A DNA stretch of 64,000 nt from positions 7,804,840 through 7,868,839 of the forward strand of contig OZ036007.1 of the NCBI GenBank assembly GCA_964035015.1, written 5' to 3'. The position numbers were made by a program, and so were the translations under genes. The notes beneath the pieces are model-generated. The model did no database searches and was not told where the DNA came from. It saw only the letters and a program-made list of their open reading frames with translations. Below are positions 1-64,000 of this stretch, piece by piece. This DNA is from Corallium rubrum. Its lineage: Eukaryota > Cnidaria > Anthozoa > Scleralcyonacea > Coralliidae. The stretch's first letter is position 1; every line of letters starts with the position of its first letter.

Positions 1-42
1 AGGGAGAGGGAGAGGGAGAGGGGGGAGGGGGAGAGGGAGATC
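1..42. repeat. (GGGAGA)n purine-rich simple repeat
   Basis: The window opens with a degenerate GGGAGA hexamer array. It lies within what should be an intron of DD3-3-like copy A, because exons homologous to the first five of copy B are not present to its right. Confidence 0.9.
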
Positions 43-778
<736 letters not shown>

Positions 779-835
779 TCGAGTGAAATGCCCAATATTG
801 CTAAATATATATATATATATATTGGTAATATAAGG

Positions 836-1103
836 GAAATTGTAACGTTAACAAGGGGCCAAACGGTATTGTTTCAATTTGAAACGAGCGCCGTTTCTTC
901 GCTCAAAAGTCGCCAATTCAATCTTTACACACAATTAAATCTTCGTCAAGTGAAGCTAAGAACTCCACAGTGCTTTTCCGATCGACCATTACGCTGACAA
1001 ACCCCAACAACGCGACGTTTGAACGAAGAAACGGCGCTCGTTTCAAATTGAAACAATACCGTTTGGCCTTAGTAACGTTACAGTTTCCTCTTAGCAACGT
1101 ATT
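836..1103. mobile_element. foldback MITE with ~75-bp inverted repeats
   Basis: Left arm about 836-915 and right arm about 1015-1103 are near-perfect inverted repeats with termini like GGAAATTGTAACGTTA. The loop of ~100 bp has no coding sequence. No target duplication was found by eye. Confidence 0.75.
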
Positions 1104-1148
1104 AGTTTCCCGCGTGAAACGTGTGGCCTCAAATTACGCGTGTCCAAT

Positions 1149-1183
1149 GGTGAGAGGCAGCGGCCTAACAGCAAGTACCACGT
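1149..1183 (-). repeat. fragment of 5S-derived SINE
   Basis: The segment GGTGAGAGGCAGCG and the following ~20 bp match the head of the 5S-derived SINE family seen in full at 12.4 and 15.7 kb. It lies 32 bp upstream of the first visible exon of copy A. Confidence 0.55.
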
Positions 1184-1214
1184 ACAATAAGTTAATATTG
1201 TCCCCCGAATTAAG

Positions 1215-4200
1215 GTGAATGCTTGGAGCTTTATAACAAAAACAAGCCATGGGAAGACGTAGTGAATACTTGGAAGCATTATTCCACACACAATAACAAA
1301 ATTGACTGTGAAAAAGACAATGGAAAGTGGGTAGAATTCAGAAGCTATCTGGAATACATCAACAAAACCAAAGAAGAGTGCAATGGAGAACGTTTGATCT
1401 GGGACATACCATATAGCTCGGTAACCATTGATCATCTCATTGGAGAAGACCCTGAGAATTGGAAACGATGTCTGGTTGCACTCGACCCCCCAGACTGCCA
1501 GCAAGCACCGCAGTCACGCCCCAATCACCTTGGCAACGGTGAAAACGTTGTTCCTTTGAGCTACGACTGGACTCTTCCTCATTTTCCTTCTCAATTAGAA
1601 CAAAGATGCGTGTTACGAATCAGGTATAAATCTTTTTCTTTAATTGAAACAGGACCGGTTCTTACTGAATTTTCCCGAAGTTGAAAACAAAACAAACAAA
1701 CTATGGTTGTTTAATAATAGCGTGCTGCGTAGGCAGTGTAGAAACAACAATCGAAATTAGTAAGGTTAGATGTACTGCCGAAACAGAGAACGTAGGAGTC
1801 TAACGTTTCGAGCGAAGGCCCTTCGTCAGAGAGAAACGGGGGCCTTCGCTCGAAACGTTAGACTCCTACGTTCTCTGTTTCGGCAGTATATCTAACCTTA
1901 CTATATTTCTATGGTTTAAACCGAGTATATGGATACCTGAGTGATAAAGTCACTGCCGAATTTGGCTATTTATGCACCCGAGACTTAAGGTGCTGTTATA
2001 CGATGCGATTTTTCTTGCAACTTGCAACAAATTTACATATGGATAAAAAATCGCAAATTGCAGAAAGGGGGTTACACGTTCAGCAACTTGCGATTTTTGT
2101 TGTAAATTGCAGCAAAAAGTAGAACCCATCCAACTTTTCTTGCAACTTGCAACACGGCAAAAATGACAAAATCGCAAGTTGCTACGGGGTGTTACACGAT
2201 GCGAGTTTTTATGCAATTTACAACATTCAGTGATTTGTTGCAAGTTGCAAGAAAAATCGCATCGTGTAACAACACCTTTAAGGCCATGTTATACACGGAG
2301 CAATTCTCTTTGGAACACAACGGCGTTGCATTGCAAGTTACAATGGAAATTGCGTCGGGTAACACCCCATGTTTGCAGCTAGTCTCGCAACAAAAAATTG
2401 TGCTGCGAGTTGCAGAGAAAGTTGCAGATTACGTTGCAGCTTCTACTTTAGCAAAAGGTTTGTATAAATATATATTTAAAGTTTGGCAAGTTTGATTATA
2501 AAGACAAAGTTTGTAAAAATGTAAAACCGGTTAGCCTACTGAGAAATGCAATAAAAAATTACTATTTTCATGTATATTTACATATCCAGTTAAATTATTT
2601 TTTTTCAGATACAACATCTCCACAAACGATTACAATCCAGCGACTACATTTGCAGATTCAAACGGCGCAGAGTAAGTACACATACACTCACGGGGGCATG
2701 CTCCCCCGGGAAATTTTGAAATGGAGAGTCACTGAAATGCCATTTCCTGGCTTTTGGAGGAAGATTTTACTGACTCTAAAGGTTAAAAAACGTCATATAA
2801 AATACTCAAAACACGCAAACGTCACATAGATACTCAAAATGCATACACTCAGTAGATTGAATACACTGTTTACAGTTTATTTCCTGACACAATTGATATT
2901 GCATCAGTTTTGTAGTTACATGTCTGTTGTTTTATATCAAGGGGGGGGGGAGCCGCGGCTTCCTGCATGCAGTTGAACTTATATTCTCATAATATTATAA
3001 ATGTCTTTACGATAAACTGACTGCAAGGTTTGCAATTTGGAAAGATGTCTGTGTTTCTACGTTCACTATAGCATCCCAAATCATTAAATATTTAATATTT
3101 GAAGCTAGTTTGGTGACTTCCAAAATGTCCCAGTATTGCTAAAATGATTGTAGTGTCTGTATTGAAGTCAATCTCAAGCAACAGTTCTCATCTTTTGGGC
3201 GTTGACGTCGTCCTGAAGACGTACAAATGCTCAAAGTGGCGTTGTATAAAGAACGAGGACGACGTTGAGTTTACCCTTGGGATTAAAAATTGTTCATTTT
3301 CTTTGTTTTTCAAAAAAATTATTTTGTTTAAAGGGCATATGACTCGAAAATTAAGTTTATCTTATTGAAAAGAACATTTAAAATGATAAAATAACATCTT
3401 TTTCAGTTTTTGGTTACCTTGCTCCGTTTTTGAGATATTCCAGTTTGTTAGTTTCAGAAATTGCCGCTTGATGTTAGTAATAATTGTTAGTTGTTTGCTG
3501 TTAGAAGGTTGTGGGTTCGAGTCCCGCTTAGAGCTCAGAGTTTTTCTGAGTATTACTAACTAACACAGCTTGTACAGCAAACAACTAACAATTATATTCC
3601 AGTTTGTTTGACATGCAAATGACACAACTTTTTACGTCACACGTGCATAATGAGTATTATGAGTTACCGAGAGAAGGTTACATATCTTTGCTATTGTGAA
3701 ACAAAGTCACTTGGAATTCTACATGTTTGGTGTTGTGGGTAGAAACACGCACAAGCTTCCATTGGGTTAAGCTCATGTTTTCATAATAGCAAAGACATGT
3801 AACCTTTTCTGACAACTCATTATGCACATGTGACGTAAAAAGTTGTCTCATTTGCATATCAGACAAGCTGGATTATCTCAAAAAAAACGAAGCAAGGAAA
3901 CCAAAAACTGCAAAATATGTTATTTTATCATTTTCAATGTTCTTTTCAATAAGACAAACTTAATTTTCGAGTCATATGCCCTTTAAAGGACGTCGTCGTT
4001 GACATTGATGTGGTGTTACCACAAATTACAGAAATTACAGAAATTACAAAATCGAGCAGCCAGAGTAATAAGTGGAGATAATTATGAAATTCGTTCGACA
4101 GATATTTTAAAAAAATTGAATTGGTATCCACTAAATTATTACCGACTTGAGCAGTTGCTGTTGTTAATGCACAAAATACTCAACAATGATGCGCCTAAAG

Positions 4201-5310
4201 CTATTATGGAGCTGTATCAAATTTCAGAAAACCAGGTTTACAATCTTCGAAGCAACAATAATATGCTAATGTTGTCAAAACCCAGGTCAAATGCAATGAA
4301 ACGCAGCTTTAGTTATGAAGCTGCCAAGATCTGGAATACTCTGCCATTACATCTTAAGAACACTTCCCTTACTATAACTAAGTTTAAAACTAAACTCAGG
4401 GAGGTTTTTAAGGATGAAAACTGTACTATTTTAAATAACTTGAAGTACTAGCAATGATTTTTCCCTTCCATTTTAATAATTTTAATAATTTTTAATAATT
4501 TTAACAATGTTAGAATGTAAATAGTGTTTTAGTTAGATAGTTTTAGTCGTAATTAAGCAAACTGTTTTTAAGTCTTTTAATAGTTAGTTCTACACGGCCC
4601 TATGAAAATCAACATTTTATAGTTTCTTTTTACTCTTGGATTTTATTGTATTTGTAACTCACTTAAGTTGATAGGCTACCGTGTTTAAATATAGTTCAAT
4701 AAATAAATAAATAAATAAATAAATTCTCGCTTGTATTAGTTTATATTTACCAAAAGTCTAAATCATATTTTCAGCAAATCTCCAATCGTAAACGATCCAG
4801 AAGTGGAGATCGAAAAGGATGGAAAGAAAATTCCTCTTCAACTGGCCATCAACACCGCTCAGTTTGGTCGAACCTTCCAGGACCGTTCTCACGTATTTAA
4901 ATTTATTCCGAGGGAAGAACACTTCAAAGACGAAACTGTTTACAACCTAAATGTACGAGGAAAGCGAGGGAATATTGTCCAGGCTTATCCAGCTGTTGAA
5001 TACGATTTCGCTCCAAACAGACTCAAAATAAAGTCAAGCGATTACGTGCATATCCAGTGGACAGGTAACAGACTTTTTCTGTAATTCTTATATGTGCCAC
5101 CACCATCACCACTATCACCACCATCCTCATCATCATCTTCAAAATCGACATCCTCCTCCTCGTTATCATCCTCATCATCGCCACGATCACCATCACCATC
5201 AAAATCAATCTTCTCCTCCTCCTCATCATCACCACCACCACCATCACCACCATCGCCATCACCACCACCACCATTACCACTATCACCATCATCATCAAAA
5301 TCAACCTCAC

Positions 5311-5342
<32 letters not shown>

Positions 5343-6729
5343 CCACCACCATCACCACCACCATCATCATCATCATCCTCCTCATCATCATCATCATCAT
5401 CATCATCACCATCACCATCACCATCACCATCACCATCACCATCACCATCACCATCACCATCACCATCACCACCATCACCACCATCACCACCATCACCACC
5501 ACTCACCATCCTCATCAAAATCAACCTCACCATCATCATCATCATCACCACCACCACCACCACCATCACCACCATCACCACCATCACCACCATCACCACC
5601 ACCATCACCACCATCATCACCACCACCACCACCACCATCACCACCATCACCACCATCACCATCACCACCATCACCATCCTCTTTATCATCTTCAAAATCA
5701 ACATCCTCCTCCTCGTTATCATCCTCATCATCGCCACGATCACCATCACCATCACCACCATCACCATCCTCATCAAAATCAATCTCCTCCTCATCGTTAT
5801 CATCATCATCACCACTATCAAGACCACCACAACCACCACCCTCATCATCACCATCATCACCACCACCACCACCATCACCATCATCACCACCACCATCCTC
5901 ATCATCATCAAAATCAACCTCCTCATCATCACCACCACCATCACCACCACCACCACCACCAGCTATAATTACAATTCTTATTTCTGTTCAGGTTCCAACA
6001 CAAATCCGAAAAAAAATGCTGGAGAAGGGCGGAAACGTACGTAAATAAATTCGTAGGTGGCAAGCAGGCAGGCAGGCAGGCAGGCAGGCAGGTAGGTAGG
6101 TAGGTAGGTAGGTAGGTAGGTAGGTAGGTAGGTAGGTAGGTAGGTAGGTAGGTAGGTAGGTAGGTAGGTAGGTAGGTAGGTAGGTAGGTAGGTAGGTAGG
6201 TAGGTAGGTAGGTAGGTAGGTAGGTAGGTAGGTAGGTAGGTAGGTAGGTAGGTAGGTAGGTAGGTAGGTAGGTAGGTAGAACGGCACAGTAACATTTCGA
6301 GTTTTATAAAATCAAAATCGATATACAATGACAGACATCATTTTCAATCTATCTTTTACAGAAACAGACAGAAGTAATATCGTTGAAATGGCAGCTCCGG
6401 ACAAGAGTTATCCTTTCCTCGGTTCACAGTCTACTATGTTTGACAATGCCAAAGTAATTCATGCTTTGGACGGTAAAAAGACAAAAACTGGTGCTGACAT
6501 AGCAATCGCTATGGCAACTGCTGGCTACTTTCCTACAGCGAGCGCCGTAACATCTCCTTTCGCTGTTCAAGGATGTAACCGCGATCAGGCAGCAGAACTC
6601 GACTGTTTTCCTCCGTCGTACAGTGGGTTGTTATTACAGTTTGTAAAGCCGGGAACATATTATTACATGTGTTCCCGCAATAATAACTTCACAAATCGTA
6701 GCCAGAAAGGACGCCTTACTGTGGGTTAA
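1215..6729 (+). CDS. DD3-3-like secreted protein, copy A (3' exons only)
   Basis: Five exons join in frame: 1215-1623, 2609-2671, 4775-5064, 5992-6036 and 6362-6729 (TAA). They encode the last ~391 residues. All junctions are AG/GT and the 63- and 45-nt exons equal those of copy B. Recognisable family motifs are [16 protein letters not shown]-x-[43 protein letters not shown] and [18 protein letters not shown]. The family is named after a Dictyostelium developmentally regulated protein and is, as far as I recall, also found in cnidarians; its biochemical role is not established. The upstream exons, including the signal peptide, must lie left of the window. Introns hold a TTAA foldback, a LINE fragment, a CAC/CAT array and a TAGG array. 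No frame lesion is visible, so the gene looks intact. Confidence 0.88.
1758..1903. repeat. palindrome with hammerhead-like core boxes
   Basis: A near-perfect inverted repeat. Each arm carries GACGAAGGGCCTTCGCTCG followed by AAACGTTAGACTCC, the arrangement CTGANGA - short stem - GAAA. The same motif recurs at 14,048. Such motifs often mark debris of Penelope-like elements, which is an inference here. Confidence 0.6.
1989..2279. mobile_element. foldback repeat (TTGCAAGTTGCAA family)
   Basis: Arms at about 1989-2030 and 2236-2279 are inverted copies (GGTG-TGTTA-ACGATGCGATTTTTC), with further shorter inverted TTGCAAGTTGCAA units between and to the right up to ~2450. The sequence is non-coding and intronic. 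Similar TTGCAAC-rich palindromes occur at 37.1 and 47.1 kb. Confidence 0.65.
2683..2960 (+). mobile_element. hAT-like non-autonomous element, copy 1
   Basis: The sequence from GGGGGCATGCTCCCCCGG to the G-run and AGCCGCGGCT matches elements at 8.9-9.2 kb (reverse), 51.6 kb and 56.8-57.05 kb. The best-preserved termini (GGCTACGTCCCTG at 9.23 kb, GCTACACCACTG at 57.05 kb) resemble hAT ends. No coding capacity. Confidence 0.6.
3327..3987. mobile_element. TTAA-ended foldback element, copy 1 (with nested SINE)
   Basis: Arms start TTTAAAGGGCATATGACTCG and end with its reverse complement. Almost the whole length can pair. A 144-bp insert (3450-3593) interrupts the left arm. Lies in the second visible intron of copy A. 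Confidence 0.8.
3450..3593 (+). mobile_element. tRNA-like SINE insert with 15-bp target duplication
   Basis: The insert is flanked by perfect direct repeats ATATTCCAGTTTGTT (3435-3449 and 3594-3608). It holds a box B-like GGGTTCGAGTCCCG at about 3514 and internal inverted repeats TTGTTAGTTGTTTGCTGT. The same B-box region and tail occur in the minus-strand SINE at 41.2-41.4 kb. Confidence 0.75.
3999..4451 (+). pseudogene. reverse transcriptase C-terminal fragment (LINE)
   Basis: About 150 residues are open up to TAG at 4449-4451. The motif [12 protein letters not shown], then [19 protein letters not shown] and a WNTLPLHLK segment, are characteristic of the region C-terminal to the polymerase domain of CR1/L2/Jockey-type LINEs. 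The catalytic palm motif is absent and there is no proper ATG, so this is a dead fragment in a host intron. Confidence 0.82.
3999..4724 (+). mobile_element. 5'-truncated non-LTR retrotransposon (3' end)
   Basis: The C-terminal end of a reverse transcriptase ORF is followed by ~250 bp of 3' UTR and an (AATA)n tail at 4698-4724. This layout is typical of a 5'-truncated LINE insertion. The left boundary is uncertain. Confidence 0.8.
5095..5962. repeat. (CAC/CAT)n trinucleotide array
   Basis: ~870 bp of mixed CAC, CAT and CCT triplets with higher-order ATCACC hexamers. It begins ~30 bp after the splice donor at 5065 and ends ~30 bp before the next acceptor, so it fills the intron. All long open frames here are repeat artefacts. 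Confidence 0.95.
6061..6279. repeat. (CAGG)n(TAGG)n tetranucleotide array
   Basis: A short CAGG block runs into ~47 TAGG units within the last intron of copy A. Every long frame through it is a Tyr-Leu-Pro-Thr artefact. Confidence 0.95.
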
Positions 6730-6850
6730 AGGCACACATGACAACCTAACAAGTATTTAATCTCAGTTCGTCTATAAGAACTGCTTCCTTCTCCTTGTTT
6801 TACTCTTGTGTATCACTGAATATATCTCATGTAGTCTAGCTGAAATCATT

Positions 6851-6856
6851 ATTAAA
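6851..6856 (+). promoter_or_regulatory. possible polyadenylation signal (ATTAAA) of copy A
   Basis: ATTAAA occurs 122 bp after the copy A stop codon. No canonical AATAAA was seen between the stop codon and the foldback element that starts at 6896. Confidence 0.35.
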
Positions 6857-6895
6857 TAAGGATATCTAATCGCCATTTTTGTCGTGTCATTTTCT

Positions 6896-7320
6896 TTAAA
6901 GTGCCTATGAAGTGAAAATTATTACTGACTTAAATGAAAGAACTCTTAAAACGACAAAGTAACATCTTTTGCAGATCTTCGTTTCCGTGCCTCGTTGTTG
7001 AGATATTTGAATTTTTTTGTTATGCAAATTAAACACTTTGACGTCACACGTGTATAATGTGGTTATCAGAGAAGGTTCGGTATCTTTGCTATTATCAAAC
7101 GAAATTAGTTAAAAATCTGTATGTCTAATGCTGTATGCGAAATAGACGCACATATAGAACTTTCTCCGATAACTCATTATACACGTGTGATGTCAAAGTG
7201 TTTAATTTGCATATCAAAGAAACTAAAATATCTCAACAACGAAGCACGGAAACGAAGATCTGCAAAAGATGTTATGTTGTAGTTTTAAGAGTTCTTTCAT
7301 TTAAGATAATAATAATTTTC
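6896..7320. mobile_element. TTAA-ended foldback element, copy 2 (right end lost)
   Basis: The left arm begins TTTAAAGTGCCTATGAAG. The right arm matches its complement until about 7320, where the terminal ~18 bp are replaced by unrelated sequence. Closest relative in the window is the copy at 63.2-63.7 kb. Confidence 0.75.
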
Positions 7321-7779
7321 GCAAACAATACGCGTGAGTCAGGCGTTCACTCGGGATATTGGCAAAGTGCAGAGGTGCTTGGGTAAAAGATACTGATTGT
7401 AGATTGTAGTGTTATGGCAGCAATCGCAAAATCGAAGCCTCTCTCCTCGGTAGATCAGGCTCTATATACCGCGCTAGCAAAAGTGGGAGTGGGAGGAAGA
7501 TCAGATGGAAGGTTGAATGTGGTGCATACTTCTGCACACTGGTGAACATATTTACGAACTGGTGAACTATTTCGAAATCCACTAACAATGTGCAAGAACA
7601 CTTTGATCAAAAGGCAAAGCTGTTCAACTTTTTGTCCAACTCCAAAAGAAAAAAGAGCAAAGAGCTTACAACATGCCTCATGGCCTTACTCCATCACAAG
7701 TAAATGTGCAAAAACGCAAAATCGTGACACCCAAAAAACCCAAAAAAAGCCCAGGCCGAAGCCTAGACTCGGTACACGA
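7321..7779. other. intergenic, nothing recognised
   Basis: No exon, RNA gene or repeat family recognised. Short open frames lack codon structure or family resemblance. Confidence 0.4.
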
Positions 7780-8085
7780 GTGGCGTGTGCTGTTAGGGCG
7801 CTGCCTTTCACCGCTGTAGTTAAGCCCAGTTAGCCGGGGTTAGTACTTCGATGGGTGACCGTCCGGGAATAACCCCGTTCTCGAACTTGAATTTCACGTG
7901 AGTAGAGTTTAGTTGGTCTCTCCTGTGCTTCGAGGGTTTTTCGCAGGGTTCTGCAGTTTTCCTCCCTCTGTAAAATCAACACTTAGGTCTTAGCTGATGC
8001 CGTGCACTTTAATCATGAGCCTCTGGCTCGGATGATTGGGCAACCACATCCTGTGTTTAACGACGTTAAATAAATCATTACTCAT
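7780..8085 (+). mobile_element. 5S rRNA-derived SINE, copy 1
   Basis: The head carries the 5S rRNA internal promoter region (GGTTAGTACTTCGATGGGTG, then GACCGTCCGGGAATA). The body has TCTCCTGTGCTTCGAGGG and TAAAATCAACAC and the tail ends CGACGTTAAATAAAT. This arrangement is that of SINE3-type elements. Confidence 0.82.
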
Positions 8086-8104
8086 TACAACAGTTGCTAC
8101 TCCG

Positions 8105-8215
8105 AGTGCATGACGAACCATACCAGGTATAAAATTCGAACATGCAACGTTTGGTTTACTAGTCTGATGCTCTACCGACTGAATTACATGGTCAAGTTGA
8201 GAGCAACTAGTTCAC
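8105..8215 (-). mobile_element. tRNA-like SINE fragment
   Basis: The reverse strand reads like a tRNA core: box A-like GGTAGAGCATC and a degenerate B box. It has the flanking GGTTCGTC and CAACTTGAC blocks also seen at 62.6-63.0 kb. Too diverged to be a functional tRNA gene. Confidence 0.6.
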
Positions 8216-8272
8216 CAATCTTCTCCATTCATGCACATATACACTGCTACCCTGCGAGTCAGAGCCCCTTTC

Positions 8273-8530
8273 CGACCTACGCAGGCCTCGGGGGAAAGTG
8301 GGCTCTGCCAACAAACTCGATATTTCTTTTTGAGCATGCGTGAACGGTTGCCAAGATACTATTTTGGGCCCAGGCTCTAACTCGTCACTTCCTATTTTCC
8401 TGCTTACGCGTGTTCGTAAACTAGAACTTGTTTGACCAGTTTAAAACCTGACTGACTCGCCCCAAACTTGGGGCGAAGATCGAGTTTGTTGACAAAGCCC
8501 ACTTTCCCCCGAAGCTTGCGTAGGTCGGAA
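8273..8530. mobile_element. foldback MITE (CCGACCTACGCAGG termini)
   Basis: Arms of ~48 bp at 8273-8320 and 8482-8530 are inverted copies running from CCGACCTACGCA to AACAAACTCGAT. The loop is non-coding. Confidence 0.7.
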
Positions 8531-8760
8531 TTGTAACTTTATAATTGTTGAATACGCGAGTTCTGACCGTTAATTTCGGCCGTTAATAACCAGTCATAAT
8601 TAAACGTTGAATTACTATATAAACTCAAATCAAAACCGGTTTCCTGCTGACAAAACAAATTCTGATGAATAGTTTGCAAAATCGAACTATTAAGCTGGAT
8701 ATTAAATAGAACTTTAATATTTAATTTAAAATATTAGTTCAAATATAATATATCTCAATT

Positions 8761-9532
8761 AGGCCTGTGACAAACGGCGTATTTTTCATGCGCCGTATAA
8801 AATATGAGAATTAACTTGATGAAAAATACGCCGTCTGTAACCATTAAATACGGCAATTTCATTAAGTTCGACAGTGCCAGAGCCGCGGCTCCCCCCCCCC
8901 CCCCCCTTTTGATATAAAACAACAGACATGTAACTACAAAACTGATGCAGTATGCCATTGTGTCAGGAAATAAACTGTAAACAGTGTATTCAATCTATTG
9001 AGTGTGTGCATTTTGAGTATCTATGTGACGTTTGCGTGTTTTGAGTATTTTAATTTTTTGACGTTTTTTAACCTTTAGAGTCTGTAAAATCTTCCTCCAA
9101 AAGCCAGGAAACGGCATTTCAGCAACTCTCGATTTCAAAATTTCCTGGGGGAGCATGCCCCCGGACCCCTCTAAAAATATATTTTGACTTCGGCTCCCCC
9201 GGTTTCAAAATCCTGGCTACGTCCCTGGACTGCGCCATTAAATACGACGAGCCTAGTCGTATAATACGACTCAAGTACGGCGTTGGTGCAGACGGCCTAC
9301 TATTCATGCGCCGAATAAAATGCATAGATTAATTTACAATATGATAATACATTTTCTATCCACAATTCACGTTTGTAACATCGTTTCAAGACCTACGACT
9401 CGAGAACTGTAATTTATTCGACTTATTAAATACGACGAAAATACGCCGTATAACTCAACAGGAACAATTTCAGAATTTGGGTCGACTATAATAGGTATTT
9501 TATACGGCGCATGAAAAATATGTCACAGGCCT
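8761..9532. mobile_element. foldback element with nested hAT-like insert
   Basis: Terminal inverted repeats AGGCCTGTGACAAACGGCG (8761) and its complement ending 9532 extend ~42 bp with few mismatches. The middle is occupied by the hAT-like copy at about 8879-9234. Confidence 0.7.
8879..9234 (-). mobile_element. hAT-like non-autonomous element, copy 2
   Basis: Reverse-oriented copy of the family at 2.7 and 56.8 kb. It runs from AGAGCCGCGGCTCC and a C-run to GGCTACGTCCCTG at 9232. Nested in the foldback element around it. Confidence 0.65.
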
Positions 9533-10779
9533 TAGTAACGTTCACCGTTACTGCCTAGGAGGGTTCTCTCTCTGATGAGTAAAATTGTGTGGCGTTAGAC
9601 ATAGTAAAACAATAAATAGAGGCCGTTCTGGCCAGCTCAGGCAGGAGTGGGTTAATCACTTGTTAACCCATTGCTTTCTAGGATGTCTGAAGGTTCTCCA
9701 TTTGACGAGTAACATGGTTTGGTGTTAGACAAAGTAAAACAATAAAGGAGCCGTATTTCACCAGCTCAGGCAGGAATGGATTAATCACTTGTTATAAAAT
9801 AAGCTATACGCGCGTACTAAACTGCTAAAAAATATACCTCATGCAGAGAATAAGGGTGGCAAATTAGGCCTGGTTACCGGATATAAACGCAACGATCGCC
9901 ACGATTGCTCAAATAATCGCAGCGATGGCATTGATCGTTTACGATTCCCGCGGGCTGAGCACGGTAAAATAACTTTTTTCAAGTTCAATATTCGACCTCA
10001 TTTGAGCTTAAACCTTAATCAACAAATATAGCTTAGTGTGTGATATCCCGATGTCAGAAATATTAAAACATTCTCGAACCAGCTAAATAAACAAAAATCC
10101 AAGCACACACAATAGACAGACATTTGAGTAATTAAAAGCACACGATATTTTATTCCACACATTTCACTGATAAAGGCCGCTTCGAAACGTCAAGATATTT
10201 CGTTATCAAAACTATTCTAAGCAGTTTACCGCCCTTTGCACTTTGCTGTATCCAAAACACTGCCTACACAGCACTCTACTTGTTTAAACAGAATTTAGTT
10301 TTTTCGTATCTACTTTGCTATTTGATAGACACGGATAAACTGAAACAATCTACTCCAAATTAGCCGAAAATATTGTGTACATTGTACAACTTTGAATATT
10401 CGTTGTAACAATCTTTACAATTATCTATTTCAAAGAATATTTTTTTATTAAATTTAAGCAGCATTTATCGCTCAATTTGTGTTATTAATTTGTCATTTTC
10501 CGGCAACCTTTTGTTTAACCCCTTCAGTACCAAGCACATACTTTAGTATTTTCTCTGGCTAACGCCAGACGATTTCACTCGTCGATTTCACTTCGTTTGA
10601 TGGTGTTTTTTTTGTGTGTATAATAAGCGAAAAACGTTCTCCCAAAATGCAGAAAATAGTGGTTTTGAGAATTTCATATTTCAATGAGTTTCCAAGCACC
10701 CTACGTGAAATCACTTTTTAAAGTTCGACTCATTTTTCCACGGTGGGCCTTTATTAAAGTGCTTATATCACTTGTGGGG
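9533..10779. other. intergenic with degraded short-MITE fragments
   Basis: Contains degenerate relatives of the ~96-bp MITE (near 9545-9640, 9655-9780 and 10515-10600) and one CGAAACGTC-type repeat end near 10190. Otherwise AT-rich sequence with no recognised gene. Confidence 0.5.
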
Positions 10780-11235
10780 TTTTAACGTATTAAATAGAGC
10801 AGAAAAAATCAGTTAATGAGTTATTTTGCCGTTTTTGATTTAGTCAAATAGTTCCTGACATATTGGCTTCTGAACATGCCAATTCACAAACATTTCCGTC
10901 GTTCATTTTAACACCTTGGGGGCCTGGGACTCAGGAACGATTCAATCCAAAACAACTACGTTTCGGCATATTGATTCACAAATACACATATGTTTGACTG
11001 AAAAATCGAAATGTCGAGCTCACACCCGCTTTCCAGTACGCACGAGAGTTCCAACTAAGAAGACGGTCGGCTTAAGTTCCTGAGTCCGAGGCCCCCGTGC
11101 TTAAAAATGAACGACGGAAATTTTTGGCGAAAAGCCGAACTTGGCATGTTTAAAGGCTTATATCTCAGAAACTATTAAAGTAAATCAAAAGCGGCAAAAT
11201 AACTTATTAACTAACTTATTTTGATCTATTTAAAT
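10780..11235. mobile_element. imperfect foldback element
   Basis: Left arm about 10780-10935 and right arm about 11080-11235 pair imperfectly (CGTCGTTCATTTTAA against AAAAATGAACGACG; ACTCAGGAAC against GTTCCTGAGT). Non-coding. Confidence 0.6.
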
Positions 11236-11842
11236 ATATTAAAAGCCTTTGATAACGAAATACTGACCCTTCGAGCAAAGCCCTCTACGCAAGCACCAAT
11301 CTCAGCAGATTACCATCTTTTCACTTTGCTCTTTCTAAAAAAATGCACAACACTCTGCTTTTTCACACTCAAGTTGATTTATTAAGATTTTTTTAGTTAA
11401 TTGCCAAAATGTGTTTTGTGTATGAAAGTTTGCTTTTTAAACTGGTTTAATTAAACATGTTTTGAACATGTTTTGGCGTGTTTAAACATGTCTAAATTTA
11501 TGTCAATATACAACGTGTGAACCGAAAAAAATAACCTGGAATATTACATTCTTTTATTCACTGAAATATCTTTAAAACAAAGCCTGCTTGAAGTTTCCTG
11601 CGGAGGTGTGTGTCGATGAAACAAAACCGCCATAACTCTAGGCTTTATTTGGTTATACCGATTGTTCTGTTTTCACCACAATGGATGTAGAACTGTCAGC
11701 CACCCACACTAAGGCACTCGTTGTGTATCTGATGAAAATAATCTGTGAACTATCACCACGTCGGTGACATTGATGGGCTAGTTACCGAGATGGAGGGAAT
11801 TATAAGTAGGTTAAGCACCATTACTCCACGAAATGCTCCCAA
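11236..11842. other. intergenic, diverged repeat debris
   Basis: Begins with a repeat end related to those at 10.19 and 41.04 kb (AACGAAATACTGACCCTTCG). The remainder is AT-rich with no recognised gene or RNA. Confidence 0.4.
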
Positions 11843-11960
11843 CATGACCATGTAGTCGGTAGAGCGTTGGAACAGTATAAACCGAAGGTCGAACGTTTGA
11901 ATCCCAACCACGGTATTACCCAGTGTGGTTCGTCACTCTGAGCATAGCACCTAATATTAT
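11843..11960 (+). mobile_element. tRNA-like SINE fragment
   Basis: Box A-like sequence (TAGTCGGTAGAGCG), a diverged B box (CGTTTGAATCCC) and the downstream GTGTGGTTCGTCACTC block match the tRNA-like family at 62.9 kb. Mismatched stems make a working tRNA unlikely. Confidence 0.6.
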
Positions 11961-12344
11961 AATATACAGATAAATTTTGTGGAAAAACCAACGTAAAATA
12001 TATATTTATTTATCTATATTGCATTATCGCCATGAACACTTTCAAACAATTAAGCTATAGTTAATTCATTCATAATGTTTGCTGGCTGTATATTTTTGAT
12101 CGAGATATGGTCAAACCAGAATTACCATCAAAAGATTGAAAATGTCAGTTTGAGAAGATTTAATAAACGACTAAAGCTGCATGGGTAACTTATTTCAATA
12201 AACTCATTCATGCGTCGATTTTCTTTGATGCGAGGTTTGATTACTTATCAGTATGATGATTTAATATTTCTATTGCGCAAATTAGCATGTGAATATGATC
12301 AAATGCGCATCACAAAGTTACAGATGGCTTATCAAAGGCGCTTC

Positions 12345-12600
12345 AAGCAGCCGCCATACAACACAGCACAGCCACGGATTACAACTGAGACCTAGGTGTT
12401 GATTTTATTGAGGGGGGAAAACCGGAGAACCTGGCGAAAAACCCTCGGAGCACAGGAGAGACCAACTAAACTCTCCTCACATGAGTTCCAAGCTCGAGAA
12501 CGGGGTCATTCCCAGACGGTCACCCATCCAAGTACTAACCCCGTCTAACCGGGCTTAACTATTGGTGAGAGGCAGCGCCCTAACAGCACACGCCACCCAG
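12345..12600 (-). mobile_element. 5S rRNA-derived SINE, copy 2
   Basis: Reverse complement of the copy-1 structure: CACCCATCCAAGTACTAACC is the 5S internal promoter region read on the minus strand, with AAAACCCTCGGAGCACAGG behind it. Confidence 0.82.
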
Positions 12601-12907
12601 TATAGGTTACCAAGACGAACGTAACTAAGCTATATACAGTAGTTAGTTAACACTATTCTGTGTCAGTTATTGAAGCCTGAAGGATTAGTTACCTTGCATA
12701 TTAAATGACCTACTATATATGGCTTTAAAACTACGTCTAGAATACTATTTTTTAGTAAATAACGACAAATATCGTCTGTATCATGAATAAACTAAATCAG
12801 TCAATTACCTCGAAGTCGGTAACTAAACTAAAGTTAGTTACCTCAGCCCGAACTAACTAGCTTAGTTACCTCCTTCTCGATGATTAACACTTATTTACTT
12901 ATATAGC
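12601..12907. other. intergenic, nothing recognised
   Basis: AT-rich sequence with several scattered AGTTAGTTACCT-type short repeats; no gene seen. Confidence 0.4.
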
Positions 12908-13288
12908 ATGTTCTAAGGATTTTGGGTGAAGGAAAATTCGAGTGTTTTCCTTCACCCAAAATCCTTAGAACATGCTATGTAATCGAGTGAAATGCCCAAT
13001 ATTACTTATAATATACACAATTCTCTCCTGGCATTACCACCTTATTATATATACAGAACTCACGATCAAGCTCTCGGCAACGGCCTCCGTGGCTCAGTGG
13101 TCAGAGCATTGCACTAGAATCGCAAGGTCGTGGGTTCAATTCCTGCCGGAAGGCCCGTGTAGTTGCATTTTTCGCAACTGGTCCCAGTTTGGTCTCAAAA
13201 TGTATATATTCTACACTCGAATTTTCCTTCACCCAAAATCCTTAGAACATGCTATGTAATCGAGTGAAATGCCCAATATTACTTATAT
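12908..13288 (+). mobile_element. tRNA-derived SINE with palindromic tail duplication
   Basis: A small palindrome of the SINE tail (12908-12985) precedes a full copy. The upstream block CTCTCCTGGCATTACC is followed by the tRNA-like head at 13080-13155 and the tail GAATTTTCCTTCACC to 13288. Confidence 0.8.
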
Positions 13289-13814
13289 TTACTTATATAG
13301 TTACTTCTGCTTCGGTATACAACTATCCTATACTTAACGCTACAGAAAAAAGCCTTAAATACATTGTGTAAAGTATACACTGATATAAATCTAGGTTTAG
13401 TGAAACATAAGGACAGATCGATCCACCCTGACTGGGGCGTATATAGCATACTATTTGTGTGAACGAAACATTTAACAAATTCAGTCACATAATAAATTAA
13501 AAATCTTCGTTATAAAAATCCTCTTGCGACTAATATCCAGCGACTAAATTTGTTTTTAATTGTCGTACATTAAACAGACACTCTGACACTGTCACAAAGG
13601 GTGCGAAGTAATAAAAAAGATTCCTCGTTTAATAACAGATTATTTACGCAGACACAGAGACAAACAATTGATATTTTCCATCGATTATCTTTCTTGAGGA
13701 TTTAGCTGTGCAATCCGCCTACGTATTTACCAACCACATCATAAAAAGAGAAACTTCGAGGTCCCAAAGCAGAACGTTTGGAAAGAGGGCGGAGAGGTCC
13801 AGAGCTTTGAAATT
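13289..13814. other. upstream region of DD3-3-like copy B
   Basis: No repeat family was recognised. It should hold the promoter and 5' UTR of copy B. A weak TATA-like ATAAAAAG lies at about 13741, 74 bp before the start codon, but this alone does not prove a promoter. Confidence 0.35.
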
Positions 13815-16800
13815 ATGAAGATTGTCTTCGTCGCGGTCGTGACTGCATTTCTCGTCTGTCCACAGTATGTGGCTGGAGATATCTATCTGCACAATCCGAG
13901 GGGTTCAAATAATCGATTGAATGGACAGGGTGCTGCCCGGGCAAACGCCAACCGACTTTTTAACTCACAGGTGAGTTACAGATTACAGTACACAGTTTTT
14001 TATTCCCAGATACCAAACTAAACTAGACGCTCTTTACGTTTCTTTCCGACGAAGGGCCTTCGCTCGAAACGTTAGACTCCTATGTTCTCTGTTTCGGCAG
14101 TATATCAAATTGGCTTCATTGCAAACTGTTCTCCTTAGAGGTCCAGTATAAGGGCCATCACTCATTGGTCCAGTGTTACTACAGGAGAAAACCAGAGTAA
14201 ACTAAACTAACTCTAGTTATGCTAGATAACTCTATCAGACATATCTAAAGTGTTCTCTCTAGAGGTCCAGTGTGGACCATCCCTCATTATATAGTCCAAC
14301 GTTATATATTGCAGGAGGGAACCAGAGTAAACTAAACTACCTCTATTTATATACTGGATAACCCTATCAGTCGTATCTAAACTGTTCTCTCTAGAGATGC
14401 AGTAAGAACCATCCCTCATTAGTCCAGTGCATGTTACTGCAGGAGGAAACCAGAGTAAACTAAACTAACTTTATTTATACTTGATAACTCTATCAGTCGT
14501 ATCTAAACTGTGCTCTCTAGAGATGCAGTAAGAACCATTCTTCATTGATCCAGTGTTACTATAGGAGAAAACCAGAGTAAACTAAACTAACTTTATTTAC
14601 GCTAGGAGAACTCTATCAGATAACTCACATGAAGCTATAAGGTGGTCACCCATCAGAGTACTAATCCTATTCGACCTGGCCTAACTTCAGTGGTGAGAGG
14701 CAAAGCACTCTTCTCACATGCGGCCAAAGTGAAATTTTAATATCACGCAGTGATACTGCATTGACTGAATCGGATCTGGGTTGCAAAGGCGAAAGACACG
14801 TGCGCCTGCACCACCATCCCACCATCCTCTACCAAAGGAAGCTCCCTACAGTTTTTCAAAGTTACAAATGCTCATGTAATCCGCTAATTAATGAAAAGCG
14901 TCGATATACCAATAAATAGAATATCAAAACAATTATCTTCAACTATTTAACACATTCTTAGTCAACTCAGTGCTGCCATAGCAACGTAACCATACAGCGA
15001 CTAAGATTTTGAAAATACGCATAAAAATCTAAACTGATAACATATCCTTTTTCTAAATCTCAATTCAGTGTCTGCGGTTGTCAACTTTTAACAAAAATTA
15101 ATTTTTGTGATATTTTTTATCAAAAATATTCCTCACAAATTTTTCTTCAAAATTCCCCAAAACTCCATGATTGAAAAACGTGAGTAGATAGAGAAAACTA
15201 TATTTCTTTTGAGTTCTGGACTTTTCTTTTGCCATTTTACTTTCGACGCTGCAGTATTTAAATATACCCTTAAACCAGAACTGCAATAACCTCGGTATGG
15301 CGGTGGTACATACATACATATTTAATAAATTCTTCCCGCAAGGGGCTTTTCAAGAGCAATTTATATATTACATTTTAAGATGGCCGAGTCGGAGGTATAA
15401 AGCCTGGTTCTCATATGTCGCCGATGGTCGCCGATCGTTGCCGACCCATGATTTAGATACATGTTAAGTAAAAGAATAAAAGCACTGCTTTTCTGCATTG
15501 TTCTTTATTTCTTAACATGCTGCTGCACTTCCCGTTTTAACATGCATCTAAATCACAAATCGACGACGATCGGCGACCATCGACGACATATGAGAACCAG
15601 GCTTAAAGGTGCTCTGGCATGCAGCCGCCATACGACATATGCGGTCAGACCTCGAATCACAGCTAAGACCTAGGTGTTGATTTTACGGAGGGAGGAAAAC
15701 TGGAGAAGCCAGCGAAAAACCCTCGAAGCACAAGAGGGACCAACTAAACTCTACTCACATGAGTCGCAAGCTCGAGAACGGGGTCATTCCCAAGCGGTCA
15801 CCCATCCAAGTACTAACCCCGTCTAACTGGGCTTAACTTTGGGCTGTCGTGGTGAGAGGCAGCGCCCTAACAGCACACACCACTGTACAAATACCAAAAC
15901 TGATGACTTGTGACTATACTGTGGTCTATCGTTTTAGAATCCATATTTTACATATATACATAACAAAAGGATATATTATAAATGATATTGGGCATTTCAC
16001 TCGATTACATAGCATGTTCTAAGCATTTTGGGTGAAGGAAAATTTGAGTGTAGAATATATACATTTTAAGTCCAAACCGGGAGCAGTTGCGAAAAATGCA
16101 ACGACACAGGCCCTCCGGCAGGAATTGAACCCACGATCTTGCGATTCTAGTGCAATGCTCTGACCACTGAGCCACGGAGGGCGTTGCCGAGAGCTTGATC
16201 GCGAGTTCTGTATATATAATAAGGTGGTAATGCCAGGAGAGAATTGGGTTTATTATAAATGATATTGGGCAATTCACTGGATTACATAGCATGTTCTAAG
16301 GATTTAGGGTGAAAGAAAATTCGAGTGTAGAATATATACATTTTAAAGGATAGTTTTACAGTAAAATGTGACTTTCTAATTTAATAGAACAACAATAACG
16401 GAGGATACAATGTTGGCGACAAACACGCGACAGCATCTAACAGCGAAGAGACTCAGTATAACATGGTAAAATATATCATCTATATTAATAAATTACATGC
16501 ATTGTTCAATTTTATGTATACTTTATATAATTATAAAAAATGTATATTCATAATTAAATTTAATTTAATTTATTCATCTATGTTTTGCAATTAAAATATG
16601 AATATTCATAAATACACTTATTCTATTTCATGTATATTTTAACTCATTCCTGTCCGAGGGCTTCCCCAGAGGTGAATAAAATCGTCTGGCGTTAGCCAGA
16701 AAATACTAAAGACCAATTCGGACAGGAAAGAGTTTGGGTGTTTCATCAGGGATTCCAAACACGAGAAAACAAATGAAAACCGAGGGTATAGCGCCGAGGT

Positions 16801-19800
16801 TTTTACTGTTTTCGAGTGTTTGGAGTCCCCTGATGAAACACGATAAACGAGTGTTTGATCTTGCTCCTCAAATGAGTATTCGCATCGCGATTTGCGGTGT
16901 TATCTTCATGCACTGATTTCAATATGCAGCTTAAGAAATGTGAAAAGGTTTTCATTGGGTATCAAGACTCATGCATGTGATGTGGTATACATTCATGGAC
17001 TGGCTACGATAATTCATGAATTATTAATGAGTTTGAGAAGTAACAGATAAAGCATGAGCGGCCGATCTGTATGGGGATTTATTATATATTCAAACTTTTT
17101 TCCCGTTCGTGATTGGCCAAAACGCCCCCGCTAATTCTCCGTATCTGGAAGCTGGCGCGTTATTTCAGCTGCTGACGTGATCAGCGTGCAATAATACCTT
17201 GTTTTGGATCGAACTTCGATCCAAAACAAGGTATTATTGCACGCTGTCGAACCCAAGCCCCCAGCGCGGTCGGCAGCTTGCTAAAAATCCCGCCAAAACT
17301 AAATATTTTTGAAGAGTAAACAAAATGGCTTTTAACCGGTTTCCATCGTTAAACGAAGAAGAAATTTCGACGTTGCTCTCAGAGAAAGATAGTAAAAGCA
17401 CGAAGAGAGCAACAAAACTATTTAAATGTATTTTCGAGGAGTATCTACACGAAAAGCAAAAAGAATATCCGACAAACGCCATCGAGCTGGCAGCGATTTT
17501 GAAGTTGTTCTACGCCGAAGCTAGAAAACAGAACGGCAAGTTGTACTCGAAGAGCTCGAATATATAATAAAACAATTATTGGATTCGGTTTTCGCATGAT
17601 ATCGAGAATTATCAAGGCCTCGGTTTGTGTTATCCACCGAAGCCGAAGGCTTCGGTGGATAATACAAACCTCGTCCTTGATAATTCTCGATATCATGCTC
17701 AACCTCATTCAATAATTGTTTATTACAAGGCGAGCCGAAGTAAATCCTCATACAGATCGGACGCGAATGCTTTATCGTACTTGTGAAATGAAACAATAGA
17801 ATGAAGCTATTAGTATTGTTAACTTTTGATACAGATCACTTTGTCCAAAAGATGATCTTTATTGGGATTTACAGACGTATACGTGTGATTTGAATGCTAC
17901 GTTTTGATTGCTTTTTAACCTCATTAATTATTCATGAATTTCACAAGTATAATTCAAATTATAAAATCATCCATATCTTAGAAATCAATGTATTCATTCA
18001 TCTTTTATTTCGTAAAAAAACGCCCTTAAATTCAAAAACTTACATACTTTATCCCAAAACTTCTTTCAGAAATATTTCCAAAGTGGCAAAGATTACAAGA
18101 TTCACTCTGGAAAAACATCGAAATCTCTATTCACAATAGAATGGACAAACCAACATGGCTGTGGCGACAAAGACTTAAATTGTAATATCGTGATACAATA
18201 CAAGTGCCAACCCGATCCCGTGGACCAAAAATTGTACACAAATACTATCAGAAATGGTAAGATATATATATATAAAAAATTCGATTTGTGGAACCTCTTT
18301 GTCCATTTCTGTCTAGAATGTCTGAGGGTTCTCTCTTTGACGAGTAAAATCGTCTGGTGTTAGCCTAGAGTTGGAAAAAAGCTGCGGGTATGCGGGTATA
18401 CCACCCGGAGGAAGGTTTACTTTAGTGAGGAAGGTTTACTTTAGTGAGGAAGGTTTAAAGTGAAAACACGTGCAACAACTTCGGTAATCTGAGAAAGTTA
18501 CAACTGACCAAGCAAGGTGTCGAGAAGAAAAGCGATTTGCAGCAAAACATTGACTAACCAACAATTATGCAGCACTGGCAGCAGTTACATGTGTGAGACA
18601 TGTACGCTGATGTCTGCTGTGATGTCTGTATCTTCGCAGCAGTCGAGTTGGCTAGCTTAGGCAGGAATTGGTTAATCACTTGTTAAAGTGTATATGAAAT
18701 GAAAATTAAGTTTGTCTTATTTGAAAGAACTCTTAAAATAATGGGGAATATCAATTTACAGCTTTTTCATATTTTACTTAGTTCTTGAGATATTTAGACT
18801 TATGTGATATTCAAATGAGATAACTTATGGTTCGTTTTTTCACTAATTAACATATTCGAAAATCGTGAATATTCTTAAGATTATTGAACAAAATCACTTG
18901 AAACTTTGCATATTGCTACAGTTCATGCAACTAAACATGAAAGACAAGCTACAAGTGATTTTGATCAATAATCTTAAGAATATTCACGATTTTCGAATAT
19001 ATTAATTAGAAAAACACGAACCATAAGTTATCTCATTTGAATATCACATAAGTCTAAATATCTCAAGAACTAAAGTAAAATATGAAAAAGCTGTAAATTG
19101 ATATTCCGCATTATTTTAAGAGTTCTTTCAAATAAGACAAACTTAATTTTCGTTCCATATACACTTTAACTCATCGCTGTCTAGGATGTCTGAGGGTTCT
19201 CTCTTTGAATATGTTAGGGTTATAATTATTACTATATTTTCTAGGCAGACAAACTACGACACCACAATACAATTATCAACATTTTACACATCGCTCTACC
19301 AAAGACCAAAGACTTCACCACAATTCAATTAGCTATCATCGTGGACTGCACGAGCCTTGGGAATGGTACGACAAATGCAATAAGAGAACCCGAAATTACG
19401 GTAAATCAAAATTTATTTTCAAAGACACTTGCGTGAGGCAAACCATGCATCATGTGTAATAGATAAAGCATGAGCAGTGATCTGTATCTGATTTACAAGG
19501 CGAGCTGAAAGGCACATAAGCTTTCGAGTTCTCCCAACCAACTCACTCTCGTGTTTGCATCAGGCTAGTGAAATGCCCAATATTACTTCTAATAAACCCA
19601 ATTCTCTCCTGGCATTACCACCTTAATGTATACAGAACTCGCGATCAAGCTCTCGGCAACGGCCTCCGTGGCTCAGTGGTCAGAGCATTGCACTAGAATC
19701 GCAAGGTCGTGGGTTCAATTCCTGCCGGAAGGCCTGTGTAGTTGCATTTTTCGCAACTGGTCCCGGTTTGGTCTATTCTACGCTCGAATTTTCCTTCACC

Positions 19801-22800
19801 AAAAATCCCTAGAATATGCTATGTAACTCGAGTGAAATGCCCAATATTACTTCTAATAAACCCAATTCTCTCCTGGCATTACCACCTTAATGTATACAGA
19901 ACTCGCGATCAAGCTCTCGGCAACGGCCTCCGTGGCTCAGTGGTCAGAGCATTGCACTAGAATCGCAAGGTCGTGGGTTCAATTCCTGCCGGAAGGCCTG
20001 TGTAGTTGCATTTTTCGCAACTGGTCCCGGTTTGGTCTTAAAATGTATATATTCTACACTCGAATTTTCCTTCACCAAAAATCCCTAGAATATGCTATGT
20101 AATCGAGTGAAATGCCCAATATTACTTCTAATAAACCCAATTCTCTCCTGGCATTACCACCTTAATGTATACAGAACTCGCGATCAAGCTCTCGGCAACG
20201 GCCTCCGTGGCTCAGTGGTCAGAGCATTGCACTAGAATCGCAAGGTCGTGGGTTCAATTCCTGCCGGAAGGCCTGTGTAGTTGCATTTTTCGCAACTGGT
20301 CCCGGTCTGGTCTTAAAATGTATATATTCTACACTCGAATTTTCCTTCACCAAAAATCCCTAGAATATACTATATAAACACAGGCGGCCTTTTTCTATTT
20401 CTTAAATATTAAACACTTCTTGCCACAGGTCTGTTCACAGCCGATCAAAAACTCAAAGGTACTACCAGCAAATACACAAGGCAAAACGCAGCGGGTACTC
20501 AGTATGGTTATGAATGTCCTGAAGAACGTGATTACTACCCTTACTGGCATCCAACTGACTGGATCGATATTGCTGTGTTGGCTCACAACACATCATTCTG
20601 TCATTACTACAGGAAAGAAAGCTTCAACGTGAAAGGAAAAGGTATAAAAATCACACAATTTAATGTTTTTCGCATGGCGTTTATGTTCACGTGTATTTTC
20701 ACGTACAAGCGGGCTCCACGTAGAGCGAGTTTAGCACCCTCAAGGATCTCGGGAATGAAGAGCTTAACATTCGCGGTAAAGACCTGCCTAATATGAACGA
20801 GATTTGTGATTGGCTATAAGTAACCATACCATACCACACACCACACCATACCATACCACACACACCATACCACACCATATCATATCACACACCACACCAT
20901 ACCACACACCACACCATAGCATACCACATCACACCACACTATACAACACTATACCATACTATACTATACCACACCACACCACACCACACCACACCACATC
21001 ATACCACACACCATACCACACACCAAACCAAACCATACCACACACCACACCATAGCATACCACATCATACCATATCATACCACACACCAAACCATACCAT
21101 ACACCATACCATAGCATACCACATCACACCATACCATACCACACCACACCATACCACACACCAAACCATACCACACACCACACCATACCATACTATACCA
21201 CACCATACCATACCATACAATGCCACAAACCACACCATACCACACACCACACCATACTATACCATACCACCACACCATACTATACCACAAACCACCACAA
21301 CATACCATACCATACCATACCATACCACAAACCACACCATACCACACACCAAACCATACCACACACCACATCACACCATACTATACCACACCATCATACC
21401 ACACACCACACCACACCACACCGCATACCACACCATACTACAAACCACCACACCATGCCATACCATACCATACCATACCATACCATACCATACCATACCA
21501 TACCATACCACACACCACCACAACATACCACCACACACACACCATCACACATACAACAACCACACAACACAACACAACACAACACAACACAACACAACAC
21601 AACGCAACGCAACGCAACGCAACGCAACGCAACGCAACGCAACGCAACGCAACGCAACGCAACGCAACGCAACGCAACGCAACGCAACGCAACGCAACGC
21701 AACGCAACGCAACGCAACGCAACGCAACGCAACGCAACGCAACGCAACGCAACGCAACGCAACGCAACGCAACGCAACGCAACGCAACGCAACGCAACGC
21801 AACGCAACGCAACGCAACGCAACGCAACGCAACGCAACGCAACGCAACGCAACGCAACGCAACGCAACGCAACGCAACGCAACGCAACGCAACGCAACGC
21901 AACGCAACACAACACAACACAACACAACACAACACACACCCCACCACTCGTCACAACACGTGCACCATACCACACACCACCACAAATACAAAGAAATGCG
22001 ATTTGATTTCCTTCAGTTCCAAGACAGATATTAAACGTCTTATATATTTACCACAATTCTGTATTCCAAAATATATCCATCCACCTTCATTGCTAAATCT
22101 TTAAATCATTCACACTAATCATATACATTTCGTCTTGTTTCCTTACTTCAATTTCTCAAAAAAAAACCTAGGAGAGTGTCTGCACTATTATCCAACAAAA
22201 AGCCAAGGTTTCCAGCATTGGTCAACTCACAACAACAAGATTGACTGCGAGAAACATAAAGGCATATGGGTCGAGTTCAGCAACTTCTTAGAAGAAAGCC
22301 CACTGCACAGAACCGAAAGAGAATGCAAAGCAGCGAGTACAGAATCACATCGTTTAATATGGGCTATCCCTTATCGATCAGAAAACGTCGATAATTTAAA
22401 AATGATAGACGATCAATTGGGATCGCTTTATAGATGCTTGGTAGCCCTTGATGCACCAGAATGCAAAAAGGCCCCGTACACACGTTCAAACCACCTAGGG
22501 AACGCCCATAATGTGGTGCCGCTAAATTACACCTGGGTCTTGCCTTACTTTCCTTCTCATAAAGTTCAGCGATGTGCTTTAAGGATCAGGTGAGTTAATT
22601 ACATTTTACGTCATTAATTAAAGTGTCTATGAAGTGAAAAATTCGTTGGCATTTTTGTTGTTTTATTCTGCAGAGGAACGTGATAGGAGCACTCACTGAA
22701 AATTTCAAGAGAATCTGATGCGTAGTTTTCGCGCTATCAACTCTCAAAAGTTCCCATGGATAGTTTGTTTTGGGGAAATTTGGGCTTCTTGGTAACAATG

Positions 22801-25800
22801 CCTTATGACGTACGCAGATGGATCATTAATAGTGAAATCTATCAATTTTTCTCCAAGAACGAACTAGCCATGGCAAACTTTGAGAGTTTATAGCGCGAAA
22901 ACTACGCATCGGATTCTCTTGAAATTTTCAGTGAGTGCTCCTGCCATGCTCCTCTGTACAATAAAACAACAGAAATGCCAACAAATTTTTCATTTCATAG
23001 ACACTTTAAGTGGGTAATTATTTACACTAGTTCCAAAGGTTATTGAGAAAGGAAGAAAGAAAAACGGGAAAAATAAACTCTTAAACTAGCGCTCTCTTCT
23101 CTTTGGAGAAATACTATTAGCGTCTCTTGATTGGCTACTAAAATATAATCAGATGCAGAGTGTGTTGTGATTGGCTTATTGTCAATTATTAGATATCTTT
23201 ATCTCCTAATCATTTCATTAAATTATTTTTTGAACATTTCAGGTACAATATTTCTACAGGAGATTATGCTCCATTTAACACATTCAGTGATCAAAATGAT
23301 AATCCGTAAGTGTTCACTATGTGGGGTGAGGAGGGGAAAAGTGAAGTGAGGTGAAGTAGAGTGGGATGGGGTGATTTGGGGTGAGGTTAGATAAGGTGAA
23401 GTGAGGTGAAGTGAGGTGAGGTGAAGTGAGGTGAGGTGAGGTGAGGTGAGGTGAGGTGAGGTGAGGTGAGGTGAGGTGAGGTGAGGTGAGGTGAGGTGAG
23501 GTGAGGTGAGGTGAGGTGAGGTGAGGTGAGGTGAGGTGAGGTGAGGTGAGGTGAGGTGAGGTGAGGTGAGGTGAGGTGAAGTGAGGTGAGGTGAGGTGAG
23601 GTGAAGTGAAGGTGAGGTAAGGTAGGGTAAGGTAAGGTGAAGTGAGGTGAGGTGAGGTGAGATAATGTAAGGTAAGGTGAGGTGAGGTGAGGTGAGGTGA
23701 GGTGAGGTGAGGTGAGGTGAGGTGAGGTGAGGTGAGGTGAGGTGAGGTGAGGTGAGGTGAGGTGAGGTGAGGTGAGGTGAGGTGAGGTGAGGTAAGGTGT
23801 GGTCAAGTGACGTGGAAATGCCATTCTAATATTAATTCAAGCGTTTTTTCAAGTAAAAATTTCAAACTGGATTTCCTTGAATATTCAGTATATAATTTAA
23901 ATAAAAGACCAAAACCGCCAAATATATTTAGTATCCACGCTCTGACCTCTACTCTGCGTTTTAATAGAAAGAACGGTGTTCACTCGCCAGTGCGCAACAA
24001 CCCCAAAGTCAAGGTTGGTTACGTGCAACTCCCACTCCAGCTAGCTATCAACACAGCGCAGTTTGGCAGAACATTCCAAGATCGTTCACACGTCTTTAAA
24101 CTTCTTCCCCGCCCTAAAACCGCTTCACAAACTGCTGTTATACACAACCTTAATGTCCGTGGAAAACGAGGAAATATCGTACAGGTCTACCCAGCAGTCG
24201 AGTACGACTTTATTCCAAAAAGATTAAAAATCAACTCCGCTGATCTCGTTCATATCCAATGGACTGGTGAGTATCCCAGGGGCATCAGGTTTATACAGTG
24301 GTATTTAAAGGGCATATGACTCGAAAATTAAGTTTGTCTTATTGAAAATAACATTTAAAATGATAAAATAACATCTTTTGCAGTTTTTGGTTTCCTTGCT
24401 TCGTTTTTGAGATATTCCAGTTTGTTTGATATGCAAATGACACAACTTTTTACGTCACACGTACATGAGTATTATGAGTTACCGAGAGAAGGTTACATAT
24501 CTTTGCTATTGTGAAACGAAATCACTTGGAATTCTACATGTTTGGTGTTGTGTGTAGAAACACGCACAAGCTTCCTTTGAGTTAAGCCCATGTTTTCATA
24601 ATAGCAAAGATATGTAACCTCTTCTGATAACTCGTTATGCACATCATGTGACGTAAAAAGTTGTGTCGTTTGCATATCAAACAAGCTGGAATATCTCAAA
24701 AACGAAGCAAGGAAACCAAAAACTGCAAAAGAGGTTATTTTATCATTTTATTATTGTTTTATCATGTTATTTTAATTTTCGAGTCATATGTCCTTTAACC
24801 TCCTCAACTATTGGGTAGGTGTATAGGCTAGTTAATAATAACATTTTATTTATTTATACCGCAAAAATTCAACTTAAATTACAGGAGACAAAGGTAACAA
24901 GTTAGTTCGCTCGTAATACAGATGACATCCGTCGTTATTTAACACTAAAAAATAGTATTCTAGACGTATTAGAGCAATATAGTATAGGTCATTAAGTATG
25001 CAAGGTAACTAACCTATTCGTATACAATAACCGCGGTGCCTACATCAAAAATAATTAGCGAATGAATGGACTAACTTTCTCTTTCATGTAGGATCAAATA
25101 CCAATCCTGCAGGCAATGATGGTCAAGGCACAGCTCGTAAGTTTTCATCAGTACTTCATAACCAAATAATAAATATTATCAAAATCTGAAATGGTACTCT
25201 GTGAAACGGTACTTTACGAAATGGTACTTTACAAAATAGTACTTTGCAAATGGTGCTTTGCGAAATGATACTTTGCAAAATGGTACTTTATGAAATGGTA
25301 CTTTGCGAAATGGTACTTTGCAAAATGGTACTTTGCGAAATGGTACTTTATGAAATGGTACTTTATGAAATAGTACTTTATGAAATGGTACTTTATGAAA
25401 TGGTACTTTGCAAAATAGTACTTTATGAAATGGTACTTTGCAAAATAGTACTTTATGAAATGGTACTTTGTGAAATGGTGCTTTGTGAAATGGTACTTTG
25501 CGAAATGGTACTTTATGAAATGGTACTTTACAAAATGGTACTTTGCAAAATAGTACTTTGCAAAATGGTACTTTACAAAATGGTACTTTGTAAAATGGTA
25601 CATTCTAAGTTTCCATAAAATTTGTTCACCCCACGTCCCAAAAAGAAAATAGAAAGAAACTCAAATTAGAGGAGAGAAAGAAACTCAAATTAGAGGAGAG
25701 AAAAAAATATGGAAAATATGGCATATTCGCTTTTGTTTTCAATCTGGAGAAAAATACATAATTTGTTTCTACCCCTGGTTTCACTTTATATAATTCCTGG

Positions 25801-26230
25801 TTTCAAAAATCATTTTCTATACATTTATATTTCAGGAACTGATCGAAATAATATGGTTGAAATGGCTGAGCCATCTGTAAACTATCCCTTGACATCTGAA
25901 AAAGTCTTGACGATGTTTGAAAATGCAGACATTATCTGGTCCAGTGACTTGGAAACAAAAACTAAACAAGATCTCATCCTCAGCATGGCTTCATCTGGCT
26001 ATTACAACAGTATGTCAATGTGCAAAGCAGCGCCAAAGAAAGCTGAGTTGAATGTTCTCCTCAACAATGCTCCTGCGTCTTACTACGGAATGTTGCTGAG
26101 ATTTAAGCCTGGACACTACTATTATATGTGCACAAGAAACAACAACTTCACAAATCGCAACCAAAAAGGAAGACTTCACGTCTCTGCTGCTAACTCAAAT
26201 TCTACTGCTGCTGCTAAAACAGTTCGCTAG
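13815..26230 (+). CDS. DD3-3-like secreted protein, copy B (complete, 10 exons)
   Basis: Exons: 13815-13970, 16388-16465, 18070-18256, 19245-19400, 20429-20641, 22172-22589, 23243-23305, 23968-24266, 25092-25136 and 25836-26230. They join in frame to 669 residues and stop at TAG. Residues 1-21 form a signal peptide (hydrophobic [11 protein letters not shown], likely cut after VAG). The mature start [15 protein letters not shown] and the block [17 protein letters not shown] are hallmarks of the DD3-3 family, whose molecular role is not known. The C-terminus has [20 protein letters not shown], which resembles a cupredoxin strand and loop but lacks the usual copper-ligand spacing. The product is predicted to be secreted. 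It is a tandem paralogue of copy A on the same strand with identical intron phases where both are visible. Introns are swollen by SINEs, foldbacks and microsatellites, but every splice site is canonical and no lesion was seen. Confidence 0.92.
14048..14105 (+). repeat. hammerhead-like repeat end
   Basis: GACGAAGGGCCTTCGCTCG and AAACGTTAGACTCC recur here as in the 1.8-kb palindrome, in single orientation. The first box reads CCGACGA, so the hammerhead core C-T-G-A is not conserved in this copy. Confidence 0.5.
14120..14636. repeat. ~120-bp satellite, about four units
   Basis: Four diverged units share TTCTCTCTAGAGRTCCAGT, ACCAGAGTAAACTAAACTA and AACTCTATCAG at regular spacing. The array runs straight into a 5S-SINE fragment, and part of the unit resembles the SINE body, so it may have grown from a SINE tail. 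Confidence 0.75.
14637..14712 (-). mobile_element. 5S rRNA-derived SINE, head fragment
   Basis: GGTGGTCACCCATCAGAGTA and TAACTTCAGTGGTGAGAGG match the minus-strand head of the family at 12.4 kb. The rest of the element is missing. Confidence 0.7.
14713..15398. other. intron 1 of copy B, nothing recognised
   Basis: AT-rich intron sequence without an identifiable repeat family or exon. Confidence 0.4.
15399..15607. mobile_element. ~209-bp MITE (AAGCCTGGTTCTCATATG termini)
   Basis: Inverted termini of ~40 bp (AAGCCTGGTTCTCATATGTC and complement) with GGCGACCATCG-type inner pairs. No coding capacity. Confidence 0.75.
15618..15884 (-). mobile_element. 5S rRNA-derived SINE, copy 3
   Basis: Full-length minus-strand copy: CACCCATCCAAGTACTAACC marks the 5S promoter region and TGTTGATTTTACGGAGGG the body. 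Confidence 0.82.
15975..16347 (-). mobile_element. tRNA-derived SINE plus a tandem tail fragment
   Basis: A full minus-strand unit has the tRNA-like head at about 16115-16188. It is followed without a gap by the tail of a second unit, up to 42 bp before exon 2 of copy B. Tandem SINE arrangement as at 19.6 and 47.7 kb. Confidence 0.78.
16641..16734. mobile_element. short MITE (~94 bp), copy 1
   Basis: Ends AACTCATTCCTGTCC and GGACAGGAAAGAGTT are inverted. The core TCTGGCGTTAGCCAGA is itself palindromic. Two further intact copies lie at 32.6-32.8 kb. Confidence 0.75.
17011..17940. mobile_element. composite foldback element carrying a recombinase-like fragment
   Basis: Outer inverted ends AATTCATGAATTATTAATGAG (17011) and complement (17920-17940). 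Inner inverted blocks are GATAAAGCAT...GATCTGTATG at 17047 and its complement near 17750. Two perfect hairpins lie inside, at 17187-17246 and about 17590-17700. A partial relative of one inner end lies at 19.46 kb, and outer-end sequence recurs at 51.56 kb. Confidence 0.65.
17325..17567 (+). pseudogene. N-terminal fragment of a Crypton/tyrosine-recombinase-like protein
   Basis: An ATG-initiated 80-residue frame ends at TAA. The segment [19 protein letters not shown], followed by [19 protein letters not shown] and YSKSS, resembles the N-terminal core-binding part of DUF3504/KCTD1-like and Crypton-derived recombinase-like proteins that are abundant in cnidarians. The catalytic domain is absent. 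The frame sits between two perfect hairpins within a foldback element and inside intron 2 of copy B, so capture by the element is likely. It could also be a short expressed protein. Confidence 0.5.
18683..19169. mobile_element. TTAA-ended foldback element, copy 3
   Basis: TTAAAGTGTATATGAAATG at the left and its complement at the right. The arms pair over ~230 bp each around 18,930. Intron 3 of copy B. Confidence 0.85.
19562..20376 (+). repeat. three tandem units of the tRNA-derived SINE
   Basis: Three head-to-tail units with starts near 19,577, 19,841 and 20,116 (periods ~264 and ~275 bp) are almost identical. Unit 1 lacks a short stretch around TTAAAATGTATA. The array ends 52 bp before exon 5 of copy B. 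Confidence 0.85.
20822..21552. repeat. (ACCAT/ACCAC)n pentanucleotide array
   Basis: ~730 bp of degenerate CATAC/CACAC pentamers in intron 5 of copy B. Open frames through it are artefacts. Confidence 0.95.
21553..21934. repeat. (AACAC)n(AACGC)61(AACAC)n array
   Basis: About 61 perfect AACGC units (21601-21905) are flanked on both sides by AACAC units, directly continuing the ACCAT array. Every central unit carries a CpG. Confidence 0.95.
22618..23009. mobile_element. TTAA-ended foldback element, copy 4
   Basis: Begins TTAAAGTGTCTATGAAGTG and ends in its complement. The interior differs from other copies (GCGCTATCAACTCTC), which suggests shared ends with exchanged cores. Intron 6 of copy B. 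Confidence 0.8.
23334..23795. repeat. (GGTGA)n array after a splice donor
   Basis: ~90 GGTGA units start ~30 bp after the exon 7 donor at 23306. Each unit contains GGTGAG, itself close to the splice donor consensus. Confidence 0.95.
24304..24797. mobile_element. TTAA-ended foldback element, copy 5
   Basis: Same subfamily as copy 1 (TTTAAAGGGCATATGACTCG ends). Uninterrupted, with arms pairing over ~200 bp. Intron 8 of copy B. Confidence 0.85.
24798..25091. other. intron 8 remainder of copy B
   Basis: AT-rich sequence with no recognised repeat; ends at the acceptor of exon 9. Confidence 0.4.
25197..25606. repeat. 15-bp minisatellite, ~27 units
   Basis: Units of the form TGAAATGGTACTTTG vary mainly at two positions. 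Because 15 is a multiple of three, both strands show long repetitive open frames, which are artefacts. Confidence 0.93.
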
Positions 26231-26559
26231 TACTAAGCCTTACTTAACATGCACTGAGAACAGCCTTACGATATATATCTAAGCATGGTCCTTATAACTA
26301 GTTGATATAAACTTTGTGATTGTCATTCTGTTATGTTAAGATTTGGGGGATGACCATACTTTTAATAGATTTTGGGATTATTATTGGCCTTCAAGGCAAA
26401 GTGTTATACTTAATTACCTATATAGTGTAGATTCTTTTGAATCACATATCATCTTAAAACTGTAACTAAAGTAAATATTTGGGTGAATACAACCTATTGT
26501 AATAGTTTTTACTTTTTGATTATATTGATGTTAAAGTGTATTGCACAGTAAGCTAGCAA

Positions 26560-26565
26560 AATAAA
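26560..26565 (+). promoter_or_regulatory. polyadenylation signal of copy B
   Basis: AATAAA lies 330 bp after the copy B stop codon, a plausible 3' UTR length. Confidence 0.5.
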
Positions 26566-27090
26566 GTTCTCAGCAAGGTAACCAGTACAGGTATATTTGT
26601 TATTTCATAGTACTCATGACCACAGCAAGCCCATCACTAATAACACTATAAAACGTATGTTATTTTTTGATGTATTGATTTAATTAATTATTTTTTTCAT
26701 CTAGACTATCTATTTATTAATTCATGTATATGAATAAATAGATAGATAATTAATTAAATAAATAAATTAACATATAATACGTACAATATATATTATTTAT
26801 TAAGAACTAATATTTATTTATAAGAGCTATATTTTCGGTATTTTATACAAGACACATCCACTAGCAACTTGGGCACTTCACATACTCAATATTGTTGACA
26901 AAACAGTGTTTACAACTTTTGAATATATTAATGGCTAGAAAATTGTAAAGAAACATATCTGTGGACACTCTTCTACTTAATTTTGTTGACTTTTCTCATT
27001 ATTCTTCCTGCTTCGGTAAACAAGGTAAACCTGTCCGCCATTTTGTTTTGCCTGCAGGTGAATAGTGCAGGATATCCCGAGCTAGAGGAA
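26566..27090. other. intergenic spacer before the transposon
   Basis: AT-rich with a small palindrome at 26,695-26,770. The arm GCAGGTGAATAGTGC at 27054-27068 is inverted at 35106-35120, on the far side of the transposon. Confidence 0.5.
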
Positions 27091-27096
27091 CCAATC
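27091..27096. repeat. left target-site duplication CCAATC
   Basis: Direct repeat with 35086-35091, immediately outside the TAC/GTA termini. Confidence 0.8.
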
Positions 27097-27167
27097 TACG
27101 GTGGCCCCTATCGGCAAACACAACAATAAAATTACCTGAACAGAAGACTAAGTTATCTTATCACAAA

Positions 27168-27488
27168 ACAAAATTACCTGGGCACAACACAGAATTAGTT
27201 GTGCATAACACAGAATTAGCTGTGCACAACACAGAATTAGCTGTGCACAAAACAAAATTAACTGTGCACAACACAGAATTAGCTGTGCACAACACAGAAT
27301 TAGCTGTGCACAAAACAAAATTATCGGTGCACAAAACAGAATTAGCTGTGCACAACACAGAATTAGCTGTGCACAAAACAAAATTATCGGTGCACAAAAC
27401 AGAATTAGCTGTGCACAACACAGAATTAACTGTACACAACACAGAATTAACTGTGCACAAAACAAAATTACCTGTGCACACAAAATTT
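27168..27488. repeat. subterminal 21-bp minisatellite, left array
   Basis: About 15 units of the type ACAGAATTAGCTGTGCACAA, each with the palindrome GTGCAC. The right-hand array at 34.7-35.0 kb is the same repeat inverted. Confidence 0.93.
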
Positions 27489-27599
27489 TATCTACACTAG
27501 TTCCCATGTCCTTGACAGTTTGACCGAGTGTACGTTTGTATCCATGTTTTCCAGCATTCTACTGTCTTATTTTAAAAATGTATACTTAAGCTAGCAGTT

Positions 27600-29725
27600 A
27601 TGTTCTGTGCTTTTTGTCGGCAAAATCTTCCAGAAAACAGTGTGTTTTGTACAAAATGTGGAAAGGAGTTAGGGACAAGCAATCGTGATAATCAAAGATC
27701 AACGACAACCTCGATGCCAAGAACAAACGCCATGTCTGTTAATAATTCCACTGCATCGTTAACTTCGTCTTCGTCGTCTTCGGGGAAAAGATGTCTTCCT
27801 TTTGAGAGCTTTTACGCCAAGAAAAGCAATGAAAGGTCGTCACACTTTAAAGTCAGTAAAAAATCAGGTAAAAAGCGTAGTGATGAGCCAGACGATACTT
27901 TTGTAAACGTTGGTATGATGAAGCATGAAAAAGGCGAAACTAAGCCGATGAGGGGAAAGACATTGCCCTTAAAAGTAAGGAAGGACGTTGGATATGACGA
28001 ATTTCTTGAAGCAGCATTGGTTAAACGTAGAGCCTATGATCGGTCATTTGATAGAAGTATAAAGTGGATGTTAGTTTACCCAGATGGAAAACTTGCTAGA
28101 ACATTGCCAGGATCTACTGAAAGTTTTACTGTAAGGAAATATAAAGAAGATATTGGAAAATCATACTCGAGAATAACAATTTACCTTTGTCCTTTGTTTC
28201 CTACTGATGAAAATACTGACAATCCTGGCTCTACTGATAACGACTTTTTCAATGGTGATTATGCCGATTATGAATCATTAATACCTATTGATGTCCTTGA
28301 AGAAATGCTGCCAGATGACACATTACTTGAAAATGTCTTCAGTGAAACTGATGGGAATTCATGTACAATTGCAACCTCAGCCAATTCTTCATCCTCACCA
28401 GGAGTTGAGTCCTTGACCAGTACTTGTTCCTTGCAAAACACGATGCAGGTTAGTGGTAACACTGCTGCTAGTAATCCTCCCATAGTAAATATTGATGATA
28501 CTTGTGATGAAGAGGTCTTGGAGTGGTCTTCCCTAAGAGATGCCCTCAAGTCAAAGTTGCATGTCATTCTATCTGTTAAAGTTGTTGACCGACTTAAATT
28601 GGTTGTTAGAAGAAGAAAGATTTGGTCAGACACAATGGAAAAGCTTTCTTTATTTTTCCCCCTAATAATGGTGGATTGCCAAGCAAAGAGGTGACATTCC
28701 AGCCTTCAAAGTGTTCTTTGGATGTGAAATTTATTGGTGAAGAAGGTATTGATCAAGGTGGACTTACTAGGGACTTCTTCTCATCTGTCTTTGATGCTGC
28801 CCGTACACATGTGATGCAAGGCAATACAGAAAAGCAGTACTTTACCCTTCAGCACAATTGTCTTGCACTTGAGGCCAGGGAGTATTTCTTTTATGGTGTG
28901 TTGGTAGGTCTTGCACTTTTACATGGTTGTCCTGGTCCTCGGAACTGGGCTCCCAGTCTCGCTGCATATATCTTGCAAATGGAGGTAAAAGAAGCATCAA
29001 TACATGAAGTACCTGACTACGAGGTTCGAACAAAGCTTTGCTGCTTGTTGAAATGTGAGTCAGATGAACAATGGAAAGAACTTCTGTTGGACTTCCCAGA
29101 AAGATTTGATGCAGGATATACAAAGGGGCAAATTTCTTTTGGAGAAAAGAACCGTTTTGTTGCAAAGATCATCTACCACTTTGTCATTAGCGTTTGTCAT
29201 GAGGAAATTCAGCAACTCGCAGAAGGTTTAAGGAAAGTTGGTGTCCTTACATTGCTGGAGAGATTCAAGGAGGATGGTATGGAGGAGCTGATCCCATCAA
29301 CGAATCTTTCATCATCAGAAATCTTGGCTTTCTGGCAGGTGATTTATTCCCCTGAAGGTTCCAACAACAGAGTAACAGAGGAAGATATTGTCTACAACTT
29401 CTCCTTCTTTCTTGATGAAGTTGCACAGGGAAGAGTTAATGGCATACTAACCCATGATGTTGAATCTGGAGAAGCTGCAAGTACAAGCATTTCTCTACCA
29501 GATGTTATGCAATTTTTGACAGGGGCACGGTATTTCTGTCAGTCTCTGTCACAAGCAAGTATTGAATTTGATCATGAAGCAGTTGAAGGGAGGCGGATAG
29601 AGGTCAGTACTTGCTCATTAGTCATCAAGTTTCCTTGTAATTTGAGGTACACTGGATCTTCCAAAGATTTTGTCAGGAATCTTTCAGAAGATATTGTCTG
29701 TTCACCTGGATTTGGAAAGGCATAA
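27600..29725 (+). CDS. HECT-type E3 ubiquitin ligase carried by the transposon (one frame break)
   Basis: The first frame runs 27600-28694 and the second is open through 29725. Homology crosses from one to the other near 28,640-28,660, so one base is missing or a -1 shift is used. Order: zinc ribbon at residues 3-20 (C-x2-C-x10-C-x2-C), a Ser-rich stretch ~45-62, a folded segment ~150-200 (RSFDRSIKWMLVYPDGK), an acidic stretch, then HECT. HECT marks are LKLVVRRRKIW, FIGEEGIDQGGLTRDFF, LEAREYFFYGVLVGLAL and the catalytic context EVSTCSLVIKF, with the Cys codon at 29612-29614, 36 residues from the C-terminus (SPGFGKA). A HECT ligase forms a thioester with ubiquitin on that Cys before transfer to a substrate. 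The closest recalled relatives are G2E3-like HECT proteins. The start ATG lies ~110 bp inside the left repeat array. The frame break could mean decay, sequencing error or recoding. Confidence 0.85.
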
Positions 29726-30884
29726 GCTGATAAAACTGTACAGTAGTAACTTTCTAACTTATACATGTTCAATTGCTATGACAAATCTTATATGTGAGGT
29801 ACCAGCTATATAGATACAGACTCACTGGTTAGTTAACATTACTGTATTTTGTATCTACTATAGACCCCTTGCACATGACGTCAAAATGGGCATCTAGGGG
29901 GACAACTTCAATGTTCCCACTAAGATGGCAGTTTTTACATCATGTGCAAGGAGTCTGAACTTAAGATATATTTATTTCAAATTCAAGTGGAGATGTTGTG
30001 TTACATTTGCAAACTTTTATAAGTTACATTAATTCAGACAATTATTATATAATTATTTGAAATTTGGGCTTGTCCTTTGTAATTTTTGCTATTTGAAGTT
30101 AACCTTTTATCATGTGTCACATTTTTAAGTTGGACTACCAGTAGGTATGATATACATGTAATATGATCTAATATAATTACTCGGGCTACCTGTGGTAGCC
30201 GAGTCTAGGTTTCGGCTCTGTTATTTTTATTTATTTATTTTCTATTTTTGTGTCGACAAATTGCAATTCTTGCGCAACATTTCCCAACAGCCTTTGCGAC
30301 CCTGAAGCGTGCTCAAATGATTTCATCATGGCTGATTTTCATGCACGAGTGACGAGTTTTTTCTTCTCCTGACGGACTTTGGTTGTGTTGTTCGAAGTGA
30401 ATTTGTGTTTTAATGATAAACACGCTCACAATGCTTACAATAGACTATAGTAGACTTGGGTTGGTCGGCGATCTCGATAACCGTACGCTGAAAATGTGTA
30501 GTACTCGATCAACTCTCGATCAATGTGTTCTCGATCAATTTTATACATGTGTTATTAAATTGTACTGAAAAATGTTGCTCAAGTGCTGTAAATCAAAGAA
30601 CAAAGAAAGTTGATAAAGCCAACTTGCAAGTGAAAGGTAAACATGCTATGTTTTACATCTTCATCGATTCGAGGTTGACATTTAGCCGAACTGACTTGTG
30701 TCTGTAAATGCTGTTATGTAAATGTATTCAGGTTTAAACTGTATTAATATTTGTGGTTTGCTTCATTTTTGCTTGTATTGTTTATTATTGATTTATTGTA
30801 CTGATGTCTTGCAAATAAAAGTCGATTCTATTCAACAGTTTATACATTATTTTCATCAAGTGTGTATTATTGTTTGGGTACACC
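29726..30884. other. 3' flank of the HECT gene inside the transposon
   Basis: Non-coding. At 29,867-29,957 a short foldback (CTTGCACATGACGTCA and complement). From ~30,178 a block starting ACTCGGGCTACCTGTGG has a possible inverted partner near 32,090, which may mark a nested element. Confidence 0.5.
30814..30819 (+). promoter_or_regulatory. candidate polyadenylation signal (+)
   Basis: AATAAA ~1.1 kb downstream of the HECT stop codon; the only good candidate before the minisatellite. Confidence 0.35.
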
Positions 30885-31960
30885 AATAATTGGCCACCAT
30901 TTCAATGTTTCGGTACACCAGTATGGCTGCCATTTCATAGGACATGCTATGTAATCGAGTGAAATGCCCAATATCACTTATAATATGGCCACCATTTCAT
31001 TGTTTTGGTCCACCAGTATGGCCACCATTTCACTGTTTTGGTACACCAATATGGCCACTTAGTATTTCATTGTTCTGGTACACCAATATTGGCTACCATT
31101 TCATTGTTTTGGTACACCAATATGGCCACTTAGTATTTCATTGTTTTGGTACACCAATGTGGCCACCATTTCATTGTTTTGTACACCAATATGGCCACCA
31201 TTTCAATGTTTAGGTACACCAGTATGGCTGCCATTTCATAGGACATGCTATGTAATCGAGTGAAATGCCCAATATCACTTATAATATGGCCACCATTTTA
31301 TTGTTTTGTACACCAGTATGGCCACCATTTCACTGTTTTGGTACACCAATATGGCCACTTAGTATTTCATTGTTTTGTACACCAATATGGCCACCATTTC
31401 ATTGTTTTGTACACTACTATGGCCACCATTTCATTGTTTTGGTACACCAGTATGGCCACCATTTCATTGTTTTGGTACACCAATATGGCCATTATTTCAT
31501 TGTTTTGGTACACCAATATGGCCACTTAGTATTTCATTGTTTTGGTACACCAATATGGCCACTTAGTATATATTTCATTGTTTTGGTACACCAATATTGA
31601 CCACCATTTCATTGTTTTGTAGACCAATATGGCCACTATTTCATTGTTTTGTAGACCAATATGGTCACCATTTCATTGTTTTGTACACCAATATGGCCAC
31701 CATTTCATTGTTTTGGTACACCAGTATGGCCACCATTTCATTGTTTTGGTATACCAGTATTACCACTATTTCATTGTTTTGGTACACCAGTATTACCACT
31801 ATTTCATTGTTTTGGTACACCAGTATTGCCACTATTTCATTGTTTTGGTACACCAGTATGGCCACTATTTCAATGTTTTGGTACACCAGTAATGGCCACC
31901 ATTTCAATGTTTTGGCAGACCAGAATGGCTGCCAAATCAATGTAATGGTACACCAGTATA
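30885..31960. repeat. 33-bp minisatellite with higher-order duplication
   Basis: ~30 units of CCACCATTTCATTGTTTTGG plus TACACCAATATGG. The array includes two copies of a tRNA-SINE tail (30943-30990 and 31244-31291) 301 bp apart, so a block of several units plus the SINE tail was duplicated together. Confidence 0.9.
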
Positions 31961-32601
31961 GCCGCCAGGATTTTCTCTATGATGAATATTCCACTACTAC
32001 AGTCAATTGACTGAAAGTTGCATCAAATTCAACCATTAACTCCAAACAGCACTGCTGTTGTTATATTATTTTGCAAGGCGCCAGCCCACAGTAGCCCGAG
32101 TTCACGCCTAGTGGGTGTCTTGTTATAATTATATTATTATATAATGTTATATTATATAATATTATTATATACTTATAGTATTATGTATTTGCTTAAACAA
32201 CAGTTATTATATATATTCTTTATTTTCTGTAATATGTTAAATGTTCCCATTTTTTCATGTGTAATGACAGTGTGTGTGATGTGTCTGTTACTTAAGTACA
32301 TCAAGCAAGTAGTTTTTCAAATTCTTTGTGAAAATGTACTTTTCTCTGAGATTTTCAACTGATATCATTACTGACTGCAGAGGATACATCACAAGGTACA
32401 GCATGTATAGGCACACAGCCCCCCGAAAACTAAATATTCCCAAATTTTAAGCCTGAATTACAATAATATTGTTACAGGTCATGTAGCAAATTTGCCCCTG
32501 ATTTTGCCCAAATTTTCTACGTGCATGTGCTCTGATTTTCTTTGTGCAGGATTATTAGTGGCAGCACTGCCACCTTGTGCAACTACTGTATTTCCTCACA
32601 T
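31961..32601. other. transposon interior, nothing recognised
   Basis: AT-rich, with a possible inverted partner of the 30,178 block near 32,085-32,100 (CCACAGTAGCCCGAGT). No open frame of note. Confidence 0.4.
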
Positions 32602-32698
32602 AACTCATTCCTGTCCGGGGGCTTCCCCAGAGGTGAATAAAATCGTCTGGCGTTAGCCAGAATAAAATACTAAAGACCAATTCGGACAAGAAAGAGTT
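32602..32698. mobile_element. short MITE (~97 bp), copy 2
   Basis: AACTCATTCCTGTCC ... GGACAAGAAAGAGTT with the palindromic core TCTGGCGTTAGCCAGA. Nearly identical to copies 1 and 3. Confidence 0.8.
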
Positions 32699-32717
32699 AA
32701 TTAAAGAGATAGTTTAT

Positions 32718-32815
32718 AACTCATTCCTGTCCAGGGGGCTTCCCCAGAGGTGAATAAAATCGTCTGGCATTAGCCAGAATAAAATACTAAAGACCAATTC
32801 GGACAAGAAAGAGTT
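32718..32815. mobile_element. short MITE (~98 bp), copy 3
   Basis: Second near-identical copy only 20 bp after copy 2, same orientation. Its core reads TCTGGCATTAGCCAGA, one change from copy 2. Confidence 0.8.
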
Positions 32816-33187
32816 AAGCCCCCTGGTGACTTATTAATTTTGTGTCCTCAAAAGAGGAGCTTATTAGGGGGCTTAACAGAGGAAGGAGGGTTATTTAATT
32901 TTCTAAGTCAAAAAAAGGAAAAAACCCGTTGTTGTAGACAGACAATATATAGGTTTTTCACTTGAGGTGGTGGTGTGGTGTGTGCTTAAGAGGGGTGCTT
33001 GTTTTTTTACTTAATTGGGGGGGGGGGGGGGGCACTTCATATAAGAAATGGTAACTAAGGTTTTAGCAAAGACCTTGGCCGTAACAATCTGAGTTCGAAG
33101 AAAAACGATGCATCCAATTACATCGCGTGAACCCCCTAGATGAGGAGATCTGCTGTTGGGGTATTAAATGCTTTTCAATAAAATATG
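32816..33187. other. transposon interior with a small foldback and poly(G)
   Basis: Short inverted pair TTAAGCCCCCT / AGGGGGCTTAA at 32,814-32,879 and a G-run at 33,017-33,032. No gene seen. Confidence 0.45.
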
Positions 33188-33193
33188 TTTATT
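33188..33193 (-). promoter_or_regulatory. polyadenylation signal of the transposase gene
   Basis: AATAAA on the minus strand, ~65 bp beyond the transposase stop codon. Confidence 0.5.
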
Positions 33194-33258
33194 AAAAAAA
33201 AAGACCTTGGAAAGAAATATAATTACGTTTTGTTAAAAAATAAAAAGGGTAACTGAAA

Positions 33259-34470
33259 TTATTCTGGTTGTGCCTGTTCCAGCAGATTGTGGTACAATTC
33301 TATGGCCTCCCTCCAAGTATGTGGTGGAGCTAAGTTTAAGAATTCCATCACATATGCAAAATACTCCGAGTAGTCGTTGTCATTGTCTGGAGCTGTGCAA
33401 TACTCCTGCATGTCTTGCATTTCTTGTTCAGAAACTTGATATGCACAATTGTTTTCAGCCAAGAAATAGAGTTCATCTGGTCTACCAGCCACTGTGTCGT
33501 GTCTTGATGGTCGGATTGCGTGGGTATTCCAGTGGTCCTTTACATGATCAAGATCATTCTGGATTAGCTCTGAGAAACAAAACCATAGACATTCCTGGTG
33601 CATGACTGTTGTTTGAATGATACCTCGTTCACGCAAGTCCTTAAAAAAATCAACCCACCACTGGCCCCTGTTTCGACTAAAGAATGACCACCAGCATTCA
33701 ATACGTTGATTTGATGGTGACGTGCCATATCGATGAGCACGCAAGCCGGCAAATTCGTCGTTGTAGTTCTGGCGAAAATAACACTGCATCGCTGACATTA
33801 CTCCGTTCTCAGTTCCACAGTCAGTTTGGACAATTGTAGGACAACAGCCATGTTCTCTGACGCACTCTAAGAAATACTTGCCAATAACATATGGGTTGTT
33901 GTTTGTTCTGGTTACCCTCAGCCACATAATCCTACGGCTAAAGCCGTCAATGCAGCCGTGTATAGGGAACCCAAACGGTTTCAATTTGTCATGCCCATCT
34001 ACATGCCAACACCAGTTTGGTCCAGGGTTTACATATTGTCTGCGTTTGAATCGGTGATTTCGTCTCATGCTTGAACCAACTGGATCCATCTCACGAAGTA
34101 ATCTCTGAACGGTACTTCGTCGTGCATATATTTTGTATTTCAGACGGAGGCAATGCCACATGCTACGATATCCTTGTAAACACCCAGGACCATCTGCTTC
34201 GATTGCTATTGCCGCGCGAATTTGCTCCTCGTCTTCAGCAAAACGTTTTCGTTTTAAGCCATATTCTTGAAGTCTGCTCTGGAGTGTTCTCACACACATC
34301 TTAACTCCATGATGCTTTTCTAAGAATTGCAAAATTGTATCATATTGAAATCCTTTCCCGAAATAATAACGTATCAAGCCCTCTGTTGTTTCCAATGGAT
34401 AACCACAGTTAGCACAAAAATTTAGACAATTGTCTAGATTTGCCATGCAAATCTGGCAAGTATTTTCCAT
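33259..34470 (-). CDS. DDE integrase-type transposase (IS3EU-like)
   Basis: Single-exon 403-residue frame from ATG at 34470. Order: zinc ribbon C5-x2-C8-x10-C19-x2-C22, a helical DNA-binding-like region ~30-75, a second one ~95-130 (YRSMWHCLRLKY, RRSTVQRLLREMDP), then the integrase core. Catalytic acids are read as D158 (HVDGHDKLKPFG), D217 (VQTDCGTENG) and E258 (NQRIECWW), 59 and 41 residues apart, as expected for an RNase H-fold integrase. It would cut the transposon ends and join them to target DNA in the nucleus. The start codon lies ~215 bp inside the right 21-bp array. The frame is intact and all catalytic residues are present, so the enzyme may be functional. Similar integrase-core proteins are, as I recall, common in cnidarian and fish genomes. 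Confidence 0.88.
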   Translation of the reverse strand: MENTCQICMANLDNCLNFCANCGYPLETTEGLIRYYFGKGFQYDTILQFLEKHHGVKMCVRTLQSRLQEYGLKRKRFAEDEEQIRAAIAIEADGPGCLQGYRSMWHCLRLKYKIYARRSTVQRLLREMDPVGSSMRRNHRFKRRQYVNPGPNWCWHVDGHDKLKPFGFPIHGCIDGFSRRIMWLRVTRTNNNPYVIGKYFLECVREHGCCPTIVQTDCGTENGVMSAMQCYFRQNYNDEFAGLRAHRYGTSPSNQRIECWWSFFSRNRGQWWVDFFKDLRERGIIQTTVMHQECLWFCFSELIQNDLDHVKDHWNTHAIRPSRHDTVAGRPDELYFLAENNCAYQVSEQEMQDMQEYCTAPDNDNDYSEYFAYVMEFLNLAPPHTWREAIELYHNLLEQAQPE

Positions 34471-34685
34471 CTTTGGAGATGTTCGACAATGGTTGGTTTA
34501 GGCAAAATACACCATAAAACGCATACGACATTAGCTCCACCAAAAGTATTCAGACTAGAGGGCAATTTTGCTTTAACTAAATGTATGGCCGGCAATATTG
34601 TCAAGGACATTGGCACTATGGGTACCGTGAGCGTTAAAAGAATAAGAATTCAATGTTTAAATTAGTTTATTGTGCTAACTTTATG
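34471..34685 (-). promoter_or_regulatory. likely promoter/5' UTR of the transposase gene
   Basis: The 215-bp gap between the transposase start and the right 21-bp array contains no other feature. By position it must hold the promoter unless the array itself serves. No core promoter motif was recognised. Confidence 0.3.
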
Positions 34686-35015
34686 ATAGGTAATTTTGTT
34701 TTGTGCACAGCTAATTCTGTGTTGTGCACAGGTAATTTTGTTTTGTGCACAGCTAATTCTGTGTTGTGCACAGCTAATTCTGTGTTGTGCACAGTTAATT
34801 TTGTTTTGTGCATAGCTTATTCTGTGTTGTGCACAGGTAATTTTGTTTTGTGCACAGCTAATTCTGTGTTGTGCACAGCTAATTCTGTGTTGTGCACAGG
34901 TAATTTTGTTTTGTGCATAGCTAATTCTGTGTTGTGCACAGCTAATTCTGTATTGTGCACAGTTAAATTTGTTTTGTGCACAGCTAATTCTGTGTTGTGC
35001 ACAGGTAATTTTGTT
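34686..35015. repeat. subterminal 21-bp minisatellite, right array
   Basis: Inverted counterpart of the left array: GCTAATTCTGTGTTGTGCAC units, ~15 copies, running to the right terminal inverted repeat. Confidence 0.93.
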
Positions 35016-35085
35016 TTGTGATAAGATAACTTAGTCTTCTGTTCAGGTAATTTTATTGTTGTGTTTGCCGATAGGGGCCACCGTA

Positions 35086-35091
35086 CCAATC
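35086..35091. repeat. right target-site duplication CCAATC
   Basis: Direct repeat of 27091-27096. Confidence 0.8.
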
Positions 35092-35349
35092 AGATTGCTT
35101 GAAAAGCACTATTCACCTGCCAGGTAGGGAGTCACTATTTGTACAGCAGTTCATGTCATGACGTCATCCTCGTCGATACGGAAGTTCAAGAAAGTAACTT
35201 TTGATTGATGGAATTTTAAAAGCAATTCATTGCGCGCTATTTTGCATAATGGCGGGTAATCTGAATATTAATTTATACAACAAAGATCTGCATGATGTTC
35301 ATGTTCATCTAATAATAACTATTACAGTATATGAAATTTATTTATACAC

Positions 35350-35351
<2 letters not shown>

Positions 35352-35417
<66 letters not shown>

Positions 35418-35473
35418 CCAAAACTATCCCACAAGCAGTTGTCATTGGCAATTGCTTGGGTATATTATATGTC

Positions 35474-35517
<44 letters not shown>
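35352..35517. repeat. two (AT)n tracts
   Basis: (AT)n with ATGT interruptions at 35352-35411 and 35480-35517, separated by ~68 bp of unique sequence. Confidence 0.93.
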
Positions 35518-35518
<1 letters not shown>

Positions 35519-36060
35519 ACAACTGTTGTTACAGTTGCTATAGCCCTACAAATATTTTTGTTGTCATATTTCTATTTAAAAACAGCCCATTTTCTAGGAC
35601 ATTGAACTCTAGATTACTCATTAATAGGTCAATACTTTGCTTGAGATCGATAAAAGTAATAAATAATAAAACAAATAAAACAATTCCCCTTTTATTTAGT
35701 GTTTATACGCTAAAACACTTACCTTATTTCCATTGGCCGTATAAATGATTGAAAAAATGAGACTCGGAAACATTGTCACATCGATTTCTTACTAATACGC
35801 GTTTAAAAGAATTTTATCTATAATTTCTATTAATACAATTTCCTTACCTTATAAAGAAACTGCTCTATAAACCAAAAAGAAAGACAACGTTCATCTTGCA
35901 GGGTTGTAAAATATTTTCCATGATTTCCAAATCACAATTTTCACAATTTCTTGAAATTCTTCGCTGACATGCAATCTCTCCCGCTGACCAAAAAGGGGGT
36001 GACTATGGGCTCGAGATTAATCAGTCGTTCCTGTAACCAATAAACTATTGTGATTGTAAG
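35518..36060. other. intergenic, nothing recognised
   Basis: AT-rich without gene, RNA or repeat family that I can name. Confidence 0.4.
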
Positions 36061-36770
36061 AGCATTGTACGCAATAAATTACTGCATTGTAATGGTGAAA
36101 GAGGTTATTAATGAAAGCCTTCCCCCCCTGAACCCCCTAACCCTAATCTCAAAAATGTGAATTTCCCGGGGGAACCCTAACCCTAACCTGAAAAGTGTCG
36201 GGGGAGGGAGGGGGGGTTATCCGCGTCGTCGCCGGCCCTGCACTCCTAATATTGTTGATAATTTATGGCCAACAGTTATTGGCAAAGATTGTGGGATGCG
36301 CAGTGAAGTTCAATCCGTCAACTGGCGCATATTACAATGCAATAATTTATTGCCTAGCTGATATGTCACCCGATCCGCACGTTGTACCTAATAAACTACT
36401 AGATATTATATACACATTGTATCCAGTAAGTTACTGGAAATTGTTTAATTGTAAGATGCGCCAATTTACGGATTAGAATTCACTGCGCATCACACAATCC
36501 TTGGCAAGAACTGTTGACCATAAGTTACCAACGCTATTAGGGGGGTTGGTCGGGTAGGTGGAGGATAACCCCCCCCCCCCCCCGACATTTTTCAGGTTAG
36601 GGTTAGGGTTAGCCCCGGGAAATTCACATTTTTGAGATTAGGGTTAGGGGGTTCGGGGGGGAAGGGTTTCATTAATAACCTCTTTATTGAAACAATTTCC
36701 AGTAACTTACTGGATACAATGTGTATATAATATCTAGTAGTTTATTAGGTACAACGTGCGGATTGGCTGG
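36061..36770. mobile_element. large complex foldback with CCCTAA-like blocks
   Basis: Several nested inverted pairs. CCCCCTAACCCTAATCTC at 36,132 pairs with the complement near 36,637. GGGATGCGCAGTGAA (36,293) pairs with TTCACTGCGCATC (36,479). CCAGTAAGTTACTGG is at 36,423 and 36,699. G- and C-runs flank the loop. The CCCTAA units are too few to be a telomere. Confidence 0.65.
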
Positions 36771-37328
36771 TGTATGCAACCGCGCCGTAAACTGTGAAGT
36801 AATACGAGTACTTCGTGCAACATTGTTGCGATTGCAAGTTGAAAAGCGTTAAGTAATTAATTACCGAGAACCAAGGCTTTTAGCCAAATACAGCCCGAGG
36901 GGCCGCATTATACTTAACGCTCTTCAGCTTGCAATGCAACAATGTTGTAAAGTTGAGGAGGTCTTCGAAAAAATATACAATTGCTATATATCGCCCTGTT
37001 GACCAGGGCAATATATATCTACAGTATATACAGCGCCTTGAATTTTTCATTATCTGTTCTGTTAGGATATATCGTAGATACAGCACTAGAAAGAACAGAG
37101 AAAACCGACTCAACTATTAAATAAGCGCCGTTATTGCACGTATTAGTTACCCACCTCAAACATTGTCACGCAGTAATGATGTTGTTGCAAGTAGAATCAG
37201 TTGAATCAGCATGTTGCAGCAAGTAGAATTGGAGTCTACTTTTTTCAACAAATTGTTTTCAGTCAACTTGCAGCAAAATCATTGTTGTGTGACAATCTTC
37301 AAGGTGGGTGGTAATTCGTACAACAACG
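36771..37328. repeat. palindromic TTGCAAC-rich repeats
   Basis: Inverted CAACATTGTTGC / GCAACAATGTTG units and a second block around 37,140-37,320 sharing ACCCACCTCAAACATTG with the repeat at 47.0-47.3 kb. Non-coding. Confidence 0.6.
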
Positions 37329-37337
37329 CTTTTCAAC

Positions 37338-38104
37338 AGTTTGGGTTTTGGTCGAGGGTCGAGTGTCGAGGGTTGCAAGTCGAGGGTCGAGGGTAGTTGG
37401 TCGAGGGTCGTAAAATATGCTAAAATTTACGCGCATAATTCAGTTCCTTCTAGCGGCACAAATAAAACTTCGACGTATAGGCTAGACAAAAACAATTGCG
37501 GCGGAAGATATTTTTTGGACATTCGATACGCACGCGGCAAGGTGTTTTACTGACAGGAAATATTTGGTAAATTTGTTTAGAAAACTGGTAACCTATTAGC
37601 CATGTTTTCGCATTTTTATTCGTGTATTATCTTCATGTATTCCGATCCTTTACCATTTCGCAAGCGGTATGAGCAACTCAAGGGACAAATAGAAGCAAAC
37701 CTTCCGCGCTATTTTTGTATAAAATCAACAGAGAGTTGCCTGCGGAGGAGACTCATATTGAATGTACATTAGATTTTGGAAACAGGTCGTAAATCGTAAT
37801 CATACAAATTCTTGGTTTATGAAACAACTTTACTCGTCCGGAAAAAGACGTCTCCGAAAACCATGCAGGAAAGCTTGAATCAAACCGTCTTCACAAGTCT
37901 TCCAAAACATTGAAACATCATCCACTTTGCGTAAATGCCGCGGCAAGAGTTTTTTTACTTGAAACACAAAATAAGTTAATTCATGATATTATATATTTCA
38001 AAAATATTTTTAGCATATTTTACGACCCTCGACCAAGTGGACCAACTACCCTCGACCCTCGACTAGCAACCCTCGACACTCGACCCTCGACCAAAACCCA
38101 AACT
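37338..38104. mobile_element. Mutator-like 767-bp element with 9-bp target duplication
   Basis: Termini AGTTTGGGTTTTGGTCGAGG and complement, ~85-97 bp long, contain tandem TCGAGGG heptamers and differ by one substitution and one ~11-bp indel. Perfect direct repeats CTTTTCAAC flank it (37329-37337, 38105-38113). Long inverted termini plus a 9-bp duplication fit a Mutator-like non-autonomous element. No transposase inside. Confidence 0.8.
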
Positions 38105-38113
38105 CTTTTCAAC

Positions 38114-40592
38114 AAAGTTGAAAGTTGAAGGAAAATGTTTGCCGTATTACCTCACCTTAATTACGTAGTCATTTTCACACAATTCAAAAAGTAGAAATGA
38201 GTGAAACTTGAGGTGAAGCTATGACCCGCTGTTTTTCACTTTTTCATTATAATAGTAATATACAATATATTACAACTCCTAATCTCAACTTATACGATGC
38301 GTGTTTTCGGCTCTTGATAAAATAAATCACTTTTGAACAGATTAAATTTGCTTTGTAATAACGGTGCATACGAAGTCTCAAATTTCAAAATTATTTTTTG
38401 TGTCATAAAAGCTGTATTTTACGCAATATTCAGATTATGCGAATTTACATTTTAAAAGTTGTTATTACAACGGATAATTTATTGAAAATGATGCTTTTTG
38501 TTCAAAAGATTATTTTCTGATTTAATATCGTGTTTTATCTCATAATTTAAGTGCTATCTTTTTTTCATGAAATATCTAGCGAAGAAAATTGTATTTTATA
38601 TAATAAAGTTATATTTTAGTTAAAATATTATTAATATCAATGCCCAATCTTTATTAGATCAGAACAAGTTTTTGATATATTCCGTCGTTCATTAAACGGC
38701 TCTTGGATATCTATTTATAAACGCCATGCCGCGTTGACAACCTGCTAAACAGACATTTTACCATTATTTATTTCTTTGTCATTAAGATTTCGAAATATAT
38801 GTACATATACCTTTAGGAGGCCGATGGCGATGATTGAAAAAAAAATTTCCATTAAATTAAATTAACGACAACGGTTTTGACAGACACTATCGACTGCGAC
38901 CACTATCGACTACGTTGTGATATCCTCGTGAATTCGTTTTAAAATATATTGCCGCTATTCTATAAGTCTTCTAAATGGTTTATGTTCTAAACATTTGCTC
39001 TAATTGTCCAGCAAAACGTGACAAGAAAAACAGGTGCCCTGAATATTTTTGGGTTTTAAGAGGGGGGCAAAGGGGAACACTTGTCACGAGTTCACAGATA
39101 CGTTTTTGGCATTTCACGAATCACAAAAAGTAAAATTACATCTTCACGACTTTTTCAACAGTTCAATCACGATTCACGGGACAATATTGCTCTAAATCAC
39201 GATTCACAAAGCAGTCAAAAATAGTCAATCACGGGTTCACGAAAATACTCTTCCCCCCCCTTTTTTTTTTAAGCTAAGTCATGTCGGTCACCCGTTTTTG
39301 AACAACTACGTTTCCTTCAAATAAAATAACTGTTAAAACCTTGCATTTCCTTTCTTTCGAACTTCCTTTACGTGTATTTCGGCCATTTTTTGTTAGTTTT
39401 TCAAGCTGGGCGCGTTACAAAAGTGTTCTAATGGAACCAAGTGTCACTTAATTAACATTTCAAATACGCCATGATTGTTATTGCGATTTGCAAATAAGAC
39501 GTTGAACAGAACTCTACGAATATTTACAAAGTCCACCTGCCTGTCGACGTCCTCGATCTGAGAAGGTTACAACTTGTTTTTATATTCCTCTTTGTTCTTA
39601 GAATTCTTACTACAACTTTCCTCACGCGTTCTTGCTGTTAACTGAAGGTAATGCTCATTTTACGCTTTTCTACGCATTTGTTATTTTGTAATATATTAAT
39701 ATAAAACAAAATTGTGTGTTTATTTCTTCGCAGTTTTAGTTTGTCTAGTTATAAGTAAATTCGATCAGCTTGTGCGAACAGTACTTTTTTTCTGACGACT
39801 ATAAAAATGCGTTTACAAACTTAAGGCTGATTTTTACTCCGGCTTTGTTGTTATACGTTACGTAAACCAGTATATGTATATATATATATATATATAATCT
39901 CTCTCTGGTGATTTGCCTAATGGCAGGGTTTTTTTCTCATGTTTCCATCTGTCTCTGTCCTGTGCCATCTGTTTCAGCTCTGTATAGCAAATCTTCTTCG
40001 ATCTCTTGGTCTTTTCCCATCCATTCTACCTTCAAATACCTCTATAGTAGCAATCCGTCGTGGTATATGCATCTGCTGCAAAGTGAAAAGGCAGTGGTAA
40101 ACTGGCAAACAATTTAGCAACAAATTACTGGCGTTTCGAGCGAATCTATTCGACTCAGTTCATCAGAGTAAAATGTGGTTGTTTACTTTTTGTCAGCTGT
40201 CATCGTTTCATCAAAAATACTTTTCCAAAAGAGAAATGTATAAATAAAAACAGTCGCTTAAGTTTAAGGTTCGGTATACTCAATCTCTGAACACAATACG
40301 GCGCGATAATTTGCCGATTTGGAATAGAATCAGGTCGCATCTGATACCAGTTATTCCGATAAAATCGTGCAGCGTTTTTTTGTCAATATTCTATTCTAAT
40401 GTGACACGCTGTGCTGACGTAGCGTCCTTATTGTTGTCTCAAGATAAATTTCGTTATTTTCTGCCAAAGTTTTCAGTTTTATTAAGCTGAAAAATCAACA
40501 CTACATTACAAAAAATAAGTATTTTTAATTTTCATCCCGTGAAGTCTTTATGTCCATTTTACTTGTTTATTTTATCATTAGATAAAATCTTC
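38114..40592. other. intergenic region upstream of the GABA-B-like gene
   Basis: AT-rich. Contains a small (AT)n at 39,877-39,895 and a repeat end CTGGCGTTTCGAGCG...CATCAGAG at 40,129-40,172 with hammerhead-like boxes on the minus strand. Otherwise nothing recognised. The receptor promoter should lie in the last few hundred bases. Confidence 0.45.
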
Positions 40593-52127
<11,535 letters not shown>

Positions 52128-52734
52128 ATTTAACATCAGAGGGGGGAACTAAGTTTATGCTGAAGATTTCAGTGAACTATCTAGCTGTTTTGTGATTGAG
52201 GTCTTTAGCTGAGGCTGACTAAGTGTACATATATTTATATATTCAACAAAGATAAGTGATCAAATCTCAAAAATTTAACCTGAATTTTTATAACTTCTCA
52301 TTTTATATTTGCAACCTCACATTTCAATTTAGAATTGCCCTTTTTGGAAAAAGGGACGATTTCAGCATTCAGCTCTGGATCTGATTGGACAAAGACACAG
52401 CGGCTATGTTGGTTGGTAGGTACAATAGCATCTAATTTAATATAATATTCTTTTGTACCTACCAACCAGTTAGCCATTCCCCAGAGCCTCTCCCGTGCTG
52501 GCGCACCAGCATGGGAAAGGCTCTGGGGACGAGAATGCCAGTTAGTCTGGTAGGTAACCACTAATTTCATTCTCGCGTCATCAGGGCTAAATCCACTTAT
52601 GACGATTGCAGTTTTACTTATAGCCACTAAAAACGCGCGAAATTTTAACCAATAGGAAAGCAGAAGTTTTTAATGGTTACCTGGCCCATATTCTTTGATT
52701 GGGCCAGGGCGTTCCCAGTGCCCGCGATCCTTAT
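52128..52734. other. 3' flank of receptor gene with small palindromes
   Basis: TTGGTAGGTACAA (52,410) and TTGTACCTACCAA (52,453) are inverted, as are CCCCAGAGCCT (52,480) and AGGCTCTGGGG (52,517). No gene seen. Confidence 0.5.
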
Positions 52735-52815
52735 GGTCCTGAAGTACGTATAGTTCCAGTCTTCTACGCAATCAGAAAACCGCGTAGGAGACTGGAACTA
52801 TACGTACTTTAGGCC
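52735..52815. repeat. perfect hairpin
   Basis: AGTACGTATAGTTCCAGTC pairs with GACTGGAACTATACGTACT around a ~25-bp loop. Confidence 0.8.
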
Positions 52816-54414
52816 TACATGTCCGCCATGTTTGACTTCAATCAGTTGCCGATGATAATATCAGTATGGCCGCCATGACGTAACGTGCAACATGACCGAC
52901 ACACGCGCGCAATGCATCACGGTGAGAACGGACTGCGTGATATTAAACCTGAGTGTCAGGCTCTCTTGGGGTTCAGGAGCGTGCCGAAGCGTATAATATG
53001 TATATACTTTAGTATATTTTCAAAGTGCTGTTTCAAGCGCTCAAACAAACAGCTGAAATAGATTTAAAAAAGTGAATGCATGCTAGTTTGCTTTGGGAAA
53101 GCCACACTCGTTTGGATCAATCTGTGGTCAATTTGGACTTAAGCCAGTTAATTTTCAACCCACCATAACTTCAACATATCACCTGCTAGAAATATATAAC
53201 CTGTTACTACACTGAGATGCGTTTGTGAAAGTTGCTAGTGTACCGTGTTCGATCGATTGCCTCAACGATGGTCAATCTCAGAAGGCAAGCACCGACACCA
53301 TCGTCGAAACCAAAAGTCAGTCAAACCAAATAACATGTTGGCTAATAATTATATGAAACGCCACCAAAAATGTTTCGCTTCAGTTGCCTGTTACGCTTAC
53401 ATGAACATGTTTAACGGAAACAAAGAGTCAAGATTCAAGATTCAAGATTCAAGAGTCATGCCTGTTTGTGCAGTGTAGGGATCAATATAAATTTCGAATT
53501 TTTTAATGTATTTCAGATCATTTCATTTCAAGAATTTCCAATGAATATTACACTTCGGTTAGCGTGATAAATATTTAGTATTTCACAAAAATGTATCGTT
53601 CTCCTTATTGCCTTGTAAAGTAAACACTTGGCTGATTGATTATTAGCCCTCTGGCCTCTAGTTAAATATTTAAATAAGAAAAACGTTTGCTTCGTGTTTC
53701 TGCAACTGTTATAGAAACACCAGGGGACGTTTGGGAGAAGGAGAAATTGTAGTGGAGACATGGCAAATCAGTTTTCTACGCCATTTCGAATATTCTCAAA
53801 TTATCACTAGTGTTTCTACAACGTACAGAAACACCAAAATAAGTCTTATATTTCTTTTATAAAATTTACAGTAATACCTTTAAACCGTAAATTCTCCCTA
53901 CTGTCAGGATAGCCTAATCGATGGCGTGTATAACCATGGCGTAGCCTCTATGTTTTCCATACAAGTTATATAGCCAATCACCGCTTGCGTTTTCATAATG
54001 TTATTTTATAAATAAATATTGGCACTCTTGAAAGAATTTTATAAATATTTTTTGTGGAGAAGCGATTTTTACTGGTTTTGAAAGCATGACATATTTTTAG
54101 CTCTCCAGAGATGAATTTCCACGGCCTTCCACCCTCAAAAATTTCGAGAGCAGTGACAGTGTCTAGCGCAATCGTGTATATAAAGTTGTTCAATTTCTTG
54201 ACAACGCGACACAGCCAGGACGTGATTAATCCTTTGGGGGGATCTTGGTTGTTTCTAGACGTTTCGCATGGATTATTATCAAACAGATTTGCATAATAAT
54301 TTATTCACAGCATGCTATCGAATATAAACCGACCAGTTGGGCGGATCCGTGTACTGGTTGGTGGTCGAAGCGATTCGAAAGCCATCTTCAGTGTGGTTCT
54401 CTTCGGGCATCAAG
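52816..54414. other. intergenic region upstream of the ferlin gene
   Basis: No repeat family recognised except a short inverted pair GTGTTTCTGCAACTG / TTCTACAACGTACAGAAACA near 53,695-53,835. The ferlin promoter and 5' UTR are expected in the last few hundred bases. Confidence 0.4.
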
Positions 54415-57400
54415 ATGTCGGAATACGCATTGTATGCGAGTGAACTATCCGCTACGAACCTTCCTAATATCGAGAGGTTCGGCAAGAGTGATCCTATTTG
54501 CGAGATCGAGTTCCAAGGTAAGAGAATTCCATCAGTAGTTGAATTTGTTAAGAGCAAAATCGTTCAAGTGATGCCAATGGTTCGCTCTAAGATTCCATAG
54601 CTTTTATTCGTTTAATTGCTTAAACTCCTACTTATCTTCGTTGTTTCAACGCTTTCTTCGGATACTACGGGCTTATAATGCTACTTGTTACAACTGCAGC
54701 GCTGTAAAATGGTTTGTTTTTCTCATTTTCTGAAGCGTTCAACTGCTCACTTGCCCGATTCAAATATGCATTAATTATTTACATTAAGACTGGAATTTTT
54801 CAAACCCAAATCATTGTCTACAGATTTGTCCGATCTTACTATTTTAAGGATTCAAATATCAACTATTATAGAAACGAATAAAGTGTATTTTCTTTTGAGA
54901 AAGAATACATATACTTCGAAGCCGTCGGGCGTTTGTCGACGTTGAAAATTGAAATGGGTGTTAAATATGACCTTTGCCTTGGACTTGATTCGACAGAAAG
55001 ATATATTCATTTTTCAAAGGCTTTTTGTACAGGTAGTTTACCCTTGCTTCGAGGAAGATACATTTCAGTTACAAAATCAGAAATTCAAGGTTTCTATTCA
55101 AAGGTGTGGATTTGATAGAAGATGGCATGTGACCTGCCACAATGCTAATAGTTCATAAACTTGTACATGTTTGCACGATTTGTGTACGTGTCAGAGTACA
55201 GAACCGCGAATATGTGTCTTTTCCTCGAATAATACTTCAATTTAAGCGTTGCCCAAATATATTCCCAAATCGCTTCCCAAATCGCTGTTCTGGTATTGTG
55301 GAGAATGTCTGAGATTTTTTTCTGGAACGAACTTACTGGTAATATTAATGTTGCAAATTAATAAGCGTGGTTTCATTTCCGTTGGTTTTTCTACTTCCGG
55401 TTTGCGCCTGATTGCAGGTTACTGGCGAGCCCTAATTTTCGGGAGGGGATTAGACAATTTTTGTTTTAAAAACTTGTGTTTATATATAATAAATTTAGGC
55501 ATAATTCTTGCCTTAAAATGCTTTTTTATATATCAGAAAATTGGACACAACCCTTGCCTGTTGTGCACCATAAAATTGGACAGATTTCTTGCTCTATAAT
55601 TGATTTTTCTTATGTCATAAAATTGGTCATAATTCCTGCATTTATGTTTTTATATATTAAAATGTCTTTCTCAGGTACCAAGGGTAAAACAGAAGTAATT
55701 GATGATGAGTTGAATCCAGTGTGGAAAGAGGTTAGCTGAAATATTAATAATTAAATATTCAATCTAGTAAAATAATTGCTATACACATAAAATGGATTTA
55801 TATACACAATGTGTGGAACTTAGTTCCAGAAAATATTCATAATTCCCCAATAGAGGGTGCTATGTCTGGTACCCCCCCCCCCCCCCACCACCACCACCAC
55901 CTTTCCAAATTTTCATATAAGCAATCAACCATTAACCCGCCACTCGGGGCATGGAACACCAAGAATTTCCAAGTTGCTTATTCTGTGGTGGGTTAAACCC
56001 TTTCCAGTGGTTGTGCCCGGGGTGGACTGGGGTGGACATGTCCACCCCAGTTCTTTTCCAGATCAATTTCTTAATTTTTCAAAATCCGTGGAGAAAACAT
56101 TGGGGGGGGGGGGGGGGGGGGACAAAGTAGTATTAAGACATTTTAAGATTGTGGATAATAAGATTAGTCAGTGGTGCTCCTGGCTGATAATCACTCTGGC
56201 ATTCAGGTAGGAGAACCGTGAACGGTCAGCAGTACTATTGCATTTCATGAAGGGTTACATAAAGTACACTCGGTGGCATCCCTTCCGCTGATATGAAGTA
56301 GTCAGGGCTCGGGCAAAGTTTTGTAATTGCCTCATTGAGATAATATGGAATTAATATATTCAAAGTCCTAAAATGTGTTTTCTTTTGTGCATTTTTATGA
56401 CATTTTATAACCTTCAGTATTCTGTAAAATCACCCCTCAGATTCCAAAATGTCTTAATTTGATAATTTTATATATTTATAATTAAATTGATAATTTTAAA
56501 AGCACATGTGATTTGCACATGCAAATTAAATTATTTACGTGTGTAAATTATTGCACACATTGTAATTTTGCTCCCGAAAAGGACTGCCTAATTCTCATAT
56601 AAAGCATAGGTGTACCAGGTGGGAGGGGGGGGGGGTGGGGGGTTAGGGGGTGTTTAATTGCCCACCCAAACGTTTTAAAAATGAAAATTTCAGGCACTCT
56701 TTGAAAGAAATTTTGGGTAAATTCGGGTAATAATTTGTTGTTAAATATTCATGAAAAATTATATTTTGAACTGTTTTAATATATTTTCAACTCTTTTGAA
56801 ATCGAGAGTTGCTGAAATGCCACTCCCTGGCTTTTGGAGGAACATTTTACAGACCCGAAAGATTAAAAAACATCATATAAAATACTAAAAACATGCAAAC
56901 GTCATATAGATACTCAGAATGCATACACTCAGTAGATTAAATACATTGTTTACAGTTTATTTCCTGATGTAATTCATATTGCATCAGTTTTGTAGTTACA
57001 TGTCTGTTATTTACTTGTTTTATATCTAAATGGGGGGAGCCCACAGCTACACCACTGACTCATTGCAATTTTGCATTCTATTGACTGTAGTTTTGGAATG
57101 CTTCCTCCAATTCATTTAAAATTTTTAGTCTTATGTGCATGCATTTTAATACTGATAAATGCCAGACAATTTTACTTGTCATGGGAAAAACCCACCAATA
57201 TAAGGGCTAAATATGACATACATGTATATTGTCTTTTTAGAAAATAGAGATTGACCTTCAAGGAAAACCACTATCAACTTCTGACAGTCTTACTGTGAAA
57301 ATATACGATCATGAGCTGATTGGGAAAAACAAGTAAGATGCAGTATAGCCACTGAATATCTTAGATTTGCATGTTTAAAATCTTAATTTTGATTTTCTTT

Positions 57401-59410
57401 TTGCTTCAGGTTGCTTTGTCAAGCTACAGTCAAACTTAAGGATGTTGTTAAAGATAAGTCCCATCAAATGCAAGTTACCATGAAATTGCAAGATGCTCAA
57501 GGTCAACCATCAGAGGTATATGAAAGCCTTAACGTGCTTGAATTGACCTGTATGAATAATTTATAAGGGAAGTACCTTGCATGGGGATGTGGAAAAGTGG
57601 TCATAACTTAGAGCTGGTGACTTACAAGAGCTTAAAAAAACAAAGAAAATGTCCAGTTTTTAAATTTTAAAGATGGTTGCTGTGAGAGCTGGTTGCTTAT
57701 GAGAGTGGTTGCAACGAGAACTTCAATGGTATAAATTTGCCCTAGGGTTTATAAGTACCATATTTACTCGTTTAACCGCCGCCCCCTATTAAGCGCTGCC
57801 CCCGATTAAGCACCGCATATGAGAGCAAAAATATTAAAGAGTGCTGCCCTCGAATAAGCGCCGCACTTATTCACAACAGTGCGGTGCTTAATCGAAGCAC
57901 CGTCAGACAAAATTGTTCAAGAAGCCAAACTAAAAAGCAACTACAGCCTCGGAAATTTATTGTCCTGTATTACAGTGTTTATATGTTCAAAGTAAGTATA
58001 TTTCAATGTGAATGACAAGATAACATCTGAAACATGTTTATTTTGTTGATAAGATTTCTTGTTATCGTTTACAAATAAAATAACTTTTAAAGAGCGCCGC
58101 CCTCAAATAAGCGCCACCCTCAAGTAAGCACCACATCCAAAACACTAAAATTTAAAGAGCACCGCGGCGCTTAAACGAGTAAATACGATATCTGTACACA
58201 TAGCAATAAGTAGTGAAGAAAAAAGCCTGTTAAAGGTAGAGGGGGAGTATGGATGGTGTGTGCTGTTACGGTGTTGCCTCTCACCAATAGTTCCGGTCGG
58301 ACAGGGTTAGTACTTGGATGGGTGACCATTTGGGAATAACCCCATCCTCCACCAGCTTGGGACTTATGTGAGTAGAGTTTAGTTCAGGTCTCTCCTGTGC
58401 TCCGAGGGTTTTTCGCCGGGTTCTCCAGTTTTTCTCCCTCTGTAATATCAACACCTTGGTCATAGTTGTCTACACATAGGAGTTTGGTGTCAATTGGGAT
58501 GTAAGTTCTGTTCCTCTCTTGTGCCACATGTTAAGTGGCAAATTTAATAAATTCAAATTCAAAGCTTTTGGTTTTGGTTTTGATGGGTACTGCAAAACTA
58601 TTGGTACTTGTCATATCTTGGGTGCCAGTGGTTTTAAATCGATGCTTGTGATGGCTAACAGGGATCAACACACCTACTCCCTATTATCCCTATGACATGG
58701 AAGAACCTCTGGCACCGACTGGTATACATGTACTTGTCAATGCACAATCCTAAACATGTATGTATGTAAATGTTTTAGAGTCAGTTTAACTGCAAGCTGA
58801 ACTACAAATGTCCTGGAGAGAAGGCTAAGAAATCTGACGCTGGTGATACTGAGGCTGAAGGTGATGAGGAAGAAGGAGATGAAGAGGAAGGAGATGAGGG
58901 TGAAGAAGGTGGTGAACCTGGTGAACCTGGAACGAAGAGAAGAAGAAAGTAAGCAATAAAGAGGAAACTAGATTATCAGAAATGCAGACAGACAGACAGA
59001 CAGACCGACGGATGGACGGACGGACGGACGGACGGACAGATGGACGGACGGACGGACGGACGGACGGATGGACAGATGGACAGACAGATGGACAGATGGA
59101 CAGACAGATGGACAGACAGACGGATGGACGGACAGATGGACGGACGGACAGATGTACGGACGGACAGATGGATGGACGGACAGATGGATGGACGGACAGA
59201 CGGATGGACGGACAGACGGATGGACGGACAGACGGATGGACGGACAGGCGGATGGACGGACAGACGGATGGACGGACAGACGGATGGATGGACAGACGGA
59301 CAGACGGATGGACGGACAGACGGATGGACGGACAGACGGATGGACGGACGGACGGACGGACGGACAGACGGACAGACGGACAGACGGACAGACGGACAGA
59401 CGAACGGACG

Positions 59411-59445
<35 letters not shown>

Positions 59446-62400
59446 GGACAGACGGACAGACGGACAGACGGACAGACGGACAGACGGACAGACGGACAGA
59501 CGGACAGACGGACAGACGGACAGACGGACAGACGGACAGACGGACAGACGGACAGACGGACAGACGGACAGACGGACAGACAGATAGGCAGACAGGCATA
59601 CCAACAAACAACAAAAATAGAGGTTTTCTTTCTGTCTTTTTGACTAATTATTTTTTTATCAGGAAAAGAGGTCGTAAAAGAAAAGCTCACAACCTTCCTA
59701 ATAAGCCAACGGACTTCCAGGTATCAGCTATAAAGAATGAATGTTCTTTCAATACTAGCAGTCATTGAAACTTCAAGGAAAACATGTCCATCGTAGCCCG
59801 CCAAAAATGACTCGTGCGCAACACTTGATAAATTATTTGTTCGTATTCTTGTAGATCCGTATCAAGGTTGTAGAAGGACGTCAGTTATCTGGTAGTAATA
59901 TTAACCCAGTTGTAAGAGTAACTGTTGGTGATCAAGTTCAACAAACGAGAGTAAAGAAATCAACGAATAGGCCTTACTATAACCAGGTAAGGAAAGCTGG
60001 TATTTGGATGGGATGCGCTACTGCACACTCTGAAGCTCCGCCCCGCTAAATTTCCACGACGCTCCATCTTTCGCTAGTATGGGAGGATGAGGAGAAGTAG
60101 TTTAGGTGATCACGGGTGGCGTGTACTGTTAGCGCGCTGCCTCTCACCAAAAGTTAAGCCTGGTTGGACGGGGTTAGTACTTGGATGGGCGACCGCTTGG
60201 GAATGACGCGTTGTCGAGCCTGGAACCCATGTGAGTAGAGGTCTGTTGTAGTTGATCTCTCCTGTGCTTCGAGGGTTTTTCGTCGGGTTCTTTGGTTTTC
60301 ATCCCTCCGTAAAATCAACACCTACATCAACACCTACATCTTAGCTGTGATCTGGAGCGCCTTTGGTATGCCTCGACACGGCCACGTTGATCTGCGTCCT
60401 TCGTAATTTAAATTAGCCGCTGGCTGGGAGTAAGCCTTTTTTATTTTTTGGACATCTTTAATCAATTGTGGCAGCTGAAACAAGTTTTCTAAAATAGGCG
60501 AATCACACCTGAAATAGTGTTTCATTTTTTAAATGTGATCTTTCTTTTTTTTAAAGACTTTCTTTTTTAACTTTGGAAACATTACTCCTGATGAACTTTT
60601 TGATAGAATTGTGAAGTTTGAGGTATAGTATATATTTATAAAATAACATTTAGAATTCCTTGACGCTCGCTCCAATTGGTTGGGCCCCGTGCATTTATAA
60701 GAGTATGAAGATCATGAATGACGTAAATTGGCGTGGAGTGACGTAGAATAGCGTCACCTGGCGGGAAAAGTTAGCGAACATCCAGAACTATCCCACTCAC
60801 TTTTAGTTTGTTTTTTCTTCTTCATATTTTATAAAACAAATAAAACATACCGCTCCTGTGCATATGTACTCTTATAAAGGTACACTTGACGTGATTTTGA
60901 TACGAAAGAAGTGTAAAGTCACTTCTTTCGTGTTCGAATGAGTACATGTGCACGGAGCTTTATGTTTTATTTGTTAATTCTTATAAACTCTTCTGTTATG
61001 TATCTTGTGTCAAATACATTAAATTTAAATATAATTTATTGCGTAGTTTGCGCTAATATCAATTAATGCATCTACTCCTTTAGGTTTTCAACTCCCGTTC
61101 GCTGCGGTCGGATTCGTTGATTGGATTTTTTAAGGTACAGTGTACTGTACTGAACTGAATGTAGTTTTAGTATATTTTGTTAAATTTTTGAAAGTTGAGT
61201 ATCAATGTAATAATTCGTGTTATAAGCACTTTAACACATTTAAGTATGACCTATTTCCTCGTTATAGTGTGATGTTGGTCTTATCTATGAAGGAAAAGGT
61301 GTGCTTTTGTAACTCAATATTAAAGTGCAAATGAAGCGAAAATTATGTTTGTCTTATTTGAAAGAACACTTAAAATGATAGAGTAACATATTTTGAAGTT
61401 TTTCGTTTCCTTGCTTCGTTCTTGAGATATCTCAGCTTGTTTGAAATGTAAATTAAACATTTTGACGTCATGACGTGCGTAATGAGTTATCGAAAAAAGT
61501 TATATATCTTTGATATTGTCAAATATAATTACCTGAAAATCTACATGTTTAGTGTTCTGGACGAAACACACCCACATGCTTCCTTTGAATTAATTTGGTT
61601 TGATAATAGCAAAGCTATATAACTTTTTTCGATAACTCATTATGCACGTCGTGACTTCAAAATGTTTAATTTGCATATCGAACAAACTGAACTATCTCAA
61701 GAACGAAGCAAGGAAACGAAAAACTGCAAAAGATGTTACTCTATCATTTAAGTTTTCTTTCAAATAAGACAAACTTAATTTTCGTCTCACAGGCACTTTA
61801 AATCTATAACAGACGTTCGGTGGACGTTCGTCAAATAACTTATGATGTCACTCTCTATAAGTAATGTTTAATAAACGAACTAGAGTATTTTACAAGCCAA
61901 AACACAAACCATTCTCTAAGTTTACCAAGCATTTGTATTTCTATGCAGACCATGCTTTGCTAAGAAAATGGATTCTTCTCACTCAACCAGAAGTTCCTGA
62001 TACAGCTGATGTAAAGGTAAGTAAGAAATTGTTCATGATTTGGTATGCTCCATCGAGTTAAGAATGCACGCGGGACTGAATTGGGAGAGCAAGAAAAAAG
62101 CATTATATAAGGGGGCCTTTACACGAGCCCTGGTTGAGAGCCAACCCGGGTTAGCTCGTCAACCCGTCTACGAATAAACCCCTGTTAGCGTTTACACGAT
62201 AGCCGGGTCAACCCGTCTTGCCGGGTGATCCTTTTCAAGACCCGCGGAACTTTGGTCAATTCCTTCATGTAAACACGGGTTGACTTGACCCGTGCCCGTG
62301 TAAAGTGTTGGCAATATGATAATTTGTGTTAAGAAAAGCTGACCCGGGTTGGGAAAAGCTGACCCGGGTTGGGGAAAAAAGCAGCCAACCCGAGTTCATG

Positions 62401-63918
62401 TAAACACGAAAAAGGAATAACCAGGGATGGCGAGCTGACCCGGGCTGGCACTCAACGCGGGCTCGTGTAAAAGCCCCCCAAGAGAGATGCAACTCTAGAT
62501 TTTTTGTGGTGACCAACTGTAAGAGGATGACCAATTTCCTTGCAGTAAGAGTGAATAATGAATCTACTTGTTACTTCGAGTTGCGAACCATGCTGGACAA
62601 GTATAGAGAAACCTCTACTTGGCCCAGCTGGGATTCGAACCCGCGACCTTCGGTTTCCTGGTCCAATGCTCTACCAACTGAGCTACAGCTCAAGTTGGGA
62701 GCTGAAGGTCGAATGATAATACTTACTGTAAGCTATTTGATATTTCGAAACAGACTAGTTTCTTCAATATCTGGACAACAGTCTTCATACATGACGATTA
62801 TATGTTGTCTAGATATTGAAGAAACTAGTTTGTTTTGAAATATCAAATAGCCTAAGTACTATCATTTGTCCTTCAGCTCCCAACTTGACTTGTAGCTCAG
62901 TTGGTAGAGCATCGGACTAGTAAACCGAAGGTCGCGGGTTCGAAACCCAGTCGTTCCAAGTAGAGTTTGCTCTACTTGTCCAGTATGGTTCGTCGCTCCA
63001 AGTAACACCTTAATATTATTCTTCACCCAGGAGTTCACTGTCCCACAATAATCATTCGGAATCTTTTTGTCAAAATTGTTGCAATCGAGGTAGGCGGGAA
63101 TCGTAATCTTGTTCAAAATCTACAATTTTGACAAAAAGATACAACAACAATGGATCGCTGTCTGTGTTCCGAAAGTTTCAACGTGCTGAGTTGAAGCTTG
63201 GTAAAGCTAAACTAGATCTGAAGTTCCTTAAAGTGCCTATGAAGCGAAAATTATTATTGTCTTAAATGAAAGAACTCTCAAAACGACAAAGTAACATCTT
63301 TTGCAGATCTTCGTTTCCGTACCTCGTTGTTGAGATATTTCAATTATTTTTGATATGCAAATTAAACACTTTGACGTCACACGTGTATAATGAGTTATCA
63401 GAGAAGGTTCGGTATCTTTGCTATTATCAAACGAAATCAATTAAAAATCTGTATGTCTAATGCTGTATGCGAAATAGACGCACAGGATCGGCTTTGAAGT
63501 GATTTCGTTTGATAATAGCAAAGATATAGAACTTTCTCTGATAACTCAGTATACACGTGTGATGTCAAAGTGTTTAATTTGCATATCAAAGAAACTGAAA
63601 TATCTCAACAACGAAGCACGGAAACGAAGATCTGCAAAAGATGTTAGGTTGTAGTTTTAAGAGTTCTTTCATTTAAAACAATAATAATTTTCGCTTCATA
63701 GGCACTTTAAGAAATGCAAGCAACATGACGCTAGTTCTTTATTAAAATTTTTTTATCATGCTTACGTACGACTTTTGACTTTATCATGGCTTTGTTACGA
63801 ATTATTTGCTGGGCAATAATTTTTATAACAACATTCGGAATCTACTTGTGTTTTCTAGGCTCCTCCGGATGAAGGGAAAGCCCCCGAGCCTGTCTCTACT
63901 CTCGGTGGTAGTCCTGCG
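54415..63918 (+). CDS. ferlin family protein, N-terminal exons (C2A-C2B), continues right
   Basis: Exons: 54415-54517, 55675-55730, 57241-57332, 57410-57515, 58779-58948, 59663-59720, 59855-59986, 60557-60622, 61084-61134, 61268-61298, 61949-62016, 63859-63918. They join in frame to 331 residues with no stop. C2A (1-~115) has YALYASELSATNLPNIERFG, DDELNPVWKEKIEIDLQGKP and DHELIGKNKL. An acidic stretch (DEEEGDEEEGDEGEEGG) and a basic cluster (KRRRKKRGRKRK) follow. C2B has the ferlin signature NKPTDFQIRIKVVEGRQLSG, then NPVVRVTVGD, DELFDRIVKFEVFNSRSLR and HALLRKWILLTQPE. Ferlins are multi-C2, tail-anchored membrane proteins that act in calcium-triggered vesicle fusion and membrane repair. Otoferlin, dysferlin and myoferlin subtypes cannot be separated from this part. 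Between exons 11 and 12 the usual G-Y-x-K-V beta strand was not found. Confidence 0.92.
54518..55674. other. ferlin intron 1
   Basis: Unique-looking AT-rich sequence. Repeated AAAATTGGACA/CCTTGCCTGTTG-like words near 55,500-55,640 hint at a decayed minisatellite. Confidence 0.4.
55731..56739. other. ferlin intron 2, first part
   Basis: Poly(C) at 55,871-55,886 followed by a CAC run, the small palindrome TGGGGTGGACATGTCCACCCC at 56,029, and poly(G) at 56,102-56,121 and 56,622-56,635. No exon seen. Confidence 0.45.
56740..57056 (+). mobile_element. hAT-like non-autonomous element, copy 4
   Basis: Matches copies at 2.7 and 8.9 kb over most of its length. The right terminus GCTACACCACTG at 57,045-57,056 is of hAT type. 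Ferlin intron 2. Confidence 0.65.
57768..58193. mobile_element. MITE with TTTACTCGTTTAA termini
   Basis: ATTTACTCGTTTAACCGCCG at the left and GCGGCGCTTAAACGAGTAAA at the right are inverted. Inside, several AATAAGCGCCGCCCTC-like direct repeats. Ferlin intron 4. Confidence 0.7.
58251..58470 (+). mobile_element. 5S rRNA-derived SINE, copy 5
   Basis: GGTTAGTACTTGGATGGGTG and TCTCCTGTGCTCCGAGGG in order; the far tail is missing. Ferlin intron 4. Confidence 0.8.
58471..58778. other. ferlin intron 4 remainder
   Basis: No recognised repeat or exon. Confidence 0.4.
58980..59590. repeat. (CAGACGGA)n / (GGAC)n array
   Basis: ~610 bp of CAGA, CGGA and TGGA tetramers with a right half of regular CAGACGGA octamers. 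Begins ~30 bp after the exon 5 donor of the ferlin gene. All long Ser/Val/Cys/Pro or Asp/Gly/Thr frames are artefacts. Confidence 0.95.
60111..60432 (+). mobile_element. 5S rRNA-derived SINE, copy 6
   Basis: GGTTAGTACTTGGATGGGCG, then CCTGTGCTTCGAGGGTTTTT and CCTCGACACGGCCACGTTGA. Ferlin intron 7. Closest in the window to copy 4. Confidence 0.85.
60680..60965. repeat. foldback region in ferlin intron 8
   Basis: AAGAAGTGTAAAGTCACTTCTT forms a local hairpin at 60,906. CCGTGCATTTATAAGAGTA and the later CATATGTACTCTTATAAAGG pair imperfectly. Confidence 0.5.
61320..61802. mobile_element. TTAA-ended foldback element, copy 6
   Basis: TTAAAGTGCAAATGAAGCG at the left and its diverged complement GTCTCACAGGCACTTTAA at the right. 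Arms pair over ~210 bp. Ferlin intron 10. Confidence 0.85.
62109..62482. mobile_element. foldback MITE with AACCCGGG words
   Basis: GGGGGCCTTTACACGAGCCC (62,111) pairs with GGGCTCGTGTAAAAGCCCCC (62,459). Inside, many CCGGGTTGAC / GACCCGGGTT words. Ferlin intron 11. Confidence 0.75.
62590..63010. mobile_element. palindrome of two tRNA-like SINE units
   Basis: Minus-strand tRNA-like unit about 62,625-62,697 (anticodon-loop triplet AGG) and plus-strand unit about 62,886-62,957 (triplet AGT). Each has GTAGCTCAGTTGGTAGAGC and a GGTTCGAA-type B box. Tails facing inward also pair (GATATTGAAGAAACTAGT). Ferlin intron 11. Confidence 0.75.
63228..63710. mobile_element. TTAA-ended foldback element, copy 7
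   Basis: TTAAAGTGCCTATGAAGCG to CGCTTCATAGGCACTTTAA, an exact terminal inverted repeat. Arms pair over ~220 bp. Ferlin intron 11; nearest relative of the intergenic copy at 6.9 kb. Confidence 0.88.
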
Positions 63919-64000
63919 GTAAGTTATATATCTGTCTTAAGTTTTCTTTGAGCTTGACGAACGTCTGAAGTTAATTTTCTGTTTTATTGTATTAGGGTTA

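Follow-up and report, generated by a model that had tools for sequence, protein, structure and literature searches.

A DNA transposon of Corallium rubrum with IS3EU-type ends and a HECT ubiquitin ligase gene facing its transposase

E3 ubiquitin ligase activity in a transposon product is known from the RAG1/Transib system, where it belongs to the RING of RAG1. There the RING sits inside the recombinase itself, whereas the HECT ligase considered here is a separate protein. In overall layout the closest described elements are those of IS3EU (GingerRoot), which the literature defines by TA..TA ends, 6-bp duplications and a DDE integrase-type transposase, with ends of the form TAYGG..CCRTA in fungi (PMC10045372, PMC12730594). 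The same papers give terminal inverted repeats of more than 30 bp as a criterion for the fungal TET+ members and, for the transposase, an integrase core with no HHCC motif upstream. Fungal IS3EU elements and other transposons can also carry a TET/JBP dioxygenase, read by the author as an anti-silencing gene. In the TET/JBP-carrying IS3EU elements that also have an alpha-kinase gene, a second enzyme gene is, as here, opposite in orientation to the transposase, and the accessory enzyme is part of the element (PMC12730594). The accessory genes described there are an alpha-kinase and the dioxygenase, while the elements studied here have a HECT ligase, and a zinc ribbon common to ligase and transposase is a feature of our elements. 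The two IS3EU papers (PMC10045372, PMC12730594) make no mention of a HECT gene, which in this comparison only our elements have, and a search confined to the texts of published papers found none joining IS3EU and HECT.

We analysed a window of 64,000 nucleotides from Corallium rubrum, in which a 7989-bp DNA transposon spans positions 27097-35085. The element begins with TACGGTGGCC at 27097 and ends with GGCCACCGTA at 35085, and its 387-bp arms are 91% complementary, with the outermost 84 bp matching perfectly between left and right. Together with the exact 6-bp duplication CCAATC on either side, these TACGG..CCGTA ends bear out the bounded element that a sequence-only reading of this DNA had proposed. 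The HECT gene and the transposase lie inside these ends and are convergent, facing each other (Table 1).

Table 1. Coordinates of the transposon's features in the window.
Feature	Position	Strand	Remarks
Left target-site duplication copy CCAATC	27091..27096		6 bp, exact
Left terminal inverted repeat	27097..27483		perfect over outer 84 bp; 21-bp tandem units at 27162-27480
HECT gene, first frame	27600..28694	+	zinc ribbon (CxxC..CxxC) at the N-terminus; conserved N-terminal region; beginning of HECT domain
HECT gene, second frame	28622..29725	+	HECT domain with the active-site Cys codon (EVSTCSL) at 29612-29614
33/66-bp tandem repeat	30982..31967		between HECT gene and transposase
Transposase, rva_4 integrase core	33259..34470	-	403 aa
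Transposase D158	33997-33999	-	DDE triad
Transposase D217	33820-33822	-	DDE triad
Transposase E258	33697-33699	-	DDE triad
Right terminal inverted repeat	34699..35085		21-bp units at 34691-35020
Right target-site duplication copy CCAATC	35086..35091		6 bp, exact

The transposase proved as intact as had been claimed: its frame contains no internal stop, it matches Pfam rva_4 at E=1.8e-29, and its DDE residues are invariant in an alignment of ten rows. Its N-terminal cysteines (residues 5, 8, 15, 19 and 22) form a CxxC..CxxC pattern, and a protein database search returns 978 relatives.

The facing gene is recognisable as a HECT ligase, with a Pfam HECT match of E=7.3e-10 (39.4 bits, where the curated cut-off is 23.9); the HECT genes of five further loci (L011, L045, L046, L047 and L048) likewise score above the cut-off. 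At the N-terminus of the window protein, Zn_Ribbon_1 matches at E=9e-5, below the cut-off of that profile. In their N-lobe these HECT proteins align by sequence to the HECT domains of E6AP and Rsp5, with a best PDB match of E=1e-10, and in L045 a C-terminal cysteine block aligns to the last positions of the HECT profile. They nevertheless resemble E6AP and Rsp5/NEDD4 only distantly and differ from them in being carried by a transposon and, in lineage A, in starting with a zinc ribbon. The active-site cysteine column is kept in all nine aligned HECT proteins and a TC motif is found in all 17 HECT-bearing loci scanned; by its position, this cysteine of the C-lobe is the predicted catalytic residue. 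The sequence-only reading was therefore right that the catalytic-cysteine context is preserved, but it had overlooked that the gene of the window copy is split by one frame break into the two overlapping frames of Table 1. Structure models were of low confidence (mean pLDDT 41 and 36) and were left unused. In the protein database, a search with all 708 aa of the HECT gave one hit and a search with residues 310-708 gave three; no relatives were found among the scanned viral contigs and genome contigs, and a PHROGs comparison gave no match.

A genome search finds the several copies sharing both genes that the sequence-only reading had asked about: the family of the window element has four (the window copy, L009, L010 and L011), at four sites, each flanked by its own, different, exact 6-bp duplication. 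The HECT frame break is common to three of them, which are near-identical, while in the fourth (L011, on another contig) the HECT reading frame runs uninterrupted from its ATG through 708 codons. In all, nine elements, the window copy among them, are complete in the sense that both ends are in hand; all nine pair a transposase with a HECT gene, so that no copy lacking HECT turned up among them, and all nine have TACGG..CCGTA ends. Outside both genes the 6-bp duplication is exact in six of the nine and agrees in five of six letters in the other three. In the complete elements other than the window copy, eight in number, the perfect terminal stretch measures between 24 and 279 bp; it is 24 bp in L010 and L011, where near-perfect arms extend further. 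At 28 of 30 loci TACGGTGG occurs upstream of the transposase, no more than 1.5 kb away. Ends and duplication thus fit the published definition of IS3EU (PMC10045372, PMC12730594), an assignment already made in the sequence-only reading.

An alignment of the C15 copy with the window element has large gaps between the two genes, and the element at L048 is compact, at 4797 bp. L061 and L062, two loci that an initial HECT search passed over and that were selected for this reason, turn out to have a diverged convergent HECT gene, which at E<=0.1 has no Pfam match and is recognised only by way of other HECTs; at L063 the match of the convergent gene to HECT stays below the cut-off (E=0.006).

The pairing can also be counted across the coral's own genome. 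Of 57 HECT-type loci, 28 have at least one of the 103 scored transposase places no more than 12 kb away, compared with a mean of 0.32 and a maximum of 4 in 2000 random trials, and every one of the 28 is convergent with its transposase. This agrees with the earlier claim that the HECT gene travels with the transposon. A second rva_4 lineage adjoins six further HECT loci (five of them convergent), and at L047 a broken rva_4 transposase was recognised on reading; for 23 of the 57, the surrounding 12 kb contain no scored transposase. Distances among the transposases correlate with those among the HECT proteins at r=0.63 (200 of 40320 permutations are as high), and more weakly at r=0.42 when lineage B is removed (192 of 5040). 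These correlations are rough, as the distance matrix represents the C20 transposase by a fragment of 187 residues and the HECT of L012 by three joined pieces.

The element at L060 suggests how the two proteins may come to share a putative targeting domain. Its inverted repeat, some 650 bp long and 95% identical between the arms, contains the start codons of both genes, and because of this the two proteins start with an identical zinc ribbon of 40 residues. More generally, the zinc ribbon on the HECT resembles the one also found on the transposase. Such a ribbon would guide both proteins to a common site, in the simplest case the ends of the element, where the ligase would ubiquitinate the proteins assembled there. 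The arrangement suggests a route by which two proteins of one element gain the same targeting head.

We therefore read the element as one copy of a two-gene transposon with IS3EU-type ends, an rva_4 transposase and a facing zinc-ribbon HECT E3 ligase, a pairing that is long established and regular in this genome as opposed to a single capture; the zinc ribbon would co-target both proteins, and the ligase would act at the ends and in trans; we put the probability of this reading at roughly 80%. That the placement of the HECT gene is kept across very different families suggests that these elements may control proteins by ubiquitin tagging. If the ligase is active, its main target could be the transposase complex (to clear it once the strands are transferred, or to hold copy number down) or, with equal plausibility, host silencing or repair proteins; some other target seems rather unlikely. 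More tentatively, the zinc-ribbon HECT may be the second standard gene of an entire clade of IS3EU-like elements, old enough to have diversified along with the transposase, with the ends encoding the common head and homogenisation keeping both proteins tuned to the same sites, in effect a built-in, end-targeted ligase that runs the transposon's life cycle. If our reading holds, a ubiquitin ligase belongs to the regular equipment of DNA transposons from a known superfamily, which would offer a defined system for ubiquitin control of transposase or host silencing by a transposon and may account for some of the multicopy HECT genes of animal genomes.

The alternative that survives best, a possible one to which we give somewhat less than even weight, is that the HECT mainly attacks host silencing proteins such as chromatin or small-RNA factors, as has been proposed for the transposon-borne demethylases of fungi. 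HECT ligases are by nature host regulators, and the spread of copies with a broken HECT fits a trans-acting factor. The fungal TET/JBP dioxygenase has been read as an anti-silencing gene (PMC12730594). A zinc ribbon common with the transposase, however, points to the element's ends or to a common partner.

The broken copies bear on two further alternatives. Because three of the four family copies, young and near-identical, share the break, transposition does not depend on the HECT in cis, and the ligase either acts in trans, as we propose it would, or is dispensable. It is improbable that the gene is an ancient passenger now decaying, as this break, a frame shift in the L012 HECT and the decayed copy at C56 might suggest: open HECT frames of at least 700 codons persist, with the cysteine kept, in seven families (C15 family 1, L045, L048, L056, L057/L060, L058 and L059) and also in L046 of lineage B, and the compact L048 element has only 161 bp between its two gene matches. 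Substitution rates give no firm figure here, since within families the HECT dN/dS per pair ranges from 0 to 0.86 on too few substitutions, and for most pairs drawn from different families dS has reached saturation. Programmed frameshifting, by which the broken frame would still be read into a functional protein, is a shade less probable again. The break does lie in a pyrimidine run, is identical in three spread copies and leaves both frames otherwise open, but C-rich slip sites are inefficient, and the C15 copy, P0121 and L056 cross the region in a single frame, so that the break appears to be derived from an unbroken state.

Finally, although the HECT loci with no scored transposase nearby could be host genes, it is very improbable that a host HECT was trapped once between unrelated ends, or that a host HECT family is merely favoured for nearby insertion: families whose HECT proteins share just 26-50% identity keep the same arrangement, which refutes a single trapping, the duplications enclose both genes, the scored pairs are without exception convergent, and the start codon of the L060 HECT lies within the inverted end.

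The element is a two-gene transposon in which a transposase and a HECT ubiquitin ligase converge on one another and the ligase retains its active-site block. The sequence-only reading had described a bounded transposon carrying an intact DDE transposase and a facing HECT gene. The boundaries prove real, with inverted TACGG..CCGTA ends and CCAATC duplicated on both sides; beyond their perfect portion the inverted arms extend to 387 bp at 91% complementarity and contain arrays of a 21-bp unit. The transposase also stands, its frame open and its D158, D217 and E258 invariant across a ten-row alignment of relatives. The HECT gene, on the + strand and facing the transposase, is recognizable from its Pfam HECT match (E=7.3e-10) and begins with a zinc ribbon that falls below its cut-off (E=9e-5), but in the window copy it is broken into two frames.

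Coordinates of the window element (27097-35085) and of the inverted ends in L060, a related element of the same genome (positions in that locus)
Feature	Position	Strand	Description
Transposon	27097-35085	.	TACGG..CCGTA ends, 84 bases perfectly inverted
Target-site duplication CCAATC	flanking 27097-35085 on both sides	.	exact copy each side
Transposase	33259-34470	-	one open frame, 403 codons; rva_4 integrase core E=1.8e-29
L060 inverted ends holding both genes' start codons	83-716 and 6815-7428		

The space between the two genes, whose length varies among copies of the family, holds a 33/66-bp tandem repeat of about 28 units (window 30982-31967). At window 32600-32817 a 117-bp unit, its ends seemingly mutually inverted by eye, occurs twice in tandem and is perhaps a small nested element.

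Searching the genome (474 Mb, 312 contigs) with the terminal repeat, we find four full-length places with both genes, each with its own exact 6-bp duplication (CCAATC, GTTTTG, AATACC and CTTATG). These copies differ at 0.05-0.14% of sites in their HECT regions and 0-0.08% in their transposases; a fifth, decayed copy lies on contig C56. Three of the four share the HECT frame break, and the fourth (L011, contig C15) has its HECT open in one frame, 708 codons from the ATG, and a transposase missing one residue of an otherwise invariant Trp-Trp pair. Because the break is common to three young copies, these spread with a broken HECT, and so the ligase was either supplied in trans or is dispensable for transposition as such.

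How general is the pairing? With the transposase as query, at least 103 places were scored out of 1273 first-look candidates; the intact HECT gave at least 76 matches, spread over 63 of 538 candidates; they merge into at least 57 gene loci. Twenty-eight of these 57 loci have a scored transposase no more than 12 kb away, every one of them convergent with it, where random placement gives a mean of 0.32 and a maximum of 4 (2000 trials). Two of the other 29 were read (L046 and L047), and both carry a convergent transposase from a second rva_4 lineage (B), different from the main one (A); that of L047 is broken and scores slightly under the rva_4 cut-off. A lineage B query (84 of 1346 candidates scored) places six of the 29 within 12 kb, five of them convergent and the sixth adjoining an element with its own HECT. 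This leaves 23 of 57 without a scored transposase nearby, L047 among them. In 28 of 30 loci, TACGGTGG occurs at most 1.5 kb upstream of the transposase.

Viewed from the transposase, 75 of the at least 103 places have no match to the intact HECT within 12 kb. Three of these were fetched and read. One, L062, contains a complete element from 60 to 6874 flanked by the duplication GGAATC, and its convergent HECT runs to 657 codons. L061 has a convergent HECT that is diverged and in pieces. Neither of these two HECTs is matched by Pfam at E<=0.1. In L063, the end of a convergent gene (4222-5367) matches the HECT model weakly (E=0.006, below cut-off), with AHTC nearby, and the gene has no similarity at E<=1e-3 to ten HECTs of the same genome; it is perhaps a HECT with an origin of its own, a second independent acquisition. 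Nine elements could be followed to both ends (the window element, its copies L009, L010 and L011, and L012, L045, L048, L060 and L062). The convergent pair is present in each of the nine, so that none lacks a HECT at the same position. Their duplications are exact in six and differ at one of six letters in three; the L048 transposase has one stop codon and the L012 HECT one frame shift. The left flank of the C82 element in L012 (1400-1670) contains repeats of about 21 bp resembling those of related ends, and may be an earlier, related element that received the C82 insertion.

Seven lineage A families (family 1 on C15, L045, L048, L056, L057/L060, L058 and L059) and lineage B (L046) have intact HECT frames at least roughly 700 codons long. 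Across the eight families that were compared, pairwise identity is 23-50% for the HECTs and 25-65% for the transposases. All 9 aligned HECT proteins, including the strongly diverged ones of L061 and L062 and P0122 from the database, retain the cysteine presumed to be catalytic, and the nearest solved structures by sequence are the E6AP and Rsp5 HECT domains. With one of eight transposases entered as a fragment, HECT and transposase distances correlate at r=0.63 (200 of 40320 permutations as high), or at r=0.42 (192 of 5040) without lineage B. Sub-threshold matches to CUE, a ubiquitin-binding domain, occur mid-protein in L048 (E=0.005) and in the database relative P0121 (E=0.02).

Lineage A HECT proteins start with a CxxC..CxxC zinc ribbon, which also begins the transposases of fam1, C30, C255, C82a and C82b; the C1_44 transposase has no N-terminal ribbon. 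The C255 element (L060, 83-7428) has an inverted repeat of about 650 bp, 95% identical, that contains both start codons, so the ligase gene starts inside the transposon end, and transposase and ligase are identical over their first 40 residues. This arrangement suggests how the two proteins got the same head. A common head would bring transposase and ligase to one place, the simplest candidate being the repeated terminal units, where the ligase would ubiquitinate whatever is assembled. Its action there could be to remove or limit the transposase complex, a tentative idea to which we give somewhat under an even chance; that it instead attacks host silencing or repair proteins we rate as equally likely.

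The IS3EU assignment of the sequence-only reading agrees with what is stated in two papers: TA..TA ends with a usually 6-bp duplication (PMC10045372) and, in fungal members, TAYGG..CCRTA ends and a 6-bp duplication (PMC12730594), both matched by the window element. The fungal members also have an alpha-kinase gene opposite in orientation to the transposase, with a TET/JBP gene lying between these two (PMC12730594). The word HECT is absent from both texts. The literature searched yielded no link between IS3EU and HECT, no paper combining a HECT domain, a DNA transposon and a terminal inverted repeat, only unrelated papers under broader terms, and, judged by title, nothing on a HECT-carrying element among papers on IS3EU and ubiquitin; Repbase Reports and Dfam lay outside this search, so a database entry for such an element could exist. 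The protein collection contains 978 relatives of the transposase, against 3 of the HECT, one of which (P0121) has the zinc-ribbon layout of the element HECTs. The transposase relatives that carry names are from corals (Dendronephthya, Oculina, Montipora and Porites), which makes an animal host probable. Gene calls that ignore introns may explain the gap between the two counts; alternatively, the pairing may be uncommon outside this genome.

Elsewhere in the window, ORFs at 1223-1684 and 22135-22593 encode similar proteins with a common 11-letter stretch, i.e. a repeated gene, and the ORF at 40539-41018 has a stretch that seems reminiscent of the ligand-binding region in GABA-B-like receptors.
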